A stretch of DNA of 64,000 nucleotides from Candidatus Saccharimonadota bacterium (GTDB taxonomy: Bacteria; Patescibacteriota; Saccharimonadia; Saccharimonadales; UBA4665). Both the position numbers and the translations under genes were made by a program. Below the pieces are notes generated by a model. That model saw only the letters and a program-made list of their open reading frames with translations, made no database searches and was not told the DNA's origin. This document shows positions 1-64,000 of the stretch, piece by piece (position 1 is the first letter of the stretch; every line of letters begins with the position of its first letter). Location of the stretch: the NCBI GenBank assembly GCA_003153395.1, contig PLYP01000002.1, positions 1-64,000 of the forward strand. Direction: 5' to 3'.

Positions 1-60
1 GAGGTCTAATTCGTGATTCAGGTTAGTTTATTGGTAGCTTCTAATGTTTTTGCGTTTACT

Positions 61-1278
61 TTATTTTACTGAGGATGCCGCTAATCGACTTTTTATATAT
101 TGCCTGTAGGCTAATGTAGATACCACTGTAACTAAACCAAATATAGCGATGTCGTCTCCAGGACCAGTGTTAACTAATGTAGTTGGCGCGGCAGCAGGTG
201 TTACGCTCGTAGTTGTTGTAGCGGGCGGTGTTGGTGTAGGTGACGGCGTAGCAACACTAACTATGGCTTGGCATACTGAAGGAGATACAGGTTGAGAGTT
301 ACTGCTAAACGTTAGAGTGGCTTTTATAGTAAAAGTACCGCTCTGGGAGAATGTATGGCTGGCTGAAGTCTGAGTACTGGCGGGAAGTATAGTACCATCT
401 CCGAAATCGAATACCACATTCTGTAGCACGGCTCCATTTTGCGCCTCAAAATTAACAGTAGCATTAATATTGGTCATATCATTCTGGTTCACCGCTACTT
501 GCAAGCTTGTACACTGTGCGGCCGGGCTAGGCGAATTATTCTGCGTCTGTACAACAGTAGTGTTAGTACTACAGTTTCCTCCTTGAGACGCTATTCCCGA
601 GTTGGAATTAGTAGTATTCCCATTACAAATTGATTGTGAGGGTGGGGATGTGGGAGTGGTTGTGGCCGGTGCAGGCGCTGGCTTCGGCTTTGGAGCCGGA
701 GTCGTCGGCATTGCTTTAATAGGATTGCCGCAGCTAGCTAGAATTGCAAAAGCAAATCTTCCGTCTTTCATGACAACGTAGGCTGCCAGTGGACTGCTAA
801 CGAAAGATACTTTTGGCGACCTTACAAAAAAGGTGGTTCCACCACTGGTCACCCTTGTACTACCGGATATATCTTGCCTACCTCCAGTAAGCGCTTTAGT
901 TGCAACTATTTTTCCATTACTATCAATCACATCTCCGCCACTTGTAACACTTCCAGATTGAACATCAACTGCACTATTCGTCATTGAATTAACATCCGCG
1001 CTTGTTATCCCAAAGAAGCTAAAGATATTTTGAATACTAGCTGCTGAATTATGACCGTCACCTTTGTTAAACTTACTAATTAAACTACTGTCAGACCCGG
1101 CTCCGCACCATATAACGGCGTTAGCATCACAGTTACGGGCTGAGTCTATATTAATATTTTCGGCATGGACTGACGCTAGCTTTACTCCAAAGAGAATTAG
1201 AAGTACTCCGATAGACAGAATAAAGAGCCAGGTGTGTTTAATAAAGTAGCTTCTTGATAATACGTTTCCTATGTTCAT
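61..1278 (-). CDS. Secreted PKD-domain surface protein with LPxTG-like C-terminus
   Basis: Predicted cell-surface protein of 405 residues. It has an N-terminal signal/membrane segment (about residues 15-40). A Pro/Thr-rich linker with repeated KPKPAPAP-type and TTTPTSPP-type runs lies near residues 190-215. A PKD-like beta domain at about 255-345 contains the diagnostic VVFDFGDGT and SHTFSQSGTF strings. The C-terminus carries LVNTGPGDD (about 368-376), a hydrophobic helix and a basic tail, the layout of a sortase sorting signal in which LPNTG has become LVNTG. PKD domains usually mediate adhesion or protein-protein contact. Sortase anchoring is inferred, and no sortase gene is in the window. 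The ligand is unknown. Confidence 0.75.
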   Translation of the reverse strand: MNIGNVLSRSYFIKHTWLFILSIGVLLILFGVKLASVHAENINIDSARNCDANAVIWCGAGSDSSLISKFNKGDGHNSAASIQNIFSFFGITSADVNSMTNSAVDVQSGSVTSGGDVIDSNGKIVATKALTGGRQDISGSTRVTSGGTTFFVRSPKVSFVSSPLAAYVVMKDGRFAFAILASCGNPIKAMPTTPAPKPKPAPAPATTTPTSPPSQSICNGNTTNSNSGIASQGGNCSTNTTVVQTQNNSPSPAAQCTSLQVAVNQNDMTNINATVNFEAQNGAVLQNVVFDFGDGTILPASTQTSASHTFSQSGTFTIKATLTFSSNSQPVSPSVCQAIVSVATPSPTPTPPATTTTSVTPAAAPTTLVNTGPGDDIAIFGLVTVVSTLAYRQYIKSRLAASSVK

Positions 1279-1412
1279 AACAAAACCTATGCCCTCCTGA
1301 TTACCACCCTGTTAAACATATACAAATAAGAAGTTATCTTACCTTGAATTTGCTACTTAAGTTTTATGCCATTATGCGGCTAATGTATATCTACGTCTGT
1401 AGTTTTTATTAC

Positions 1413-3629
1413 TTATGATTTAGAAGCGGGGGTGGCTTGCTTAGTTTTATCTGGTTCGGTCTTCGTTGGATTATCTGAAAGTTTAACTTTATTGAATACA
1501 AAACCGAAGGTGCTGCCTTTGCCTTCTACGCTATCAAATATTAATGCGCCTCCTTGAGAAACAATAACTTTCTTTGCCATAAATAGCCCGAGTCCTGTGC
1601 CATCTGGTCGAGCCTTCCTAGCATTACCAGCTCTATAGAATTTAGTAAATAAGTGATGCTTCTCGCTCTTTGGAACTCCTATTCCGTTGTCTATTACCCG
1701 TAGTTCTACGGTATTTGCCGTATTTGTAAGTTCAACAGTAATTTCTCCTCCTTGAGGGGTATAGTAAATGGCATTATCCGCAAAGTTCATAATTACCTGT
1801 CGAATTTTGGTTTCATCTAGCTGCAGGATAGGGAAATTCTTAGGCTGGTTATATATAAGTCGTACTTTATGGGCAGCTGCTGTTTCTTTAAGCTGATCTA
1901 TTTCCTGCACAACAATCTCTGCTAGATTTACTGGAGCGTTTTCTATAACGAATTTACCTGTTCTTAAACGTGATACATTGAGCATGTCCGCTATTAGATA
2001 CACCATTCGCTGGGAGCTGAAGAAAGCCTGACCTAACATCTCCTGTTGTGTTTTATTAAGCTTTCCTGCATCTCCTTCTAGAATCATGCTTAAGTAGCCT
2101 TTTACGCTAGTTAACGGAGTCCTAAGCTGATGAGAGGCCATACTTATGAAGTCATCTTTAGTTTCATCTAAAGTTTTAAGTTTTGCATTTACTTTTCTTA
2201 AATTACGAGTTGCTTCTTCAACAGAGGCTTGAAGTGTTAAGTTAAAGTTACGTATTTCTTCAAATCTTAGTGCATTTTGAACAGCTAGTGCAGTTTCATG
2301 AGCCAATATTAATAACAATTTTTCGTCTTGACTAGTAAATATATCACCCCCACGTTTATGGCCAAACAACAGATAACCAATTACTTGTTCATCAGATTGT
2401 AGTTTTAAACTTACCGCTACGTCAGCACTAGTTAGTAAATTATAAAGTGGATGCTCTTTATTTAAATTATCGGTCACTAAAAGCTCTTTTTTTTGTTTTG
2501 TGATTTCATTGCCAAGAATTATGGAATCTTCATTGACAATCTTGCGTGGGTAGCCCTCGAAATAAGGTTTTCCCTTCTTGAATAATACAAATTCAACAAA
2601 TGATGGCTTAAGCGTTTTGTAAAACTCCAGCTCAATACCATTTAATATTTTGTATAGTTCAATTTCTGCAACTAAAAGATTTCCGATTTTATCTAACACA
2701 TCCTGAAAATCATAGCTGTCTCGATAAAATAGTTTGTTTGTTATTCTATCAAAGAACCTTTTGATAGACTGAAAACTAAGTGCCAATGGCGTTACTAAAA
2801 CAACAGACAAGACTTGTCTAATAAATTGGTTATTAGAACCACTAAATAGGACATCTACAACCCCGAAAAGTACGACTCCGTATACGATGCTTAGGCTTCC
2901 TACTATTAACACATAGGTTACTGTCCTTGTAACAGCAGCACGTATATCAAATAGTTTGTGCGCAACAATAGAATAAGTTGTAAGACCTAGAAATATAATC
3001 GTATAAAGAGGCACAAATGGAACAAATGTGTTGTTTTTGAATATTGCAACGGGAATTAGAACTGTAAAGAAAAGTAGACCTAACATTAACATTATTCCAA
3101 TAACTACATATCTAAACTGTTCTTTTGAATAACCTTGGGAATTTTTTAATTTATTGTACAGGGCTTTGACAGAAAGAATCGAAAGACTTAAAGCAAAAAT
3201 AATAAAAAACAGCATTCCCGGTCCAGCCGTTGCCTGTGCACTGTTATGAATAATCTCAACTTTTTTAAATATAAGAGGTGAAAATGCATCCCCAATCAGC
3301 AATAAAGACACAACTAATAACAACTTTTGCCTGCTTTTTGAAAGTTCTATTGTTCGATTCGGCATAGTATTTGCTAGCAAATAGAATAGAGCTATTTGCG
3401 GTATCGCAAAAACAATGCTTACGCGAATCCAAAGTAGAGCATGAGACAAAAATTTAGGATCAACGGATAAATAAACATCCCCGAGCCATAAACTAGTTAC
3501 AATAGCTAACCATCCGAAAATAATATTAGTCGCGCTTTTTGGATTATTACTATATACAAATGTTGCTAGCAACAAATTTATCACAACTGTAAAAATAAGT
3601 ATTAATAGTCTTAGTTCAAGAGTAGACAT
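1413..3629 (-). CDS. Membrane sensor histidine kinase (7TM-type N-terminus, GAF, HisKA, HATPase)
   Basis: A 738-residue sensor kinase. The first 270 residues contain about eight hydrophobic helices, followed by a GAF-like region (about 335-470), a short coiled segment, the phosphoacceptor H-box ASHQLRTPLTSV (about 500) and a HATPase domain with N-box NFADNAIYY, G1 DNGIGVP and G2 GTGLGLFMAKK. It should autophosphorylate on the H-box His and pass phosphate to a response regulator. No regulator is adjacent; the nearest lone receiver is at 9461. The start codon sits one nucleotide after the stop of the upstream nitroreductase-hydrolase gene (TGA-A-ATG), so the kinase is probably translated with that cluster and may sense its product or substrate (inference). 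Confidence 0.88.
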   Translation of the reverse strand: MSTLELRLLILIFTVVINLLLATFVYSNNPKSATNIIFGWLAIVTSLWLGDVYLSVDPKFLSHALLWIRVSIVFAIPQIALFYLLANTMPNRTIELSKSRQKLLLVVSLLLIGDAFSPLIFKKVEIIHNSAQATAGPGMLFFIIFALSLSILSVKALYNKLKNSQGYSKEQFRYVVIGIMLMLGLLFFTVLIPVAIFKNNTFVPFVPLYTIIFLGLTTYSIVAHKLFDIRAAVTRTVTYVLIVGSLSIVYGVVLFGVVDVLFSGSNNQFIRQVLSVVLVTPLALSFQSIKRFFDRITNKLFYRDSYDFQDVLDKIGNLLVAEIELYKILNGIELEFYKTLKPSFVEFVLFKKGKPYFEGYPRKIVNEDSIILGNEITKQKKELLVTDNLNKEHPLYNLLTSADVAVSLKLQSDEQVIGYLLFGHKRGGDIFTSQDEKLLLILAHETALAVQNALRFEEIRNFNLTLQASVEEATRNLRKVNAKLKTLDETKDDFISMASHQLRTPLTSVKGYLSMILEGDAGKLNKTQQEMLGQAFFSSQRMVYLIADMLNVSRLRTGKFVIENAPVNLAEIVVQEIDQLKETAAAHKVRLIYNQPKNFPILQLDETKIRQVIMNFADNAIYYTPQGGEITVELTNTANTVELRVIDNGIGVPKSEKHHLFTKFYRAGNARKARPDGTGLGLFMAKKVIVSQGGALIFDSVEGKGSTFGFVFNKVKLSDNPTKTEPDKTKQATPASKS

Positions 3630-3630
3630 T

Positions 3631-5532
3631 TCAGTTTTTCTTTAGAAAACTAACAACTAGATCGTTAAAAGCTTCGGCTGCTTCAACTGGTGGCATATGA
3701 CCTACACCCTCTAATACTATAGTTTTTGAATTTTTAATTTTATACAAGTTTCTTTCTACGGTTTTGAAAGGCATGAGAGGATCCTCTTTTCCCCAAATTA
3801 CAAGCGTAGGAACATTAATAGATTCAAGTTGGTCTGCCACATAAAGTTCTTTTCTCATACCGCTAAAATGAGCTAACTTGCTAATAAATAATACATTGTG
3901 AGATTCTTTAGATAATTCATAAAAATAATCTATGAATTCATTCATTAACGGAAGTTTTTTATCATTAAATACATCTCTCATAAACATTTCTAAATTTTTA
4001 TTTTTTCTAACTGGTTTCAAAACTGTTTTAGACATCATTAAAGCAAATGGACTTATTGATACAGGCCTAAATTTAACTGGCATATGTCTTGTAAACCCTA
4101 TAGGGTTAGCTAAAATCAGCCTATCTATATATGGCTTTCGTTCTATTGCTAACTTTAGAGCTATCCATCCACCGAATGAACTACCTATAATATCAATCTT
4201 GCCTAAATCCAATTTCTCAATAAACTCATCAACAATATTTAAATAATCTTTTACGAAATCAGTATCTCGAAAAGTCACTTTAGTCGACTCACCTGCACCA
4301 GGTAAATCTATAGCATATATTTTAAAATTCTTCGCAAGTTTAGCAATATTTAAATGCCACTGAGGCCAGCCTATATTTGCACCATGAATCATTAATATTG
4401 GCTTACCTTTACCGGCGACTATATAATTAATGCTATATTTTCCGATTTTGATTTTGTGACTTTCAATTTCAACAGGTATTTGTTCCGAAAGAGCTTCTAT
4501 TGAATTCCTCAGTCCATTTTTTAAGATTAATCTTGGCGTGTGCAACGGCTCTATTTGCTGACTATAACCTGCCCTCATAAAAAATACTGGTTCTTTTTTT
4601 GTGTTTAGTATCTTGGCAAGATTAACACTGCTCGTCTTATCTTGTATCGAAGCATATAGGGGATGGGCGCTAACTTGGTACTGTGTAAGCTTTAACCATA
4701 GACTCTCTATAGCTCTTCCTAAGTTCAATGCTGCTGATTCGGTTACTTTACTACTAGTCAAGAAAATAATTAATGCATCAGACGAGTTCAGTAGTTTTTC
4801 ATCCTGAGCAATGGATTTTAGAAGCAATTTTGGATTCTTTTTTAATAATGTTTTTCCAATTATAGATTTGCCGCTTGAATTTCCTACTACGAATCCCGGC
4901 ATGCCATAAGATTCTTTAGTCTTATTTGTTTTAAGCCAATTTATAAGCTCCCTGGCAAACTCTGGATTTGAAGCAACCTTAGCGGCCGCACTTAAATGAT
5001 TTGAAATTAATTCTTTTTTTAATTTACTATCTTGAATAACTCTAATCTCAATATTATCGTCGGACAGTTTTTGAATTTCATTAATTATATCTTTTGGTAT
5101 TTTTTTTACTTTGTACTCTAATTTATCTGAATATCTGTTAATAATTGAGACGACTGAAGTTTCATCTTTTTTGGATAATTCTTTTTTGGATTCTTTGAAT
5201 TTAATACCTATTTCCGTAGCATTTTCAACATTTACTTCGGTTTCTAATCCGAATACATTCGCAGCCACACAAATATTTTCAATCATAGCACCTATAGCTA
5301 TATATATGCCGTAATTATTTGGATCAGCAATTTCTAATTTATTATTGAGATCAGGGGTAATCTTTAGCAAATTACCCTTAATATTTAATCTCCAAGGCTG
5401 AGTATTATGAACAGAGGGAGCTAGTATCCCATAGTTTGCTAGGAAATGTATTTTTGCTTCTATTGCAGAATTTTTTGGAAAATCCTTATAGTTAACTTTC
5501 CAGGCTTTGTAATTAGGTAGCTTGTAATTCAT
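3631..5532 (-). CDS. Nitroreductase-like / alpha-beta hydrolase fusion protein
   Basis: A 633-residue two-domain protein. Residues about 1-335 resemble the Acg-type nitroreductase family, with the flavin-site string APSVHNTQPWRL near residue 40. Residues about 360-633 form an alpha/beta hydrolase: oxyanion-loop IHGANIGWPQWH, nucleophile elbow GSSFGG, acid loop WGKEDPLMPF and catalytic His in GVGHMPPVEA. The pairing of an FMN oxidoreductase with a serine hydrolase in one chain is unusual. The gene follows the ThiF-like gene by 50 nt and abuts the kinase gene. The segment is very AT-rich (about 25-30% GC by eye), which suggests transfer. A joint role with the two upstream adenylating enzymes is inferred; the substrate is unknown. 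Confidence 0.8.
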   Translation of the reverse strand: MNYKLPNYKAWKVNYKDFPKNSAIEAKIHFLANYGILAPSVHNTQPWRLNIKGNLLKITPDLNNKLEIADPNNYGIYIAIGAMIENICVAANVFGLETEVNVENATEIGIKFKESKKELSKKDETSVVSIINRYSDKLEYKVKKIPKDIINEIQKLSDDNIEIRVIQDSKLKKELISNHLSAAAKVASNPEFARELINWLKTNKTKESYGMPGFVVGNSSGKSIIGKTLLKKNPKLLLKSIAQDEKLLNSSDALIIFLTSSKVTESAALNLGRAIESLWLKLTQYQVSAHPLYASIQDKTSSVNLAKILNTKKEPVFFMRAGYSQQIEPLHTPRLILKNGLRNSIEALSEQIPVEIESHKIKIGKYSINYIVAGKGKPILMIHGANIGWPQWHLNIAKLAKNFKIYAIDLPGAGESTKVTFRDTDFVKDYLNIVDEFIEKLDLGKIDIIGSSFGGWIALKLAIERKPYIDRLILANPIGFTRHMPVKFRPVSISPFALMMSKTVLKPVRKNKNLEMFMRDVFNDKKLPLMNEFIDYFYELSKESHNVLFISKLAHFSGMRKELYVADQLESINVPTLVIWGKEDPLMPFKTVERNLYKIKNSKTIVLEGVGHMPPVEAAEAFNDLVVSFLKKN

Positions 5533-5582
5533 TTGATTTATTTTTATAACATTATAATTTTAACTTGTATTTATAATTATCG

Positions 5583-6713
5583 CTATCGATTCATTAATTT
5601 ATCTAGAATATCCTTTCTTTCGGACGTTTCATTCAGTTCATCTGATTTGATATTTACTAATTCAGCAAACTTTACAAAATAACGTCCCGACAATACTTCT
5701 TTTTTTAATAAAATCTGTCGAATAATATATGCCGCAAGGCCGCCGTCAACGGCAATTGTTGAATATAGCTGCGGTCTACCTACTAAACTAGTACCTATAT
5801 TGAGTAACGATTTAAGTGCTAGGGTAGGCACATAATTTGGCCCGACTATACTAACCGCATATCTCTTTAAATCTTCTTCTGTAATCTTATCCTTTGATAA
5901 TATATTTTCTGCTTCTTTACCTATTGCACCGTTGAAAATTGGCAGGTTTCTATCTGTATCATACCTTTCAATATCTATGAGTATGTTATCTCCCAAACTA
6001 GTAAACATAAGAAGCGGAATTCCAAAGTTTTTCGCTTTAATTCTTAGTTGAACTTTCATTTTAAAATCATCTATTTCATCTACTACTAAGTCAATCTTAG
6101 GATCATTGAAAAATTCATTTATATTTCCTGAATTAATATCTTGAAATATGTCTATTTCAGCAAAAGGGTTTAACTCATATATTTGTCTTGCCGTCAGCAT
6201 TGCTTTTGAAGAACCAATGTGACTCAGTTTTTCTTTTAGCCTATTTAGATTAGTAGTACTCAAATTATCAAAGTCGGCTATTTTTATATCGTTTGAAATA
6301 CCAGAATATATGCATGAAAGCACGATACCAGAGCCAACTGACATTCCTGCCACCCCTAATTTGGAATTTCTTAATATATTTTGTTCTCCACTACTAATTA
6401 ATTCTTGATTACGATTAGTGCGTAATTCATCTAGCTTATTAGCATCTAATACGTGAATTAATTCACCCGACCAAGGATAATATACCCATGCGCCAGCTAA
6501 ATCACCAGTTCGATAATCTTTTTTAAATTCATCAAACGATTTGATTTTATTAGGATGTTTAATTTCATAATATTCTTCTAATTGTTGAGCATATATATCA
6601 ATCTTTTTCCATACTTTAATGTTTTTTAGGAAATTGTTAAAATCACCTAAGTTGAAAGTTTCAGGATATAATATTAGTGGCTTTTCAGTATTTATACTCA
6701 CTTTATAACCCAT
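5583..6713 (-). CDS. ThiF/E1-like adenylyltransferase family protein
   Basis: A 376-residue member of the ThiF/MoeB/E1 superfamily. It has a nucleotide-binding loop KLGVAGMSVGSG (about residues 118-130), an acidic strand plus Asn-Arg pair in KIADFDNLSTTNLNR, and the later VVDEIDDFKMKVQLR segment typical of the fold. The E1-type CxxC zinc motif and an evident catalytic cysteine are not visible, so it may adenylate a carboxylate without forming a thioester. It resembles the ThiF half of mycobacterial Rv1355c-type ThiF-nitroreductase fusions; here the two activities are encoded by separate genes (comparison from memory). It overlaps the upstream PaaK-like gene by 16 nt, indicating translational coupling. 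Confidence 0.75.
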   Translation of the reverse strand: MGYKVSINTEKPLILYPETFNLGDFNNFLKNIKVWKKIDIYAQQLEEYYEIKHPNKIKSFDEFKKDYRTGDLAGAWVYYPWSGELIHVLDANKLDELRTNRNQELISSGEQNILRNSKLGVAGMSVGSGIVLSCIYSGISNDIKIADFDNLSTTNLNRLKEKLSHIGSSKAMLTARQIYELNPFAEIDIFQDINSGNINEFFNDPKIDLVVDEIDDFKMKVQLRIKAKNFGIPLLMFTSLGDNILIDIERYDTDRNLPIFNGAIGKEAENILSKDKITEEDLKRYAVSIVGPNYVPTLALKSLLNIGTSLVGRPQLYSTIAVDGGLAAYIIRQILLKKEVLSGRYFVKFAELVNIKSDELNETSERKDILDKLMNR

Positions 6714-8215
6714 CTCTGCTTACTGCCTGGACGAAAATAGGTTGCGTCTTCATAATCCCATAACTTAATAATAGGAATAACGTCTTGTCCTACCATTCTG
6801 CTTGTTTCTCTGTATTCCGAACTTTCAACAAGTAACCTTTCGTGGATTACTTTTTGTATTAATTCTTCTAATTTCTTATTATCATCAACGCCTTTTTTTG
6901 TTTCTATATTAATAAAAAGTCTTTGTCTTCCATTTATGTCGTAATCTACTTTCATTGAAAATTTACCAGTTAAAATTCGCTCAAAATTATCCAGTTGAAG
7001 TGTTCGTTTTATAGTCTCTGGATATATTAGAAAAGCATAATAACTTACACTAAAATCATTTCTTTCGTAAACATATACATAAGGTAAATTCCATGTTTTG
7101 TCGCTAAGCTTATTTTCTTTAAGCAATTCAGCTATATCAATATCGTTTTTGTTTAATTTCGAGTGTAGATCAACTCTCGAAAAAACACCCCCATAATCTT
7201 TTAAATCATATCTTACTAATGGCAAACCGCTATAGGCGGTGCAAAATAAATTATGTTCCTCGGCCTCAAAATAAAATAATGTTGGATCATATTGAGCTAA
7301 AGTCGCCATTCTATTAGATTCAGGAAAAATATATCCAAGCTTTTTTTCCTGCGAGAGAACACGCCTGATAAGTATAGATTCAGGAGTTTCATGTGCCATA
7401 GTCCCAAGATCTACAGTACCGTAATGGTTCAGGGTTGAGAGCAACGGATTTTTGGGATTTGTCATCTTAAATACATAGTCTCTAAATTTCTCAGTAAACG
7501 CTTCAGCAGAAAACACAAAACCTACATTTAATTTCTTCCAATTTATCCCTGCCTCTTCCCCGTCATCAAGAATATCTTTTAAAAAAGGAGCGTAAGCACC
7601 TATTATTATTTGATCGAAATCTCCGCCAAGCTGCTTGACCGCATTAATAACTTCTTGTTTGTGAATTCCAGGAGTAATTATGCTCATATCGTAGTCACCA
7701 TTATCAGCTATTATTTTCAATGCTTGGTATGTAAATAGACCGCCGATCCAAGCACCCATTGGAAATGCAACTATATATAAAGTACTTTTATTTTGTATTT
7801 CGAAATTATTTCTTAGATAATTTTCTGCTGTTATTGCGTACTGCCAATCTTGCGACTGTTCTCTAGGAAAATAGTATGGTTGTCCAGTAGATCCAGAAGT
7901 GGTTGAAATTACCCACTGCCCGTGGGAAAATTGTCCATCCCAGCACAGCTTTTCCTTTGGATATACGCGCAAATAGTTATCTTTATTTATTGGAGGAATT
8001 TTATGAAAATCTTTAATTGTTTTAACTTTATTTGGAGAAAAATTATGTACTTTTAAAAAATCCTTATAAGCAGGCACTCTAAGAGCCATAGAATGAAATA
8101 AGGATAGTGCTCTATTTTCGCTACGAGCTACCCATGCTTTTTCGGACTCCGCATGAAGTCTTCTGAGTAATCTCTCGCTATTACGGTAACCTCTTGGCAA
8201 TAATAATTGACGCAT
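6698..8215 (-). CDS. PaaK-like adenylate-forming enzyme (phenylacetate-CoA ligase / F390 synthetase family)
   Basis: A 505-residue adenylate-forming enzyme of the PaaK family. The Ser/Gly-rich phosphate loop STTSGSTGQPYYFP lies near residue 105. NHYGTVDLGTMAHE matches the aromatic/acidic adenine-site motif, and GLPLVRYDLKDYGG contains the ribose-binding Asp and hinge region. These enzymes activate a carboxylic acid as acyl-AMP and transfer it to CoA or another nucleophile. It is the first gene of a four-gene minus-strand cluster and overlaps the ThiF-like gene by 16 nt. Upstream, 8216-8283 is a divergent promoter region containing TATAAT-like boxes. Substrate unknown; low GC suggests lateral acquisition with the next two genes. 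Confidence 0.8.
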   Translation of the reverse strand: MRQLLLPRGYRNSERLLRRLHAESEKAWVARSENRALSLFHSMALRVPAYKDFLKVHNFSPNKVKTIKDFHKIPPINKDNYLRVYPKEKLCWDGQFSHGQWVISTTSGSTGQPYYFPREQSQDWQYAITAENYLRNNFEIQNKSTLYIVAFPMGAWIGGLFTYQALKIIADNGDYDMSIITPGIHKQEVINAVKQLGGDFDQIIIGAYAPFLKDILDDGEEAGINWKKLNVGFVFSAEAFTEKFRDYVFKMTNPKNPLLSTLNHYGTVDLGTMAHETPESILIRRVLSQEKKLGYIFPESNRMATLAQYDPTLFYFEAEEHNLFCTAYSGLPLVRYDLKDYGGVFSRVDLHSKLNKNDIDIAELLKENKLSDKTWNLPYVYVYERNDFSVSYYAFLIYPETIKRTLQLDNFERILTGKFSMKVDYDINGRQRLFINIETKKGVDDNKKLEELIQKVIHERLLVESSEYRETSRMVGQDVIPIIKLWDYEDATYFRPGSKQRWVIK

Positions 8216-8316
8216 GTCTGTTTTCCTATTTTAATATAATTGTAACATGTAAAGGTTGGATTAGTTGTAATTCATTTTAAGAGTTGTACAATAAATTTAG
8301 TAACATAAAAATAAAA

Positions 8317-9453
8317 ATGACATTTATAGCAAAAAGACTAGATTATTTTGATAGTAGCGACTTTCAGCGAGCTGTAGCAAGGCAAGCTGAGCTAGTTAAT
8401 CCAATTGATTTAAGTATTGGGATACCTGAAGAGCTAACTGCCGAACACATTAAAGCTGCAGGTATTAAAGCTATTGAGCAAGATAAGACAATATATACAC
8501 CTGCGAATGGAATAGCAGAATTAAGAATAATGCTCGCTACAAAATTAACTGTGGAGAATAAGATTCCTAGTAATGGCAATAACGTAAGCATTGTACCCGG
8601 CTTAACTACCGGCTTATTATTGGTTTATCTAGCAATATTAGACCCAGGTGACGAGATAATTGTTTTTGATCCATATTATCCACCATACCCACACTTAGCC
8701 AGTATGATAGGCGCTCACGTAGTGTACGTATCGACTCTGCCGACTTTTCAACCAGACCTACCTACTATAGAAGCAAGTATTACCAATCGTACAAAAGTTA
8801 TTGTCGTTAATTCTCCCAACAATCCAACTGGGGCAGTATATTCAGAATCAACACTACGTAAAATTGCTGAAATAGCAGAGAAGCATAATCTTTTGGTCAT
8901 ATCTGACGAAATATACGAACATTATACTTATAATGTGCCGCATTTCAGTATTGGAAGTATATACCCAAACACTATTACCATGAATGGTTTCTCTAAGGAG
9001 TTTGCGATGACAGGATGGAGATTAGGCTATATTGCTGGACCACAAGAAATAATAGATGCTATAAATCAGTTACAACAATATGTAGTTATGTCTAGCTCTT
9101 CAATTGCTCAGCATGCTGGTCTAGCAGCCTTGCAACATAGGCCCCAGGTTGCAGTTAAATATAAACAAAAGCGTGACTACGTTATAGAACGACTTACACA
9201 GATGGGTTATTCAACTTATGGAGCAGATGGCGCATATTATATATTTATAAAAGCTCCTAATGATTTAACAGATGTGGAATTTGCAGATAAAGCCAGCGAA
9301 CATGGATTGATTATTGTACCGGGTAGATCATTTTCAAGATTAAATGGTTTTGTGCGTATATCTTACGGAGCTGCTATGCCAGATCTTGTAAGAGGCATGG
9401 ATGTTTTGGAAAAAATCACTACTCTAGCCAAACCCCCTGTTATGCTAGACTAA
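8317..9453 (+). CDS. Class I/II pyridoxal-phosphate aminotransferase
   Basis: Fold-type I aminotransferase, about 378 residues from the preferred ATG at 8317; an upstream in-frame TTG at 8284 would add an uncharacteristic 11-residue tail. Recognisable elements are the PLP-phosphate and ring contacts in NSPNNPTGAVYS and ISDEIYEHYTY, the Schiff-base lysine in GFSKEFAMTGWRLGY, and the C-terminal carboxylate-binding Arg in FVRISYG. The general fit is to aspartate/aromatic aminotransferases; substrate specificity cannot be read from sequence. It is divergent from the PaaK cluster and followed after 7 nt by a response regulator gene. Confidence 0.88.
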   Translation: MTFIAKRLDYFDSSDFQRAVARQAELVNPIDLSIGIPEELTAEHIKAAGIKAIEQDKTIYTPANGIAELRIMLATKLTVENKIPSNGNNVSIVPGLTTGLLLVYLAILDPGDEIIVFDPYYPPYPHLASMIGAHVVYVSTLPTFQPDLPTIEASITNRTKVIVVNSPNNPTGAVYSESTLRKIAEIAEKHNLLVISDEIYEHYTYNVPHFSIGSIYPNTITMNGFSKEFAMTGWRLGYIAGPQEIIDAINQLQQYVVMSSSSIAQHAGLAALQHRPQVAVKYKQKRDYVIERLTQMGYSTYGADGAYYIFIKAPNDLTDVEFADKASEHGLIIVPGRSFSRLNGFVRISYGAAMPDLVRGMDVLEKITTLAKPPVMLD

Positions 9454-9460
9454 GAATAGT

Positions 9461-9826
9461 ATGCCAAAAATCGCTATTGTTGAAGACGATCAAACAATTT
9501 CTCAGATGTACCGCTTTAAGTTTGAAGCTGAGGGTTATACCGTTCAAACTGCTGAGAACGGCAAACTAGGTTTAGAGCTTGTTCAAAAGATGAAGCCAGA
9601 CATTATTCTTCTTGATCTCATGATGCCAGAGATGACCGGCGATCAGATGTTACAAAAACTTAGAGAAACGAGTTGGGGCAAAAATATAAAGGTTATTATT
9701 CTAACCAATATGGGTGAGCAGGAAATTCCACCGGTTGTTAAGGAGCTAAATATTAGCGGCTTGGTTTTAAAAGCTGATATGACACCCCGCCAAGTAGCAG
9801 AATTAGTTAAAAAACAACTCGCTTAG
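9461..9826 (+). CDS. Single-domain response regulator (CheY-like receiver)
   Basis: A 121-residue receiver domain without an output domain. The acidic pocket is VEDD near the N-terminus, the phosphoacceptor Asp lies in LLDLMMPEMTG, the switch Thr in IILTNMG, and the conserved Lys in LVLKADMTP. It follows the aminotransferase gene by 7 nt and probably shares its transcript. Lacking a DNA-binding domain, it likely acts by protein contact or in a phosphorelay. The nearest kinase encoded on this side is the membrane kinase at 1413-3629. Confidence 0.9.
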   Translation: MPKIAIVEDDQTISQMYRFKFEAEGYTVQTAENGKLGLELVQKMKPDIILLDLMMPEMTGDQMLQKLRETSWGKNIKVIILTNMGEQEIPPVVKELNISGLVLKADMTPRQVAELVKKQLA

Positions 9827-9875
9827 AGAATATCAGTTTTATGAGTTTTAGCACTCTAGATGAGATAATATAGTT

Positions 9876-11189
9876 ATGAAGATTGCAATTGTAGGATTCG
9901 GCATAGAAGGTCGTTCGTCTTATGAATATTTTTCTACTAGTAGCACTAACCACCAAATAACTATATGTGACCAGAACGAAGATATAGAACTGCCTGAGGG
10001 TGCTCTATCTCAATTAGGAGATCGATATCTAGATAATCTCAGTTCATTTGATCTCATTGTGCGGACCGCAGGTATACATCCAGACCTAATTTTAGATAAT
10101 AATCCTAACGTAAAAGGCAAAATTACATCTCAGCTTAATGAATTCATAAAAGCTTATCCGACGAAAAATATTATCGGGGTAACCGGAACTAAAGGTAAAG
10201 GTACCACAGCAACATTAATTACTAAAATACTGGAGGCATCTGGTAAAACAGTAGTTTTAGGTGGAAATATTGGCATACCCCTTCTAAGCCTCTTGAAGGA
10301 TATATCTAGCGATACATTTGCAGTTATGGAACTATCCAGTTTTCAGCTTTTAGATTTCCGTGAAAAATCTCCTCATGTCTGTGTTTGCTTACTGATAGAG
10401 GAAGAGCATCTGAACTGGCATTTGGATATTGAAGATTATATTAAAAGTAAGGCTAATTTATTCGAGCACCAAACAAGTGAAGACAAGGCAATATATTTTT
10501 CCAGCAATGAGTTATCCAAAAAAATCGCCAGTAGTTCTCCAGGGAAATTAATACCATACTATGCTCCTCCCGGGGCATATATTGAGGATGATACAGTTAA
10601 AATAAACGACTTAGTAATTTGTAAGACTAGCGATATTAAGCTAATTGGTAAACATAATTTGCAAAATATTTGTGCTGCAATCACAGCTAGCTGGCAATAT
10701 ATTCAAGATATTGAAGCCATAAGAAATGTACTGACTTCGTTTGAAGGTTTGCCGCACCGCATTGAATTCGTCAGAGAAGTAAGCGGAATACGTTTTTATA
10801 ATGATTCATATTCAACCATTTTGTATGCCACTGAGGCGGCAATTGAAGCAGTTGAGGGAAGCAAAATATTAATTGTCGGGGGGTTTGAAAGAAATCTTAA
10901 AATAGATTACTTTGCGGATTTTGTGAACAAGAATACAAAAGAATTTAGGAAGATCTTAATCATTGGGGAAAGTGGCGGCCGCGTTGCTAAACTTTTGGAT
11001 AATTCAGGTTTTACCAGTTACGAAAAGGCAACTGATCTTAAAAATATGCAGGAAATAGTGAGTAAAGCAGTTAGTTTAGCTCAAAATGGAGACGCAGTAG
11101 TTTTATCTCCGGGGTTTGCAAGTTTTGACATGTTTAAAAACTTTGAGGACCGGGGTTTGCAGTTTAAGGAAGCGGTGAATAACCTATGA
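9876..11189 (+). CDS. murD: UDP-N-acetylmuramoyl-L-alanine--glutamate ligase (MurD, probably the L-Glu MurD2 type)
   Basis: Mur ligase of 437 residues with an N-terminal Rossmann-like domain, the central ATP-binding P-loop GVTGTKGKGTTATL (about 105-118), a middle-domain region MELSSFQLLDF, and the C-terminal-domain entry FEGLPHRIEFVREV followed by FYNDSYST. It adds glutamate to UDP-MurNAc-L-Ala in the cytoplasm. Its stop overlaps the start of the MurL-like gene (ATGA), so the product is probably the L-Glu adduct, as described for the MurD2-MurL route in Xanthomonas; this choice over canonical D-Glu use is inferred from the neighbour. A GATAAT box ends 6 nt before the ATG, which suggests a leaderless mRNA. 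Confidence 0.9.
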   Translation: MKIAIVGFGIEGRSSYEYFSTSSTNHQITICDQNEDIELPEGALSQLGDRYLDNLSSFDLIVRTAGIHPDLILDNNPNVKGKITSQLNEFIKAYPTKNIIGVTGTKGKGTTATLITKILEASGKTVVLGGNIGIPLLSLLKDISSDTFAVMELSSFQLLDFREKSPHVCVCLLIEEEHLNWHLDIEDYIKSKANLFEHQTSEDKAIYFSSNELSKKIASSSPGKLIPYYAPPGAYIEDDTVKINDLVICKTSDIKLIGKHNLQNICAAITASWQYIQDIEAIRNVLTSFEGLPHRIEFVREVSGIRFYNDSYSTILYATEAAIEAVEGSKILIVGGFERNLKIDYFADFVNKNTKEFRKILIIGESGGRVAKLLDNSGFTSYEKATDLKNMQEIVSKAVSLAQNGDAVVLSPGFASFDMFKNFEDRGLQFKEAVNNL

Positions 11190-12472
11190 GTAAGTTCAGT
11201 TCATTTAATTTTGAGGGATATGAGTTTAACAAAAGCGAGAAAACTCTTCTACTGCACTACTCTTATGATGGTGAGCTAGAGTTTAGTGATAAATACCATT
11301 TCGATTTTGATTTCGCCGATTATGACGAAAAGGCATTAGACCGAGCGATTCAGATTCTATTTTTTATGGCCGGAGTATCTTATTACAAAATGTATTTGGC
11401 GGTGGCAATTATAGTCAACGCTGGGCATATTGATGCTAGGTTAGCCAGCTTTCTTAATAAGACATATCTAAAGGGACTCGGTGAGCTTTTATACATTAAT
11501 AAACTCAATCCTAGAATGCCTGTAGATTTTCCAGTAAATTCGGCAGATTTAGAGCCTATTGAAATTAACAGTAATGGCTCAAAATTAATAGGTATAGGCG
11601 GTGGCAAAGATTCTTTAGTATCAGTTGAGTTTTTAGAAGACACCCAAAATCTGGCTTCTTGGAGCTTGAATCATAGACCTAAGCTAGAGCCTTTAATAAG
11701 CCGTATTGGGCTAAAGCATTTTTGGGTTGATAGAGCGCTAGATCCTAAAATAGCTGAACTTAATAAACTTGATGCCTATAACGGTCACATCCCTATTTCT
11801 GCCATATTTAGCTGCGTGGGAGCGGTTGTATCCATTCTTACTGGGTACAGAGATAATGTAGTGTCAAACGAAAGTTCCGCCAACGAACCGAACCTGAGCT
11901 ACGAAGGAATTGATATTAATCATCAGTATTCGAAATCTCTGGAGTTCGAAAAAGATTTTCAGGATATTCTTAAACACAATTTCGGAGACTCAATACGTTA
12001 TTACTCCCTGCTCAGACCATTTAGCGAGCTTAGGATTGCGGAGTTTTTTGCTAGGAAAAGTTTCAATAAGTATAAAGATGTTTTTTGTTCATGCAACAGA
12101 GCATTCGCTAGCAATAATCCAGTTCTGAAATGGTGTGGAGAGTGTGCCAAATGTGCTTTTGTTTTTCTAGCGTTGACTCCGTTTATTGATAGAGCTGCGC
12201 TGGAGAAAGTCTGGGAAGGAAAGAATCTGCTGCTAGATCCAGCCTTGGAGTCTATGTACAGAAAAATACTGGGGATTGAAGGCGATAAACCTCTGGACTG
12301 CGTTGGGGAAGTTAAAGAAGCAAGGGCTGCAATGCGTTTGGCTCAAAAAATATATCCCGAACTAAGTAAATATATATTTGATATCCCTGAAACATATGAC
12401 TATAAATCTTGGTCAACTAGCTGTATGCCCGAGGAATTACTCAGCTATATAAAAGATAAAACTAAGACTTAA
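11186..12472 (+). CDS. murL: UDP-MurNAc-L-Ala-L-Glu epimerase (MurL)
   Basis: A 428-residue protein resembling MurL, which epimerises the terminal L-Glu of UDP-MurNAc-L-Ala-L-Glu to D-Glu in an ATP-dependent reaction. The glycine-rich GIGGGKDSLVS motif (about 132-142) marks the ATP-pyrophosphatase-like core. A Cys cluster, FCSCNRAF and KWCGECAKCAF (about 293-325), is typical of the family. It overlaps murD by 4 nt, the arrangement expected for the two-step route that replaces glutamate racemase MurI. The gene ends 4 nt inside the convergent folD gene. Substrate assignment rests on the motif plus operon pairing. Confidence 0.85.
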   Translation: MSKFSSFNFEGYEFNKSEKTLLLHYSYDGELEFSDKYHFDFDFADYDEKALDRAIQILFFMAGVSYYKMYLAVAIIVNAGHIDARLASFLNKTYLKGLGELLYINKLNPRMPVDFPVNSADLEPIEINSNGSKLIGIGGGKDSLVSVEFLEDTQNLASWSLNHRPKLEPLISRIGLKHFWVDRALDPKIAELNKLDAYNGHIPISAIFSCVGAVVSILTGYRDNVVSNESSANEPNLSYEGIDINHQYSKSLEFEKDFQDILKHNFGDSIRYYSLLRPFSELRIAEFFARKSFNKYKDVFCSCNRAFASNNPVLKWCGECAKCAFVFLALTPFIDRAALEKVWEGKNLLLDPALESMYRKILGIEGDKPLDCVGEVKEARAAMRLAQKIYPELSKYIFDIPETYDYKSWSTSCMPEELLSYIKDKTKT

Positions 12473-13296
12473 GACTCTGGTTTTTTTGCGTCTGCTATCC
12501 TCTGAGATGCACGAATAACATTTTCAAATAATGCACAAACAGTTAAAGGTCCTACCCCGCCTTTTGTCGGAGTAATGGTTATGTCATCCCTTTCTTCAAA
12601 TACTTCAGGGGCAACATCACCAACAGTTTTACCTCCTTCGCTAGCAACGCCAGCATCGACTACAACTGCTCCATGCTTAATCATGCTAGGTTTAATTAGA
12701 CCGGCAACACCAGTAGCAGTTATAACTACGTCCGCCTTAGCTATTTCTTTTGGAACATTTGGCGTATCTTTCACTAACACTCTAGGTGTAACACCCGATG
12801 CGATTAGCATTTGCTCAAGCGGAGCTCCGACTAATTTACCCCTCCCTACTAAAACAACGTCTTTTCCAACTAAGTTTATGTTATACCCGGAGAGTAGCCA
12901 TAGTATTGCCAGAGGAGTTGCTGGATCAAAGTTTGGATTTTTCCCAAGTCCATCAACGTCTTTTTCTGGAGCAACCAAATTTACGATTTCCTCGGTTTCA
13001 GAGGGATCTTCCAACGGAAGTTGCACTATAATTGCATGAACGCTATCGTCCTTGCTTAACTTGTTAAGCAACTCTTTTACTTCGTTCTGCTTGGCATGAT
13101 GAACATCCACATCTATTAGTATTTCTGTACCGTAACGTTTTTTTAATTTTAAATACACATTAATAACAGGATTATCGACAGTGACTACAATAGCTAGCTT
13201 TGGTGTTATTCCGTATGATTGCCGAAGCTGTCTAACTTGTTTCGCCTGTCGCTCTTTTATATATTCGGCTAGTTCTTTGCCATTGAGCGATCTCAT
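12469..13296 (-). CDS. folD: Bifunctional methylenetetrahydrofolate dehydrogenase / cyclohydrolase (FolD)
   Basis: FolD of 275 residues, slightly shorter than the usual 280-300. It interconverts 5,10-methylene-, methenyl- and 10-formyl-tetrahydrofolate. Visible family features are the Tyr/Lys active-site helix VYLKLKKRYG, the substrate loop VDGLGKNP, the NAD(P)-binding GRGKLVGAPLEQML and the C-terminal TPTKGGVGPLTVCAL. The usual CTP of the cofactor loop reads ATPLAI. It is convergent with murL with a 4-nt overlap and works with glyA, folC and folA elsewhere in the window. Confidence 0.92.
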   Translation of the reverse strand: MRSLNGKELAEYIKERQAKQVRQLRQSYGITPKLAIVVTVDNPVINVYLKLKKRYGTEILIDVDVHHAKQNEVKELLNKLSKDDSVHAIIVQLPLEDPSETEEIVNLVAPEKDVDGLGKNPNFDPATPLAILWLLSGYNINLVGKDVVLVGRGKLVGAPLEQMLIASGVTPRVLVKDTPNVPKEIAKADVVITATGVAGLIKPSMIKHGAVVVDAGVASEGGKTVGDVAPEVFEERDDITITPTKGGVGPLTVCALFENVIRASQRIADAKKPES

Positions 13297-13388
13297 TACT
13301 TTAGAGTATAACCTAAGCCTTAGCGCTTGCCAAAACAGAGGTACTTTGTTACAGTTTTTTGCAGTTTAGTATAAGTTAAAATAAGTAT

Positions 13389-13465
13389 GGGCCAGTAGCT
13401 CAGCTGGTTAGAGCACCTGCCTCTTAAGCAGGGTGTCGAGGGTTCGAGTCCCTCCTGGCCCTCCA
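13389..13465 (+). tRNA. tRNA-Lys (anticodon CTT)
   Basis: Complete cloverleaf: acceptor GGGCCAG paired with CTGGCCC, D-arm AGCTCAGCTGGTTAGAGC, anticodon stem CCTGC/GCAGG with loop CTCTTAA (anticodon CTT), T-arm GAGGG TTCGAGT CCCTC, discriminator T and encoded CCA. The last nine bases GGCCCTCCA plus the following ATAACGCTTATGCTTAA are the sequence repeated downstream in the cassette array. This tRNA therefore appears to be the chromosomal anchor of that array. Confidence 0.97.
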
Positions 13466-13521
13466 TAACGCTTATGCTTAAGAACTTCTCTGCTAGGTCT
13501 TTTCTTTGATATGATTAAGCC

Positions 13522-14151
13522 ATGAAGCTTTTCCTGTCGTCCCTGGGTATTTCTTATGAGCAAGCACCCTCATTTGTCCAACTCGTAGGTAAGCCCGCTT
13601 ATGATATAAGACTAGCCTTTATAGAATATGATGATGGCGAAAAAGGCGAAAGCGTACATGTTGATGAAAACCGAATAGCTATACAGGCACTCGGCATCAG
13701 CGTTAAACCAATAGACCTTAACGATTACAAAGATGGCTTGCGGAAGGAACCGCTACTTCATACCTTGCGCGGATGTGACGTTATATGGTTGGGCGGTGGC
13801 AATACCTATTATTTGCGTTGGCTACTGAAAGAAACGAGGGCTGACGTAATTATTAAAGGCCTTATTGAAAGAGGAAAAATTTACGGTGGCGGAAGTGCCG
13901 GTGCAATTGTGGCAGGGCCAACGCTAAAACACTTTGAACCAGCCGATGACCCTGCAACAGCCCCAGAATTAATTATGACTGGATTAGGTCTAACTGATAC
14001 GGTGGTCGTTCCCCACTGGAATAATGAAAAATTTGGACCGGCGGTGGTAAAGATAGCAGAAAAACTAAAGGCTGATGGGTACAAAGTGCAAGTCATTACT
14101 GATAGCCAGGCGCTTGTAATTGATGGAGAAACCCAAGAGGTAGTACCTTAA
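13522..14151 (+). CDS. Peptidase S51 (dipeptidase E-like) family protein
   Basis: A 209-residue protein of the class I glutamine-amidotransferase-like fold, peptidase S51 branch. The nucleophile elbow is GGGSAGAIV with Ser at the catalytic position, preceded by IWLGGGNTYYLRWLL. The C-terminal VVPHWNNEKFG carries a likely catalytic His. S51 enzymes cleave Asp-X dipeptides or cyanophycin-like substrates; the actual substrate is unknown. It is the first unit after tRNA-Lys. A TATGAT box ends exactly 6 nt before the ATG, suggesting an own promoter and leaderless mRNA, a pattern shared by the other cassette genes. Confidence 0.82.
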   Translation: MKLFLSSLGISYEQAPSFVQLVGKPAYDIRLAFIEYDDGEKGESVHVDENRIAIQALGISVKPIDLNDYKDGLRKEPLLHTLRGCDVIWLGGGNTYYLRWLLKETRADVIIKGLIERGKIYGGGSAGAIVAGPTLKHFEPADDPATAPELIMTGLGLTDTVVVPHWNNEKFGPAVVKIAEKLKADGYKVQVITDSQALVIDGETQEVVP

Positions 14152-14154
14152 TGC

Positions 14155-14190
14155 CGGTTGCAACAACGTCTGCGGTAGAGCCCGCACTAT
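14155..14190 (+). repeat. Cassette-junction repeat, degenerate copy B
   Basis: Reads GGTTGCAACAACGTCTGCGG then TAGAGCCCGCAC, a diverged version of the arm TTGCGATAACGTCTACGG plus TGGCCCTCCA seen at later junctions. It starts 3 nt after the peptidase stop. About 100 nt with no gene separate it from the next copy, so this may be an emptied or decayed cassette. Confidence 0.5.
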
Positions 14191-14284
14191 AAAAGGCTTC
14201 AGCCAACCTCTAATTGGTGCCAGACTAACTGTTCAAACTGGTGATATGCAGCCGATGGCTACCCTGCACTGCAGCAGTAACTAG

Positions 14285-14316
14285 GTCTATGATGGCCCTC
14301 CAATACGCTTATGCTT
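14285..14316 (+). repeat. Cassette-junction repeat C (duplicate of tRNA-Lys 3' end and flank)
   Basis: GGTCTATGATGGCCCTCCA is followed by ATACGCTTATGCTTAA, nearly identical over about 25 bp to the 3' end and downstream flank of tRNA-Lys. The duplicated stretch includes non-tRNA sequence, so it is a duplicated attachment-type site and not selection on a tRNA. Confidence 0.75.
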
Positions 14317-14319
14317 AAA

Positions 14320-14345
14320 ACAGAGGTAACTTACCTCTGTTTTTT
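14320..14345 (+). terminator. Rho-independent terminator after junction C
   Basis: Perfect hairpin ACAGAGGT-AACTT-ACCTCTGT followed by six T. It lies where a tRNA-Lys terminator would be expected relative to the duplicated tRNA end, so it may be the ancestral tRNA terminator displaced downstream by insertion. A diverged relative is at 17297-17321, and its 5' arm also occurs upstream of the tRNA at about 13333. Confidence 0.85.
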
Positions 14346-14359
14346 GTTATAATTGCCTC

Positions 14360-14944
14360 ATGACGAAAAGATATAAGATACTAGCCGCCGTTGTCCTGCT
14401 TATCTTACTTAGTGGAGGAGCTTATGTGTTTCGTGGCTGGATACGGAATTCTGTAATACCAAGCTATGTCTCCGTATTTTATAAAGGTGAAGCTAGCTCA
14501 GCATTCGATAAGTCATTCCCGAAAGTCAATCAAGAACTAGCAGCTTATGGTATTACCTTCAACAATCATCAGTATCAGCACAACATCTCTTGTGATGCGA
14601 GCTTTGAAGGCTTTAGTGAATCTGTGACCTGTGGTAAGGGCGCGCAAAGCGACCAGTCTAATTTCCCGTCCAGCTTTAACGATTATTGGACCAATAACTC
14701 GCCGACTCTTGAAAAGCATTTGTTTTCTGATGGCTGGCAAGGTGCTTCTCATCAGCCAATCGATAGTCTTGTGCGTGGAAACGAGGCCACTTATTACAAT
14801 AGTCTCGGAACAACCTACATTAGGTACTACGGGAAGACATACTGCAAGCTAATGTTTTCTGCGTTCGGGGCTAGACCAGCTCAACTAACAGTCAGCGAAG
14901 ATTGCACCCGCACTGTAGTGTTTTTCCACGGACAACAAAACTAG
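14360..14944 (+). CDS. Hypothetical membrane-anchored secreted protein
   Basis: A 194-residue protein of unknown function. It has a Lys/Arg-rich start and a single hydrophobic helix (about residues 5-26) followed by an extracytoplasmic domain with four cysteines at spaced positions (NISCDASF, VTCGKG, TYCKLMF, EDCTRT) that could form two disulfides. No family was recognised. A TATAAT box ends 6 nt before the ATG and directly follows the terminator, so this cassette carries its own promoter. Confidence 0.65.
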   Translation: MTKRYKILAAVVLLILLSGGAYVFRGWIRNSVIPSYVSVFYKGEASSAFDKSFPKVNQELAAYGITFNNHQYQHNISCDASFEGFSESVTCGKGAQSDQSNFPSSFNDYWTNNSPTLEKHLFSDGWQGASHQPIDSLVRGNEATYYNSLGTTYIRYYGKTYCKLMFSAFGARPAQLTVSEDCTRTVVFFHGQQN

Positions 14945-14979
14945 CACACGACTCGTATTGAATTGTGGCTAGTTCTAAT

Positions 14980-15017
14980 TTCAGTTGCGATAACGTCTAC
15001 GGTGGCCCTCCATCAGT
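14980..15017 (+). repeat. Cassette-junction repeat D
   Basis: TTCAGTTGCGATAACGTCTA followed by CGGTGGCCCTCCATCAG. It is the best-preserved copy of the composite site: a non-tRNA arm (TTGCGATAACGTCTACGG) fused to the tRNA-Lys 3' end GGCCCTCCA. It lies 35 nt after the secreted-protein gene and 74 nt before the SDR gene. Confidence 0.75.
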
Positions 15018-15090
15018 TTCAGAGATGTTAATTTTATGTCCAAATAGGCACGAGTTAGCACCTACCTCTGTTAGTTGCTATTATGTAGCT

Positions 15091-15825
15091 ATGGACAAGA
15101 AGTTAGTAATTGTAACTGGTTCAACTAGAGGTATCGGCAAATCAATAGCCGTTCAACTATCACAAGCTGGTTACATAGTTCATGGAGTTTATAACACCTC
15201 TAATAAAGAGGCTGGAGCTATTTCCAAAGAACATGGCATTGTATTCCATCAAGCCGACTTATCTAACAGGCAACAAACCTTAAAGCTTGTTGAGGAACTG
15301 TCCAGTCTCAACATCTACGCACTAGTAAATAACGCTGGCATCTGGGAAATGGATAACCCTAATGATATGAGTTTTGATACATGGGACAAAACTATAGAAG
15401 CAAATTTAACAGCACCACTTATTCTTTCTGAAAAATTAAGTAAATCAATGAGCCCTGGCAGTTCTATTGTCAATATATCTAGCACCGATGGTTTAATGGG
15501 AGCATATAACGGCATAAGTTATTCAGCTAGTAAAGCGGCACTTATTAATGTAACAAAAAGTCTTGGCAATACTTTAGGTGTTAAAGGTATTAGAGTTAAT
15601 TCTATAGCTCCTGGATGGATTGCAACTGAGATGGTAGATCCTGATGCCACAGAAAATGCAAAAGATACTAATCCTTTAGGGCGCATAGGAAAGACTACAG
15701 AAATTGCCGATGTAGTAGAATTCTTAATCTCAGAAAAAGCTAGCTACATTAATGGCACAACTATAGTTGTAGACGGTGGTGGTATTAATGTCGATTATGG
15801 TCTTAAAAAAGAATCAGGTTATTAA
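15091..15825 (+). CDS. Short-chain dehydrogenase/reductase (SDR)
   Basis: Classical SDR of 244 residues from ATG 15091. It shows the NAD(P) motif TGSTRGIGKS, the NNAG tetrad region LVNNAGIWEM, the catalytic Ser in VNISSTDG and the catalytic YxxxK in SYSASKAAL. The following PGWI and the C-terminal INGTTIVVDGGG also fit. Substrate unknown. The start was chosen because the upstream open frame runs through junction repeat D, and a TATTAT box ends exactly 6 nt before this ATG. Confidence 0.9.
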   Translation: MDKKLVIVTGSTRGIGKSIAVQLSQAGYIVHGVYNTSNKEAGAISKEHGIVFHQADLSNRQQTLKLVEELSSLNIYALVNNAGIWEMDNPNDMSFDTWDKTIEANLTAPLILSEKLSKSMSPGSSIVNISSTDGLMGAYNGISYSASKAALINVTKSLGNTLGVKGIRVNSIAPGWIATEMVDPDATENAKDTNPLGRIGKTTEIADVVEFLISEKASYINGTTIVVDGGGINVDYGLKKESGY

Positions 15826-15947
15826 TTATTCCGGTTAAACACTTTCCTGCGAGCATAAGATCATAAATTCTATATATATTTATGGTCTCTGTATGGCTCT
15901 TCTCAAAAATACACTTATTTTTAGTATTGATTTGTGTCTGTTAAAAA

Positions 15948-15973
15948 GCTCAAGTCCCACCTGCTCTCCATAC
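15948..15973 (+). repeat. tRNA-Lys T-arm/acceptor remnant (junction E)
   Basis: GCTCAAGTCCCACCTG then CTCTCCATAC matches the tRNA-Lys 3' end (GTTCGAGTCCCTCCTG then GCCCTCCATAAC) at most positions. Unlike the other junctions it keeps the T-arm, as an attL-type half would. It separates the SDR and permease cassettes. Confidence 0.6.
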
Positions 15974-16001
15974 TAAAACTAATCTGGCGTACAATTATTC
16001 T

Positions 16002-17156
16002 ATGATTATCCACGCTCTCGCTCATGCCTTATCCATGTCGTTTGCTATGGGCTGGGAGATACTATGGCCTTTGATACTAGGTTTCGGTATAAGTGGTGCT
16101 ATTCAAGCAGTCGTCTCGCACAGGCAAATGAGCAGCCTATTGCCTAACAATAAACCAAAGACTTTACTGAAAGCCGCTGGACTAGGAGCTGCCTCCTCGT
16201 CATGCTCTTATGCTGCCGTTGCACTAGCTCGATCAATCTTTCGTAAAGGAGCTGATTTCACTGCAGCGATGGCATTTGAAATTGCCTCAACTAACTTAGT
16301 TATTGAGCTAGGTATCATTATGGTCGTTTTACTTGGTTGGCAGTTCACCGCAGCAGAGTTTGTTGGTGGCCCTTTAATGATACTTATCTTAGCCGTGCTG
16401 TTCCGTCTGTTCCTAACTCCCAAACTGGTTACTGCTGCTCGTAAACAGGCTGAAAAAGGTGTATCTGGACGAATGGAAGGTCATGCTTCAATGGACGATA
16501 TGGCAGTCAAGGGTAATACGTCAGTTTGGCATAAATTACGCTCACCGGGGGGCAAAACAGCAACTAGCCACTTCTTTATTATGGACTGGGCTTCTATATG
16601 GACAGATATTGTACTTGGGCTACTTATAGCTGGCGCATTAGCGGCTTGGATACCGCAGTCTTGGTGGAAAGCATTGTTCTTCACCAACAACCATACTTTA
16701 GCGCTAATTTGGGGGCCGTTAGTTGGCCCATTGATTGCTGTATTGTCATTTGTTTGCAGTGTCGGTAATGTCCCACTGGCTGCGGTGCTATGGAACGGCG
16801 GTATTAGCTTTGGTGGTGTCATTGCGTTTATATTTGCTGACCTCATAGTCTTCCCAATACTAAAGATTTACAAAAAATATTATGGTATAAAGATGGCTTT
16901 CTTTTTGTTTTGGACTTTCTACGCAGCAATGGCCCTAGCTGGCTATGTCGTTGAGGGCCTATTTGCTTTACTACACCTAACCCCAACAGTACGGAACGCA
17001 AAAGTTTTGGAAGCGAGCGTTACATTCAACTACACGACAATTCTGAACATCGTATTTCTAGTGCTTGCAGCAGTTCTGGTCTGGCGGTTTTTACGAACTG
17101 GTGGACCAATGATGTTGAAGATGATGAAAAAACCTGCGAGTGAGCATACTCATTAA
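16002..17156 (+). CDS. Predicted permease (UPF0718/ArsP-like family)
   Basis: A 384-residue integral membrane protein with about eight to nine helices, organised as two related halves around a hydrophilic loop at about 150-190. The first half contains GLGAASSSCSYAAVALARS and the second LSFVCSVGNVPLAAVLW, the Ser/Cys-rich paired motifs typical of DUF318/ArsP-type permeases. The transported substrate is unknown. It forms a single-gene cassette with a TACAAT box ending 6 nt before the ATG. Confidence 0.78.
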   Translation: MIIHALAHALSMSFAMGWEILWPLILGFGISGAIQAVVSHRQMSSLLPNNKPKTLLKAAGLGAASSSCSYAAVALARSIFRKGADFTAAMAFEIASTNLVIELGIIMVVLLGWQFTAAEFVGGPLMILILAVLFRLFLTPKLVTAARKQAEKGVSGRMEGHASMDDMAVKGNTSVWHKLRSPGGKTATSHFFIMDWASIWTDIVLGLLIAGALAAWIPQSWWKALFFTNNHTLALIWGPLVGPLIAVLSFVCSVGNVPLAAVLWNGGISFGGVIAFIFADLIVFPILKIYKKYYGIKMAFFLFWTFYAAMALAGYVVEGLFALLHLTPTVRNAKVLEASVTFNYTTILNIVFLVLAAVLVWRFLRTGGPMMLKMMKKPASEHTH

Positions 17157-17249
17157 CCAGTTGTGATTAAAGAGCAATTCGAGCAATTCAAAAAGGACCT
17201 AGCTAAATAGCCGTTTCAGCTATTACAAGGTCATTACTGCCTTGAATGG

Positions 17250-17293
17250 CAGTTGCGATAGCGCACACGGCGGCCCTCCAATACGTTTATACC
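17250..17293 (+). repeat. Cassette-junction repeat F
   Basis: CAGTTGCGATAGCGCACACG followed by GCGGCCCTCCA and ATACGTTTATACC. It has the same arm-plus-tRNA-end architecture as D and G and the same downstream flank as C (ATACGCTTATGC) in diverged form. It is immediately followed by a terminator. Confidence 0.72.
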
Positions 17294-17296
17294 TAA

Positions 17297-17321
17297 ACAG
17301 GGTAAATTGTCTCTGTTTTTT
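17297..17321 (+). terminator. Rho-independent terminator after junction F
   Basis: ACAGGG-TAAATTGT-CTCTGT (one G-U pair) followed by six T. It is a diverged copy of the terminator at 14320, in the same position relative to the junction repeat. Confidence 0.65.
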
Positions 17322-17335
17322 GTTATAGTATACAT

Positions 17336-17677
17336 ATGAAAGTCATAAACGACATTACTGTTTCAGAATTGTCAGAAATGGCAAAAATAATGTATGGTAG
17401 CCTAGTAAAAGCCGACGTTGATGTAGCAAAAAAGATCTTGATTGTTGATATGGGTATGCATGCTGATGGTGAAGCATATCTAATGGAAAATGGCTCGAAG
17501 CAGAATGATCTTTGGGGAATTAATCTACACCCCTCAGACTATGGAACAGATGATTTTATAGAATTCGACTCAATGATTAATATACGACCCAGTCAAGGAA
17601 ATGTATCAAAAGACGTTTTAGATCCAAATAAAAAAAAGCAAATAATCGAAATAGTTAACGGGATAGTTCATGACTAA
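17336..17677 (+). CDS. DUF5674 family protein
   Basis: A 113-residue protein with the DUF5674 signature: VDMGMHADGEAYLME, then DLWGINLHP and IEFDSMINIRPSQGN. Function is unknown. It overlaps the next small gene by 8 nt, so the two form a translationally coupled pair in one cassette. A TATAGT box ends 6 nt before the ATG. The pair-of-small-proteins layout would fit a toxin-antitoxin or regulator-effector module, but nothing in the sequence proves that. Confidence 0.8.
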   Translation: MKVINDITVSELSEMAKIMYGSLVKADVDVAKKILIVDMGMHADGEAYLMENGSKQNDLWGINLHPSDYGTDDFIEFDSMINIRPSQGNVSKDVLDPNKKKQIIEIVNGIVHD

Positions 17678-17996
17678 TCACGTATTCGATACGACAGCGT
17701 GGGCTGAAATGGATGTATTTAATCAAATGGGTAATATCGGCTCAGAGGTTGGGCGAGCTCTAAATGCAAAGCGCCAGGGAAATCTCAATAGATCCCAATC
17801 TGCTTTTTATCGCGGTCTGGATTTGATAGATGAAACAGCTCGATTATGGGCAGATGAAAATAGAGCGGGGCTAAGGGAGTTGCTTTATGCCCGTGAATTA
17901 TTTGCAGAGTCAGTGACAACAGATAAAATTGACCCTACATTAGAAGTTTATTTTATGCAATTCGCAATTGCTGCTCGACTTAAGAATAATCAATAG
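17670..17996 (+). CDS. Small helical hypothetical protein paired with DUF5674
   Basis: A 108-residue, predominantly helical protein of unrecognised family. Visible features are a regular amphipathic heptad-like pattern from about residue 20 to the end and the charged segment SAFYRGLDLIDETARLW. There is no signal peptide or membrane helix. Its ATG lies inside the last codons of the DUF5674 gene. A direct complex between the two products is likely but inferred. Confidence 0.7.
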   Translation: MTNHVFDTTAWAEMDVFNQMGNIGSEVGRALNAKRQGNLNRSQSAFYRGLDLIDETARLWADENRAGLRELLYARELFAESVTTDKIDPTLEVYFMQFAIAARLKNNQ

Positions 17997-18009
17997 GCTA
18001 GATCTTATT

Positions 18010-18045
18010 TCAGTTGCGATAATGTCTACGATGGCCCTCCATAAC
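18010..18045 (+). repeat. Cassette-junction repeat G
   Basis: TCAGTTGCGATAATGTCTAC followed by GATGGCCCTCCATAACC. It is nearly identical to D over the arm and matches the tRNA-Lys end plus ATAAC flank. It sits 14 nt downstream of the preceding gene. Confidence 0.75.
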
Positions 18046-18058
18046 CATAAGCAATACT

Positions 18059-18081
18059 GCCTCTATTCCTGAGGCTTTTTT
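18059..18081 (+). terminator. Rho-independent terminator after junction G
   Basis: GCCTC-TATTCCT-GAGGC hairpin followed by six T. Its sequence is unlike the terminators at 14320 and 17297 but its place behind the junction repeat is the same. Confidence 0.75.
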
Positions 18082-18107
18082 AATTTATTGCAGAGTACAC
18101 TGAGAAC

Positions 18108-19223
18108 ATGCAAACAACAACTTCGCATAAACTATTTGAGGAATTTATCACCAATAGCGAAGGACTGAAGTGCTATATGGCTGGGTTGCCAGGTTATCCA
18201 CGCAACTTTAGTCGTGACACTATTTTGTCAGGTATCATCGCCGCAGATCAGCAGCTGCTCGAGAGCCAAGTAATGATGAGCTGTACTCATCAAGGCCAAC
18301 AAGATAACCCTATAACTGGCGAAGAGCCTGGAAAAATTCATCACGAGTACCCAGGTGTGGTAGTAAATGCACCATACGTGAGCACCTATGATGCTTGCGA
18401 TACCACAGCACTATACCTGATAGGGTTAGAGGTGCTTTGGTCCTTAAAAAAGGTTGAGTCGATTAAGTTTCTAAACCACTATAAGCACAGTATTGAAAAG
18501 AGTGTTGGCTATATCCAGCGACATATTAAGGGAGACATTTTCTGGGAATTTCCGCCACCAGGCGTAAAGCATTTTTCACTCTTTACCACATATTGGAAAG
18601 ATTCTATAGTAGCTGATCCAAATAGAGGTTTAGAGCCTATCTATCCGGTTGCATATGGGCTGGTTCAATTTCAAGTTGCACGCGGTCTGCTAGCTGCAGC
18701 TAATATGCTAAAACGCGATAGTCTTAAAATACAAGCAGACCAACTTTTCAAGAAAGCAATTAATGAATTTATGACGGAGCAGTGCTTTTGCATTATGCAA
18801 GATAAAAGAGGTAGACTTGAGCAAGTATCTTCGGATGAGTTACATGCTTTAGCTTACATTCCTCGGGAGTATACATCGCTAATTCCTAAAGATGCAATTT
18901 ACCATCGCACACAAGAGTTAATATCGACAGTAGGTATTGCCTGCACTCCAAGAGCAGTTAGCATAAAACTAGCTGATCAATACCATGGTTACGTCGTGTG
19001 GATGTTTGAACAAGCCCTAATACATTACGGTTGTCAGAAATTTGGTTTCAACGAGATCGCTAAAGTTACCCAACGTTGCGTCCCTTATATCGGAGATGGG
19101 CAAGAACTGGTATCCATAGAACCGGCTATTAAGCCACTCGGGAATGATCGGCAACTTTGGTCTGTAGCTGCTAAAATTTATTTTTCAAATCTACATTCAC
19201 TTCGTCGGGTAGATTGGCTATAG
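18108..19223 (+). CDS. Glycogen-debranching/glucosidase-like (alpha/alpha)6-barrel protein
   Basis: A 371-residue protein resembling the alpha/alpha-toroid catalytic region of amylo-alpha-1,6-glucosidases and related glycosidases. Characteristic strings are PRNFSRDTILSGII near the N-terminus, a loop with conserved Tyr/Asp, APYVSTYDACDTTALYL (about 85-102), and a late GYVVWMFEQALIHYG helix. No signal peptide is visible, so it is probably cytoplasmic and may act on storage or scavenged glucan. It is the last clear forward cassette before the reversed trp-type operon. A TACACT box ends 6 nt before the ATG. Confidence 0.7.
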   Translation: MQTTTSHKLFEEFITNSEGLKCYMAGLPGYPRNFSRDTILSGIIAADQQLLESQVMMSCTHQGQQDNPITGEEPGKIHHEYPGVVVNAPYVSTYDACDTTALYLIGLEVLWSLKKVESIKFLNHYKHSIEKSVGYIQRHIKGDIFWEFPPPGVKHFSLFTTYWKDSIVADPNRGLEPIYPVAYGLVQFQVARGLLAAANMLKRDSLKIQADQLFKKAINEFMTEQCFCIMQDKRGRLEQVSSDELHALAYIPREYTSLIPKDAIYHRTQELISTVGIACTPRAVSIKLADQYHGYVVWMFEQALIHYGCQKFGFNEIAKVTQRCVPYIGDGQELVSIEPAIKPLGNDRQLWSVAAKIYFSNLHSLRRVDWL

Positions 19224-19319
19224 TGAAATTACAAAAAAGCATTATCTAAAAGACTCCGTGGCTATTTTGGTTCAAAGTCTAGAGCTATACAAGGCGCTTC
19301 CCCAACTACCGCTGCTTGC

Positions 19320-19438
19320 TTAAATTTCTGACACAACAACATGCAGTGTGGCTCTTTTATCAGTTTGCACTCTGAAGTAGTCAGCCTCAATCGCTGGATA
19401 AGCCTCTTCTAGAGGAATTAGCCAACCTAAAGGCTGTA
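19320..19438 (-). pseudogene. Possible remnant ORF behind the racemase gene
   Basis: Reading on the minus strand from inside the last codons of the racemase gene, a frame stays open for about 39 codons to a TAA at 19320-19322. It includes GWLIPLEEAYPAIEADYF and RVQTDKRATLHVVV. The composition is protein-like, but no start codon or family is evident. It may be the tail of a decayed third operon gene, or chance. The rest of 19224-19426 holds nothing recognisable. Confidence 0.2.
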
Positions 19439-20110
19439 TATTTCTAAAAGCCGCTCGCTGACAATCCTTAACGTATCGACTATGTGCTTACTTGATGAAT
19501 CACTAAAAATGACTGAAAGTTCGGTGCATCCCAGTATCACTTGTTCTGCTCCTTCTTCCACCATACGTTCCACTATAGATTCTACGAGACTCTTGACCTG
19601 ACTGGCTGAGGCGTTCGTAATGACATGGCGGATAGCTCGCTCGAGATTATGTATGTCTTCTGTCGTAGGTAGTATTACATCGCAGCCAATACGAACTAAG
19701 GGCTTCTGGTAAAGCCCAGACTTGAGGGTGGTGGGTGAAGCCAGCAACCCAACTCGCTTAATACCTGTTCCCTGCACGCTATCTACAGTTGTTTGCACTA
19801 AAGACACAAAGTTCACGTTGTATGCGGCTTCGATTTTAGGCAAAAGTATATGAGCAGTATTACACGCCAAGGCTAGTGTGTCGTCCTGACGAAGATGCAA
19901 GGCATCAAGAGATTGCTTTAATCGTCTTAATCCTTCTGAGCTATCGCCAGAGCTAATGAAGTCGGGAATAGGTATTGAGGCATGTAAAATTTCTGGGTAG
20001 TCCTCATTATCTTTTGCTCCAGCTTTGGCCGCACCAGTAATAATACGCTGATGTAACTCTAAGCTGGCCTGTGGCCCCATGCCACCAATGATGACTATAC
20101 GGCGGCTCAT
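19427..20110 (-). CDS. Aspartate/glutamate racemase family protein
   Basis: A 227-residue Asp/Glu racemase superfamily enzyme. It has the N-terminal GGMGPQASLELHQRI motif and both catalytic cysteines, in LACNTAHILLP and in ILGCTELSVIF, so cofactor-independent racemisation of an acidic amino acid is plausible. It is closer to the YgeA/RacX type than to MurI by the GGMGP start (judgement from memory). It overlaps the upstream 306-residue gene by 4 nt (ATGA) and is the distal gene of an operon headed by trpR. Confidence 0.85.
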   Translation of the reverse strand: MSRRIVIIGGMGPQASLELHQRIITGAAKAGAKDNEDYPEILHASIPIPDFISSGDSSEGLRRLKQSLDALHLRQDDTLALACNTAHILLPKIEAAYNVNFVSLVQTTVDSVQGTGIKRVGLLASPTTLKSGLYQKPLVRIGCDVILPTTEDIHNLERAIRHVITNASASQVKSLVESIVERMVEEGAEQVILGCTELSVIFSDSSSKHIVDTLRIVSERLLEIYSL

Positions 20111-21027
20111 GCAAACTCCAATCTAGTGTATGTTCCTATGCAGTATTCTTCCCGTTCAACGGGTACAGTCATAGCCTTATAGCGGTCTGCTTCCGCAATT
20201 AAGGCTCTATCGAGATACTCTAAGTCACGCTGAACACTCGGCACTGAATGCATGGAAGATGCGTTGTCTGTACTGAGTAAAGGTTCTCCTTCACGGCAAC
20301 TCTGGTAAGGTGAGATAACGTGTTTGGTAAATAGTTGACCAGTGGCTACCTGTACTTCATCGGGTAGTAGCTTAGCTCTCTGGCAAGCCATACGAGCCAG
20401 ATAGAAAGGACGTTCGGATTGAGCGCCAATGCTTATAACCCGCTCAGCAACATTTGGAAGTTCGCCCCTAATAACCGGTAGCAACATTGGGCTGGTGTCG
20501 TGCATTAGAACATGAGCAGTGACGTAAGGTATGAAGTCGCTACCTCTTGTTTTAGCCAACGATCGAAACTGATTACTAAGTTCTGGTTCGGTCGCCAACA
20601 CCTCGGCTACAGCTACCTGTAACTCGTCAACTGGTAGTTGAGCATCAAAAAATGATTTTATATTACCAGCTTCTGGGCTATCTTTACGGTAGCGCCTTGG
20701 GAAGCTACGCCTCGCTACATAATCTAAGTTCTCAGCACATTCACGACCTTGTTCTAGGTCAACCCCATTAACCTTTTCTGCAGCTAGCAGTGGATACACA
20801 AATTGTAGCTCTGCTTCTGGGAAGTAGTGTTCTTGTGTGGCTATAGCACTTGCAAAGTAACCTAATGCCCGTATTGGCATTTCTTGACCAGATATGCCTA
20901 TGCAAACACGAATTAGGGTATCAGAACCTCTATCGGCTAAAGCCTCACGAACAGCTTCTTTGTCGTGTTTACCGATACTTTCAATATAGTTACGTTCGTC
21001 TTGAACGATCTTGTTGACTTCTTTCAT
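20107..21027 (-). CDS. Hypothetical 306-residue protein in TrpR-linked operon
   Basis: No family recognised. A soluble, Glu/Ala/Arg-rich mostly helical protein without signal peptide or membrane segment. It begins MKEVNKIVQDERNYIESIGK and has a long central region with SFPRRYRKDSPEAGNIKSFF and HDTSPMLLPVIRGELPN. An AAGGAGA ribosome-binding site lies 7 nt before the ATG. It is preceded by a leader ORF and hairpin terminator and is coupled to the racemase gene by a 4-nt overlap. GC is visibly higher than in the flanks, pointing to a different origin. A link to tryptophan or amino-acid metabolism is inferred only from trpR. Confidence 0.72.
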   Translation of the reverse strand: MKEVNKIVQDERNYIESIGKHDKEAVREALADRGSDTLIRVCIGISGQEMPIRALGYFASAIATQEHYFPEAELQFVYPLLAAEKVNGVDLEQGRECAENLDYVARRSFPRRYRKDSPEAGNIKSFFDAQLPVDELQVAVAEVLATEPELSNQFRSLAKTRGSDFIPYVTAHVLMHDTSPMLLPVIRGELPNVAERVISIGAQSERPFYLARMACQRAKLLPDEVQVATGQLFTKHVISPYQSCREGEPLLSTDNASSMHSVPSVQRDLEYLDRALIAEADRYKAMTVPVEREEYCIGTYTRLEFA

Positions 21028-21045
21028 TACATTCTCCTTAAAATT

Positions 21046-21068
21046 AAAAAACTCCCTTTCGGGAGCTT
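21046..21068 (-). terminator. Leader terminator/attenuator upstream of the 306-residue gene
   Basis: On the minus strand the RNA reads AAGCTCCC-GAAA-GGGAGTTTTTT: a 5-bp GC core with A-T flanks and a six-T run, ending 19 nt before the gene start and just upstream of its ribosome-binding site. A GGGAG stretch at 21107-21111 in the preceding leader ORF can pair with its CTCCC arm, giving an alternative fold. Confidence 0.7.
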
Positions 21069-21097
21069 TAGCTTTTCTAGCTTAAAATTTACAAAAT

Positions 21098-21178
21098 CTA
21101 AATCAACTCCCATGTATATAGAGAGCTCAACCAAGCACCTTGCTCACCAAAGCTAGTTAGGATAATGTTGCGATGCAT
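21098..21178 (-). CDS. Putative tryptophan-containing leader peptide (26 codons)
   Basis: Short ORF whose ATG shares its A with the trpR stop (TAATG), so it is translationally coupled to trpR. The 26-residue product has Trp at positions 16 and 23, in GAWLSS and YTWELI; the second Trp codon adjoins the GGGAG segment able to pair with the terminator 5' arm. Only 30 nt separate its stop from that terminator. The position and Trp codons are as expected of an attenuation leader, although the two Trp codons are not adjacent as in Escherichia coli trpL. Confidence 0.5.
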   Translation of the reverse strand: MHRNIILTSFGEQGAWLSSLYTWELI

Positions 21179-21432
21179 TACTTTTTTCTCAGCACCTTAA
21201 AGCGTCCATCGGCTAGTTCTTTAGATCCACGGGTAACAGTACCTACGCCAACACCTAAATCACTAGCTATTTTAGCCTGTGTATCACCGGCAACAAGTCG
21301 TTTGATTATCTGTACACGTTGAGGCAGTTCCTGACGTTCTTTAGCGGTTGTTACACCAACAAGAAAATCTTCGAGTAGTTTCTTATCTCGAATAGAATGC
21401 ACCAAACTAACGAAGTCATTGAAATCTGACAT
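21178..21432 (-). CDS. trpR: Trp repressor family regulator (TrpR)
   Basis: An 84-residue TrpR-family protein. It contains TTAKERQELPQRVQIIKRL followed by the helix-turn-helix AKIASDLGVGVGTVTRGS, which closely matches the TrpR recognition region. TrpR represses when bound to L-tryptophan. Its own promoter contains an operator with the same ACTAG-N3-ACTAGT half-site spacing as the E. coli trp operator. The leader ORF, terminator, 306-residue gene and racemase gene lie downstream in one apparent transcript. The -10 box TAGTAT ends 6 nt before the ATG (leaderless). Confidence 0.9.
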   Translation of the reverse strand: MSDFNDFVSLVHSIRDKKLLEDFLVGVTTAKERQELPQRVQIIKRLVAGDTQAKIASDLGVGVGTVTRGSKELADGRFKVLRKK

Positions 21433-21438
21433 AATCTT

Positions 21439-21467
21439 ATACTAGCATACTAGTATGTTAGTGTCAA
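21439..21467 (-). promoter_or_regulatory. trpR promoter with overlapping Trp operator
   Basis: On the minus strand TTGACA (21462-21467), 17-nt spacer and TAGTAT (21439-21444) form a near-consensus promoter. On the plus strand ACTAGCATACTAGT (21441-21454) lies across the spacer and -10 box, inside a 22-bp palindrome (21441-21462) with a single mismatched pair. The E. coli trp operator core is ACTAGTTAACTAGT, identical in half-sites and spacing (from memory). Confidence 0.82.
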
Positions 21468-21599
21468 CGAGTGGAACGGGAAATGTAGCAATCATTGTTT
21501 AGTAAAGCACTACCCTGGCTTCGTTATTTTAGCTGTGATCATAGTCATTGCAGCTTAGTCCTTTGAGGCATAGAGTTTGGCTAAGAGGGAGTAAATGCA

Positions 21600-22214
21600 A
21601 TGAATAAAGTAGACTACAAAAAAGAGTTGAAACAGCTTTATTCTGCAAAAGTTGGTAAGCCCGTCGTAATTAAAGTACCTAAAATGAATTTCTTAATGAT
21701 TGACGGCAAAGGAGATCCAAATACATCACAGGAATATATGGATGCTATCCAGGCACTATACCCTGTGGCATATACCATCAAATTCATGTGCAAGAAAGAG
21801 CTAGAGAAAGACTTTGGCGTAATGCCACTGGAGGGACTGTGGTGGACAGAAGATATGCATAATTTCAGCACGAAAGACAAGAGTGATTGGCTATGGACAG
21901 CCATGATTATGCAACCCGATATTGTTAGTAAGGAAGTTTATGATCGTGCCGTTAAACAAGTAGCTGAGAAAAAGAAACCGAATGCCTTAAGTAAGCTCCG
22001 CCTAGAAGCGTATGACGAAGGACGATCTGCACAGGTAATGTACATTGGTCCTTATGATGAGGAAGGACCGACTATTTTGGATCTTCATAATTTTATTAAA
22101 GAACAGGGCGGCAAACTAGACAACAGTAACAAACATCACCATGAAATTTATTTAGGTGATCCACGTCGCACAGATCCTTCAAAGCTAAAAACAATTATCC
22201 GACAGCCATACTAA
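21600..22214 (+). CDS. GyrI-like small-molecule-binding domain protein
   Basis: A 204-residue protein with a GyrI/SOUL-type effector-binding fold: KMNFLMIDGKGDPN near the N-terminus, the mid-region GVMPLEGLWWTED with conserved Trp, and VMYIGPYDEEGPTI followed by HHHEIYLGDPRRTDP. These proteins bind hydrophobic small molecules, as stand-alone sequestering proteins or as AraC effector domains. No DNA-binding domain is present. It is preceded by the ribosome-binding site GAGGGAG and lies in the cassette region, with junction repeat H 25 nt after its stop. Confidence 0.85.
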   Translation: MNKVDYKKELKQLYSAKVGKPVVIKVPKMNFLMIDGKGDPNTSQEYMDAIQALYPVAYTIKFMCKKELEKDFGVMPLEGLWWTEDMHNFSTKDKSDWLWTAMIMQPDIVSKEVYDRAVKQVAEKKKPNALSKLRLEAYDEGRSAQVMYIGPYDEEGPTILDLHNFIKEQGGKLDNSNKHHHEIYLGDPRRTDPSKLKTIIRQPY

Positions 22215-22238
22215 AGTAATCAGGGTGGGTGGTCTGAT

Positions 22239-22271
22239 TTTAGTTGTAATAGCAATGACGGTGGCCCTCAA
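22239..22271 (+). repeat. Cassette-junction repeat H
   Basis: TTTTAGTTGTAATAGCAATG followed by ACGGTGGCCCTCA. It has the same arm and tRNA-end layout as D and G but is more diverged, with one C missing in CCTCCA. It is the outermost recognised copy, about 8.8 kb from the tRNA. Confidence 0.62.
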
Positions 22272-22316
22272 TCCTTTGCTGCGAGTATAATCATATATAT
22301 AAGAAAGGATTAAAAT

Positions 22317-22562
22317 ATGTACTATTATGGCCCGATGATGAATGGTAACGATTGGGGTTGGGGAATTTTTATGATGTTGTTCTGGTTTGTGTTTTTAGTA
22401 TTAGTAGCATATGTAATATTGCGTGTATTGAAAGGACATGACCACCGTCATACAGACCATAACCATAGAGCGGACCCCCTAGATATAGCTAAAGAACGCT
22501 TCGCTAAAGGTGAAATTACAAAAGAAGAGTTTAACGAGCTTAAAAAAGAATTAGCAAAATAG
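22317..22562 (+). CDS. Small SHOCT-domain membrane protein
   Basis: An 81-residue protein with a tyrosine/glycine-rich start, one membrane helix (about residues 15-40), a His-rich patch DHRHTDHNH and a C-terminal SHOCT motif, DIAKERFAKGEITKEEFNEL. SHOCT domains are short oligomerisation modules. The His patch could bind metal (inference). Ribosome-binding site AAGAAAGGA lies 9 nt upstream. It is the last unit of the cassette region. Confidence 0.85.
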   Translation: MYYYGPMMNGNDWGWGIFMMLFWFVFLVLVAYVILRVLKGHDHRHTDHNHRADPLDIAKERFAKGEITKEEFNELKKELAK

Positions 22563-22787
22563 TTAGGTAAAACTAGCTCTGAGCGAATTTTAGTTGAAAT
22601 TAAGATCGCGATCGTGCCGTCAAAGAAAATATCATTGGCCTATGTCTGTATACATAACCGCTAATTAGTCTATACTTGAAAGCAGTTGTGTAGTTATTGA
22701 GCTGGCATCGCCATCATCTACAGGCTTATTAACGCGTAAGCAGCATAAGCTTATCTCTTAGTGGAAATCAAAGAAAGGATATGCCTA

Positions 22788-24086
22788 ATGAAGGGTAAAC
22801 ATCCTAAAACTGCACTTACTCCGGCGACCGATAATTTACAAAAAGCAATCAATGTTAAGGCTGATATGGATATCACGCCTTTAGCTTTTCAAAAAAACAG
22901 CCCTGCTCAATCGGATGAGTCAAGTCATACACCTCGACAAGAAAAAATAATCAAATTAAAAGAGGCAGTAGAGCTAACCCAAGAATATACCAACGAAATT
23001 ATCAGCGAGCTAGATGTCACGAATGAAGAGTTAACAATTACCCGTGACTATGCCGATGCCATTATCCGTACGGTGCGAGGGCCACTGTTGGTTCTAAATA
23101 AGGATCTGCGAATCATATCGGCCAATGAGGCTTTTTATAACGCCTTTAAGGTAGCACCAAATGATACAGAAAACCGGTTGCTTTATGATCTGGGAAACCG
23201 ACAGTGGAATATTCCAAAACTGCGTATATTGCTTGAGGAAATCCTTCCCGAGAAGAACACAATTGAAGACTTTGTAGTAGAACACGACTTTAAGGACATT
23301 GGCCAAAAGACCATGCTCTTGAATGCCCGAACTCTTCGGCAAGGACCTGATAAAACGTCACTGATTCTGCTCGCCATCGAAGACATTACCGAACGACAAC
23401 AACTTGAACAGCAGAAAGATGAGTTTGTTAGCATAGCGTCACATGAGCTCAAAACCCCTATCACCAGCGTAAAAGCCTACACTCAAATTCTTGGGCAACG
23501 ATTTCGAAAAGCTAAGGACATGAAATCTGTAGAGTTGATTGAGAAAATGGATTCGCAACTTGATAAACTCACCGATCTTATTGGTGACTTACTGGACGTG
23601 ACCAAGATTGAGGCCGGCAGAATACAGTTTCACGAAAGCCATTTTGATTTTAACGATCTGGTCGAGGAGACGGTTGAAGAGCTCCAACGAACAACGGAAA
23701 AACATCAGATTAAGCAAGAATTACAACCCTCCAGAATGGTCTATGGAGATCGCGATCGTTTGGGTCAGGTGCTCATAAATTTTTTAACAAATGCTATTAA
23801 ATACTCGCCTCATGCCAATAAAATTATTGTTAGCACGCTAGTTGATAAAGATAATGTCACATTAAGAGTCCAGGATTTTGGAGTGGGATTATCGCTAGAA
23901 GACCAAGCAAAAGTCTTTGATCGTTTTTACCGAGTTGGCGGATCAGACCAGGCTACTTATCCAGGGCTTGGGCTAGGGTTATACATCGCCTCTGATATTA
24001 TCAAGCGGCACAAAGGTCGCGTATGGGTAGAAAGCCTAAAAGCCAAAGGCTCAACTTTTTGTTTCTCGCTACCGATGACCAAGTAG
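22788..24086 (+). CDS. PAS-domain sensor histidine kinase
   Basis: A cytoplasmic kinase of 432 residues from ATG 22788, chosen because AAGAAAGGA lies 8 nt upstream; an in-frame GTG at 22761 would be an alternative. A coiled helix (about 55-85) precedes a PAS domain (about 90-200, LVLNKDLRIISANEAFYNAF). The H-box is SIASHELKTPITSVKAYTQI, and the HATPase domain has NFLTNAIKYSP, QDFGVGLS and GLGLGLYIASDII. No membrane helix is visible, so it senses an internal or redox/light-type signal through PAS. Two receiver genes follow. Confidence 0.9.
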   Translation: MKGKHPKTALTPATDNLQKAINVKADMDITPLAFQKNSPAQSDESSHTPRQEKIIKLKEAVELTQEYTNEIISELDVTNEELTITRDYADAIIRTVRGPLLVLNKDLRIISANEAFYNAFKVAPNDTENRLLYDLGNRQWNIPKLRILLEEILPEKNTIEDFVVEHDFKDIGQKTMLLNARTLRQGPDKTSLILLAIEDITERQQLEQQKDEFVSIASHELKTPITSVKAYTQILGQRFRKAKDMKSVELIEKMDSQLDKLTDLIGDLLDVTKIEAGRIQFHESHFDFNDLVEETVEELQRTTEKHQIKQELQPSRMVYGDRDRLGQVLINFLTNAIKYSPHANKIIVSTLVDKDNVTLRVQDFGVGLSLEDQAKVFDRFYRVGGSDQATYPGLGLGLYIASDIIKRHKGRVWVESLKAKGSTFCFSLPMTK

Positions 24087-24098
24087 AGAAGATTGAAT

Positions 24099-24470
24099 AT
24101 GGTTGATACGAAGAAAAAAATACTAGTCGCCGATGATAATCCCGCAATCCTGGACGCTCTTAAGATCATGCTTGAAGAGGAAGGCTACGTAGTTGAAACG
24201 ACAGTAGATGGAGTAACTGTCCAAGACATAAAAGAGCCCCTACCGGACCTTTTGCTGCTAGATATCTGGATGTCCGGCATAGACGGTAGAAATGTTTGTA
24301 AACTACTTAAAAGCGGTCCTGCCACAAAGCACATCCCTGTAATTATGATCTCTGCTACAAAAGATATTGAACAAATTGCCAAAGACTCGGGCGCTGATGA
24401 CTGTATCTCCAAGCCTTTTCAGATGGAATACTTGTTGGCAATCGTCGCTAAATATGTAAATAAGCATTAG
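24099..24470 (+). CDS. Response regulator receiver protein
   Basis: A receiver-only protein, 123 residues from ATG 24099, 12 nt after the kinase gene. Acidic pocket ADDNPA, phosphoacceptor Asp in LLLLDIWMSGIDG, switch Thr equivalent in IMISATKD and Lys in CISKPFQ. It is the likely direct partner of the PAS kinase. There is no output domain. Confidence 0.9.
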   Translation: MVDTKKKILVADDNPAILDALKIMLEEEGYVVETTVDGVTVQDIKEPLPDLLLLDIWMSGIDGRNVCKLLKSGPATKHIPVIMISATKDIEQIAKDSGADDCISKPFQMEYLLAIVAKYVNKH

Positions 24471-24511
24471 CTGGTCTGTTATACTGCGGACATTGGGGTA
24501 TTAAGAGATTT

Positions 24512-24907
24512 ATGACTAAGCTAACAAAAAAGATTTTAATAATTGATGACGATGCCAGCATTAGAGATGCGGTTCGCCTTAGTGTTGAAGGGCAAGATTT
24601 TCTGAACGTTGAAGTCACAGAAAGTGCCGACGTAGAATCGGGTATACAACAAATGAAAGACACAAATCCCGACATTATTATTCTTGACCTGCATATGCCT
24701 GATAAATCCGGATTCGACTTCATGGACATAGTTAATAAGAATAAACTTTTAGCCAAGGCCAAAGTAATTATGCTTACAGCAGATGATACTCTAGGAAATG
24801 TGTTTAAGGCGGAGCATAAAAATATAAGCGTATATCGCTTTCTGGGCAAACCATTTAATATTTCAGAGCTTCAGGCATTAGTCTTAGATATAAGCTTGCT
24901 GAGTTAA
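24512..24907 (+). CDS. Response regulator receiver protein
   Basis: A second receiver-only protein of 131 residues in the same cluster: IIDDDASIRDAVR, phosphoacceptor in IIILDLHMPDKSG, switch Thr in IMLTADD, Lys in RFLGKPFN. It may compete with or relay from the preceding regulator. Downstream, 24908-25005 contains nothing recognisable. Confidence 0.9.
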   Translation: MTKLTKKILIIDDDASIRDAVRLSVEGQDFLNVEVTESADVESGIQQMKDTNPDIIILDLHMPDKSGFDFMDIVNKNKLLAKAKVIMLTADDTLGNVFKAEHKNISVYRFLGKPFNISELQALVLDISLLS

Positions 24908-25005
24908 GTAATCCGCTTCTAAGCTGAATGATTCTACTAGAGCTACATTGACTCAATAACATAACAGAGCTTAGAAGTATCTAGAGAATAGGATACTATC
25001 TATTG

Positions 25006-25746
25006 CTACTGGGCGGGCGCAGTATACGACTGAACTGGCGTTGGTTTCGAAATCGTGACTGCTCCATAACTTATAGTCATATCGGTAGTGTTTCCACTGC
25101 CATCATTATATTGCCATTCCCTTAGCTTATAGCTGTCGTTATCAAAGAACGCAACCTGAGTCGCATTTGGTGTCGCGCTATCGGTGACTTGATACTTAAA
25201 GCAGGTAAGACTACCGCAAGCTGCCGTTCCGAGAGCCTTATAGGTTATACCAGAACTTCCAACGCCAATCTTCATACTGCTCGTTGGGTCTGAAGTTGGC
25301 GCGGTAGCACCACTTGGATATTCCATCCAGGGTCCGGTACTGTTAGTTTGTACATAGCTGTTACCATTTAAAGTTATAGCATTAAGTGTTTGGCCACCAC
25401 CTGTAGTAGTCAGCTTGGTATTTCCTTTTCCATCGTTCTCTAGAGTCATTGTACTCGCTGTGCCCTGTTGGTCAGTTTTCAAAGTCGCAGTAAATGCACT
25501 TTTGTCAAAAACAGTTGAATTTGCGGCGAATTTACAAAGGTTATTATCATGGTATGTCGTTAAACAGCTGCTGTCTGCTGTAGTACTGGCGGTCGTGCTT
25601 GAAGACTTGCTGCTCACTGGTGAGGATTTATGGTTTTTTGTAACTTCCCAGCCAGCGAATGCAACTGCTGCAATTACTATTACTGCTAGAAGGACGACTA
25701 GTAGCTGCGCGACTCCTTTTTCATCATGCTGTATCTTTTTGATCAT
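25006..25746 (-). CDS. Secreted membrane-anchored hypothetical protein
   Basis: A 246-residue protein with a pilin-like basic N-terminus, one long Ala/Val-rich helix (about residues 11-32), a Ser/Thr-rich linker with SSKSSSTTASTTADSS, and an extracytoplasmic beta-rich domain containing four Cys in two pairs (SCLTTYHDNNLC, ACGSLTC). The overall plan resembles lipid-binding LppX/LprG-like secreted domains only in a general way; no firm family. Probable surface protein. Confidence 0.7.
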   Translation of the reverse strand: MIKKIQHDEKGVAQLLVVLLAVIVIAAVAFAGWEVTKNHKSSPVSSKSSSTTASTTADSSCLTTYHDNNLCKFAANSTVFDKSAFTATLKTDQQGTASTMTLENDGKGNTKLTTTGGGQTLNAITLNGNSYVQTNSTGPWMEYPSGATAPTSDPTSSMKIGVGSSGITYKALGTAACGSLTCFKYQVTDSATPNATQVAFFDNDSYKLREWQYNDGSGNTTDMTISYGAVTISKPTPVQSYTAPAQ

Positions 25747-25908
25747 AATAATAATATTATCTCGCTTATGTTTAGATTATAGAATCATATTATATCTAGA
25801 AGGTATTAGTGTCAATCAACTTAACTACTGGATGAACTAGCAATGACTGTGGCGTGCTAAAAGACTAACGATTTGCCTATTAGGTTGGCTAATCCCATAA
25901 TATAGCTC

Positions 25909-26403
25909 ATGTCTAATGATCTATTACTGCCGATAGTTAATGAGGCTCTCGAAGAAAATGACATTAAATATGAGGTACTAGAATGCGATCCAAGTTTAGC
26001 TGACACCGCGGCTTTTTGTGAGCATTACGGCTACTCATTAAATCAAGCAGCTAACACGATCCTAGTGATGTCCAAAAAAATATCTCCCGTAAAATATGCA
26101 GTCTGCATTAATCTGGCAACTACTAAATTAGATGTCAATAAATCAGTTCGTAAATTATTGGATGTTAAGCGAATATCATTCGCGGATGCTGACTCTACAA
26201 CTATGCTGAGCGAAATGCTGATAGGTGGCGTAACTCCCTTTGGAATAAAGAACTTGCCAATCTACGTGGACAGCGAAGTTCTAAACCAAAAGCAGGTTGT
26301 AATGGGCGGAGGGAATAGATCAAGTAAGTTAATACTCGACCCCAAAGAGCTTAAAAAACTTGATAATGTACTAATCGTAGAGGCTTTAGCTCTTCCTAAG
26401 TAA
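25909..26403 (+). CDS. YbaK/EbsC-type aminoacyl-tRNA deacylase domain protein
   Basis: A 164-residue stand-alone YbaK domain. Features are AANTILVMSKK, an invariant-Lys-containing LDVNKSVRKLL, ADADSTTMLSEMLIGGVTPFGI and VVMGGGNRSSKLILDP. Relatives hydrolyse mischarged tRNAs such as Cys-tRNA-Pro or Ala-tRNA-Pro. A CATAAT box ends 7 nt before the ATG, suggesting leaderless expression. Confidence 0.85.
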   Translation: MSNDLLLPIVNEALEENDIKYEVLECDPSLADTAAFCEHYGYSLNQAANTILVMSKKISPVKYAVCINLATTKLDVNKSVRKLLDVKRISFADADSTTMLSEMLIGGVTPFGIKNLPIYVDSEVLNQKQVVMGGGNRSSKLILDPKELKKLDNVLIVEALALPK

Positions 26404-26404
26404 T

Positions 26405-26527
26405 CTATTGCCGGTGCCAAGGCTCCCACATTATTCCTTCATTATTATTTTGAGGGTATGATTCATGAAAACCATATTTCTTAGCTTTATTCTTTAACCA
26501 TTTATATTCAATAGTACCAAAACCTAA
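26405..26527 (-). pseudogene. C-terminal remnant of a D,D-carboxypeptidase (peptidase M15/VanY-like)
   Basis: On the minus strand a 40-codon open fragment ends at a TAG (26405-26407) and contains EYKWLKNKAKKYGFHESYP and, near its end, EPWHRQ. EYKWLxxNAxKYGF...SYP...EPWH is the C-terminal signature of M15 D-Ala-D-Ala carboxypeptidases; the EPWH His is a zinc ligand in that family. A TAA lies directly upstream in frame, and the rest of the gene is absent, so this is a decayed leftover. Confidence 0.65.
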
Positions 26528-26544
26528 TTAATAAAGTTTGTTTA

Positions 26545-26588
26545 TTGACATCAAACAATTCATTTTATAAACTTAACCTACTGGTTAA
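26545..26588 (+). promoter_or_regulatory. Promoter and ArsR-type operator of the 26594 gene
   Basis: TTGACA (26545-26550) and a TATAAA -10 box at short spacing precede the perfect inverted repeat TTAACC-TACT-GGTTAA (26573-26588), which ends 5 nt before the ATG. Such an inverted repeat over the start site fits autoregulation by the HTH protein it precedes. Confidence 0.6.
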
Positions 26589-26593
26589 CTATT

Positions 26594-26929
26594 ATGAATA
26601 CAACTTATACTGAAGATGTAATGGATGAGATTTACTTCGCTCTATCGAACCAAAAAAGGCGTGGTATTATTCATGATCTATCACTTATGCCTAGTACAGT
26701 TAATAGCCTTGCTACCCGTCATTCCCTTACTCTGCCGGCAATCCATAAACATATTAGAATGCTAGAAAGTGCCGGTTTAATTATGCGTAGGAAGTCGGGA
26801 AGAACTAATTTCGTATCATTAAAAAATGATTCTCTAATGTTAGCCCAAAACTGGCTAATGCAGTATCACTTAGATTGGAGCAGCCCTAATGCTTCACTCG
26901 ATAATTACATAGCCGGAATGAAGGAATGA
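26594..26929 (+). CDS. ArsR-family winged-helix transcriptional regulator
   Basis: A 111-residue winged-helix protein. LSNQKRRGIIHDLSLMP leads into an HTH with SLTLPAIHKHIRMLESAGL and the wing RRKSGRTNFVSL. No metal-binding cysteine motif is present, so it belongs to the non-metal ArsR branch often paired with YCII or SRPBCC proteins. It is followed 55 nt later by a YCII-like gene, the expected partner layout. Confidence 0.88.
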   Translation: MNTTYTEDVMDEIYFALSNQKRRGIIHDLSLMPSTVNSLATRHSLTLPAIHKHIRMLESAGLIMRRKSGRTNFVSLKNDSLMLAQNWLMQYHLDWSSPNASLDNYIAGMKE

Positions 26930-26984
26930 TTTTCGGTTTTATTAATTAATAGCTCTCCTAAATGGAGCAGAATAGGAAATAACG

Positions 26985-27287
26985 ATGGGAAAATACGTAT
27001 ATATATATTACGCCGGCAAGGATAGTGAAGATGCAGGCAGTGCTGAGGCGTGGGGCGAATGGTTCGGCAAATTAGGGAGTAAGTTAATTGACGCAGGTAA
27101 CCCCTTTAATGATGGTGGTAAAGCTGTAAACAAAGAGGGTGTTATGGACGTCAGTGAATCTCCGGTAACAGGTTATAGTATTGTTGAAGCAGACAGTATG
27201 AGTGCAGCAACAGAAATGGCGAAGGACTGTCCTCTAATGCTAGCTAGTGGTGCAGCTGTGTGCGTTTACGAAGCCTTGCCAATGTAG
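26985..27287 (+). CDS. YCII-related domain protein
   Basis: A 100-residue ferredoxin-like-fold protein resembling the YCII/DGPF family: AWGEWFGKLGSKLIDAGNPF, then GYSIVEADSMSAATEMAKDCP. Function of the family is mostly unknown; members are small stress-linked proteins co-encoded with ArsR-type regulators. A weak GGAAAT ribosome-binding site precedes the ATG. Confidence 0.75.
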   Translation: MGKYVYIYYAGKDSEDAGSAEAWGEWFGKLGSKLIDAGNPFNDGGKAVNKEGVMDVSESPVTGYSIVEADSMSAATEMAKDCPLMLASGAAVCVYEALPM

Positions 27288-27380
27288 CTTTAAGCCTAAT
27301 TAAACAACTGGTTCGGTAGGTACCAGGGCTTCTTTCATGATCCAATGATAACAAGAGTGCAACTTTGATATCATTACTAC

Positions 27381-27920
27381 ATGTTTAAATATTTGGCATT
27401 ACTGCGTGGTGTAAATGTTGGAGGTAAAGCTTTAATTAAAATGACTGATCTTAGGAACAGTTTAGATAAAGCCGGATTTACTAACGTACGTACCTATATT
27501 CAGAGTGGCAACGTATTCTTTGATTCTAGTAACGCAGATAAGAAATTACTAGCAGAAAAACTTAGAAAGATTATATCCTCAGATTTTAAATTAGAAGTAG
27601 AAGTAGCTATATTTAATAAACAAGAATGGGCCGATATAGTAAATAGCGCTCCAAAGGTTTGGGGAGTTGATAAGCAGTGGAAACACAATCTTATAGTTCT
27701 ATTAAAGCCATTTAGCAAAGAAGAAATAGTTGACGCTATTGGATCGTTAAAACCAGATATTGAATTTCTGGAAGTCGGCAGTCGTGTACTCTACCAATCT
27801 ATGTCTTTAGAAAAGTATGGCCGCACAACTACCAGCAAACTCATTAATAGCCCGCTTTATACGCATATGACAATTAGAAACTACAATACTGCGACTAAGC
27901 TGCTTCAGCTTTTTGATTAA
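27381..27920 (+). CDS. DUF1697 family protein
   Basis: A 179-residue protein with the full DUF1697 signature: YLALLRGVNVGGKALIKM at the N-terminus, then FTNVRTYIQSGNVFF, and a late LEKYGRTTTSKLINS and MTIRNYNT. Widespread in bacteria but uncharacterised; no catalytic residues are known. Confidence 0.9.
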   Translation: MFKYLALLRGVNVGGKALIKMTDLRNSLDKAGFTNVRTYIQSGNVFFDSSNADKKLLAEKLRKIISSDFKLEVEVAIFNKQEWADIVNSAPKVWGVDKQWKHNLIVLLKPFSKEEIVDAIGSLKPDIEFLEVGSRVLYQSMSLEKYGRTTTSKLINSPLYTHMTIRNYNTATKLLQLFD

Positions 27921-27985
27921 CCCTCCTTTAATGCCAAAGCCTGCGTTTCGACCTTTTCTTAATGTATAATTAATAGCTTAAAGTT

Positions 27986-28717
27986 ATGTTAACTACGAAA
28001 AAATTCTTATTTAGCCTTGCAAGCCTGCTGTCTATACTCAGCATTGTTTCTTCCAATGCTTTTGCTTCAACCCTATACGCAACCGGCAGCATCGGTGTAG
28101 ATGTTAGTTATCCTAATTGCACTAATACTCTGCCAAAAGTAAGTTATGGAGTAGTGGGCGTAGAAGACGGACTGGGTTTTTCTCAAAATCCATGTTTAAG
28201 CAAACAGGCGGTTCATTTTAGTAATCTCAGCCTATACGCAAACAGTGGTTATCCAGGTTCTACTTCTTCTAACGCTCAAAAATATATGAACTCACCTAAG
28301 TTATGTGCCCAGAGCGATTTAAACTGCATTGCCTATGACTATGGCTATAACCAGGGATTATATGCATTTAATTACGCTAGCAGCGTTAATGCATATACTA
28401 CTAAATGGTGGGTAGATGTAGAAACGGCTAATAGCTGGACTAGTGATTCTATTCAAAACCAAAACAGCTTGCAAGGTGAACACGACGCCCTAATAGCTAG
28501 CGGAGCTACATCTGTAGGCGTATACTCAACCACTGCTCAGTGGAACAGTATAACTGGTAGCTGGCTGAATAATTGGATTAGCTGGGGAGCAACTACTTGG
28601 ACTACCGCTAAACAAGCTCAGACTTACTGCACGGGACATCAGTTTACGGGCGGTCAATCTATTCTTATGCAGTATAAAAATAAAACCTCGGCCCTTGATC
28701 ACGACGTAGCATGTTAA
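27986..28717 (+). CDS. Secreted lysozyme-like (GH25-like TIM barrel) protein
   Basis: A 243-residue secreted protein with a clear signal peptide (about residues 1-27, cleavage near SNAFA). The mature part has IGVDVSYPNC, WWVDVETANSW and, near the end, ILMQYKN, the Asp / Asp-x-Glu / Gln-Tyr positions expected of GH25-type or Rv2525c-like glycoside-hydrolase-like barrels. Six cysteines could form disulfides. A peptidoglycan-acting role, on self or on a host bacterium, is inferred. Confidence 0.68.
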   Translation: MLTTKKFLFSLASLLSILSIVSSNAFASTLYATGSIGVDVSYPNCTNTLPKVSYGVVGVEDGLGFSQNPCLSKQAVHFSNLSLYANSGYPGSTSSNAQKYMNSPKLCAQSDLNCIAYDYGYNQGLYAFNYASSVNAYTTKWWVDVETANSWTSDSIQNQNSLQGEHDALIASGATSVGVYSTTAQWNSITGSWLNNWISWGATTWTTAKQAQTYCTGHQFTGGQSILMQYKNKTSALDHDVAC

Positions 28718-28737
28718 ATGCCTGAGATATAGAGTTT

Positions 28738-29214
28738 TTAGATTCGCACTAATGTTATAAAACTAAAATCGTAGTCATTGTTTGAATCCGCAGCAAATTC
28801 TTGCCTGCTAACTTCACGCCACTGCCTGGTATCAAACTTGAAGAACGTATCGCCTTCTATAGTTTCATGAACACGTGTAAGATAAATTTTATCGGCATAG
28901 TGCTCTGCTTCTTGAAATATTTGACCACCACCAACTACATATATATCTTTCGACTTACTTTTCTTAATGGCGTCACTAATAGAATGAGCTACCACTACTT
29001 CCTTATTTTCTATTCCTTTAGTACTGGTAAGCACAATATTCTGCCTGCCTTCCAGGGGATGCCCAATACTTTCAAAAGTTTTCCGGCCTAGTATTATTGT
29101 CTTACCTATAGTCAGATTTCTGAATAGAGTTATGTCATCCTTGAGATGCCACGGAGTCTTTCCATGGGACCCAATTACATTGTTTTCACTGGCTGCGACA
29201 ATTAAACTTAACAT
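28738..29214 (-). CDS. folA: Dihydrofolate reductase
   Basis: A 158-residue DHFR reducing dihydrofolate to tetrahydrofolate with NADPH. LIVAASENNVIGSHGKTPWHL carries the Met20-loop Trp and the active-site Asp in LKDDITLFR; TIILGRKTFESIG binds NADPH; DIYVVGGGQIF is the typical GG motif. It joins folC, folD and glyA as the visible folate set. The gene lies 20 nt downstream of the MMPL gene on the same strand. Confidence 0.93.
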   Translation of the reverse strand: MLSLIVAASENNVIGSHGKTPWHLKDDITLFRNLTIGKTIILGRKTFESIGHPLEGRQNIVLTSTKGIENKEVVVAHSISDAIKKSKSKDIYVVGGGQIFQEAEHYADKIYLTRVHETIEGDTFFKFDTRQWREVSRQEFAADSNNDYDFSFITLVRI

Positions 29215-29234
29215 AATTCTTTAGCTCTTCTTAA

Positions 29235-31559
29235 CTATTTCTGTTCAAACCCAGTGCCATGTTTAGACGGCCACCAGTTCCATCGACCCAGTAGCACAAC
29301 TGTGGATGGAACCAGTAAGGTTCGCACCAGGAAAGTGTCCATAAGAATACCTATCGCTAGTCCCAGACCAATATCTCTAACCTGTGAGCTTCCAGGACCA
29401 CTTGAAACGGCGGCAAGTACGCTGAAGGTTCCGGCAAGCACCAACCCAGCTGAAGTAACAGTTGTCCCTGTAGTATTAAGCGCTTGAGTTACAGCCTCTT
29501 TGAGCGGTAGGCCCTCAGCTTCCTCTCTTATTCTAGTCATGACCAGAATGTTATAGTCTTCGCCAAGTGCTAGCAAAAACATAAACATTAGAAACGGTAG
29601 TATAAAGACAATCCCGCTAGCACCACCTATATGTATGAAGACTATGACGGCTAGACCTAGGGCAGCAAGATAGGATAGTACTACGGAAATAACTAAGTAA
29701 ATTGGAGCTATTAAGCTGCGCAGTAATATGGCAAGCAGTAGGCCAATGACGAGGACCGCTATAGGTATTACACGGATCAAATCCTTATTAGAAATGCTAC
29801 TTATATCATAGAAAGCTGGTGACTCACCAATTACACCGCTAGCCTTAGCTCCAATGCTAGCCGCTACCTTGTCGACCCTATTGCGGAGAACAGGTACATC
29901 TTTCATGGCCTTAGTAGTAGTAGGATCGCCGATACTTAGCCCTACCGCGTACTGAATTGTACGCCCGTCGGTGCTTATATAATTTGCCGTTGCACGATAC
30001 ACCTGATAAATAGCCGGTGGAACACTTAGGTTTTGCTGCGCTGCAGGAAGTGCTTGAGGAGAACCTAAGCTAGCGTGTAATTGTTGTAGCTGGGTCACAC
30101 TTAATGGTGCACCGTTCGGATTAAGCGGGCCAGAAATCTTTGTAAATTCTGGGGCGTGGGATAGCTCCGTTTGTGCTAGCGTTAATGCCCTAGGATCTTG
30201 CCAGACTGATTTGTTTAGAACAAATAGAACTTCCGTTGGATTTGAGTTGCTACTTGGGAAGTGCTCGTTCTGCAAGACGGCACCTTGGCCGGAATCACTA
30301 TTACTAGGTGACGAAGTGCCTCCTCCAAACCCTCCTGCCTGATACCCCGGTACTGCTAAAGCCAGTCCAACGAAAACAACAACCCCAATAATAAGTACCG
30401 GCCATGGTCTTTGAACTACTCTAGAACTAATACTGCCCCATATACCGAAGCGTTTCCTGGGTTTATTTTTAGAAGGCCAAAATGCCGCTCTTCCAAATAT
30501 TGCTAGTAGTGCCGGCAGTAGGGTGAGGCCGGCAACTAGCATTAATGTTATGCCGATAGCCAGGGGAATTCCTAAGTTAGAGTAAATTTGAAACGTTGCT
30601 AGAAGCAGGGATAACAAAGCTGCAACCACTGTGGCAGCTGAAAAAGTTATAGATTCACCAACCCGGCTTAGAGCCTTAATAATTGCTTCCCGAGAGTCTA
30701 GTCCGCTCTGCAATTCTTCCCTAACCCGGAATATTAGAAATAGGCCGTAATCTGTGCCAGCTCCCAGAACTAAAACCGTCAGAAGTAATTGAGCTAGAGA
30801 GGAAACTTTGAGACCATGCTTGGAAGCTTCAGCTACGAGTGGACCCGCTAATGTAACCACGAGTAATGGTGGTATAAGGGTAATGAATGGAGCGAGCGGT
30901 GCGCGGAAAATTACCAGTAGCAGAATTACAATAAATAGTACGGTTCCTATTTGCAAGTTTGTATTTTGCTGACCAGAGTTTTTACTATTATCTATTTGAA
31001 TTGCTACAGGACCGGTTAAGTGTGCCTGCAAGTCGCTAGGCAAATGGTTACTAGCGATTTTACTTCTTAAGTCTGGTATCAGAGTCGATCCATTACTTGG
31101 ACCTGATTGGTTTGTAACTAGCGCTTCCAGTATTTCAGCTTGGCCATCAGGAGACCTTCCTCTATCCAAGACTTTATGAACTTGAGAAACCTGTCCTAAG
31201 GACTTTGCAAGCTTGTTTATGGAAGCCTGATCAGTAGAATCTAGTGGGCCATTATTTCGCGCAACTATTATGGGAATAGTAGTTAAATTGGTGGGCTGAA
31301 AGGTAGACTCAATTTTAAGTGCTTGTTCTGTAGGTGAAGAGGCTGGAAGAAAAGATGAATTGTTAGACTGTGTGACATTAGTTAGTGACGGAAGATAATG
31401 TACGGCCGCAAATGTAACTGCTATCCAAAAGATTAAAACTAGCCAGCGAAATCTGATCGAAAAACTACCTACTTTCGCAAAGAATATATAGCCTCTTTGT
31501 TCCAGAGAATTGTCTCGTTTATTTTGTTTTTGATCTGCAATTTGCAACTTCACATCCAC
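29235..31559 (-). CDS. MMPL/RND-family membrane transporter
   Basis: A 774-residue transporter with the MmpL/HpnN-type duplicated layout: one helix at about 35-55, an extracytoplasmic domain, a 5-helix block at about 205-370 with GAGTDYGLFLIFRVREEL, a helix at about 385, a second external domain (400-590) with a Gly/Ser-rich segment, and a second 5-helix block with ALGEDYNILVMTRIREEA. The paired TDYG and EDYN motifs carry the proton-relay Asp/Tyr. Likely exports lipids or glycolipids, or gives drug resistance; substrate unknown. Confidence 0.9.
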   Translation of the reverse strand: MDVKLQIADQKQNKRDNSLEQRGYIFFAKVGSFSIRFRWLVLIFWIAVTFAAVHYLPSLTNVTQSNNSSFLPASSPTEQALKIESTFQPTNLTTIPIIVARNNGPLDSTDQASINKLAKSLGQVSQVHKVLDRGRSPDGQAEILEALVTNQSGPSNGSTLIPDLRSKIASNHLPSDLQAHLTGPVAIQIDNSKNSGQQNTNLQIGTVLFIVILLLVIFRAPLAPFITLIPPLLVVTLAGPLVAEASKHGLKVSSLAQLLLTVLVLGAGTDYGLFLIFRVREELQSGLDSREAIIKALSRVGESITFSAATVVAALLSLLLATFQIYSNLGIPLAIGITLMLVAGLTLLPALLAIFGRAAFWPSKNKPRKRFGIWGSISSRVVQRPWPVLIIGVVVFVGLALAVPGYQAGGFGGGTSSPSNSDSGQGAVLQNEHFPSSNSNPTEVLFVLNKSVWQDPRALTLAQTELSHAPEFTKISGPLNPNGAPLSVTQLQQLHASLGSPQALPAAQQNLSVPPAIYQVYRATANYISTDGRTIQYAVGLSIGDPTTTKAMKDVPVLRNRVDKVAASIGAKASGVIGESPAFYDISSISNKDLIRVIPIAVLVIGLLLAILLRSLIAPIYLVISVVLSYLAALGLAVIVFIHIGGASGIVFILPFLMFMFLLALGEDYNILVMTRIREEAEGLPLKEAVTQALNTTGTTVTSAGLVLAGTFSVLAAVSSGPGSSQVRDIGLGLAIGILMDTFLVRTLLVPSTVVLLGRWNWWPSKHGTGFEQK

Positions 31560-31617
31560 TATTGTCTATAAAAGACCGTAATTAAGCAAACCCAACATAA
31601 TATTCTCAGGGACAGTC

Positions 31618-32421
31618 TTAGGTAAGAGCAAAGCGGGTTCCTATTTCACCCGATAGTGCTCTAGCAATTGCGTTTTCTGTTCTTCCGTTTGCTATCCACA
31701 TCTCCACGCCAGCTGACATTGCTATTCTAGCGGCATCAAATTTTGTTAACATTCCACCTGTTCCGCCTTCTTTATCTGTATCTCGCACACAATGATCGTA
31801 AGCATCAATATCGTAAATAGTGTTTATGACCGAATTTCTATCATTAATATCAGCATAAACTCCATCAATGTCGCTCAACAACACAAGTCGTATATTGCTA
31901 CCAAAAAGTGCTGATTGACCAATCTTGGCAGCAAAGGTAGCAGCCAATTTATCGTTATCTCCAAATGCAATTTCTATATGAGAAATAGCATCATTTTCAT
32001 TGGCTATGACTATATCGCCTTGTTTCATTAGCTCGTGTGTTACTTGTAAGACTTCGCTGCGTTCGCTATTTAAGTCTAATTCTGCATGTGTTAGTAAAAG
32101 TTCACCTACAGTAAGCGTCTGCAATTCGCGGTCCCAGGCATTTAAAACAGGCCTCCATCCGATGCTGGCCAGTCTTTGAAGGTTAACCATATCCTGCTCT
32201 TTAGAAGGACGTTTCTTAAGACCTGTTGCCACCATACCGGCGGTAATCGCGGCTGAGGATATTATTGCGATGTTCATTCCACCCTTTTGTAGGTTTATTA
32301 TCTGTTTTGAGATTCTAGCGAACGACCTTATGTCCAATCGTTCTGAGCCATCTCTACACTTTTCTGTTAAGGTATTTGTGCCAACTTTAACAAGCAGCAC
32401 ATTATCAATCACATTTTCCAT
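31618..32421 (-). CDS. proB: Glutamate 5-kinase (proline biosynthesis), without PUA domain
   Basis: Amino-acid kinase of 267 residues from ATG 32421, chosen for the GGAG ribosome-binding site 7 nt upstream; an upstream in-frame ATG at 32439 is less likely. VKVGTNTLT binds ATP, VIANENDAIS and FGDNDKLAA match glutamate-binding loops, and LLSDIDGVY and GTGGMLTKFDAA are family signatures. It phosphorylates glutamate to gamma-glutamyl phosphate. The C-terminal PUA domain of E. coli ProB is absent. No proA or proC is in the window. A proline-coding leader peptide and terminator precede it, supporting the proline assignment. Confidence 0.88.
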   Translation of the reverse strand: MENVIDNVLLVKVGTNTLTEKCRDGSERLDIRSFARISKQIINLQKGGMNIAIISSAAITAGMVATGLKKRPSKEQDMVNLQRLASIGWRPVLNAWDRELQTLTVGELLLTHAELDLNSERSEVLQVTHELMKQGDIVIANENDAISHIEIAFGDNDKLAATFAAKIGQSALFGSNIRLVLLSDIDGVYADINDRNSVINTIYDIDAYDHCVRDTDKEGGTGGMLTKFDAARIAMSAGVEMWIANGRTENAIARALSGEIGTRFALT

Positions 32422-32455
32422 AATTATCTCCATTAGCAACAGACACTTCAGGCAT

Positions 32456-32478
32456 AAAAAATACCCCTTCGTCGGGGC
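32456..32478 (-). terminator. Attenuator terminator upstream of proB
   Basis: Minus-strand RNA GCCCC-GACGAA-GGGGT followed by a U-rich run with six consecutive T, 35 nt before the proB start. The upstream segment GTCGGGG (32524-32530), which begins 3 nt after the leader-peptide stop, is perfectly complementary to CCCCGAC (32471-32477) in this hairpin, so a 7-bp antiterminator can form instead. Confidence 0.78.
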
Positions 32479-32532
32479 TATCTGAGCTAAGAAAGTTAAT
32501 TTATGAATGTAATGGTTAAAATACCCCGACTG

Positions 32533-32589
32533 CTATATTGGCAGCGGGCGTGGCAAGTTTAATTTAGTATATTGATACTGATAATTCAT
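32533..32589 (-). CDS. Proline-rich leader peptide of proB (18 residues)
   Basis: Short ORF starting close to the predicted transcription start, encoding MNYQYQYTKLNLPRPLPI with Pro at positions 13, 15 and 17. It ends 3 nt before the GTCGGGG antiterminator strand. Scarce charged Pro-tRNA would stall ribosomes over the Pro codons next to this strand. The combination of Pro codons, alternative pairing, terminator and a proline-biosynthetic gene is that of a leader-peptide attenuator. The exact pairing logic is inferred. Confidence 0.65.
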   Translation of the reverse strand: MNYQYQYTKLNLPRPLPI

Positions 32590-32599
32590 ACTTAAAGAT

Positions 32600-32628
32600 A
32601 TAATATTATATAACTTGGATATTGTCAA
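32600..32628 (-). promoter_or_regulatory. proB leader promoter
   Basis: TTGACA (32623-32628), a 17-nt spacer and TATTAT (32600-32605), near consensus on the minus strand. Transcription should begin within a few bases of the leader-peptide ATG at 32589. Confidence 0.75.
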
Positions 32629-32713
32629 TTTTTAGTTGCACGGTCTCTTCTTTTAAGTATCATTACACATCAATTGTCCGCTTCATTTAGCAGCTGATAT
32701 ATGCGCGAAGCAT

Positions 32714-34039
32714 CTACGGATTAATGGTGGGTCGACGGCCAATACTGTAATAGCTAAATCCAGATTCTTCCATGTTTTTTGGAGTAAATATATTACGCCC
32801 GTCAAATACTAGGGCGTTATTTAATTTGTCTTTTATTACTTTTATGTCGGAGTCAATAAATTCCTGCCATTCCGTTGCTAGTATTAGCGCCTCTGCATTG
32901 TCTAATGCCGCATATTTATCTTCCATTATTTGAAGGCTAGGACTATCTTTATATAGTTTTTTTATGTTAGCGTTTGCCTCCGGGTCATAAGCTTGAATTT
33001 TAGCTCCACTAGCAATTAGTTCATTGATTATTACTAATGCTGGAGCTTCTCTGATATCATCAGTATTTGGCTTAAAGGATAGCCCCCAAAGCGCAAAAGT
33101 CTTATCTTTTATATTGTCGCTAAAATGGTTCATGATCTTGCTAACTAAAAGATGTTGCTGTTGTTGGTTGACCACCACCGCAGCTTTTAATAGCTTGAAG
33201 TCATAGCCGTGGTCTTCAGACATATACTCTAGCGCACGGATATCTTTAGGGAAGCAACTACCGCCACAGCCGATACCTGGATGCAAAAATTGATGACCTA
33301 TGCGGCTGTCTGACCCTACAGCTTGCCTAAGCATATCTACATCCGCTCCCATTAGCTCGCATAGTTGGGCTATCTCATTCATAAAGTTCACTTTAGTGAC
33401 TAAAAATGAATTTGCAGCATACTTACTTAATTCTGACGTTATTGGATCAGTTACGTATAAGGGACGATCATTGCTAATAAATGGCTCGTATAACGCACGC
33501 ATAATATTTTCGGCCTTTTTACTTGAGACCCCTACTACAACTCGCTCCGGCTTCATGAAATCTTCAACGGCATGACCTTCCCTTAAGAATTCGGGATTAG
33601 AGACCACTTCAAATTCTTTATTATTGCTTCCAGTAATTGCATCGCTTACTTTTTTAGCGCTACCAACCGGTACGGTGCTTTTATTAACAATCAAGCAAAA
33701 CCTATTAGGTAAATATTGACCTAAGTCACTAGCCACACTCAATATTATAGATAGATCGGCTGAGCCATCGTCGTTAGGAGGAGTAGGAAGTGCTAGGAAT
33801 ATTACATCGGCATTCTTTATTCCATCAGCTAAATCTGTAGTGAAACTAAGCCTTTTTTCTTTCTGGTTTTTTAAAAGAAGTTCCTCAATACCGGGCTCAT
33901 ATATAGGGACATTTCCGGCTACTAATTCATCTATTTTATGTGCGTCATTATCTATGCAAGTTACAATGTTGCCACTTTCCGCCAAACAACAGCCCGTTAC
34001 TAGTCCAACGTAACCCGTGCCAACTACACTTATATTCAT
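32714..34039 (-). CDS. ugd: UDP-glucose 6-dehydrogenase
   Basis: A 441-residue UDP-glucose/GDP-mannose dehydrogenase family enzyme: NAD motif VVGTGYVGLVTGCCLAES, FLALPTPPNDDGSADLS, VNKSTVPVGSAKKV, EFLREGHAVEDFMKPERV, and the catalytic Cys in GCGGSCFPKDIRALEYM; C-terminal domain with ALWGLSFKPNTDDIREAP. Oxidises UDP-glucose to UDP-glucuronate for surface polysaccharide. TATAAT ends 7 nt before the ATG. No further uronate-pathway gene is adjacent. Confidence 0.93.
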   Translation of the reverse strand: MNISVVGTGYVGLVTGCCLAESGNIVTCIDNDAHKIDELVAGNVPIYEPGIEELLLKNQKEKRLSFTTDLADGIKNADVIFLALPTPPNDDGSADLSIILSVASDLGQYLPNRFCLIVNKSTVPVGSAKKVSDAITGSNNKEFEVVSNPEFLREGHAVEDFMKPERVVVGVSSKKAENIMRALYEPFISNDRPLYVTDPITSELSKYAANSFLVTKVNFMNEIAQLCELMGADVDMLRQAVGSDSRIGHQFLHPGIGCGGSCFPKDIRALEYMSEDHGYDFKLLKAAVVVNQQQQHLLVSKIMNHFSDNIKDKTFALWGLSFKPNTDDIREAPALVIINELIASGAKIQAYDPEANANIKKLYKDSPSLQIMEDKYAALDNAEALILATEWQEFIDSDIKVIKDKLNNALVFDGRNIFTPKNMEESGFSYYSIGRRPTINP

Positions 34040-34148
34040 CCGAATAATTATACACTTACCCTTTAAGAAGTTACGCTACGGTTTTAATATTCAGATAACT
34101 TTATATTTAATTTATGTTAAGCAGCTTAGAACAAATAGATTTAATTAC

Positions 34149-34934
34149 CTACTGCGTAGTGTTAATACTCTGCGGGCTACATAAGTTGACCGTGGCATCA
34201 ATACCAGGCGAAACATTATCCAAAAGCCAAGTGCTGCCACTTGGTACAACATCAAACGCTAGAGTAGTTGTGCTACTGCTACTACAGCCTTTTCCTCCAG
34301 CCTGACTACCACTCAATGTTTGTTTAACTGTATAAATAACTTCGTGGCCTTGAATGCCATTACTAGCTTTATACGCTTTACGAGTAATAGTGGCTTTCTT
34401 TAAAAAAGAGGCTTCGAAAAAGTTTGAGCAAAGTAGCTCTGACTGGTGACAGGTGTCGTAGAAGCTGGGATCACCAACATATTTTTGGCCTAAACCTCTC
34501 ATGGCCGGACTTTCAAGACTATCCGCTGTCTTTTTGTCTTTCTTTTGCAGCGCGGTAATAAACTCATTAATTACAGACTGATAGCTTGTCTTATGTCCCA
34601 GTAAAGCCAGTGAGCTACCAATAATTATTATGAGTAGAAGCAGCATACTGAGCGAGGCAATTATTAAATTAATCGACAGTTTAGAGCCCGACCCGCTACT
34701 ACCTAAAGCAATTGACGCTGGTATTTTATCTTCTAGGAATAAATTGCTAACAGCTTGAGCCTGTGGCGGTAATACGTTCGGTGCCGAATATGGCTGACTG
34801 TCTAAGTTGACCGGGTTCAGAGCCTGGTCCACCTGGGCAATATCCCAGCCAGCACCCACTAAGTCTTGGCGGATTTGCGCGTCGCTATGGTCATGGTTTC
34901 TAGCTTCGTTGATATAGTTTTTTAATTGATCCAT
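34149..34934 (-). CDS. Hypothetical membrane protein with N-terminal helical motif
   Basis: A 261-residue protein. The N-terminal region DAQIRQDLVGAGWDIAQVDQ is a short helical repeat-like motif seen at the start of many Patescibacteria membrane proteins (from memory). One membrane helix (about 88-112) follows, then an extracytoplasmic domain with Cys residues in TCHQSELLC and GGKGCSSSS. Function unknown; likely envelope protein. Confidence 0.7.
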   Translation of the reverse strand: MDQLKNYINEARNHDHSDAQIRQDLVGAGWDIAQVDQALNPVNLDSQPYSAPNVLPPQAQAVSNLFLEDKIPASIALGSSGSGSKLSINLIIASLSMLLLLIIIIGSSLALLGHKTSYQSVINEFITALQKKDKKTADSLESPAMRGLGQKYVGDPSFYDTCHQSELLCSNFFEASFLKKATITRKAYKASNGIQGHEVIYTVKQTLSGSQAGGKGCSSSSTTTLAFDVVPSGSTWLLDNVSPGIDATVNLCSPQSINTTQ

Positions 34935-34978
34935 TTTTATTTTTAGGTCTTTTAACTCCTATAATCATACCATGGCAG

Positions 34979-36223
34979 CTAGTAGATGTCCCTAACGTTG
35001 CCGAAGGCCACGCGCTTCAGTATAACTTCCTGCATATTAGCCATGGTAGCCGGCACAATAGTGAACTCGCCATATTTATCGTTAACAATGTCTGCGGCTC
35101 TAGCCAATGCGCGAGTATCCAGCCTGGTGTCATCAAACAGCCCAAGTTGCATAGGACTGGCAGGACGTAGCTTAAACACCGTAACACCCATGTTGGTTAC
35201 TCGGCTGGTTATTAGTACTTGATTTAGTAGTTTCTGAGCATGAAGGTATATGTCTTGGGTCGAGTAAATTGCAGATTTACTTATCCTGTTTTGGGCCCAG
35301 TAGGATCTGTTCTCATAATTAAACCATAGACGTATTCCTCCTGCCGTATAGTTTTGCGCCCTCAATCGTCGTCCAGTCTTTTCACAGAGCTTCATAAGTA
35401 GCCTGGACAGTTTCTCTTTATCCGTGGTCTTGTCTGGCAGAGCGTACTGATGGCCGAAGCTTTTGCGGCCAAAGTCCACGCTATCAATTTCATGTCCCCG
35501 CAGACGTAGGTACCAGTAATAACCCGCAATGCTCTTGAAGATTTGTTTCTTTAACATCACTACCGGGGCATCCAGAAATTGCAGCGGCGTATAAATGCCT
35601 CCGTAGTTAAGTCTGGCCTCATAGCGTGTGTTGATGCCTGGCAAGTCTACTAACTGCAGCGTTGAGTAAATCTCGCGCAGGTTTTCAGCAGTAAGAACAT
35701 TTAGCCCATCAGGTTTATTAAGTCCGGCTGCCAGTTTAGCCAAAAACCTATTAGGGGCTATCCCTATATTCACAGTTACGTATTCCCCTAGAGACTCCTT
35801 GATGTCCTGTTTAATTTGTTGTCCGATGTCAGTCAGGCTTAATCCCTTCTGCACTGCCCTGGATCCCCTGAAGTCAACAATAAACTCATCTATAGACTTC
35901 GGGGTTACTTCATCGGTATAGTTTAAAAGTACCTTCTTAAATCTCTTGTGCGCATCGAAATACTTTTCCGGGTCAGGCACAAGCACTATTACACCAGGAG
36001 CAAGCAGACGAGCTTCCCTGACATTTACTCCCAGCTTAATACCTAAGACTTTGGCTTCATAAGAGGAGGCCAGTACCATACCGTTGGGAGTATCGTAGGC
36101 CGCTACCGCCACTGGTTTGTTACGGATTAGCGGATTGGCCTGTTGTTCAATGATAGCGAAGCACGAGTTTAGGTCGATGTGCATGATTAATGGAGCGTTA
36201 TAGTTAAGCTGGAGATCCATCAC
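34979..36223 (-). CDS. Y-family DNA polymerase (DinB/UmuC-like)
   Basis: A 414-residue translesion polymerase. Motif I MHIDLNSCFA gives the first metal Asp, KSIDEFIVDF gives the catalytic Asp-Glu pair, and GIAPNRFLAKLAAGLNKPDGL is the typical phosphate/DNA-binding stretch; a little-finger domain follows (about 245-360). The C-terminus lacks an evident zinc finger but has an SPMQLGLFDD segment, which could be a clamp-binding QxxLxLF-like motif. Its start overlaps the preceding small gene by 20 nt. It probably performs damage-induced lesion bypass. Confidence 0.9.
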   Translation of the reverse strand: MMDLQLNYNAPLIMHIDLNSCFAIIEQQANPLIRNKPVAVAAYDTPNGMVLASSYEAKVLGIKLGVNVREARLLAPGVIVLVPDPEKYFDAHKRFKKVLLNYTDEVTPKSIDEFIVDFRGSRAVQKGLSLTDIGQQIKQDIKESLGEYVTVNIGIAPNRFLAKLAAGLNKPDGLNVLTAENLREIYSTLQLVDLPGINTRYEARLNYGGIYTPLQFLDAPVVMLKKQIFKSIAGYYWYLRLRGHEIDSVDFGRKSFGHQYALPDKTTDKEKLSRLLMKLCEKTGRRLRAQNYTAGGIRLWFNYENRSYWAQNRISKSAIYSTQDIYLHAQKLLNQVLITSRVTNMGVTVFKLRPASPMQLGLFDDTRLDTRALARAADIVNDKYGEFTIVPATMANMQEVILKRVAFGNVRDIY

Positions 36224-36470
36224 TAACAGTTTCCAGCAACCAATGTAGGTTGCTTGTGTCTAAGTTAATACGAAACCATAAGATTTCTTCTTTATCAACC
36301 AGCTCAAATATATGATGCAGGGTCAGTCCATCTTTAACAATATGATGATAGCCGATCTTCCCCACTTTATATTCCCTGTTCTGCCAGCCTATGGCAAACG
36401 GAAGAGCAATTCTTTTACGAGCATTGTAGTACATAACTACACTGACCTCTTCGTTTATTCTTTCACGCAT
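36204..36470 (-). CDS. Small partner protein of the Y-family polymerase
   Basis: An 88-residue protein overlapping the polymerase gene by 20 nt. It is beta-rich, with FAIGWQNREYKVGKIGYHH, then GLTLHHIFELV and WFRINLDTSNLHWLLE. The spacing of aromatic residues recalls DUF6504-like small proteins encoded beside ImuB-type polymerases in actinobacteria (from memory, weak). A function in recruiting or regulating the polymerase is inferred from coupling only. Confidence 0.65.
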   Translation of the reverse strand: MRERINEEVSVVMYYNARKRIALPFAIGWQNREYKVGKIGYHHIVKDGLTLHHIFELVDKEEILWFRINLDTSNLHWLLETVSDGSPA

Positions 36471-36556
36471 TTAAAACTCCTATATAATTTGTTTAAGGTT
36501 TGATGTGTTTGACAACTTAATTAATGAAATTGATAGACTAAAAAACTAAAAGAAAT

Positions 36557-36727
36557 GTCGTAGTTACAATCTCCGAGTTCGGTGATTCTGGTAAAACGAC
36601 ACTAGTGGTAGATGATGATTGCCGAGTTTTATAACTCGGCTACTTTGTGGAGTCTAAGAAAGTAACCAGAGATGACATAGAGCCTCTGCTGCGTCCTTAC
36701 GAAGGCAATGATTTCGAAAATAATTAA
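36557..36727 (+). pseudogene. Decayed P-loop kinase-like fragment
   Basis: One frame reads VVVTISEFGDSGKTTLVVDD, then a single TAA, then LGYFVESKKVTRDDIEPLL and RPYEGNDFENN to a stop at 36725. The first part resembles a degraded nucleotide-binding loop (GDSGKTTL), and VTRDDIEPLLRPYEG is protein-like. No start codon fits. It looks like an internally deleted, stop-containing kinase remnant. The remaining non-coding sequence between 36471 and 36878 shows nothing else I can name. Confidence 0.4.
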
Positions 36728-36878
36728 AGTGAGCGAAGATGTTAACTCTACTAGAAGCAATGATAAGTACCTCATCTTTATCTAGTATTGTAGGTTCCAC
36801 CGATCACGTAAAGTTAAGGTAAGCAGGGACCGTAGTATGCTTTCCTGTCTTGCATTATTATTCAATCTGCTTCTGTCG

Positions 36879-37109
36879 TCAATTAATTATTAGGCCGCGT
36901 GGGATATATGTAGGGGGTCCTATAAAGTGCGAAGAAGCTAAAGGTGTTTTACCTATATCTTCTAGGGCTCTGGAAGCAATTTTGCCTAATTTATGGACGA
37001 TAAGCCCCATCCTGGATAATGAGCTTTCATAGGTTATATTATGAATTTCTAAATCGAGATCCTGGCGCTCTTCCGGAGAAAGAGAAACTAGTTCATAGTC
37101 GTGATTCAT
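36879..37109 (-). CDS. Small hypothetical protein
   Basis: A 76-residue soluble protein with acidic N-terminal helices (SPEERQDLDLEIHNITYESS) and no recognised family. A TATAAT-like box lies 13 nt before the ATG, but there is no clear ribosome-binding site. An overlapping plus-strand frame in the same place has no better support. Moderate confidence that it is coding. Confidence 0.45.
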   Translation of the reverse strand: MNHDYELVSLSPEERQDLDLEIHNITYESSLSRMGLIVHKLGKIASRALEDIGKTPLASSHFIGPPTYIPRGLIIN

Positions 37110-37158
37110 TAAAGTTAAGTATATTATACTTATTCGTATCTTAGAGCTTCTACGGGAT

Positions 37159-37467
37159 CTAGCTATCGCCGCTTGGCTTTCTATCCATCATTTGCAATCT
37201 ATAGTTAACCCGGTCTTTGGTTTCGGCATAGACTCCCAGGTTCCCATATACTCCGCCGATGCCAAATCCAACTGCAAATAATTCAATCGCAATATCAGCA
37301 CCTGCATCCGAAAAGTTCCAGTTTTCTTTTACTTCTTCATATAAAAATGCTCCGACAGCAGCGACTGCGATAGCTCCACATAAAGCGATTTTCTGACGTA
37401 ATCTACTTGTAAATCTAATGTCTCGTTGAAGAGCTACTTCTGAAGCCGATGGCTCATTGTTGAACAT
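37159..37467 (-). CDS. Small two-helix membrane protein
   Basis: A 102-residue protein with a basic N-terminal third (RLRQK) and two predicted membrane segments, IALCGAIAVAAVGAFLY and IAIELFAVGFGIGGVYG, separated by an acidic loop. Family not recognised. It is grouped with the 36879 gene on the same strand, 49 nt apart. Confidence 0.55.
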   Translation of the reverse strand: MFNNEPSASEVALQRDIRFTSRLRQKIALCGAIAVAAVGAFLYEEVKENWNFSDAGADIAIELFAVGFGIGGVYGNLGVYAETKDRVNYRLQMMDRKPSGDS

Positions 37468-37522
37468 AATATAAGAAGTTTATAATAAATATGAATCTGT
37501 ACAAACCTGGAAAATAAAAACC

Positions 37523-38125
37523 TTAAGTTATGCCCCATCTAGTTTCTAGTATCTCGTCAGGAATTACCAGGGGCTGAGCTAACTTAACAAGTTTAGCAAT
37601 TACTGCTTTACCTGCTTTCGAAGCGCCTGCCTCCCGATATTTTCTTGGCATCTCCGCAAGTTTTTTAGATTCAGCAAATGACACTATACTTGCGGCGCAG
37701 TGCTCGTTTTTTCCATCTTCGTTTTCTCCAAAACGAAGGCCTTCCTTAGGTCCTTTTTTTAGTGCTGCCAGAAAGATAACTGTTAGCGTATTTATACCAT
37801 TTCTAGTTCTTGGAGCTCTGTCTACTTCAGTAATATTGGTCAATTTTATTCCTGGCAGCTCTTGCTTACGTTCTCGCTTAGCCCCTAAAAGAGGATCTTC
37901 ACCGTCCATTAATGTTCCGCCCGTCCAATCTGCACCTCCTACACGAGTATCCTCGTGCTCACTTCGTGTGAGATGTAAAATGCCAGGTTTGCCTTGTTCG
38001 TTTAGACATATGATGCCGATTTTAGCCTTTAGCACATCTGGAATAAACTCTACTGGTTCAAACTGAACGGCTTCTAGGGTAGCAGTAGTATTCATGTGTT
38101 TGTTTCCGCTTATTACCTTAAGCAT
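37523..38125 (-). CDS. Nudix-like domain protein with degenerate Nudix box
   Basis: A 200-residue protein with a Nudix-like fold pattern. The box region GGTLMDGEDPLLGAKRERKQ matches G-x5-E-x7-R-E, but the following REUxEE glutamate pair is altered (RERKQE, with Gln where the first catalytic Glu is expected). Hydrolase activity is therefore doubtful. An internal ATG at 38095 is an alternative start. It lies divergent from the ROK gene. Substrate unknown. Confidence 0.55.
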   Translation of the reverse strand: MLKVISGNKHMNTTATLEAVQFEPVEFIPDVLKAKIGIICLNEQGKPGILHLTRSEHEDTRVGGADWTGGTLMDGEDPLLGAKRERKQELPGIKLTNITEVDRAPRTRNGINTLTVIFLAALKKGPKEGLRFGENEDGKNEHCAASIVSFAESKKLAEMPRKYREAGASKAGKAVIAKLVKLAQPLVIPDEILETRWGIT

Positions 38126-38203
38126 AACAGAAAATTATTTATAGTTCATATGCTTGTATTTCTAGCAGGATATGCAAAAATTATATTAATTTAGGAGAAC
38201 CAA

Positions 38204-39187
38204 ATGAATATACCTGAAATTGGTGCAGGCTTAGTTTTCGGAACCGGTAAAACTAATCTAAGAGTGGCTCAATTTGAGCCCTCAGGTGAAATAATGGGCG
38301 AATTACTTGTGCTAGGTACACCAACTACGCCCAAAGAATTTTTTGCATATACCGGTAGAACAATACTTGAGGCAGCTGCTGATAAAGGAGCAAGGTGGGC
38401 AGTGCTTGGAGTAGCGGGTCCAGTTTCAGTTAAAGTAGATGCCGAAGATGGTGTTACGCAAAACCTACGCGTAACTAATATAAGGGCTCTTAAGCGAAAA
38501 AGGGGGTTTGATCCTGTTAGAGAGATGACTAAACATGATCCAGCTGTTGGTAAGCTCTTAAATTCTGGAGAGTTTACTTTCCTGACCGTTAATGATGGGG
38601 ATTTGGCTGCACAAGCTGGAGCTAAACTGTTTGCCGAAGAGCAAGACAGTGTCGTTGCAGATATTATAGATGGGTCCGGAACTGGTGGGGCAGCAGTTAT
38701 ACGTGACACAAGGTTTGAAGAGCAACTTTTTCATCCATTACCCGGAATATGGGAAATGGGTCATATACCCGTATCACTTGATCATCCTGCGTCAACTCCT
38801 GAGCAATCCATTTCCGGAACAGCGTTAGACGGAAAGTTTGATAGACCTATTCGCGATCTTGAACACAATAATCCTGTATTTAGAACAATTGCCCGAGGTA
38901 TGGCTAATATTGCAATAGTATTTGGTGTCACAGCTGCTCCAGATTTAATTGTGATTAGCGGTGGAATTGGTATAGAAGCCCAAGATAAATTTAAAGAAGC
39001 ATTGGAAGCTGAAATTAATTGGTTTACTTCGTCAGATAATCCAATGGCAGATAAGGTAGCTAAAGCTCGTATCGTATACCCTGATGTATCTATGGCAGAT
39101 ACGTACGAATTGTATGGTGCACCTGGAGCTATGCGTAGTCACTTAACTTCAAGAATTATAAATCAGTTAGTTCGGAATACTAGCTAG
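38204..39187 (+). CDS. ROK/glucokinase-like sugar kinase family protein
   Basis: A 327-residue actin-like ATPase-fold protein. N-terminal GLVFGTGKTNLRVAQF corresponds to the phosphate-1 loop, VLGVAGPVS to the conserved sugar-kinase segment, VNDGDLAAQAGA to the catalytic-Asp region and DIIDGSGTGGAAVI to phosphate-2, with VISGGIGIEAQDKF near the C-terminus. It probably phosphorylates a hexose, though key positions are diverged from canonical ROK kinases. TAGGAGA lies 6 nt before the ATG. Confidence 0.75.
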   Translation: MNIPEIGAGLVFGTGKTNLRVAQFEPSGEIMGELLVLGTPTTPKEFFAYTGRTILEAAADKGARWAVLGVAGPVSVKVDAEDGVTQNLRVTNIRALKRKRGFDPVREMTKHDPAVGKLLNSGEFTFLTVNDGDLAAQAGAKLFAEEQDSVVADIIDGSGTGGAAVIRDTRFEEQLFHPLPGIWEMGHIPVSLDHPASTPEQSISGTALDGKFDRPIRDLEHNNPVFRTIARGMANIAIVFGVTAAPDLIVISGGIGIEAQDKFKEALEAEINWFTSSDNPMADKVAKARIVYPDVSMADTYELYGAPGAMRSHLTSRIINQLVRNTS

Positions 39188-39242
39188 CCTTAATATAGGG
39201 TTAAAGCCTAGACAGTTACCATCTATAGGAGAAGTTAGAACT

Positions 39243-39945
39243 TTATAACTTAGCGGCCCAGTCTATTAGTAGAGCTTTGAATTCAGCACGTTCGTGTCCC
39301 TGTAGAGAATGTTGTGCGCCAAGAATAAGTTTGTGTGTACTATCTTGTGCGGAAATAACGTATGCAGCTATAACGCTAGGCAAGATTGATTCGTCTTTTT
39401 CTGATTGGACTACAGTAACATTACCTTTAATATTTCTAATTGCTTCTAGTGCTCTATTGTGAGGCAAAATGGGAAATAACCTGCGTCTGAAAGTATTATT
39501 TCTATCTTCATCCATTTTGGCTCGTGGCTTATCTAATAACTCATCTTCATAAATTGCTGGAGCTCGTAATAATAAACTGCCTACTGGTCTTTCACGACTT
39601 AACATTACCGCTAAATAACCGCCATAACTTGCACCAACTACACCGATTCTTTTAGTCCTTACTCCTGGTCTACTTGATAAAAAGTCGTAAGCATGTACAA
39701 CATCAACTAGGTGATCATGAGCACTTAGCTCATCTAAACTACCGGCGCTTTCACCATGACCCGCTAAATCAATAGTCAAACATGTTGCACCTGTCTCGGA
39801 GGCAACAGCTTCAGCATAACCCACCCTATTACTCTTACTAACCATGTACAAAAAGAACTGCGGTACTACCAATATTTTCTGGCGTAAAGAGAGTACCTAT
39901 TTGTTTACGCTCAGCATTTTGTAAAGCAACCGCCTCAACATTCAT
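39243..39945 (-). pseudogene. Alpha/beta hydrolase gene with a single-base frameshift
   Basis: The real start is the ATG at 39945, since a TATAAT box ends 6 nt upstream. The first frame reads MNVEAVALQNAERKQIG up to LFVHG and then hits TAG near 39842. Removing one T in the local GGTTAG gives VHGSKSNRVGYAEAV and continues in the second frame to 39243 with the nucleophile elbow GASYGG, the DLAGHGES strand and a late GAQHSLQG His. So an otherwise intact alpha/beta hydrolase is split by a 1-nt insertion. It could be a true mutation or an assembly error. Confidence 0.75.
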
Positions 39946-39980
39946 AAACTAATTATACTATAATAAGCTTTGTATGTAAA

Positions 39981-40057
39981 TGGTACGCCCGGAGGGATTC
40001 GAACCCCCGACTTTCTGTTCCGAAGACAGACGCTCTAATCCACTGAGCTACGGGCGC
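39981..40057 (-). tRNA. tRNA-Arg (anticodon TCG)
   Basis: On the minus strand: acceptor GCGCCCG / CGGGCGT (G-U closing pair), D-arm AGCTCAGTGGATTAGAGC, anticodon stem TCTGT/ACAGA with loop CTTCGGA (anticodon TCG), T-arm CGGGGG TTCGAAT CCCTCC-type, and encoded CCA at 39981-39983. Confidence 0.95.
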
Positions 40058-40084
40058 ATAGATGTCGTATACTATTCTAACAGA

Positions 40085-41341
40085 GTGAAACAGATGGATA
40101 CAGCATTACCAATTTATAACTTTAAAAGTGCTAATAAATATTTAAGGCGTTTTCATGATTCTTCCCATTCAGAATACACGTTAGATAACATGAGAAACAT
40201 CATGGAATTCCTAGGTAATCCGCAGGATAAATTTAAAGCTATACATGTTGCAGGAACATCAGGAAAAACATCTACTGCCTACTATATTTCATCATTACTT
40301 ACCGCTACAGATAAAAAAGTGGGTCTGAGCGTCTCGCCTCATGTTGATGAACTTAATGAGAGAGTGCAAATAAACTCCGTACCGCTAGAAGAAAAGATAT
40401 TTTGCGAGTCATTATCGGTCTTCCTTAGCATTATGGAAGGCTGCCCCTTTAAGCCATCATGGTTTGAGGTTATGATAGCTTTTGCTTATTGGTATTTTGC
40501 AAAAGTAAAAGTAGATTACGGCGTCATTGAAGTTGGTTTAGGTGGGCTTAAAGACGGATCAAATGTTATTAATGCTCAAGATAAAATTTGTGTAATTACA
40601 GATATTGGACACGACCATGTAAATGTCCTTGGTAGCTCATTAAGAGAAATTGCCGCGCAAAAAGCGGGCATAATATTTCCTGGTAATACTGTTCTTTGTG
40701 TTGATCAAGACCGCGAAGCTTTAAAAGTGGTAGAGGAAACTGCCTTAAGACAAAACGCTGAGCTGCATATAATATCACCGGGCAATACTAATGAACCAAA
40801 TATTCCAAACTTTCAGCAGCGAAATTGGTCACTTGCTTATGAAGTATTTAAATATATTCAAAAACGGGATAGTTTGATTGCCTTGGAGAACGAACAATTA
40901 GAAAAAACTAGGAGAATAACCGTACCAGGCCGAATGGATATTAGACACGAGGGAGAAAAAACTATTGTAATGGACGGCGCTCATAACGCACAAAAAATGA
41001 CAGCCTTTGCGGAAAGTTTTAAAAAACTTTTCCCTCAACAAAAACCGGCTGTCTTACTTGCCATGAAGCAAGGCAAGGAATACAAAGATATCGTCCCAAT
41101 TTTGGCATCTATATCGAGTCGTATGGTCACTACCAAGTTTTCTACTACTCAGGATCTACCGATTTTATCTACACCTGCTACTGAGCTAGCAGAAGCATTT
41201 GAAAACTATTTGCCTGTTAAGGCAATTGAGAATTTAGAAGTGGCTTATCAAGATCTCATTAATGGGCCAGAGAAAATATGCGTTATAGTTGGCTCTTTGT
41301 ATTTGCTAGGCGAAGTAAGAAAGTTAGAAAACTTAATCTAA
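40085..41341 (+). CDS. folC: Folylpolyglutamate synthase / dihydrofolate synthase (FolC)
   Basis: Mur-ligase-fold FolC of about 418 residues. ATP loop VAGTSGKTSTAYYISS, the Omega-loop equivalent SVSPHVDELNERVQI, VIEVGLGGLKDGSNVI, the metal/folate contact ITDIGHDHVNVLG followed by KAGIIFPG, and the C-terminal-domain start ITVPGRMDIRHEG and VMDGAHNAQKM. It attaches glutamate to folate. The open frame extends back through tRNA-Arg, which is not coding. I prefer GTG 40085 because TATTCT ends 6 nt before it; ATG 40094 is the alternative. Confidence 0.92.
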   Translation: MKQMDTALPIYNFKSANKYLRRFHDSSHSEYTLDNMRNIMEFLGNPQDKFKAIHVAGTSGKTSTAYYISSLLTATDKKVGLSVSPHVDELNERVQINSVPLEEKIFCESLSVFLSIMEGCPFKPSWFEVMIAFAYWYFAKVKVDYGVIEVGLGGLKDGSNVINAQDKICVITDIGHDHVNVLGSSLREIAAQKAGIIFPGNTVLCVDQDREALKVVEETALRQNAELHIISPGNTNEPNIPNFQQRNWSLAYEVFKYIQKRDSLIALENEQLEKTRRITVPGRMDIRHEGEKTIVMDGAHNAQKMTAFAESFKKLFPQQKPAVLLAMKQGKEYKDIVPILASISSRMVTTKFSTTQDLPILSTPATELAEAFENYLPVKAIENLEVAYQDLINGPEKICVIVGSLYLLGEVRKLENLI

Positions 41342-41346
41342 AATTA

Positions 41347-41481
41347 CTACATAATGTCGGTTTCTTCCTGTTCAGTAATAGGAAGATGCGGTTCAGGAGT
41401 TTTGACGTTAATACCGTTTCGTCTTGCAATCTGAAGATATCTGGATGCGGATTTTTGGACTAATTTTCGGTTTCTTACCAT
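41347..41481 (-). CDS. Small basic protein (44 residues)
   Basis: Short ORF with an AAAGGAAG ribosome-binding site 11 nt before its ATG. The product MVRNRKLVQKSASRYLQIAR continues to an acidic tail. It is strongly basic in the first half, with no recognised family. Overlaps nothing on the other strand. The good ribosome-binding site argues that it is translated. Confidence 0.5.
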   Translation of the reverse strand: MVRNRKLVQKSASRYLQIARRNGINVKTPEPHLPITEQEETDIM

Positions 41482-41638
41482 AATAAGTTCAACTTCCTTT
41501 GTTAATCTAAGTTATATTTTATATCTGTTAGCTAGCAAGGTCTGTGTAATAACTTACCCGAGGCGTGTGAAATAACTTATTGTTGAAAATACTTCATAAA
41601 ATATAAGGTTAAGCTAGTAAATAAGTGAGGGAGTGATT

Positions 41639-41731
41639 ATGGTGATCAGAAATGAAGCTTGCAAGCCAGCCACAAAATCATATTTTGATTTTCAAAAGCG
41701 CGGTTATGGGCAATTACTGGCCATACACTAG
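41639..41731 (+). CDS. Possible 30-residue ORF
   Basis: GAGGGAG lies 5 nt before an ATG opening a 30-codon frame (MVIRNEACKPATKSYFDFQK and ten more residues). Supported only by the ribosome-binding site. In the 41342-41982 gap I otherwise see only the two minus-strand small ORFs and one AAGCATAAGC repeat. Confidence 0.3.
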   Translation: MVIRNEACKPATKSYFDFQKRGYGQLLAIH

Positions 41732-41792
41732 GCCTTACTAACCTCACTGAATAATAAATAGTTGGCTAATTTGTAAAAAGTAAATTAAAAGC

Positions 41793-41891
41793 CTATATTT
41801 TCTTTGCTTTTGGAGATGTCTTCTTACCTGCCTCGGTAGATGTTTGCTTAGCCATTATTTGTAAGCTATTAAGCATTTGCTCTATAGTCAT
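41793..41891 (-). CDS. Small lysine-tailed protein (32 residues)
   Basis: AAAGG lies 6 nt before an ATG encoding MTIEQMLNSLQIMAKQTSTE and a basic Lys-rich tail (KKTSPKAKKI). The amphipathic helix plus basic tail recalls small nucleic-acid-binding or ribosome-associated peptides, but there is no family match. Confidence 0.42.
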   Translation of the reverse strand: MTIEQMLNSLQIMAKQTSTEAGKKTSPKAKKI

Positions 41892-41935
41892 AAATTACCT
41901 TTTTTGTTTAAAGATCTATTTTTATTGCCTGGCGG

Positions 41936-41945
41936 AAGCATAAGC
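41936..41945 (+). repeat. Intergenic AAGCATAAGC motif
   Basis: Exact copy of a 10-bp motif also found at 47847 and 56017 and, inverted, at 13470 and 14307. Three of these five copies sit directly against real or duplicated tRNA 3' ends. Confidence 0.55.
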
Positions 41946-41982
41946 CCCATTATTTATGATGTCTGTAAAAAATTTTACTTTA

Positions 41983-42564
41983 TTAACTCTTGGATGATTT
42001 TGGCGGCAATAACTTAGTGTTACCGTTATATTTGGCGTGAAGCAACGCACGTTGTAAACATTCCAGCACTTTTTCGGCCTGGTTATAGCTCATTCCTACC
42101 TTAGAAACAGGTAGAGGCTGTGGTTTAGTCTTAGGTGACTGGTTACTAGTTTGCGTAAAGTTCAACGTTAGTCCGGCTTCATTCCATGATATCTCTATTC
42201 CATCGCTATACATTGTTCGTACGTCCATTGATAGCAACATAACCATTGGTTTAGTCATCAGACCGGACATAGCTGGGTTGTCGTGGTTTTCATTCAAGTT
42301 GATTTCAATATGCTCAGTTAAGTCGCTATCGTAGTTAGCTAACCCCCAAAGATGTAAAGCCTCCTGGTCAGGCATATTAAAATAGCTAATAAACAGCAGC
42401 ATTACATCTTCGTCGGGTCGTTTAAGACCAGCTTCATATAGTTTTAGCTGATTTTCGTCGATTTCTATGGCGCCAGAAACCTCAGATAAACTACGCCTCG
42501 ATTGTTCACGGACGGTCTTTAAATGTTTACCTAGGGAAACGAACGGTTTATCTGCTCTTGCCAT
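41983..42564 (-). CDS. XRE-family HTH protein
   Basis: From ATG 42564 (193 residues) the protein starts MARADKPFVSLGKHLKTVRE and has an N-terminal helix-turn-helix (about 10-65; RRSLSEVSGAIEIDENQLKL and YEAGLKRP). A C-terminal domain of about 110 residues is without a recognised family and ends in a Pro/Lys-rich linker plus helix. A longer in-frame start at 42618 adds an atypical leader. It is divergent from murB; a shared promoter region of about 80 nt suggests it could regulate itself or murB (inference). Confidence 0.78.
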   Translation of the reverse strand: MARADKPFVSLGKHLKTVREQSRRSLSEVSGAIEIDENQLKLYEAGLKRPDEDVMLLFISYFNMPDQEALHLWGLANYDSDLTEHIEINLNENHDNPAMSGLMTKPMVMLLSMDVRTMYSDGIEISWNEAGLTLNFTQTSNQSPKTKPQPLPVSKVGMSYNQAEKVLECLQRALLHAKYNGNTKLLPPKSSKS

Positions 42565-42642
42565 ATACCTATATTTTAGGCATGTGTACCGAGTAGTGCA
42601 AGCATGAGCGTGCCGCAAAATAAACGGTATACTGTAGAAGGT

Positions 42643-43677
42643 ATGACATACAAAAGTAATGTAAGTTTAAGCGATTATTCCACAATGCGATTAGGTGGAA
42701 GTGCTGCATATTTGGCTGAAATCACTAATAAGAGTGAGCTTAGGGAAGCTTTATTATGGGCTCAAGCTAATAAGCTGCCGGTAATTATGATTGGCTCTGG
42801 AAGCAATATTGTATGGAAAGATGAAGGTTTCCAGGGATTAATTTTAGTTAATAATATTCTTCGCTATGAAGTATACGAAGAGGATTCAACAAATTTTTAT
42901 GTAACAATTGGTGCTGGTGAAAATTGGGACAGTGCGGTAGCGAGAACAGTTAAAGACGGCCTCACTGGAATTGAAGCGCTTAGCTTAGTACCGGGTAAAG
43001 CCGGTGCTACTCCTATTCAAAACGTTGGCGCCTACGGACAAGAGATATCTCAGACCCTGACAACAATTGAGGCCTATGACATTAGCCTAAACAATTTCGT
43101 GGTTATTCCGGCCAGTGACTGTGGCTTTGGATACCGAACTAGCAGGTTTAAAACCGTAGACCATGGACGATTCTTTATTACAGCTATAACTCTACATTTA
43201 GTAAAAGGTAATCCGGCTCCGCCCTTTTACGCCACACTAAAAACGTACCTTGACGCTAATAATATCTCTGAATTTACTCCAACTACAATACGAGATGCTG
43301 TAATTAACATTAGAAGCAATAAGCTGCCTGATCCTAGTGCTGTAAATAACGTCGGGTCGTTTTTTGCAAACCCTGTTGTGCCGACATACAAACTAACTGA
43401 ACTTATGAATAACTATGATATGGTGCCTCATTGGGAGGTAGATAAGGAAAAAGTTAAATTATCTGCCGCCTGGTTAATAGAACAAGCCGGGTTTAAGGAT
43501 TTTCATGATAACGAGACCGGAATGGGGACATGGCCAGCCCAGCCTTTGGTTCTAGTTAACGAACACGCTAAATCCACGCAAGATTTACTAAATTTTAAAA
43601 AGAAGATTATTGACAGCGTCCAGTCTAAGTTTGGCGTAGAACTATCTCAAGAACCAGAACTACTGCCTAGCGCTTAG
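42643..43677 (+). CDS. murB: UDP-N-acetylenolpyruvoylglucosamine reductase (MurB)
   Basis: FAD-dependent reductase, 344 residues from ATG 42643 (TATACT box just upstream, GAAGG near the start). STMRLGGSAAYLAEI starts the FAD domain, IMIGSGSNIVWKDEGFQG is the nucleotide loop, and VPGKAGATPIQNVGAYGQE the second FAD motif; CGFGYRTSRFK contains the substrate Tyr/Arg, VGSFFANPVV the catalytic Ser, and a late Glu-containing QEPELLP. Reduces enolpyruvyl-UDP-GlcNAc to UDP-MurNAc. It fits with the HTH-MurA gene 1.4 kb downstream. Confidence 0.95.
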   Translation: MTYKSNVSLSDYSTMRLGGSAAYLAEITNKSELREALLWAQANKLPVIMIGSGSNIVWKDEGFQGLILVNNILRYEVYEEDSTNFYVTIGAGENWDSAVARTVKDGLTGIEALSLVPGKAGATPIQNVGAYGQEISQTLTTIEAYDISLNNFVVIPASDCGFGYRTSRFKTVDHGRFFITAITLHLVKGNPAPPFYATLKTYLDANNISEFTPTTIRDAVINIRSNKLPDPSAVNNVGSFFANPVVPTYKLTELMNNYDMVPHWEVDKEKVKLSAAWLIEQAGFKDFHDNETGMGTWPAQPLVLVNEHAKSTQDLLNFKKKIIDSVQSKFGVELSQEPELLPSA

Positions 43678-43678
43678 T

Positions 43679-44956
43679 TTAGTTATCGCTCGGGAGAGGA
43701 TATTTAAGCGCAAAAGCTTTAACTTCTTCTCTTAACACGTTAAGCTTAGCATCATCTTCCCTATTATCTATGGCTTTCTTCATCCACTTAGCAATTTGAG
43801 CCATATCCTTTTCTTTTAGGCCACGGGTTGTAATGGCTGGAGTACCAAGACGAATCCCGCTTGGCTTATAAGGCGGGAGCTTATCGTCAGCAATTGAATT
43901 TTTATTTAGTGTTAGTCCAATTTTATCTAAGGCTTCTTCAACTATCTTGCCATCGAGGTCAAAACTGCCGTATACATCAGCCAGAATCAGGTGGTTACTA
44001 GTTCCTCCGGTTATTAAACTGAAGCCCTCTTCTAGCATAGCGTCAGCCAGTGCGCTGGCGTTTAGTACTATTTGCTTAGCATAAGTTTTAAATTCAGGCT
44101 TAAGTGCTTCTCCGAAAGCCACAGCTTTAGCAGCAATAATATGCTCATGTGGTCCACCTTGCATACCCGGAAATACTGCCCGATCGATTAATGTTGGGAT
44201 ATTCTCCAAGGTTTTTTCTGGGGCCTTTAGGGGATTTCCTACTGTGCCTTGGCTTAATATCATTCCGCCTCTGGGACCTCGCAGTGTCTTATGAGTGGTA
44301 GTAGTAATGATATGAAAGCCATAATCGAATGGATTTTTTGCGACGCCACCGGCAATAAGTCCGGCAATGTGTGCCATATCTGCCATTAGTAACGCACCTA
44401 CTTCATTTCCAATTTCTGCGAATTTGCCGTAGTCAAGTTCTCTTGGATAAGCGCTGAATCCGGCAAGTATTATTTTTGGCTTATGAGTTAACGCTAGTTG
44501 TCTTAGTTCTTCATAATCTATTTCCCCTGTAGATGGATCCTTCATCTTGTAACGAATAAAGTTATACAAGTGAGCGGAACGGGTGACCGGGGCACCGTGA
44601 GTAAGGTGTCCGCCGTGACTTAGATCCATAGCAAGTACCGTATCTCCAAGTTCTAGCCACGCGCTATATACTGCTTCATTAGCTGGAGCACCAGAATGCG
44701 GCTGAACGTTAGCATGATCGGCTTTAAATAGTTGCTTAGCTCTATCTATAGCTAGCTGTTCAACCTGATCGGTGTTTTCCTGGCCACCGTAGTAACGCCT
44801 TCCAGGATAGCCTTCGGAATACTTATTTGTAAAAACACTTCCCATGGCCTCAAGTACATCTCGGCTGACATAGTTTTCGGAAGGTATTAATTCCAACCCT
44901 TCTCTCTGTCTTTTCTCTTCTGCAGCAATTAGAGCAGCCACAACTTTGTCGTTCAT
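43679..44956 (-). CDS. glyA: Serine hydroxymethyltransferase (GlyA)
   Basis: A 425-residue PLP enzyme converting serine and tetrahydrofolate to glycine and methylene-tetrahydrofolate. LIPSENYVSRDVLEAMGSV, NKYSEGYPGRRYYGGQE, MDLSHGGHLTHG, the Schiff-base Lys in ITTTTHKTLRGPRGGMI, and FPGMQGGPHEHI are diagnostic. GGGGAGA lies 5 nt before the ATG. It is convergent with murB (1-nt gap). An inverted repeat upstream could be an operator. Confidence 0.96.
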   Translation of the reverse strand: MNDKVVAALIAAEEKRQREGLELIPSENYVSRDVLEAMGSVFTNKYSEGYPGRRYYGGQENTDQVEQLAIDRAKQLFKADHANVQPHSGAPANEAVYSAWLELGDTVLAMDLSHGGHLTHGAPVTRSAHLYNFIRYKMKDPSTGEIDYEELRQLALTHKPKIILAGFSAYPRELDYGKFAEIGNEVGALLMADMAHIAGLIAGGVAKNPFDYGFHIITTTTHKTLRGPRGGMILSQGTVGNPLKAPEKTLENIPTLIDRAVFPGMQGGPHEHIIAAKAVAFGEALKPEFKTYAKQIVLNASALADAMLEEGFSLITGGTSNHLILADVYGSFDLDGKIVEEALDKIGLTLNKNSIADDKLPPYKPSGIRLGTPAITTRGLKEKDMAQIAKWMKKAIDNREDDAKLNVLREEVKAFALKYPLPSDN

Positions 44957-44974
44957 TTCTGGTCTCCCCTACTA

Positions 44975-44992
44975 GTTACAACTAATTGTAAC
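44975..44992 (-). promoter_or_regulatory. Inverted repeat upstream of glyA
   Basis: GTTACAA-CTAA-TTGTAAC, a perfect 7-bp-arm inverted repeat 19 nt before the glyA start and on its untranslated leader or promoter. Probable regulator-binding site; no cognate regulator can be named. Confidence 0.4.
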
Positions 44993-45094
44993 AAAAAGTT
45001 TTATTAAACATCTAATGGAAATAACCACCTGCTTATTTCATAAATGCTTAAGTTTATATCTAACAATTAGCTTTAAAAATCTATTGAAGATTAA

Positions 45095-45116
45095 ATATCA
45101 CATATGATATCATTAT
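45095..45116 (+). promoter_or_regulatory. Operator-like inverted repeat at the HTH-MurA promoter
   Basis: ATATCA-CATA-TGATAT (45095-45110) overlaps a second palindrome ATGATATCAT (45104-45113). TTGAAG at 45084 and TATCAT or CATTAT just before the start provide a promoter. Dyads directly over the promoter of an XRE-HTH fusion gene suggest autoregulation. Confidence 0.5.
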
Positions 45117-45122
45117 GTACCT

Positions 45123-46646
45123 ATGCTATCTACTAACGAAAAGATAGGCCAATTAATTGCTCAAGTAAGGCAAGAAAAAGGTTTTACTCAAGCAGAATTT
45201 GCTCGTCGACTCAATACATCGCAGTCGGCCGTTAATCGAATGGAGCATGGTCGTCAGAATTTGAGCTTAGAGACTTTAGGCCGAGTGAGTGATGTTCTTA
45301 ATAAGCAATTAATATCTATTAATCAAGGCGCCATTAATCTTTTAATCGAAGGCGGTTATGAACTTAAGGGTGAGATAACACTTAAGACTTCCAAGAACGC
45401 AACGGTTGCTCTGCTCTGTGCCAGCCTACTTAACCAAGGTATAACTAAACTAAAGAATGTAGCCAGAATCGAAGAGGTTAACAGGTTAATTGAAGTACTT
45501 ACTAGTATTGGCGTGCACGTCCGATGGATTGGTGAAAATGATCTAGAGATTAGACCTCCTGAAAAATTTGATCTTGAAAACATGAACAAAGAATCAGCTA
45601 GGAAAACAAGAAGCGTGCTGATGTTCATTGGTCCGCTGATGCATATTGCTAAGGAGTTTAAGATCCCATATGCCGGTGGTTGTGATTTAGGCAGACGAAC
45701 TGTTTTACCTCATTTATACGGATTAGAAGAGTTCGGCGTAGGTGTACTAACCAAATCTGGGCATTATGAAATTATGTCTTCACCTCAACTACCGTCACGA
45801 TCCGTTGTCTTATATGAATCAGGAGACACAACTACTGAAAACATACTTATGGCGGCTGCAAGAACACCTGGTGAGACAGTTATAAAGATGGCAAGTGCGA
45901 ACTATATGGTTCAGGATCTATGTTTTTACTTGCAACGATTGGGAGTCCGAATTGAAGGCATTGGCACCAGTACACTAAAGGTCCAGGGGCTGGCTAAAAT
46001 TAAGAAAAATGTAAGCTATGCTCCGGCAGAAGATCCAGTAGAAGCCATGACTTTTATTTCCGCAGCAGTAACTACAAATTCTTCAATAACTATAAGGCGC
46101 GCACCTATTGAATTTTTAGAGTTAGAGCTACTTAAATTAGAGAAAATGGGACTAAAATCTGAAGTCGGTGCTTCATATAAGTCAGAAAACGGCCGTACTA
46201 ATTTAGTAGATATTAAAATACATAAACATGATGGAAACTTAGTAGCACCGGTAGATAAGATTCATCCAAACATTTTTCCAGGACTTAATATTGATCATCT
46301 TCCCTACTTTGTTCCGATTGCAGCTGTAGCTAAAGGACGAACCCTAATTCATGACTGGGTCTATGAAGACCGGGCCTTAATGTATACAGAAATGAAGAAA
46401 ATAGGGGTTAATCTTGAACTGGCAGATTCACATCGCGTGTTTATCGAAGGACCTACCAGATTTAAACCAGCGGATTTGATATGTCCTAGTGGAATTAGGC
46501 CGGCAGTGATGTTACTCATTGGGATGTTAGCGGCACCTGGAAATTCAATACTGCGCAATGTCTATACGATTAATCGCGGATATGAAGATTTAGCTGAACG
46601 ATTAAACAGCTTAGGTGCGCATATTACAGTACTGCGCGAGATTTAA
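45123..46646 (+). CDS. murA: HTH (XRE) - MurA fusion: UDP-GlcNAc enolpyruvyl transferase with DNA-binding N-terminus
   Basis: A 507-residue fusion. Residues 1-65 are an XRE helix-turn-helix (IGQLIAQVRQEKGFTQAEFA, RLNTSQSAVNRMEHGRQNLS). Residues about 72-507 are MurA: LIEGGYELKGEITLKTSKNA start, catalytic Cys loop IPYAGGCDLGRRTVLPHLYG (Cys present, so fosfomycin target chemistry is retained), and a C-terminal ADLICPSGIRPAVMLLIGML. The enzyme commits UDP-GlcNAc to peptidoglycan. The attached HTH suggests the enzyme senses pathway state and regulates its own or other cell-wall genes (inference). Confidence 0.9.
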   Translation: MLSTNEKIGQLIAQVRQEKGFTQAEFARRLNTSQSAVNRMEHGRQNLSLETLGRVSDVLNKQLISINQGAINLLIEGGYELKGEITLKTSKNATVALLCASLLNQGITKLKNVARIEEVNRLIEVLTSIGVHVRWIGENDLEIRPPEKFDLENMNKESARKTRSVLMFIGPLMHIAKEFKIPYAGGCDLGRRTVLPHLYGLEEFGVGVLTKSGHYEIMSSPQLPSRSVVLYESGDTTTENILMAAARTPGETVIKMASANYMVQDLCFYLQRLGVRIEGIGTSTLKVQGLAKIKKNVSYAPAEDPVEAMTFISAAVTTNSSITIRRAPIEFLELELLKLEKMGLKSEVGASYKSENGRTNLVDIKIHKHDGNLVAPVDKIHPNIFPGLNIDHLPYFVPIAAVAKGRTLIHDWVYEDRALMYTEMKKIGVNLELADSHRVFIEGPTRFKPADLICPSGIRPAVMLLIGMLAAPGNSILRNVYTINRGYEDLAERLNSLGAHITVLREI

Positions 46647-46705
46647 GACTAATCATATGGTATAATCGCCTCTGTTATTAAGAGCAATTACACTTAATTA
46701 AATAT

Positions 46706-46780
46706 GCGGGTGTGGTGAAATGGCTCTCACGCTAGCCTTCCAAGCTTGAGTTGCGGGTTCGATCCCCGCCACCCGCACCA
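46706..46780 (+). tRNA. tRNA-Gly (anticodon TCC)
   Basis: Acceptor GCGGGTG / CACCCGC, anticodon loop CTTCCAA (TCC), T-arm GCGGG TTCGATC CCCGC, discriminator A and encoded CCA. The anticodon stem CTAGC/GCTTG contains one T-T mismatch. 17 nt upstream of the next tRNA, so probably co-transcribed. Confidence 0.93.
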
Positions 46781-46797
46781 ATAAGTTATATGTATCC

Positions 46798-46874
46798 GCC
46801 CCGGTAGCTCAGCAGGATAGAGCAGAGGACTTCTAAGCCTAAGGTCGGGGGTTCGAATCCCTCCCGGGGTACCA
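46798..46874 (+). tRNA. tRNA-Arg (anticodon TCT)
   Basis: Acceptor GCCCCGG / CCGGGGT (G-U end pair), D-arm AGCTCAGCAGGATAGAGC, anticodon loop CTTCTAA, T-arm CGGGG-type with TTCGAAT, discriminator A and encoded CCA. The anticodon stem GAGGA/GCCTA pairs poorly at both ends (G-A at 27:43 and A-G at 31:39). Its 3' end and 9 nt of flank are repeated at 47839-47856. Confidence 0.85.
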
Positions 46875-46923
46875 AACATAAGCATGATGGACAACTATAG
46901 TATTTATCTGCTTAACTTAGTTT

Positions 46924-47787
46924 ATGCTTAAGAAAAACCAAAAGGGTTTTGCACATTTAGAACTCATATTAATCATACTAGTATTAGCAGTAATTGGTTT
47001 CGTTGGCTACAAGATATATCACTCTTTAAAGCAACATAAACAGCTGCAGTCTTCTGCAAAAACTGCGAATGATTCGGCGGACAATAATACTATTAATGAC
47101 TTATACACTTTGACTAATGGAATTTTAAAATATGGCAATAAAAACAATACACTTCCGAAAAGCTTAACAGACCTAAAAGTTAGTTTGTCTAACTCGATTT
47201 CAAGTTATCAATACTCTGCAGATACTGTGCCGGCAGATACACAGCTACAGGTTCAAGGTCCAGGTAATTACACTAGTTTTACACTATGCGGCTATTTTAA
47301 GAATAACGGCTTGCCCCCGCCATCTTTTAATAATGATTCTGATATTAAAAGTGCTCTGAAATATTATTACAAAGGAAATCAGTGCTATACATATACTTTC
47401 CCTGAGTATGGTGTAGGCGGTGGAGATGTGTTAACTCCTAATTATTCAGCTACTCAAAAAAATTCTTATGATAATAGCTTTCTTCAACCAACTGCTATTG
47501 GAAGATCTATGTGCTTAGAATCTAATACAAAAAATGGTAATCAATACGGTCAAGTTGCCCTAAGTGGAGGTGCAACTTGTACAGATGCAATGGCTGTTAT
47601 AAATGCCACGGGGCCTTATGGTGACTATTACTCATCAATGGGCTATTACTGTAAAACTTATGATAATTCTTATTCACCTAAGACTTGGCAGGCATATTAT
47701 AAGGGGAATTTCCATATTTATGATTGCACGAAAGGTAATTCACAAATTGCTTTTACTCTCCAAACTACACAAGAGAAGCAGTATTAG
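46924..47787 (+). CDS. Pilin-like secreted hypothetical protein
   Basis: A 287-residue protein with a type IV pilin-like N-terminus: short basic leader KKNQKGFAHLELILIILVL with the Gly-Phe processing-type site and Glu at +5, then one long helix and an extracytoplasmic domain rich in Tyr/Asn/Ser with seven Cys residues. Could be a minor pilin or pseudopilin; no assembly genes are adjacent. It is the only gene between tRNA-Arg and the duplicated tRNA-Arg end. Confidence 0.75.
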   Translation: MLKKNQKGFAHLELILIILVLAVIGFVGYKIYHSLKQHKQLQSSAKTANDSADNNTINDLYTLTNGILKYGNKNNTLPKSLTDLKVSLSNSISSYQYSADTVPADTQLQVQGPGNYTSFTLCGYFKNNGLPPPSFNNDSDIKSALKYYYKGNQCYTYTFPEYGVGGGDVLTPNYSATQKNSYDNSFLQPTAIGRSMCLESNTKNGNQYGQVALSGGATCTDAMAVINATGPYGDYYSSMGYYCKTYDNSYSPKTWQAYYKGNFHIYDCTKGNSQIAFTLQTTQEKQY

Positions 47788-47828
47788 CAAGATTTGCTAG
47801 GTAGGGCTGGTCAATAATATTCTGATCT

Positions 47829-47856
47829 CGTCTATAACGGTGTACCAAGCATAAGC
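47829..47856 (+). repeat. Duplicated tRNA-Arg 3' end with cassette-type arm
   Basis: CGTCTATAACGGTGTACC followed by AAGCATAAGC. The last 18 nt match GGGGTACCAAACATAAGC at the end of tRNA-Arg with two differences. The preceding CGTCTATAACGGTG resembles the arm CGTCTACGGTG of the tRNA-Lys junctions. This suggests the same insertion process at a second tRNA. Confidence 0.6.
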
Positions 47857-47894
47857 TCTTTGACGTGAGATAATTTATAATAGAATATAACTTC

Positions 47895-48152
47895 ATGAAA
47901 AAGAAAAACACTCACAAGTTACTTCTGGCCGTGATTTCTATTTTGGTTTTGGTATCTTTAGTAATATTAAGTTATATCTATTTAAGCACCCAAAGAAGCA
48001 AAAAAACTGATGCTGAGCGGCAAATATGTGTACGGCAAGCATTACAAAATGATCCTAAACCACCACCAAATGTTAGTGATGAACGTGGAAGTTCTTGCTA
48101 TATACTTTCGCCCGATCAATTAGATAAAAATTATTCAAATAATCAACAATAA
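47895..48152 (+). CDS. Small membrane-anchored hypothetical protein
   Basis: An 85-residue protein with a basic start, one membrane helix (about residues 8-30) and a short hydrophilic tail with two Cys (RQICVRQ, GSSCYIL). Family not recognised. Lies just beyond the duplicated tRNA-Arg end. Confidence 0.6.
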   Translation: MKKKNTHKLLLAVISILVLVSLVILSYIYLSTQRSKKTDAERQICVRQALQNDPKPPPNVSDERGSSCYILSPDQLDKNYSNNQQ

Positions 48153-48298
48153 TATTCCTTATATACTAACTACCAATACGTGTAGTTTTTTAGACTAAGA
48201 CCCTAAATATTTTATTTTAGAATTACAGATATAGCATATACCCAAAACGTGTTCTATATCACAAAATTTGTGAATTAAGTTACTGAGGGTATCTTGCA

Positions 48299-49189
48299 TT
48301 GCTCTTATACTTACCTAGCATTACGAAGAGATATATTACACCGCATGATGCACTCATTATTAACGAATGGAGAGTGGGAGGGTTTACTAGACCAAGGATG
48401 CCATCAATTAGAGGAACTGCTGGAGCTATACAAGAAGTACCTAGGTTATTGTGGGGCACAGTTCCGGGAAGCGAATTGGTTACAGATAAGCTTGACGAAA
48501 GAAAGTATGTTGAACAACAGAAACGAATCCGAAAATTAGGTAGTTTAGCAGCGGTAGATGTTTTATCGCTAAGTAGACGTAGAAAAGATCGGACTAAACT
48601 TGATCTTGTTTTGGGGACACTAAGAGCTAACGGAGTGTTTGATCACGGTCGTATTGTGGGTATTCAACCAGTTATATACTCTACCGCTTATAGGGAGCGT
48701 CGACGCGTACTGTCTTACCGTGCTGAAATCCTGAGTGATGCGATTGATGAAGAAAAAGAAGGGGGCAAGACTTTATTTAGCGCTAGACCTATTGTAGTAA
48801 ATAGTCATCCAGGTAGCACCTCAGAGGCTTTATATGCAGCAATTGATGAAGCTGCCATAGATCTAAATCAAAAGTCAAAAGAACTTACGGGCAGAGGCGA
48901 AGAAGGCGCGTACGCTCCATCACCAAGCTTAATTATTGTGTTGAGTGCTGGACATATAGCAACTGTCCTTAAAGGTGTAACACATGATGACATGGCTCGA
49001 AGTGGTGTAGCAGTTCATGAGTTAACTGATCGGCTACCGAAAAATAACATATGGGCACCCGGGTTTACAACTTTACCATCTGACGTTAGGCGTAACGAGG
49101 GAATCCTACCAGGTCAACATGTCCTTGTTCCCGAACTTGTACCAGTTCCGGTAGCTGTCCAGCCCTATACTTCATCAGTTTATGCTTAG
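48299..49189 (+). CDS. Hypothetical 296-residue protein
   Basis: No family recognised. Soluble, with many Arg/Lys, including AVDVLSLSRRRKDRTKLDLV and a hydrophobic strand SPSLIIVLSAGHIATVL near residue 210. The TTG at 48299 is taken as start because GAGGGT lies 8 nt upstream; the first in-frame ATG is at 48398. The C-terminus VPVPVAVQPYTSSVYA is uncharged. A distant relation to other Saccharibacteria orphan proteins is possible but not provable here. Confidence 0.6.
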   Translation: MLLYLPSITKRYITPHDALIINEWRVGGFTRPRMPSIRGTAGAIQEVPRLLWGTVPGSELVTDKLDERKYVEQQKRIRKLGSLAAVDVLSLSRRRKDRTKLDLVLGTLRANGVFDHGRIVGIQPVIYSTAYRERRRVLSYRAEILSDAIDEEKEGGKTLFSARPIVVNSHPGSTSEALYAAIDEAAIDLNQKSKELTGRGEEGAYAPSPSLIIVLSAGHIATVLKGVTHDDMARSGVAVHELTDRLPKNNIWAPGFTTLPSDVRRNEGILPGQHVLVPELVPVPVAVQPYTSSVYA

Positions 49190-49229
49190 TAATAATTAGT
49201 CCTATAAAAGAAAGGTGGTTTATCTAAAG

Positions 49230-49541
49230 TTAAATCTCGGGGGAATGTATTCCGACTAATCCAGCAGCTCTCTCTTGTAAATCGATGGCAATACCAACGA
49301 CGGTAACTTCAGCAGCTATCAAAGTCCTTAGTCCAACAGTTCCCTGACGTTGCAGCCAAGGAATAACACCTTCTGGTCTATCTACACTTAAGTCTTTCCG
49401 TACTTCCTCGTCATAGACTGAATGCCTAAGTTTAGCTATTCCTCTTTCGATGTAATCTGGGTCACCCTCGAGTATTTCTTCAATGGGTCGCACGTCAGAC
49501 GCAGAAACAGGCTGAAGACCCTTTCTTTCGCTCATACTCAT
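49230..49541 (-). CDS. Small hypothetical protein
   Basis: About 103 residues from ATG 49541 (a longer start at 49571 is possible). Mixed alpha/beta composition with SASDVRPIEEILEGDPDYIE and a hydrophobic TLIAAEVTVVGIAIDL helix near the C-terminus, which could be one membrane segment. TATAAG lies about 9 nt upstream. Function unknown. Confidence 0.55.
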   Translation of the reverse strand: MSMSERKGLQPVSASDVRPIEEILEGDPDYIERGIAKLRHSVYDEEVRKDLSVDRPEGVIPWLQRQGTVGLRTLIAAEVTVVGIAIDLQERAAGLVGIHSPEI

Positions 49542-49599
49542 TATTATGTGCTTATAAAAGTTGCTTTGCAATACTGCTAATGCTGATTACCTTAATAAA

Positions 49600-50271
49600 T
49601 TAGAGACTTATTAAAGGTCTTAGCGCTGACGAACCTACTATCATTGCTGCTTGTGCTAAAATTTGTAAATCATTTTCTAAAGATGCCGTTTCTAGCATAT
49701 ATTGAGTCTCTAACTCTACTCTTCGTGGAATGGTAATTTCAAAATCTTGCTTTCTGTAAGTTAGCGGTAAGCCTTCTCTAAAATAATCAACACTATACGG
49801 ATCAACAATACCTGGCCGGCCCAAGTGCCGAATGGTTTGCCAGTCTGAATATTCTTTTTCGCCCAATACTTCTCTGGCAATTGCAAATTCTGACTCTGGA
49901 AGAGGTCTTGGACCAACCATTGACATGTTTCCTACAATTACATTTGCTATCTGTGGCAGCTCATCAATTCTCAGTTTCCTAAGTATTCTTCCCATTTGAC
50001 TAGCTCTGGGATCATCATGGTTGCCACCACTGGGCGTATCCTCTTTACAGTGCGGCATAGTTTTTATCTTTAATATATTAAAAGGTACGTTATTTCTACC
50101 AGTTCGTTGTTGTCTATAACCGGGATTAACTCTGTCAAAAAGCGCAATTGAAATGGCCCCAAGAGTTGTCAAAGTAAAACCAACCGGTATAGCCGAAATA
50201 GCAATACTTAAGTCTTCTACTCTTTTACCCCTACTCCCCACCCACTTCTCGCCTCGAACTGTTTTCATCAT
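49600..50271 (-). CDS. Bacterial sugar transferase (undecaprenyl-phosphate glycosyl-1-phosphate transferase)
   Basis: A 223-residue member of the PglC/WcaJ-type monotopic transferase family. It has the membrane helix with KRVEDLSIAISAIPVGFTL, then FNILKIKTM, and the signature LRKLRIDELPQIANVIVGNM then SMVGPRPLPESE with the catalytic Asp-Glu pair. It loads a sugar phosphate onto undecaprenyl phosphate to start a surface glycan. The usual GDMS reads GNMS. No glycosyltransferases are adjacent; ugd (32714) could supply activated sugar. Confidence 0.9.
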   Translation of the reverse strand: MMKTVRGEKWVGSRGKRVEDLSIAISAIPVGFTLTTLGAISIALFDRVNPGYRQQRTGRNNVPFNILKIKTMPHCKEDTPSGGNHDDPRASQMGRILRKLRIDELPQIANVIVGNMSMVGPRPLPESEFAIAREVLGEKEYSDWQTIRHLGRPGIVDPYSVDYFREGLPLTYRKQDFEITIPRRVELETQYMLETASLENDLQILAQAAMIVGSSALRPLISL

Positions 50272-50395
50272 AGGATTCTAACATGAAATTAGTTGACTTA
50301 AAGCACAATGTGTTTTCTAGGCATATTTTAAATACACACGCAATATGCACTTATGCTAGTTAGGTATACAATGACTTCATAATTATATTTTTAGT

Positions 50396-50701
50396 ATGAG
50401 TAACTACTTAGCTCTACCTATAGGTCTTGTCGTAAGGGATTCAAAGATACACGGACAAGGTGTATTTACTACTCTCCCAATAGAAGCAGGTTATGATTTC
50501 GGTATTACTCATATAACGGATTCTAGATTCAAGGATGGATATATAAGAACGCCTCTAGGTGGTTTTATAAATCATTCAGATAGTCCAAACTGTGAGTTTT
50601 ATGTGCAGGGAGACTCAATCAAATTCAAAACAATTAGAAAAATAAATACCAATGAAGAGCTTACCGCTAAATATTTTTTATACTCTCCATTTAGTGACTA
50701 A
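50396..50701 (+). CDS. Minimal SET-domain protein
   Basis: A 101-residue SET-fold protein: DSKIHGQGVFTTLPIEAG (start of fold), GGFINHSDSPNCEFY (SAM-site NHxxxPN motif) and NTNEELTAKYFLY (ELxxxY). Could methylate lysines, but is very short, lacking pre/post-SET regions. TATATT ends 6 nt before the ATG (leaderless). Downstream 50702-50960 shows no gene. Confidence 0.8.
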   Translation: MSNYLALPIGLVVRDSKIHGQGVFTTLPIEAGYDFGITHITDSRFKDGYIRTPLGGFINHSDSPNCEFYVQGDSIKFKTIRKINTNEELTAKYFLYSPFSD

Positions 50702-50960
50702 CAACTTTTCCAGAGTAACTGAAATGTAATCCCTAGATTTTAAGAATCTAATTTATATTTATCACTTTAAGTAATATATTTCATAAGACTATAAACAAAA
50801 CTAGGTTAAACTCTGCATAGGTGCCTAAAATTAGTACTTACTAATCTGATTGAACGGGTAGTCGTGACTAAATACAATGACCGCTCCATATAATCAAGTC
50901 AGCAAATACTAAACAGGTGCTAAGGGTATTGTTTTAATCTCCTCACATTAAGGAGGACTT

Positions 50961-51512
50961 ATGCCTGTTTCCTCAGAAACGGTGAGGTCTGCTATTAGGT
51001 CGGGCTTAGTACTTGCTGCCAGCTCTGTTGCGCTTGCGTCTGTCAATAAAGCCCATTTAAGTATGGAAGAGACTAGTCCAGTAGGGCCAAGAGATAAAAA
51101 TGTCTTGCTAGTGCAAGAAGCTTATAAATTTATCGGTTTTAGTCTAATAGGTGACGCATTTAATTCAAGTAACGGCTGGGACGTACATGTTACTCATAAA
51201 CCGGTCCATTCGCATCATACCCATCATAGCGGCCATAATATACATTATATTCCTGCCATGCCTGAGATCTTACAGGATATAGGTGGCTGTGAATCAAACA
51301 GTTCGCAGGATGCTCCAATAATATGGAATGCTCAAAATCCTACGTCCACTGCTTCAGGTGGTTTTCAAGAACTAGACTCTACATGGAATAATACGGGCGG
51401 TTACAGTAGAGCTATGTATGCACCACCAGCCATACAAGTACATGCCGCTGAGATATTACTCCGAGAGCAAGGTACGAGCCCTTGGGTATCTAGCGAACCT
51501 TGTTGGGGTTAA
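50961..51512 (+). CDS. Resuscitation-promoting-factor-like secreted muralytic protein
   Basis: A 183-residue secreted protein with a signal-like N-terminal helix (AIRSGLVLAASSVALAS), a His-rich stretch (KPVHSHHTHHSGHNIHYI) and a C-terminal Rpf/lysozyme-type domain: ILQDIGGCESNSS (catalytic Glu after Gly-Gly-Cys), ASGGFQELDSTW, and a closing PWVSSEPCWG. Such domains cleave glycan strands. AAGGAGG lies 6 nt before the ATG. Role may be own-wall remodelling or action on a host actinobacterium (inference). Confidence 0.82.
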   Translation: MPVSSETVRSAIRSGLVLAASSVALASVNKAHLSMEETSPVGPRDKNVLLVQEAYKFIGFSLIGDAFNSSNGWDVHVTHKPVHSHHTHHSGHNIHYIPAMPEILQDIGGCESNSSQDAPIIWNAQNPTSTASGGFQELDSTWNNTGGYSRAMYAPPAIQVHAAEILLREQGTSPWVSSEPCWG

Positions 51513-51574
51513 ATTTCGCCACAGTCATTTAGCTCAATATATTTGTTTTTAATACTCTAACCCTATTTAATTGA

Positions 51575-52120
51575 GTGGTGAGCAAATTAACTATAATACG
51601 CATAGGTCACCCTTCCCTTAGAGCTAGGTCTGTTCGGGTGTTAAAAAGTGATTTAAAAAATACGGAATTTCAAAAATTTCTCGATAATCTAGCTAGCATT
51701 TGCGTCAACAATGATGGTGCAGGTATTGCCGCACCGCAAGTTGGAGTAAATAAAAGGGTTATCGTAGTTCATGTCGATCCTACTAATCCGCGCTACCCTC
51801 ATAAAAAAGCTTTTCCTCTAACCATTGTGCTAAATCCTAAAATTATCTCGCGTAGTAAGAAAATGAAGGATGATTGGGAGGGTGATCTCTCAAGTAATAT
51901 AAGGGCTGTTGTTCCCCGTCCAATAAAGTGTGTCGTTCAGGGAATTAACAGAGAGGGTCAAATAGTGCGCTATGACCTAGATAACGATTTCCATGCTAGG
52001 GTCTTTCAACATGAAATAGATCATCTTAACGGTATATTTCTGCTTGATAAAGTAAAGCGTAAAGAGACAATTACAGAATACAAGGAATGGAAGAAGTATT
52101 GGAAAGGTAAGAAGATATAG
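51575..52120 (+). CDS. def: Peptide deformylase with altered metal motif (EGDLS)
   Basis: Peptide deformylase, 181 residues, GTG start. Motif 1 is DGAGIAAPQVGVNKRVIVV and motif 3 is VFQHEIDHLNGIFLLD, both intact. Motif 2, normally EGCLS, reads WEGDLSS: the Cys metal ligand is replaced by Asp. It normally removes the formyl group from nascent chains in the cytoplasm. The substitution may change metal preference or activity. The start could also be the adjacent GTG at 51578. Confidence 0.88.
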   Translation: MVSKLTIIRIGHPSLRARSVRVLKSDLKNTEFQKFLDNLASICVNNDGAGIAAPQVGVNKRVIVVHVDPTNPRYPHKKAFPLTIVLNPKIISRSKKMKDDWEGDLSSNIRAVVPRPIKCVVQGINREGQIVRYDLDNDFHARVFQHEIDHLNGIFLLDKVKRKETITEYKEWKKYWKGKKI

Positions 52121-52164
52121 TTAATCGAATTTTCGAACTTCTCTACCCTATAACTGCTGACGGA

Positions 52165-52383
52165 CTACTTTGCTGGCTGGGTCGTTAATGGTCGTACACA
52201 CATGTTCGGCATGGCGGCCGAAGACGAACCGGTACTATATATACCACAGTTTATGGGGTACGGGGTGGAGCCATAACTACGAAGGTCTCTGTCTATACGA
52301 TAAGCGTATATAGCAATGATCCCTAGTAGTACTATGACTGCGATCTTCCAAAGTGTCGTAATGCTAACCTTAATCATGGGCAA
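52165..52383 (-). CDS. Small membrane protein
   Basis: A 72-residue protein with one membrane helix (about residues 10-28, LWKIAVIVLLGIIAIYAY) and a short external tail with two Cys (NCGIYS, PNMCVRP). No family recognised. Lies just outside the left direct repeat of the his island. Confidence 0.55.
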   Translation of the reverse strand: MPMIKVSITTLWKIAVIVLLGIIAIYAYRIDRDLRSYGSTPYPINCGIYSTGSSSAAMPNMCVRPLTTQPAK

Positions 52384-52410
52384 AGTATAACATGTAAACG
52401 CTTGAGTATA

Positions 52411-52443
52411 GCGGGCCGTAGCTTTGCAGATCTGGAACTATTT
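52411..52443 (+). repeat. Left direct repeat flanking the his island
   Basis: GCGGGCCGT-N13-TGGAACTATTT. The same two blocks with the same 22-nt offset recur at 54897-54929, so yerC-hisG-hisD lies between direct repeats of about 33 bp. Confidence 0.6.
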
Positions 52444-52469
52444 CACCCTCCAGACAGTACTCAAAAGTT

Positions 52470-53744
52470 CTATTCCCTGATCGAGACAGCTCGGGCGTGC
52501 CCTTCTAGACCCTCCGATCGAGCCAAAGTTTCTATAGCACTGGATAAGTTACCCAAACTTTCTTTAGTAAGTGATTGAAAAGTCACTTTCTTTACAAAGC
52601 TATCCAACGAAACGCCTCCGTAACTGCGAGACCAGCCAGCGGTTGGTAGGGTGTGGTTCGTACCTGAGGCATAATCGCCCGCACTCTCGGGCGAATACGC
52701 GCCAAGAAAAACCGAGCCGGCATTCGTAACACGGCTGACAAATTTCTTGGGGTTTTTAGTGTTTAAAATCAAGTGTTCGGGTGCGTAGAGATTCGCAAAC
52801 TCCACGCACTGATCTAAAGAGCTAAACTCTATAGCAAAAGAATTTTTGAGAGCCGCTTGAGCAATCTTCTTCCTCGGTAAGCCTGTTAGCTGTTCATCTA
52901 ACTGATTGCGAACCAAGGAGATCCGACTCCGGCTGTCTGTCAAGAATACGACCTGACTGTCCGGACCGTGTTCGGCCTGACTGAGTAAGTCGGCCGCCAC
53001 GAAAGCGGGGTCAGCGGACTTATCAGCTATAACCAATAGCTCGGAAGGGCCGGCAGGCATGTCGATGGCCACACTTTTAGCAGCGTACTGTTTCGCTGCC
53101 GTAACATATTGGTTGCCTGGGCCAAATATTTTGTCAACTTTCGGCACGGATTGGGTACCCAGCGCTAGGGCGGCTATCGCTTGTATCCCGCCAACGCAAA
53201 TGAAAGTTGTCACGCCAACTTTTTGGGCAGCATAACACAATGCTGGGTTGACCGACCCGTCTTTGCCAGGCGGAGTACAAAAAACAATTTGTTTGCAGCC
53301 CGCCAGCTGAGCAGGTACACCGAGCATCAGGATAGTCGATATAAGTGGGGCCGTTCCGCCAGGAATGTATAGGCCTACGCATTCAATAGGTCTTGCCTCT
53401 CGCCAACACTGCACACCTGGCATTGTTTCAACAGACTCCTTTTCGACATCTAATTGTTGTGCCATGTGGAATCGCATGATGTTTATGTAGGCTATATCGA
53501 TAGCATCTTGAAGTCTAGCCGGTACTCCTCTTGCCAGCTGGCTAATTATTGCGGGATCAATCGTCACACTGTTCAACTTTACGCCATCGAACTTTGCGGT
53601 GTAGTCCATCAATGTCTTATCACCCTTGTCTTTCACCTGAGTAAAGACTTCTGTCACCAGGCTTTCGAGATTTGCACTGTCTATTTGAGGACGCCGGCAC
53701 ATTGCCTGCCACTGACTTCTGGTTGGGTTTCTATAGACTCGCAT
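52470..53744 (-). CDS. hisD: Histidinol dehydrogenase
   Basis: A 424-residue HisD catalysing the two-step NAD-dependent oxidation of L-histidinol to L-histidine. Visible: VGLYIPGGTAPLISTILML, FICVGGIQAIAALALGT, FGPGNQYVTAAKQYAA, MPAGPSELLVIAD, AEHGPDSQVV with zinc ligands, and SAGDYASGTNHTLPTAGWSR. It overlaps hisG by 14 nt. Only the first and last pathway enzymes are present here. GC is visibly higher than the surroundings. Confidence 0.95.
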   Translation of the reverse strand: MRVYRNPTRSQWQAMCRRPQIDSANLESLVTEVFTQVKDKGDKTLMDYTAKFDGVKLNSVTIDPAIISQLARGVPARLQDAIDIAYINIMRFHMAQQLDVEKESVETMPGVQCWREARPIECVGLYIPGGTAPLISTILMLGVPAQLAGCKQIVFCTPPGKDGSVNPALCYAAQKVGVTTFICVGGIQAIAALALGTQSVPKVDKIFGPGNQYVTAAKQYAAKSVAIDMPAGPSELLVIADKSADPAFVAADLLSQAEHGPDSQVVFLTDSRSRISLVRNQLDEQLTGLPRKKIAQAALKNSFAIEFSSLDQCVEFANLYAPEHLILNTKNPKKFVSRVTNAGSVFLGAYSPESAGDYASGTNHTLPTAGWSRSYGGVSLDSFVKKVTFQSLTKESLGNLSSAIETLARSEGLEGHARAVSIRE

Positions 53745-54369
53745 CTTCTGCCCTCAGTACAATTTCCGGATATACATCACATAATGGGTATACCTCTTGC
53801 AGCCCATTGTCACGAGCTGTCTTTCCAGTCCTTACCAAGTCGGCCGCAATGCCTATGCCAGTTAGGCTAGTCATAGCCTCAATGCTTCCGCTCAATTGCA
53901 GCTCTTCTAATGGTGTAAACCCAATGTCACGCCAAGAACATATCCCGGCTAGTAGTCTAGGACGGCTGGTTGGTATGGCCATGCTGGCCGCATATCTAGA
54001 ATCCGCCGTGAGCATTGACTCGACCACGTCTACTTTGTCTTGCTCAGCAAGGATCGAAAAGCGGCACATCGGCTCACCTATCCTTCGAGCGACCACTCGC
54101 GCGTCCTGATTGCGGGAAGGGTTCTCTATTACAGAATCTGTGCCAGCAATACCCACACCCTCATAGCGCCCTAGTAGACGCGGTATGTCCATGCCTTTAA
54201 AAAGCCAGAAAGTGCGGCCTTGTGAGCGCGCCTTGAGATCTTCTCCTTGAAAGGTTGGCACTTCAATGCCGCTAATCTCCTGGAGTGCCGCGATGCAAGG
54301 CTTTCTATCCTCGCCCTTGGGTACGTATATATTTTTTGCACCCTGTATCTTCTCTAAAATATCTTTCAT
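53731..54369 (-). CDS. hisG: ATP phosphoribosyltransferase, short form (HisG)
   Basis: A 212-residue catalytic subunit of the short HisG type, first step of histidine synthesis. VPKGEDRKPCIAAL start, GVGIAGTDSVIENP, ARVVARRIGEPMCRFSILAE, SRYAASMAIPTSRPRLLAG, and the PRPP-binding-type segment SIEAMTSLTGIGIAADLV match the family although diverged. Short HisG normally needs HisZ, which is not in the window. The gene follows yerC after an attenuator-like hairpin and has TTGGAG 7 nt before its ATG. Confidence 0.82.
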   Translation of the reverse strand: MKDILEKIQGAKNIYVPKGEDRKPCIAALQEISGIEVPTFQGEDLKARSQGRTFWLFKGMDIPRLLGRYEGVGIAGTDSVIENPSRNQDARVVARRIGEPMCRFSILAEQDKVDVVESMLTADSRYAASMAIPTSRPRLLAGICSWRDIGFTPLEELQLSGSIEAMTSLTGIGIAADLVRTGKTARDNGLQEVYPLCDVYPEIVLRAEDASL

Positions 54370-54400
54370 ATAAACTCCAATTAAAATCTACTAATCACTG

Positions 54401-54425
54401 AAAAACGCCAGCTACGTGCTGGCGT
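54401..54425 (-). terminator. Attenuator-like terminator between yerC and hisG
   Basis: Minus-strand RNA ACGCCAGC-ACGTA-GCTGGCGT followed by five T: an 8-bp perfect stem, 32 nt before the hisG start. The end of yerC (54456-54470, CGCCAGCTCGTGCTG on the minus strand) is complementary to this hairpin's CAGCACGTAGCTGGCG over 15 bp with a single bulge, allowing an alternative structure. Confidence 0.82.
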
Positions 54426-54450
54426 TTGGTTTTTCGGGATAAAAAACTAG

Positions 54451-54777
54451 CTACTCAGCACGAGCTGGCGATAGATGGCTGTGATGAAGAGTATTCAGGG
54501 CAGCTTGATAACCGTTGCAGCCGTCTTGCAGCCAGTCGCTGATTCGGGCAACCGTTCGGCTACTAAGGCGTGTCCGGGCGATGATGTCAGTGTATTTATC
54601 TCCGGCTTGGAGCATACGCGCAGCCTCGAACCGTGCACTAATCTCAACGATTTCTTTCTCGGTCATAACATCGCGCAGGAAATTTTGCATGGTTCCAACA
54701 TTATCGATAGCCAGCAAGGCCTCAACTAGTTGCTGAGCTGTTTCGCCTCTCCAAACTGTAGTCTTGTCTTTAGACAT
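54451..54777 (-). CDS. TrpR-related YerC/YecD-family regulator with His-rich tail
   Basis: A 108-residue YerC/YecD protein (TrpR superfamily): FLRDVMTEKEIVEISARFEA, then an HTH with YTDIIARTRLSSRTVARISD and the typical DGCNGYQAAL. The last 13 residues, LHHSHLSPARAE and neighbours, extend past the usual end and contain three His codons (CAT CAC AGC CAT) immediately upstream of the segment that pairs with the hisG terminator. The 3' end may therefore double as a His leader peptide. YerC genes are commonly tied to his operons. -10 TAAAGT ends 7 nt before the ATG. Confidence 0.85.
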   Translation of the reverse strand: MSKDKTTVWRGETAQQLVEALLAIDNVGTMQNFLRDVMTEKEIVEISARFEAARMLQAGDKYTDIIARTRLSSRTVARISDWLQDGCNGYQAALNTLHHSHLSPARAE

Positions 54778-54784
54778 GCGCTAT

Positions 54785-54813
54785 ACTTTATCAAAGTAAA
54801 GTGAATATGTCAA
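54785..54813 (-). promoter_or_regulatory. yerC-his promoter with internal inverted repeat
   Basis: TTGACA (54808-54813), 17-nt spacer and TAAAGT (54785-54790) on the minus strand. On the plus strand ACTTTA-TCAAAG-TAAAGT (54785-54802) is a perfect 6-bp-arm inverted repeat across spacer and -10 box, in the same place as the TrpR operator in the trpR promoter, so it is a likely YerC operator. Confidence 0.6.
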
Positions 54814-54896
54814 TAGAGGCGTAGGGGAATCGCACGCGACTGACAGTTCTAGCATCCGATTCGGGTATAGTAAAAATAACGGGGATCAATTCAATG

Positions 54897-54929
54897 GCGG
54901 GCCGTGGTGTTGGAGGTGTGGAACTATTT
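54897..54929 (+). repeat. Right direct repeat flanking the his island
   Basis: GCGGGCCGT-N13-TGGAACTATTT, matching 52411-52443 in both blocks and in spacing. A half-copy TAGAACTATTC is at 55334. The rest of 54814-55011 contains the promoter of the next gene and nothing else recognised. Confidence 0.6.
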
Positions 54930-55011
54930 TAGACTGTGCTACAAATAAATTGTGCTTTGCCTATAAAAGTTATGTTATAGTTTACTAACTATATAATGAG
55001 GATGGTCAATT

Positions 55012-55296
55012 ATGTCTTTAGGATTACAGATTTATCCAGCTTCATCTTTGCATGAGTTAGCTGCGACTAGTTACGAGGACTTAAGTGCTGCACAACTTAG
55101 AGTATTTACTTCGCTCAGTCCCCGGTCTTTATTATTGGTTATTCAACAGGCCAAGGAACAAATACCTCCGAATGAAGGAGTCATAGCGGCAGCAGGAGTA
55201 CTAGCTTTGTCCATGGAACATACCAGACCAGCCCACTCATCAACCATAGTAAGAACGGTAGCTGAAGAAGCTTTTCCCCGTCTGAACGAAGTGTAG
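55012..55296 (+). CDS. Small helical hypothetical protein
   Basis: A 94-residue, Ala/Leu/Ser-rich helical protein, no family recognised; it contains LSPRSLLLVIQQAKEQIPPN. A GAGGATG ribosome-binding site lies 9 nt before the ATG. The inverted repeat ATAGTT-TACT-AACTAT (54977-54992) sits about 20 nt upstream and may be an operator or a small hairpin. Confidence 0.55.
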   Translation: MSLGLQIYPASSLHELAATSYEDLSAAQLRVFTSLSPRSLLLVIQQAKEQIPPNEGVIAAAGVLALSMEHTRPAHSSTIVRTVAEEAFPRLNEV

Positions 55297-55338
55297 TTTA
55301 GTTTTCTTAGTTGACAGAGATAGGGTCGGATTCTAGAA

Positions 55339-55987
55339 CTATTCAGCCAGCTTTTGGAACGTAGGGAGCATCAGCTCAAACATTAAATGGTGGCCATCAT
55401 TATTTGGGTGTAGACCATCAGCCATTAACCTTCTACCCTGGCCTAATTGTTCTACAAAAGTCTCAAAGGTAGGTACATAAGGAATTGATGCCTGCTGGCA
55501 TACATCTTTCATGTCATCATCAATGGCCTTGATGGCTGCATTTGTGTAACTGGTTGTAGCGTCCCATCCCACTGGAGTAGTTAGTCTCTCGTCACAACAC
55601 GGTATTCCGACCATCATTATCTTAGACGAGAAATTCTGGGCCTTATTGACTATCCAAATTGACTATCCAAGTCATATCCTCACTGTACTGAGCAGGAGAT
55701 GATACCGGTGTGCCGTTAATAGTCCTAGCATTGTTAGTACCAATGCAAAGAATGAACAGCATATCTTCATTCGGCCAGACCCGGGCTTCGGTTTCAGCCA
55801 CAAATCTCTTTCTAAGATTCTTGGAAGTATCTCCTGAAATCCCCAGGTTGAAGAAAGTCGGTATGCCTCTATCGCTCTGGTTGGCTATTCGCTGCTTATC
55901 ATAGTGTTCGCGTAGTCTGGCTACCCAACCACCTTCTGTATCCCAGAATCCTTGAGTTATACTGGCTCCAAATACTAATACACGCAT
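55339..55987 (-). pseudogene. GDSL/SGNH hydrolase gene broken by a 13-bp tandem duplication
   Basis: Starts VLVFGASITQGFW (block I Ser) with LGISGDTSKNLRKRF (block II Gly), LFILCIGTNNARTING (block III Asn), and, in the second part, MADGLHPNNDGHHLMF with the catalytic Asp-x-x-His. ATTGACTATCCAA occurs twice in tandem (55645-55657 and 55658-55670, plus strand), which shifts the frame and creates a stop. Removing one copy restores a single 211-codon gene through MTWIVNKAQNFSSKIMMVGI. Without repair the product lacks the catalytic His. Confidence 0.9.
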
Positions 55988-56016
55988 AAAGGTAGTTTAC
56001 AGTATATTTGGTTTAG

Positions 56017-56026
56017 AAGCATAAGC
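56017..56026 (+). repeat. Intergenic AAGCATAAGC motif
   Basis: Exact copy of the recurring 10-bp motif, here followed by GT as in the inverted tRNA-Lys flank (AAGCATAAGCGT, 12 of 12). It lies between the broken GDSL gene and the next secreted-protein gene. Confidence 0.5.
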
Positions 56027-56128
56027 GTCTTGGCGAGACTGACCGAATTAGAACTGCTAACAGCGTAGGATAGTCTGCACCACAAACTATTGACAATGAG
56101 TTAATGATATGATACTATATTACGATCT

Positions 56129-56872
56129 ATGAATAGTCGTAGTCATGAAACTAAGCATAAAACAGCACGCCGCGTATTAAGATCCGGCTTGGTTGCCGGT
56201 GCCGCTATTGCAGCAACTTTGGCATCCAAACCAGCGCCAAGCGCTCAAGCCGAGATGTTTAATAGTGGTGGTACTCCATCAGCTTACCTGCCTAATAAGG
56301 CTTTAAATAAAGCAGCCCGATTAACGATAACTAAGCTAGCTGAAAGAGTATTATCTTTTACCGGTAGTACAAACCCATACGTAAGTTATTCGCACTATAA
56401 TGCTGCAAATAACTTAGGTCAGGTATCAGTCCGTGTTGGTAGTTTGCCAAAATCAAGCAATCTTCCACAATCTTCTGGTAGTTATACGCTTAGCGTTATG
56501 GCACCTGAAAATAGTACTGGCCAATTAGATCCTAAGAGAACTGAAATGATATTTGTTAGTGAAAATCCATTTAGCGGGTATCCAGACATTCCTCAAAATC
56601 CATACGAAACGATAATAATTACCAAAAATTCGCAAAATGGCAGTTATCAAATGGAGGGCCAATACACTGCGCCCGGAAATACTACAGTTAATATAGCCGC
56701 GAGTACTCAGCCGCCTCTAGCAACTGAAGCGTTACTAACAAGAGGAAAATTATTAAAAGTAGCCACCCAAGTAAACTACGTTATTGATTCTGCGGAATCA
56801 TTAAGTCCTACAAGCATATTAAATCCAGCATTTATTCCTGCACCCGGACAAAATACTGTTCCCCTTAAATAA
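56129..56872 (+). CDS. Secreted hypothetical protein
   Basis: A 247-residue protein with a basic N-terminal region, a signal-type helix (RSGLVAGAAIAATLAS) and cleavage-like APSAQAE near residue 40. The mature part is Ser/Asn/Pro-rich and beta-predicted. No family recognised. The RSGLV...A signal region is similar to the one in the Rpf-like protein at 50961. TTGACA-N17-TACTAT lies upstream. Confidence 0.65.
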   Translation: MNSRSHETKHKTARRVLRSGLVAGAAIAATLASKPAPSAQAEMFNSGGTPSAYLPNKALNKAARLTITKLAERVLSFTGSTNPYVSYSHYNAANNLGQVSVRVGSLPKSSNLPQSSGSYTLSVMAPENSTGQLDPKRTEMIFVSENPFSGYPDIPQNPYETIIITKNSQNGSYQMEGQYTAPGNTTVNIAASTQPPLATEALLTRGKLLKVATQVNYVIDSAESLSPTSILNPAFIPAPGQNTVPLK

Positions 56873-56982
56873 AAATAACTTTTAAAATTATTCAGGCTTA
56901 ATTCATGATTTAGTCATCTGCTAAGACCTAGGCTGCGGATTTGTATATTAAGCTAATGTCACGTATAATCACCTCTGTTTAT

Positions 56983-57060
56983 GGCGAGCGTAGCTCAGTT
57001 GGTTAGAGCGTCGGGTTGTGGTTCCGAAGGCCGTGGGTTCGAGCCCCATCGTTCGCCCCA
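56983..57060 (+). tRNA. tRNA-His (anticodon GTG)
   Basis: Includes the G-1 typical of tRNA-His (G at 56983 opposite discriminator C). Acceptor GCGAGCG / CGTTCGC, anticodon stem TCGGG/TCCGA with loop TTGTGGT (GTG), T-arm GTGGG TTCGAGC CCCAT, encoded CCA. Confidence 0.95.
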
Positions 57061-57077
57061 TTAATTTTAAGTTTAAT

Positions 57078-57497
57078 TTGAAAACACTAAAAACATTATA
57101 TTTTTTTGTGGGTTTTTTAATCCTAATAATTTTAGCGAGTTTTTTAGTACACCTTTTATCAAGTAATTACTTAGGAAAACACGAAGGTCAGCAAAGTAGT
57201 TATCATTCGTGCCCGAAAACTTTTAAAGACATACAGGTTGTTTTAAAGGGTAATCAGGCAATTCCTGACCATATATCGGGCAAATTATGCGATAGTCTTA
57301 CTTTTACGAACAGGGATAATGCAATTCGTTTAATTGCTTTTGGCCCTCATGACCATCACGCCGCTTACGATGGAATCACTTCAGAAACACTGGACACCAA
57401 TCAAAGTTTAAAGATTGTATTAAATCAAGTCGGTAATTTTGAATTTCACGATCATTTGCTTGATGTCATTAAAGGCACATTTACGGTTTCAAATTAA
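57078..57497 (+). CDS. Membrane-anchored cupredoxin-like protein
   Basis: From a TTG at 57078, 139 residues: short basic start LKTLKTLYFFVGFLILIILA (one membrane helix) and an external domain with a cupredoxin-like pattern. SCPKTFKDI, FGPHDHHAAYDG and GNFEFHDHLLDVIKGTF supply several His residues that could bind copper, although a clear Cys-His-Met set is not visible. The open frame continues back into tRNA-His, so the start must lie after 57060; it follows the tRNA by 17 nt and may be co-transcribed with it. Confidence 0.65.
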   Translation: MKTLKTLYFFVGFLILIILASFLVHLLSSNYLGKHEGQQSSYHSCPKTFKDIQVVLKGNQAIPDHISGKLCDSLTFTNRDNAIRLIAFGPHDHHAAYDGITSETLDTNQSLKIVLNQVGNFEFHDHLLDVIKGTFTVSN

Positions 57498-57675
57498 TAA
57501 ACATAAGAGTTGACAATACGCTTCCAAAAGATTTAGACTTAATCACTATGAATTACGTAGTAGATTCAGTCGTATATAAGGCCAAGAGAACACTATCTCG
57601 TGGTTTACTGTTCCTACTTCAGAGCTAAAATCCAAATAGGAACAAAAATAAGCATTGGCGTTTAAAAGTTAAGCG

Positions 57676-58614
57676 CTAACTTTTAACTTGTACTACAACT
57701 TTGCCGCGGGGGTGTCCTGTCTTGAGATATTCTAGGGCTTTAGCGATTTCATCAAATTGGAAAACTTTATCTATGTTGATAGTTAGCTTCTTTTCCTTTA
57801 TTAGTTCGGAAATCTTGTTTAGTCTATCAGTCGTAACACCGGTTTGCTGATATGTAAAAGTAACATCGTACTTTTTTGCTAATTCTTCATTTGGCTGTTC
57901 GACCATAGAAACTAGAGGTGCGCCTGATTTAAGAACCTGGTAAGACTGACTGGTTGTTTCACCGCCAACAGTATCAAAAACTGCATCATAGTTTTTTATA
58001 AGTCTAGTGAAGTCTTGATTCTTATAATCGATCGCCTCGTCTGCACCAAGTCCAGTTACATAGTCTAAATCTTTCGGAGATACGGTAGTGGCTACGTAGG
58101 CTCCTATATTCTTAGCAATCTGAATTGCTCCGGCTCCAATTCCGCCGGCGCCTCCGTGAATAAGTATTTTCTGCCCTTTTTGTAAATTAATATGATCAAT
58201 TAATGCCTGATAAGCACTGATGCTCACAAGCGGAACTGCAGCGGCAGTATTAAAGTCCAGCTCTTGTGGCTTTAAAGCTAATTGCCCGATATTGACCGGT
58301 GTATACTCTGCAAATGAACCTTGGCCACTAACGGCATTAGCTAGACCGTAAACCTCTTGTCCAACTTCAAATCCAGTCACACCCTCACCTATTTCGGACA
58401 CTATACCTGCTACGTCTCCACCTAGAGTGGCCGGAAATTTGATAGGAATATATTGTTGATAAGATCCGTCTCTAACTTTCCAATCAAACGGATTAACGCT
58501 GGTTGAATAAACCATCACTAATACTTGGTCCTTACCGGCACCAGGCTTTTTTGTATCTTCGACTATCTTAAGTGCGTCTTCACCACCATATTCTGATATC
58601 TGTGCAGCTTTCAT
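57676..58614 (-). CDS. NADP-dependent quinone-oxidoreductase-like MDR protein
   Basis: A 312-residue zinc-independent medium-chain dehydrogenase/reductase: MKAAQISEYGGEDALKIVED start, NPFDWKVRDGSYQQ, LGGDVAGIVSEIGEGVTGF, NADPH loop ILIHGGAGGIGAGAIQIAK and a C-terminal TGHPRGKVVVQV. Zinc ligands are absent. Likely reduces quinones or enones. AAGGAGGG lies just before the ATG. Confidence 0.9.
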   Translation of the reverse strand: MKAAQISEYGGEDALKIVEDTKKPGAGKDQVLVMVYSTSVNPFDWKVRDGSYQQYIPIKFPATLGGDVAGIVSEIGEGVTGFEVGQEVYGLANAVSGQGSFAEYTPVNIGQLALKPQELDFNTAAAVPLVSISAYQALIDHINLQKGQKILIHGGAGGIGAGAIQIAKNIGAYVATTVSPKDLDYVTGLGADEAIDYKNQDFTRLIKNYDAVFDTVGGETTSQSYQVLKSGAPLVSMVEQPNEELAKKYDVTFTYQQTGVTTDRLNKISELIKEKKLTINIDKVFQFDEIAKALEYLKTGHPRGKVVVQVKS

Positions 58615-58716
58615 ATCCCTCCTTGAATGTCAGTAATACTATACATTATATAGTCTGATATAGTTCAGGTCAATTTATTGCTATACTGTTCTTTAAGTGA
58701 TAATAATAGGAACCTG

Positions 58717-60567
58717 ATGAAAAATCTTACAAAGTTTTTCCGGCAATACCGGCTTTTTTGCATAGCTCTCTTAAGCGTAATTATAGCCTTAATTCTAGAG
58801 CTTACTAGTTACCATAAGGCAGCTCATTGGCTACTTGGAATTGTGGCAATTTTAGAAACCTTGCCACTACTTTGGGATATGTGGCAAGACGTTAGAGTTG
58901 GTAGATATGGCATAGATATTCTGGCAGCAACAGCTATTGTAGTTTCAGTAGCACTAGGCCAGTATTGGGCGGCCATAGTTGTGGTTCTAATGCTAACCGG
59001 AGGGCAATCATTAGAGGATTATGCAGAGCGCCGAGCTCAAAGCGAGCTAGATACCCTACTTGCTCATGCGCCGCAAACAGCCAACGTTATCCGTAAGGGT
59101 AAAACTTTTAATGTCCCGGTTGATGACATTAAAATAAACGAAAAGATCATTATTAAAGCCGGAGAGGTAGTTCCGGTAGATGGCAGCGTCATTGAAGGTC
59201 GAGCTAACGTAGATGAGTCATCTCTAACGGGTGAAAGCTTGCCTATCTTAAAGGAAGTAAACTCTATCCTCTTAAGTGGCTCTATAAATGTAGACGGTGT
59301 TCTAACCATAAAATCTACTGCGACAGCAGCAGATAGCCAATACCAACAAATCATTAAGCTTGTTAGGAATGCAGCTGCCAGTGAGGCGCCGTTTGTAAGA
59401 TTAGCTGACAGGTATAGTCTACCGTTTACAATAGCCGCCTACTCCATTGCTTTAATGGTCTGGGTCTTAAGCGGACAGGCTATTAGGTTCCTAGAAGTAA
59501 TAATTGTAGCTACACCTTGCCCGTTACTTCTAGCAGCACCGATCGCATTAATTAGTGGAATGGCAAGGGCTAGTAAATACGGAATTATAGTTAAGACAGG
59601 GCTAGCGCTAGAGCGGTTAGCTGAAGCAGAAACAATTGCCTTTGATAAAACCGGAACACTTACTAAGGGTGAGCTTAGCGTAAAGAGCGTTAAATCGTTT
59701 TCTGGCTATAAAAGTAACGAAGTACTTAAAATGGCAGCTAGTCTAGAACAAAATTCCAATCACGTGCTGGCCAGTGCTGTAGTAATGGACGCTAAAGTGA
59801 AAGGCATTAAGCTTCTGAAAGTAAAACACTTGGAAGAAGTTTCAGGACTAGGTCTTAAGGCTAACATTAAGGGACAAGAGATTGTAGTAGGTAGTTTTAA
59901 GCTGCTTAAAGATCAGGGCGTTAGTGTTCCATCTACCGCGGCTCACCTAACACCAAATCTAATGGCAGCTTACGTAGGCATAGGTGGTAAGCTCGCCGGA
60001 ATTATTAGCTTTACGGATGATATACGCCCTGAAACTAAGGAAACTCTGGAATATCTTCACGGTTTAGGTATTAAAGAAATAGTTATGATTACTGGGGATA
60101 ATAAATCTTCTGCCGAATCAGTGGCCAGAAGCCTAGCAATAGATAAGGTGCATGCCGAAGCACTTCCAGCAGATAAGCTACATATTCTAAGTAAACTTAA
60201 GCCTCGTCCAGTTATATTTGTCGGTGATGGCGTTAACGATGCTCCGGTTCTTACTGCAGCTGATGTTGGGATTGCTCTAGGCGCCCGTGGATCGACTGCC
60301 GCAAGTGAGTCAGCTGATATGGTTGTAATGCTGGATGATTTACGTAGAGTAGCAGCAGGTGTTGAGATAGCTAAAAAAACATTTAAGATAGCGAGCCAAA
60401 GTATATTTATAGGGATTGGGCTCAGCGCGGTATTAATGCTAATTTTCGCTACTGGCAAATTTCCACCGCTACTGGGAGCACTGCTTCAGGAGATAGTAGA
60501 TGTGGTTGTTATATTTAATGCGCTAAGGGCACACATAATTACTCCTCAATCAATTATTGATAAGTAG
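58717..60567 (+). CDS. Heavy-metal-type P1B ATPase without N-terminal metal-binding domain
   Basis: A 616-residue P-type ATPase from ATG 58717 (AGGAA upstream). Six or more membrane helices; actuator DESSLTGESLPILKE; metal-site helix ATPCPLLLAAPIALISG; phosphorylation site AFDKTGTLTKGEL; hinge GDGVNDAPVLTAADVGIALG. The usual SxHPxA nucleotide-domain motif reads SNHVLASA, and the N-terminal heavy-metal-associated domain is absent. Metal unknown; Cys-Pro in TPCP suggests a soft metal. Its end overlaps the convergent gene by 18 nt. Confidence 0.9.
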   Translation: MKNLTKFFRQYRLFCIALLSVIIALILELTSYHKAAHWLLGIVAILETLPLLWDMWQDVRVGRYGIDILAATAIVVSVALGQYWAAIVVVLMLTGGQSLEDYAERRAQSELDTLLAHAPQTANVIRKGKTFNVPVDDIKINEKIIIKAGEVVPVDGSVIEGRANVDESSLTGESLPILKEVNSILLSGSINVDGVLTIKSTATAADSQYQQIIKLVRNAAASEAPFVRLADRYSLPFTIAAYSIALMVWVLSGQAIRFLEVIIVATPCPLLLAAPIALISGMARASKYGIIVKTGLALERLAEAETIAFDKTGTLTKGELSVKSVKSFSGYKSNEVLKMAASLEQNSNHVLASAVVMDAKVKGIKLLKVKHLEEVSGLGLKANIKGQEIVVGSFKLLKDQGVSVPSTAAHLTPNLMAAYVGIGGKLAGIISFTDDIRPETKETLEYLHGLGIKEIVMITGDNKSSAESVARSLAIDKVHAEALPADKLHILSKLKPRPVIFVGDGVNDAPVLTAADVGIALGARGSTAASESADMVVMLDDLRRVAAGVEIAKKTFKIASQSIFIGIGLSAVLMLIFATGKFPPLLGALLQEIVDVVVIFNALRAHIITPQSIIDK

Positions 60568-61176
60568 TAATGCTACATATAGAGGCACCAGAAAGTTGTC
60601 TAAACCAATAGCCGCTAGATTCTCCAATAAAGCTGCGCCAGCGCTTACAAGCAGCAGCCTCGTAATTGACAGAGAGATGCCGCTATAGTGAGTGAATCCA
60701 ATTAGCACTATTGCCGACACCACAAAAAACGTAAGCGTGCCAAGAACACTTTTCGTATGGTTAAAGATTAAATAACTTTGCCGACGACCGTAGCGCATGC
60801 CGATAACTGCAGCCAGCCCGTCAGCTAAACTCATTTGAAGTAAAGACGCAGCATATATCCATTTGTTATGAGTTATAAGAGCAATTCCAACCACAGAAAG
60901 AGCAAAAAAGGCCTCACCCCAAGTTGGACGCTGAACACTATGTATAGCCTGAAATATTTTAAGGATTTTAGATAGTGTGACAACTACTAAAAACGCTAGT
61001 CCTATTATTTCTATTTGTAGCCAAGACAAGTAAAAGGGCCAAACTGCCACAAAGCTACCTACAGTGACATGGACAAATTTTCGGCTAAACTCTCCATGTA
61101 CGTCTTTCTTGCGCCAAAGCAGTTCGTTAGATATAAGTATTAAAAATACAATAAATAGCGTAAGTATTACCAGCAT
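60550..61176 (-). CDS. Dolichol/phytol-kinase or CDP-diglyceride-synthetase-like membrane protein
   Basis: A 208-residue polytopic protein with about six helices. The N-terminal EFSRKFVHVTVGSFVAVWP matches the RKxxH region of the dolichol-kinase/phosphatidate cytidylyltransferase-like family, and MSLADGLAAVIGMRYGRR with the later HTKSVLGTL is the cytidylyl/kinase signature. Probably phosphorylates or activates a polyprenol or lipid; substrate unknown. Confidence 0.8.
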   Translation of the reverse strand: MLVILTLFIVFLILISNELLWRKKDVHGEFSRKFVHVTVGSFVAVWPFYLSWLQIEIIGLAFLVVVTLSKILKIFQAIHSVQRPTWGEAFFALSVVGIALITHNKWIYAASLLQMSLADGLAAVIGMRYGRRQSYLIFNHTKSVLGTLTFFVVSAIVLIGFTHYSGISLSITRLLLVSAGAALLENLAAIGLDNFLVPLYVALLLINN

Positions 61177-61302
61177 AATAATTCTAATTGTAAACTAAAT
61201 TACTTATGCTTAATAAATTAAGTAAAATTTATGACTGCCAAAGTTCGCTGATTAATTTATATTAAAGCCACATGAGGATATCTAATGAAAGGACATTAAA
61301 TT

Positions 61303-61443
61303 ATGGGTAGCTTATTAGAAGACACTGAGAAGCAAATCGATGACGTAAAAGAAAAAGCCAAAGCTAAAAAGCTAGAAGAGGATAAGAAGCAGCTTAAGTC
61401 GGAAAATGAGAAGCTAGAGAAGCAAAATCATATTATTCTATAG
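61303..61443 (+). CDS. Small coiled-coil protein (46 residues)
   Basis: AAAGGAC lies 7 nt before an ATG encoding MGSLLEDTEKQIDDVKEKAK and then a Lys/Glu-rich heptad region (KLEEDKKQLK and similar). Very high helix and coiled-coil propensity. No family known. It lies convergent to tRNA-Pro. The rest of 61177-61302 and 61533-61641 holds nothing recognisable. Confidence 0.62.
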   Translation: MGSLLEDTEKQIDDVKEKAKAKKLEEDKKQLKSENEKLEKQNHIIL

Positions 61444-61455
61444 AGTAACGTTTTT

Positions 61456-61532
61456 TGGTCGGGGTGACTGGATTTGAACCAGCGCCCTCAGCGTCCCGAA
61501 CGCTGCGCGCTACCAGACTGCGCTACACCCCG
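61456..61532 (-). tRNA. tRNA-Pro (anticodon CGG)
   Basis: On the minus strand acceptor CGGGGTG / CACCCCG, D-arm AGCGCAGTCTGGTAGCGC, anticodon stem CAGCG/CGCTG with loop TTCGGGA (CGG), T-arm CTGG TTCAAAT CCAG, discriminator A and encoded CCA (61456-61458). Confidence 0.95.
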
Positions 61533-61641
61533 CTAAGTTACTTCTCTTAGGAACATACCGTAGGGGCAATTATATAGCATCGTGCGTCACAGATAGTCTA
61601 AACTTAATTTATCTCTAAGCAGTTTTTTCAAATGTTAACTC

Positions 61642-62370
61642 TTAAATTTTTTGTCCTACAGTAGAAATAATATTAGACCCATTTATTATTCTAGCTGGAA
61701 TATTATACGAGGAATTATCTACCGTCACATAATATTCATTATTTTTTAAATGATAAGTTTTTAAATATGTTAGTTTGCCATTCAATTCTACTGGCTGATT
61801 CTTAAGTTCTAAAATTTGGCCAGGTAAACCTTTAACGCGCCCCAAAGCATGGGTACCAGAAGGAATCTTATAGATAATGATGCTACTAAGACTAGGTTTT
61901 TTATCAAACTTGTAAGTAAGTACGTTTTCGTTTGCCTTTAGCGCTGGGTACATACTATTGCCACTTATTTTTACCGTTTGGATCAATGATGCCAGCACAA
62001 TTATTAGGCCTATAACGAGAAGTATTAATATTGCAATATAGTTAAATACATATGAGGAGATTAGTCTTGCAATAGGCTGTTCTTTATCTATAAATTTGTT
62101 TATAAAATATACCCAAACAGCTGCACCTAAAATTATGTAGAGTATATTAAGAAGCCCTGAAGGAGTATTTTTTAATACCTGATTAATTAAACTAATTACT
62201 GCTATAAGGCCTAACTGGGCTAGTAATAGTTTAGTTTTTTGAATCCTAGATAGTTTAATTTTAAAAAATTTTAAAGTAATTAAATCTGCTACTAATACCA
62301 TAAGGATTACAAATATAAACAGAATTAAAACTAACCACAGCGGAATATGCATTACGCTGGATATTACCAT
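61642..62370 (-). CDS. Signal-peptidase-I-like membrane protein, catalytic Lys position altered
   Basis: A 242-residue protein with four to five N-terminal helices (1-130) and a C-terminal S24/S26-like domain. KISGNSMYPALKANE matches the catalytic-Ser box of signal peptidase I. The following box, normally KRVIGLPGD, reads ALGRVKGLPGQ, with Gly at the general-base Lys position (a Lys lies three residues later). Either a nonclassical peptidase or an inactive relative. Confidence 0.72.
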   Translation of the reverse strand: MVISSVMHIPLWLVLILFIFVILMVLVADLITLKFFKIKLSRIQKTKLLLAQLGLIAVISLINQVLKNTPSGLLNILYIILGAAVWVYFINKFIDKEQPIARLISSYVFNYIAILILLVIGLIIVLASLIQTVKISGNSMYPALKANENVLTYKFDKKPSLSSIIIYKIPSGTHALGRVKGLPGQILELKNQPVELNGKLTYLKTYHLKNNEYYVTVDNSSYNIPARIINGSNIISTVGQKI

Positions 62371-62393
62371 TTAAGAGTTAAAAAGTGAATGGC

Positions 62394-63218
62394 TTAAGTT
62401 GCTAGTATCGGCCCGGAGGAAGCTTGATCGATTTGTTCTAAACTAACCAAACCTGATGCTTTTGATCGTTCGAATTCTCTATTTCTTTTCTCGCGGCGAT
62501 TAAATGCTTTATCCACTCTTTTGTTTAACGCGACTAAACGTTGACCGTCATTTGCCATAAGAGATGCAAGAATGCTGTAAGGCATTTCCTCGTCGTCAAA
62601 TTGAAGTAGCTCCCTAATCACAACCATTGCTATATTAGGATGATACCGTTGACCTTTGTCTCTGGTCTTTACCTGAATAAGCAATTCTTCCGCGGTAGAA
62701 TTAGGATGAAAAATTATATCTGCACCATAGTTAAACCCATCTCTTAAAATGCCTGCGTCTTGAGTTGTTGTAGTTGGCAAAGCATAGGCCGTCTCGTCTC
62801 TTTGTCCGTGAGCGATACTCCACCATAACAGTCCTAGAACACTTATTTCGCTTAACTGGCCCTTAACCTCCCTAAACGCTGTTCCCTGTTCATCTAAATC
62901 TCGCAAGGCATATGGTGTTAAAGCGGGTGTGTAAAGTATACGATCTGATAATTGTCGGAAATTAGTTGCAACCCGGGTTGCAACATCTTCATTATGTATT
63001 CCATTAACCGCAACTACTTCCAAACTTGGAAGGCAGGCTGCTACTTTTGCAGCTCTTAAACTTTCCTGGGGTGTCCATTCTGATGTTTCTAGTCCTGCAA
63101 AGGCTAATCTTCCGAGCCTTCTTCCAAACTTACTTACAAGCTCTAAGCTTTCTGGTTTGCATGCTTGTGCAACTCTTAATAATTCATCAGGAGATACTAC
63201 TATTCCATCAGAGCTCAT
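62394..63218 (-). CDS. Hypothetical 274-residue protein
   Basis: No family recognised. Soluble, helical first half; the second half contains GADIIFHPNSTAEELLIQVK and TRDKGQRYHP, in which Asp...Gln-x-Lys could be a PD-(D/E)xK-like nuclease core, but the support is weak. Arg/Lys-rich C-terminal helix (NRREKRNREFERSKASG). 23 nt upstream of the signal-peptidase-like gene and on the same strand. Confidence 0.6.
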   Translation of the reverse strand: MSSDGIVVSPDELLRVAQACKPESLELVSKFGRRLGRLAFAGLETSEWTPQESLRAAKVAACLPSLEVVAVNGIHNEDVATRVATNFRQLSDRILYTPALTPYALRDLDEQGTAFREVKGQLSEISVLGLLWWSIAHGQRDETAYALPTTTTQDAGILRDGFNYGADIIFHPNSTAEELLIQVKTRDKGQRYHPNIAMVVIRELLQFDDEEMPYSILASLMANDGQRLVALNKRVDKAFNRREKRNREFERSKASGLVSLEQIDQASSGPILAT

Positions 63219-63359
63219 AAGATTACTTTACCATTAATTTTTATTATTTCAACGTATCATAAAGTCATGAGTATTTATTGTTATTATTCCTTCAATAATT
63301 AACTATTGCTATTTAAGTATGCTTAGATATAGACTTATGGTAATTAATAGAGAAATAAA

Positions 63360-64000
63360 ATGAAAAAACGAAATCCCATAACAGTATTTTTACTAAGCGT
63401 CATAACTTTTGGAATATATGATCTATATTGGTTAGTCAGTACTAAAAAAGTACTTAACGAAAAGACCCGCTCTCATACGCCAACTATTTGGCTATTAGTT
63501 ATACCTGTACCAATGATTATTGCTGGGTACATACTTCTGTTCATTAATGCTCCGTCGACCACAACTACAACTAATGGTTTCCAGAATTCTTTTAGTAATA
63601 GTTCTAATATTAATACTTCCGCCCATCCTGGATTAGTGTTCTTAGCTATTGCTTTAATTATAGTCGGGTTTCTTGCGTCTTTCCTAGCAAGCGCTTACTG
63701 GTTTTATAAATACTCAAAAGCTGTAGATGAATACACGCGGGGGAAAATGAGTACCGGAGTATCATTTCTAATCTTATGGCTAATACATTTAATTGGCGTG
63801 GCCCTAATTCAAGATGCGTTTAACGATATGGAAGCTAGTGGAGCAGCTGTCGGGCAAAATTCTCCCCCCAATAATACGCCAAATTCATTTGCGCCTTATG
63901 CTTCTCAGGTTGATGAGTCACATAATATAGAAACTGCTCCGTCAGAAGAAACGCATGCTTACCACAATGGTCATTCACATACTAACACTTCTGGCGATCA
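63360..64000 (+). CDS. DUF4234-like membrane protein (truncated by window end)
   Basis: ATG 63360 opens a frame with no stop before the window edge (213 codons). It starts MKKRNPITVFLLSVITFGIY and continues DLYWLVSTKKVLN, the DUF4234 signature. Three to four membrane helices follow, with Asn/Ser-rich loops, and then a hydrophilic His-rich tail. Function unknown. The C-terminus lies beyond the window. Confidence 0.8.
   Translation, partial: MKKRNPITVFLLSVITFGIYDLYWLVSTKKVLNEKTRSHTPTIWLLVIPVPMIIAGYILLFINAPSTTTTTNGFQNSFSNSSNINTSAHPGLVFLAIALIIVGFLASFLASAYWFYKYSKAVDEYTRGKMSTGVSFLILWLIHLIGVALIQDAFNDMEASGAAVGQNSPPNNTPNSFAPYASQVDESHNIETAPSEETHAYHNGHSHTNTSGD

Follow-up and report, generated by a model that had tools for sequence, protein, structure and literature searches.

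A probable proline-sensing leader-peptide attenuator in front of an orphan glutamate 5-kinase gene in Saccharimonadia

Introduction

Which signal governs transcription of a glutamate 5-kinase gene (proB) in Saccharimonadia, bacteria that make few amino acids? Ribosome-mediated transcription attenuators are well described from Escherichia coli, where they precede trp, his and, as the tRNA-synthetase case, pheST; to our knowledge, they are known mainly from Proteobacteria and Actinobacteria. A sequence-only reading of the 64-kb stretch of DNA analysed here (“the window”) had placed such an attenuator in front of proB, comprising a near-consensus promoter, an 18-residue leader, a GTCGGGG arm and a terminator containing CCCCGAC; all of these elements, including proB, were found in place. 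In our assessment, the element is very probably a ribosome-mediated transcription attenuator that senses the charging of tRNA-Pro. The evidence consists of its anatomy, its conservation and covariation, its folding at three ribosome positions, and the proline-related genes downstream.

Anatomy of the Element

The features of the locus are as follows:

34039–32714, minus strand: ugd (UDP-glucose 6-dehydrogenase), the gene 5′ of the element
32628–32623, minus strand: −35 hexamer TTGACA; with the −10 hexamer included, 11 of 12 positions agree with the consensus
32605–32600, minus strand: −10 hexamer TATTAT, at a 17-nt spacer from −35
near 32593, minus strand: predicted start site, as expected from −10
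32589 (ATG) to 32533, minus strand: leader ORF MNYQYQYTKLNLPRPLPI, 18 codons, with its UAG at 32535–32533
32553–32539, minus strand: control codons CCA-CGC-CCG-CTG-CCA (Pro-Arg-Pro-Leu-Pro), Pro being conserved across 15 leaders
32551–32541, minus strand: arm 1, overlapping the control codons, partner of arm 2 (fold, −13.2 kcal/mol)
32533–32523, minus strand: arm 2 GCAGTCGGGGT, immediately 3′ of the leader ORF, partner of arm 1 (protector) or arm 3
32530–32523, minus strand: antiterminator part of arm 2, GTCGGGGT, partner of arm 3
32484–32481, minus strand: 5′ arm of an outer stem, core CAGA, just 5′ of the terminator; matching duplex in 15/15 leaders
32478–32471, minus strand: arm 3 GCCCCGAC, partner of arm 2 (antiterminator) or, in part, of arm 4 (terminator)
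32478–32463, minus strand: terminator GCCCCGACGAAGGGGT, GCCCC-GACGAA-GGGGT, followed by ATTTTTT
32467–32463, minus strand: arm 4 GGGGT, 3′ arm of the terminator (fold, −9.8 kcal/mol)
32462–32456, minus strand: U-tract ATTTTTT of the intrinsic terminator
32443–32440, minus strand: 3′ arm of the outer stem, core TCTG, 3′ of the U-tract; matching duplex in 15/15 leaders
32421 (ATG) to 31618, minus strand: proB, glutamate 5-kinase homologue, with GGAG at 32431–32428
31559–29235, minus strand: MMPL-family transporter gene, 58 nt 3′ of proB

The leader ATG lies about 4 nt past the predicted start site and lacks a Shine-Dalgarno sequence, and an A/T-rich spacer of 44 nt separates arm 2 from the terminator. 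Besides arm 3, arm 2 has a second, upstream partner in the stretch of Pro codons (A-CGCCCGCTGC / GCAG-T-CGGGGT, −13.2 kcal/mol); this helix, overlooked in the sequence-only reading, constitutes the 1:2 “protector” hairpin familiar from classical attenuators. Apart from the leader promoter, no promoter was seen 5′ of proB. A scan of the gap between proB and the MMPL-family transporter gene finds neither promoter nor terminator, and the two genes possibly share a transcript. The composite pattern of a promoter, an ATG-started short ORF, a terminator and an alternative complement of at least 7 nt occurs once in the 64-kb window, at the proB leader, and in none of 20 dinucleotide-shuffled windows.

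Proposed Mechanism and Folding

RNA polymerase is predicted to start about 4 nt 5′ of the leader ATG, and a ribosome would then translate the 18-codon leader. With ample Pro-tRNA, it would reach the UAG abutting arm 2 and cover this arm, so that arms 3 and 4 could pair and transcription would stop at the U-tract before proB. With scarce Pro-tRNA, the ribosome would stall at the Pro codons inside arm 1, leaving arm 2 free to pair with arm 3, which would block the terminator and allow transcription of proB; proline limitation is thus the condition under which expression should rise. If the leader were not translated, the 1:2 helix would form and termination would be the default. Folding of the window RNA gives the corresponding structures at each of three ribosome positions, namely the 1:2 helix plus terminator without a ribosome, the antiterminator (−13.3 kcal/mol) with a ribosome at the Pro codons (arm 1 masked), and the terminator (−9.8 kcal/mol) with a ribosome at the stop codon (arm 2 masked).

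Distribution of Homologous Leaders

Homologues were gathered first via proB homology and then by covariance models (R1, built from four leaders, and R2, built from fifteen), which are home-made and whose E-values are rough. The proB homologues in Saccharibacteria MAGs and whole genomes have the same leader. In an even rather than exhaustive genome sampling, 14 of the 393 genomes from the class Saccharimonadia reach 57 bits or higher, and the match after these is at 25.5 bits; R2, run on 380 genomes of the phylum, places only the window genome above 25.3 bits, and the three best of the remaining phylum matches, read by eye, are not leaders. Judged by sequence similarity and as sampled, the leader family is confined to the class. 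Most of the weak R1 matches (L109–L126) were rejected as ordinary terminators or coding sequence, with the exceptions of L115, a proB leader, and L112, a trpS leader; the R2 matches L131 and L133 are also trpS leaders.

Leader peptides from relatives include the following:

L017: MNYLYQYTTSILPIPAPR
L002: MNYSYQYTSSVLPRPLPI
L004: MNYHYQYTASVLPRPLPM
L018: MRYQTIFSTLPTPMPI
L025: MVQYRFSALPAPLPI
L013: MVKRIYHISDLPLPRPI
L015: MCQTQLNITFSFPRPLPI
L016: MVYQHIFSVLPTPTPV

The close proB-carrying relatives L002, L004, L013, L015, L017, L018 and L025 have the leader; several distant proB genes are without one or have diverged Pro leaders. Some proB-carrying relatives (G063, G003, G011 and G030) show no recognisable leader, and G060 keeps the Pro codons and the 2:3 pairing and lacks a canonical terminator; both observations count against the attenuator reading.

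Proline Codons of the Leader ORF

It had been proposed beforehand that an attenuator should retain its Pro codons and both pairings while its other codons vary, and this is what the 15 homologous leaders show, in support of the leader-peptide attenuator reading. Proline is encoded at 44 of the 45 control positions (three per leader; L115 and L129 were read by eye, the latter standing in for L108, which a contig end truncates), and all four synonymous codons are used: CCA twice, CCG four times, CCC six times and CCT three times at the first control codon, with CCA, CCG, CCC and CCT likewise occurring at the third. Between the prolines, the encoded residues differ and include Arg, Ile, Thr, Ala, Leu and Met. 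An LPxPxP-type ending is common to all 15 leaders, the N-terminal part varies freely, and variation at Pro1 and Pro3 is almost confined to third codon positions. Since proline is kept via all synonyms while the intervening codons vary, selection acts on proline and not on the RNA letters alone.

A −10 hexamer is recognisable 6–10 nt ahead of the ATG in 13 of 15 leaders. No Shine-Dalgarno sequence—usual for attenuators, if not defining—precedes the leader ORF in 14 of the 15, with the ATG following the −10 by 4–11 nt; the ORF is likely leaderless, and the resulting dependence on leaderless initiation counts against the attenuator reading. In the three leaders of family f35 (L128, L115 and L129), the ORF has no stop before arm 2 and reads through it, with the C-termini LWQLG, LRQLGYVSE and TWQLGYVSE among them.

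Covariation of the Competing Helices

Over the 15 sequences, 97.5% of the cells of the arm 2:arm 3 antiterminator are paired, and three of its pairs have changed on both sides (C-G/U-A 9:6, C-G/U-A 11:4 and G-C/A-U 13:2). Two-sided cells number 12, as against 3.6 in shuffles, and none of 500 shuffles reaches 12; when the register is slid, the value drops to about half or less in every case. In alignment A2, columns 38/87/98 change as a triple from G-C-G to A-U-A, so that one column of arm 3 covaries with its partners in arm 2 and arm 4 together. Such a triple change implies that both competing helices are kept and is expected only if arm 3 serves both. The terminator hairpin and its T-run are kept in nearly all aligned leaders. 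The 1:2 helix is present in most, in a shifting register, with 83% of cells paired and without covariation of its own.

An outer stem, with its 5′ arm just upstream of the terminator and its 3′ arm downstream of the U-tract, is found in 15 of 15 leaders in differing sequences (e.g., CACAGAC/GTCTGTG in L106 and GTCAGATCAA/TTGATCTGAC in L115), with a shuffle P of at most 0.05 in 12 of them. It can form only after read-through, and it reaches over the GGAG ribosome-binding site in some leaders (the window and L104) and spares it in others.

Alternative Explanations

A small-molecule or tRNA-binding (T-box like) riboswitch accompanied by a coincidental short ORF would also offer alternative terminator/antiterminator pairing, and proline T-boxes do precede proBA in Bacillus. 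We nevertheless regard this as very unlikely, given that Rfam reports no leader or riboswitch family at gathering score—only tRNAs in the window, L017, L018 and L025—that the T-box covariance model finds no match in a leader of only about 150 nt, and that conservation tracks the reading frame, as the third-position variation of Pro1 and Pro3 attests. Two plain tandem terminators ending ugd transcription (1:2 followed by TATTTT, and 3:4), with the GTCGGGG/CCCCGAC match as a by-product, would account for the T-rich runs after both hairpins (GGGGTATTTT and GGGGTATTTTTT). However, the hairpins are separated from ugd by a near-consensus promoter, the only one seen before proB, and leaders that follow other upstream genes retain this layout along with the Pro codons and the covariation. 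We rejected this hardly credible reading because of the promoter and the covariation.

The conserved LPxPxP C-terminus and the outer stem, which lies over GGAG in the window and L104, are both superfluous for simple attenuation and might instead speak for an arrest peptide sensing proline, or for control exerted mainly on translation by way of the outer stem close to the ribosome-binding site of proB. Against this stand the free variation of the residues between the prolines and of the N-terminal part, the near-universal terminator hairpin with its T-run, and the ribosome-binding sites left free by the outer stem in other leaders, making such control highly improbable.

Genes behind the Proline Leaders

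The genes after the leader—proB and, in relatives, proS and proC—belong to proline metabolism or charging:

proB: window, L017, G001, G349, G223, G216
proB-proS: G014, G369, L018
proB-proC: G044
tRNA-binding-domain protein (PF01588) and proS: G196, G360
proS itself: G080, G413

In L100 and L102, a stand-alone tRNA-binding-domain protein (PF01588) takes the place of proB between the leader and proS. Pro leaders unrelated in sequence and with terminators of their own precede other proB genes (L007, L008, L010 and L014) as well as proS or X-proS (G016, G062, G085, G088 and G263); this convergence of unrelated leaders on proB and proS lends independent support to proline as the signal. In the window genome, proS follows another ORF at a distance of 22 nt and is not immediately preceded by a Pro leader. 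A second class consists of terminator-less Pro-codon uORFs right before proS (L191, L192, L195, L197, L199, L204, L207, L231 and L236), which end in PACR, PARR, PPRR or similar and hold the Pro codon within a CCGGCnnGCCGG-like hairpin.

The Orphan Glutamate 5-Kinase

The ProB protein of the window matches TIGR01027 with an E-value of 2.3e-45, under the curated cut-off, and contains an AA kinase domain (PF00696) and no PUA domain. Aligned to solved glutamate 5-kinase (GK), it retains the motifs VKVGT, ISS, NEND, GDND and GTGGMxTK. Neither proA nor proC is found in the window genome, which is 100% complete by estimate; among 24 genomes that carry proB or the leader, no proA exceeds the cut-off (one weak match, G014), and a convincing proC occurs in G044 alone. 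In the absence of proA and proC, proB is an orphan, whose induction on proline shortage would bring no obvious benefit; this counts against the attenuator reading. To call the element a control of proline biosynthesis is therefore somewhat inexact, the genome being without proA and proC and proS being a recurrent target in relatives. The tie of ProB to ProRS operons suggests a role in proline supply or charging.

Comparison with Known Attenuators

The element shares with E. coli trp, his and pheST a leader ORF with control codons, the 1:2, 2:3 and 3:4 pairings, a stop codon adjoining arm 2 and a U-tract terminator; unlike these, it combines a proline signal, alternating P-x-P-x-P codons, a lack of Shine-Dalgarno sequence and an outer stem, and occurs in Saccharimonadia. 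It departs from the textbook in its apparently leaderless ORF, the outer stem across the terminator, the orphan proB, and tRNA charging as the theme conserved in relatives. In Bacillus, proBA has an upstream proline T-box, to whose RNA the tRNA binds directly without any leader ORF; there, too, proB is controlled by tRNA-Pro charging through antitermination, whereas the present element has a leader ORF and no T-box match.

Among experimentally studied systems, attenuation by Pro codons has its nearest parallel in mgtP of the Salmonella mgtCBR leader, which, like the Pro-rich ORF of mgtA, senses charged tRNA-Pro via Pro codons and so controls transcription into the coding region (PMC3641672). 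These leaders have three Pro codons in a row and a sequence resembling a Shine-Dalgarno, and they serve Mg2+ transport/virulence genes (PMC3641672), in contrast to the proline metabolism and charging genes and the classical four-arm anatomy found here. For attenuators of tRNA synthetases, the nearest comparative work concerns Streptomyces trpS and leuS, whose leader-peptide attenuators were found by comparative genomics (PMC1262725); they likewise precede tRNA synthetase genes, but concern other amino acids in another phylum, and proline is never mentioned in that paper. For Saccharibacteria, Patescibacteria and the CPR, the literature searched, which lacked most subscription papers, yielded nothing relevant on either attenuation or leader peptides, and no earlier description of such control before proB or prolyl-tRNA synthetase genes in Saccharibacteria-type relatives.

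Aromatic Leaders and Implications

In about 17 of 30 genomes, the trpS operon has upstream of it a leader of the FWFT/YWF type whose terminator has the form ACCGCC...GGCGG. The sequence-only reading had considered attenuation unexpected in a small-genome lineage; this expectation does not hold, as other tRNA synthetase operons there have attenuators as well. The window genome itself carries a leaderless aromatic leader (L261, G000:C6, about 1.4 kb upstream of trpS; MKQLRSIQNWFFFTDTFIGGKFAVN, terminator ACCGCCAATAAGGCGGTTTTTT), followed by a gene that, named by eye, resembles DAHP synthase and then by trpS. Trp-codon leaders with terminators were also seen before (X-)trpS at L112 (G009), L131 (G249), L133 (G085), L258 (G083), L266 (G091) and L270 (G071), several with a Trp-Arg pair located at the arm that complements the terminator.

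We lean towards the view that, in Saccharimonadia, leaderless leader-peptide attenuators generally couple tRNA-synthetase operons to charging (proline for proB/proS, aromatic amino acids for trpS), so that attenuation there manages charging and the supply obtained by scavenging, not biosynthesis, and that the orphan proB has a charging-linked role other than proline synthesis. A GK with intact catalytic motifs and without ProA and ProC, which often shares an operon with prolyl-tRNA synthetase, is in itself an unexplained protein. If the attenuator reading is true, ribosome-mediated attenuation would extend to ultra-small, host-dependent bacteria of the candidate phyla, with proline as signal and leaderless leader ORFs, and the leaders would serve as ready-made indicators of proline (and aromatic) limitation in host-dependent epibionts.

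Follow-up and report, generated by a model that had tools for sequence, protein, structure and literature searches.

Introduction

Ribosome-mediated attenuation of histidine genes is a known form of control. In the his leader of Enterobacteria (RF00514) and in the His attenuators of Firmicutes (PMC9413887), His codons in a translated ORF are combined with alternative terminator and antiterminator structures upstream of his genes, and the ORF encodes a separate short leader peptide. The Firmicutes also have regulons of HisR, the product of yerC, in which histidine acts as co-repressor and the operator consensus is cacTTTAnnnnnnTAAAgtg; histidine-dependent DNA binding has been demonstrated for the R. 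gnavus protein (PMC9413887). The 2022 survey of HisR restricted its search for His attenuators to cases lacking HisR and T-box control, and Patescibacteria are not mentioned in it (PMC9413887). A similar two-layer logic, with initiation repressed and attenuation depending on stalling at specific codons, operates in the E. coli trp operon, although there the repressor (TrpR) and the leader (trpL) are separate genes at separate loci.

Two cases from Chlamydia also bear on regulator genes and leaders. In trpRBA, a putative trpL lies between trpR and trpB (PMC3937554, PMC6504234), that is, a repressor gene is followed by a proposed leader and attenuator, but this leader is separate and its function is doubtful; C. 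trachomatis is stated to be without TrpL-mediated attenuation (PMC7755916). In YtgCR, consecutive codons for a single amino acid (the WWW motif) inside the regulator's own precursor sense that amino acid (PMC7755916), as we propose for yerC below, but they act in trans by lowering repressor synthesis, without antiterminator pairing with a downstream terminator. Neither precedent is a leader fused to a repressor and acting in cis on a downstream terminator.

In this work we describe a probable case of such an arrangement in Patescibacteria, where, in contrast to the Firmicutes regulons, HisR and the attenuator appear to be combined in one gene, and the place of the short leader peptide to be taken by the end of a 108-aa repressor gene. 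It was recognized in a 64,000-nucleotide stretch of DNA from a Candidatus Saccharimonadota bacterium, which is called the window in what follows.

The yerC-hisG Locus

The window belongs to a genome of 0.92 Mb in 11 contigs. All features discussed here lie on its minus strand. The gene yerC (hisR, 54451–54777) encodes a TrpR-family regulator of 108 aa that matches PF01371 and TIGR02531 above cut-off. Its predicted fold agrees with those of the YerC-like proteins of known structure, 3FRW, 3G1C and 3KOR; both the domain and the TrpR fold thus place it among YerC/HisR proteins. Its closest named relatives are mostly from Candidatus Saccharibacteria. A second YerC/TrpR-like match, weak and below cut-off (21.8 bits), was noticed at 21211–21402 on the same strand.

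The 3' end of yerC reads LHHSHLSPARAE, and the protein terminates in NTLHHSHLSPARAE, the last codons being L-H-H-S-H-L-S-P-A-R-A-E before the stop codon at 54453–54451. The H-H-S-H stretch (54475–54486), with His codons at 54486–54484, 54483–54481 and 54477–54475, is the proposed stalling site and is kept in orthologues. The sequence-only reading from which this work started had placed these codons at the very end of yerC; the LHHSH motif is indeed present, but the cluster lies about 8–11 codons upstream of the stop. Downstream of it, still within the coding end, segment 1 (CGCCAGCTCGTGCTG, 54456–54470) forms the 5' strand of a putative antiterminator. It is followed after the stop codon by an intrinsic terminator hairpin (AAACGCCAGCACGTAGCTGGCGTTT-TTC with a T run, 54403–54427), which is also the partner in the antiterminator. 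Then comes a divergent hisG of 212 aa (53731–54369; PF01634 above cut-off, TIGR00070 below cut-off), proposed as the first controlled gene, and 3' of it hisD for histidinol dehydrogenase (52470–53744; PF00815, TIGR00069).

Segment 1 and the terminator part CAGCACGtAGCTGGCG form a 15-bp helix with a single bulge, exactly as the sequence-only reading had it. The energy of this duplex is −30.6 kcal/mol, compared with −12.6 ± 3.3 for shuffled segments (z −5.5). Both of the alternative RNA folds that it implies were obtained by prediction: the RNA folded from 54473 onward gives the antiterminator (−32.9 kcal/mol, z −7.0), and folded from 54441 onward it gives the terminator. Rfam scans found no family matching the element, and RF00514 was absent both at the gathering threshold and with E values up to 10.

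Conservation and Covariation in Saccharimonadia

YerC is rare among relatives of the window genome: it is encoded by 9 of the 93 family genomes and by 25 of the 392 from the order. Nearly all of these orthologues have an HHxH-like tail, then a proline-containing end, and a terminator soon after the stop codon. Across 19 aligned orthologues, HHxH or a close variant with at least two His is retained. At the RNA level, the His codons, the spacing of about 16 nt to the segment and both helices are kept with compensatory changes in 22 distinct Saccharimonadia loci. In their alignment, 89.5% of the cells of the antiterminator helix are paired and 8 of its 14 pairs are altered on both sides, compared with 2.4 in shuffles (0/500); the corresponding values for the terminator helix are 96.5% and 5 of 9. 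The conservation of the alternative helix, on which the sequence-only reading depended, is therefore borne out in this class, and with covariation. At two loci (L015 and L012), clearly divergent segments are each matched by a correspondingly divergent terminator.

Permutation of partners among 20 distinct Saccharimonadia loci gave a mean of −22.4 ± 0.56 kcal/mol, compared with −25.6 for each locus with its own partner, and none of 20000 permutations was as good as the cognate duplexes; one of these 20 loci (L030) shows no segment-terminator pairing. Since the shuffles leave the relatedness of the sequences in, their statistics are inflated by kinship, and the conservation figures should be taken as supportive rather than as exact probabilities. 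In the phylum-wide set, a median of 16 nt (interquartile range 12.5–16) separates the first His codon from the pairing segment, whose end is close to the stop codon. This spacing fits a stalled ribosome that frees the segment and a terminating ribosome that covers it.

Folding with a Positioned Ribosome and Survey of the Phylum

A ribosome shielding 13 nt from the A site was placed at either the first His codon or the stop codon, and the RNA 3' of it was folded. At 36 of the 45 His-tail loci of the phylum that have a T-run terminator, the terminator is gone in the first position and present in the second; with shuffled spacers, it is lost at the His codon in 4.2%. The remaining nine loci show no switch in this model, which we count against the attenuator reading, and among tail-less yerC loci 4 of 20 switch. 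The 45-locus count is unselected, while the loci of other classes were hand-picked in one run of the procedure. For the 22 Saccharimonadia loci, the median probability of the terminator is 0.00 while the ribosome sits on the first His codon or the one after it, rises to 0.79 with one further codon and is 0.97 at the stop. Without a ribosome in the model, the antiterminator is favoured at most loci, as expected if termination requires translation through to the stop.

A YerC profile search over 379 sampled Patescibacteria genomes found homologues in 122 of them. Of 101 loci inspected in detail, 59 have a His cluster past the conserved core, and these were compared with the 42 that do not: a T-run terminator is found at 46 of the tailed loci, 35 of them with a significant antiterminator in addition, whereas the tail-less ones have 20 terminators and a single antiterminator. 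The energy-based terminator finder missed or misplaced hairpins at some loci (e.g. L030/L046 and L129), so these counts are probably lower bounds. Outside Saccharimonadia, the same design is built from unrelated sequences, such as the tail CCAATCACGGAGAGGGTT and the terminator AACCCCCTCCGTAATTGG of locus L096. A different kind of YerC end was also observed at L123, L134, L138 and L147, with an HRHHR cluster and an extra end of 20–40 residues (..LQKYL..), without an attenuator.

Free-Standing Leaders

A covariance model built from the element was run on 294 genomes of the class, and 46 gave matches. Twenty matches outside yerC were examined in detail, and each allows a reading as a short ORF of roughly 12–20 codons with the same end as the yerC tail, for example MIINQIHHLHILPERIR (GTG start) and MLVLAIHHLHLSPERVG, each followed by a stop codon. 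In the ribosome-position folding all 20 switch, and the antiterminator reaches a z of −3.0 or better in 19 of them (−2.2 in the remaining one). By sequence resemblance, eight of these free leaders are upstream of histidyl-tRNA synthetase-like genes; further ones are followed by hisG-like genes, by a gene resembling M15 peptidases or by an uncharacterised family common to several tailed-yerC loci. They are mostly found in genomes without a detected yerC, and two genomes (G241 and G295) carry both forms. Taken together with the conservation and covariation of the helices, the spacing and the ribosome-position switch, the free leaders before hisS and hisG support the earlier proposal that the end of yerC is a fused His leader.

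Some yerC genes of other classes lack the tail but have a separate short His leader ORF at most 170 nt downstream. These unfused loci (L111, L112, L114, L117, L119, L121, L129 and L132) resemble the trpR-trpL order of Chlamydia; three of the eight switch in folding, and for several no switch was seen with the hairpin chosen. Family f88 has a nearly identical pair, the free leader of L129 (CATCATTCCAACTCCTCGCTTGAAGGGGTTGGTTAG) and the yerC tail of L127 (CATCATTCCAACCGCTCTGCTGGAGGGGTTGGTTAG), and the YerC proteins of both loci are close in the core-domain tree. From these near-identical sequences, the close proteins and the unfused loci, it seems that leader and yerC were fused or split more than once, the direction of each event being unresolved. 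We lean, with some reserve, towards a wider picture for Patescibacteria, in which a His-leader module has repeatedly merged with or separated from the HisR repressor gene; a merged gene would both repress initiation and use its final codons to sense charged His-tRNA, and the module would persist as free leaders after loss of the repressor.

Promoter Operator and Proposed Mechanism

The promoter of yerC in the window (TTGACA-17-TAAAGT, 54785–54813) has a layout that recurs at nearly all tailed-yerC loci of Saccharimonadia. A predicted HisR-type operator, ACTTTACTTTGATAAAGT (54785–54802), overlaps its −10 region and matches the published consensus. The motif TTTAnnnnnnTAAA was located close to the gene start at 46 of the 59 tailed yerC loci, compared with 5 of the 42 without a tail, and it turns up in 2.4% of the shuffled regions. 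Given this operator near its start, a tailed yerC gene probably both represses its own promoter and attenuates the downstream genes; the repression is inferred from the operator, and the binding of YerC with histidine is likewise an inference for the window protein. No HisR box was seen by eye in the promoters of the free leaders. A search of the whole window genome gave only one other exact site, inside an ndk-like gene, with no enrichment over the reversed pattern, and no wider HisR regulon can therefore be claimed. The start codon of yerC lies 7 nt past the −10 hexamer in the window and mostly 6–7 nt past it across Saccharimonadia, from which we infer that the mRNA is probably leaderless, here and in most of the class. 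Start codons that hug the −10 hexamer were noticed both in the window (54775–54785) and at the free leaders (L188–L207), suggesting leaderless mRNAs for both.

The proposed cycle would operate as follows. When histidine is plentiful, YerC would probably repress its own promoter, as judged from the operator, and the transcripts that do start would be translated past the His codons to the stop, where the ribosome would cover segment 1, allowing the terminator to form and leaving hisG-hisD untranscribed. When charged His-tRNA is scarce, the ribosome would stall at the first His codons and expose segment 1 about 16 nt downstream, which could then pair with the terminator sequence and let RNA polymerase continue into hisG-hisD. 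Stalling, termination and readthrough as such are inferred.

Genes Under the Proposed Control

It had been expected that the tail would occur only where hisG follows, and this does not hold: behind many tailed yerC genes lies hisI, hisS or an uncharacterised gene. Nearly all the tailed loci that do not precede hisG nevertheless retain the whole switch. A complete his operon behind a tailed yerC was verified at L013; elsewhere the tail is followed by hisG-hisD with or without hisI (the window, L014 and L015), by hisI-hisG (L039 and L056) or by hisS (L046). Other genes found in this position are an unknown 220-aa family with an AstE/AspA-like enzyme, and S66, M15 and M20 peptidases. Many tailed yerC genes thus precede genes without a recognised role in histidine metabolism, which counts against the attenuator reading. 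As several of the same kinds of gene follow free His leaders, we take these targets as probable histidine-supply genes and not as a refutation. The uncharacterised family of about 220 aa (motif YQ.AF..PW.EVSKC, no Pfam match) recurs behind His attenuators at L035, L016, L037, L043, L045, L188 and L199, with the AstE/AspA-like enzyme behind it in several fused loci, and is a candidate for histidine supply.

In the window genome, rated 100% complete, hisB is absent and there is no convincing hisA or hisF, only a marginal PF00977 match. The physiological role of hisG-hisD is unclear for this reason, a further point against the attenuator reading. The two genes look like a remnant of histidine biosynthesis under the proposed His control.

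Alternative Explanations

The His-rich tail might serve the YerC protein itself, in metal binding or histidine sensing, with the terminator merely ending the yerC transcription unit. The conserved peptide HHxHhxPA and the role of histidine as co-repressor of HisR (PMC9413887) would agree with this, yet free ORFs of 16–20 aa carry this peptide motif and the same RNA in the absence of YerC, and the nucleotides of the tail covary with the terminator downstream. Moreover, the tail is not part of the confidently predicted fold, with pLDDT values under 50 at residues 99–104, the YerC of Collinsella ends without a His tail, and 3KOR from S. aureus has only 5 residues beyond the aligned core; we regard a purely protein function as very improbable. 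Even less credit can be given to the idea that the pairing has no regulatory role and merely follows from a duplicated or palindromic terminator sequence. Segment 1 does resemble the terminator palindrome, which makes complementarity partly automatic, but unrelated segment and terminator sequences in other classes (e.g. L096, L097 and L162) show the same complementarity, which largely refutes simple duplication of a palindrome; the His codons stand at a fixed distance, and tail-less yerC loci have terminators without the pairing.

A little more room, though still not much, is left for control of the terminator by another factor, either an RNA-binding protein or yerC translation per se, the His codons being incidental. 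The preference for the antiterminator without a ribosome at most loci speaks for it, as the switch would then report translation to the stop in general. Against this, it is His codons and not others that occupy the stalling position in fused and free leaders alike, and the free leaders precede hisS and hisG. We therefore retain the attenuator reading: yerC is a HisR-type, TrpR-family repressor gene whose 3' end doubles as the leader ORF of a ribosome-mediated transcription attenuator, to which we give a probability of about 0.9. It rests on the anatomy, conservation, covariation, spacing, ribosome-position folding and free-standing counterpart computed here, without expression, stalling or termination data. 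Such an attenuator needs a translated ORF with cognate codons and an intrinsic terminator before the first structural gene, which are found here as HHSH in the yerC frame and the hairpin before hisG. It also needs a mutually exclusive antiterminator exposed by the stalled ribosome, which is met by computation only, and targets in the cognate metabolism, which hisG-hisD, the operon of L013 and the hisS- and hisG-like genes provide, several other targets being uncertain.

Conclusions

What is new is not histidine attenuation but the arrangement in which a repressor gene appears to be its own leader, with its functional steps inferred. In openly licensed papers, we found nothing beyond the Chlamydia cases on a leader peptide within a regulator gene, and no attenuator described for Patescibacteria; an earlier description is not excluded. 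If our reading is true, leader peptides are not necessarily disposable ORFs, as the end of a working repressor can be the codon sensor, and both layers of trp/his-style control, kept apart in other bacteria, would be held within one gene. Control by a single gene suits bacteria with genomes of about 1 Mb and little regulation. The element also supplies a covariance model for the Patescibacteria His attenuator, and the attenuators point to uncharacterised genes that probably serve histidine supply. Moreover, the related fused and unfused pairs offer material on how leader peptides arise or merge with genes.
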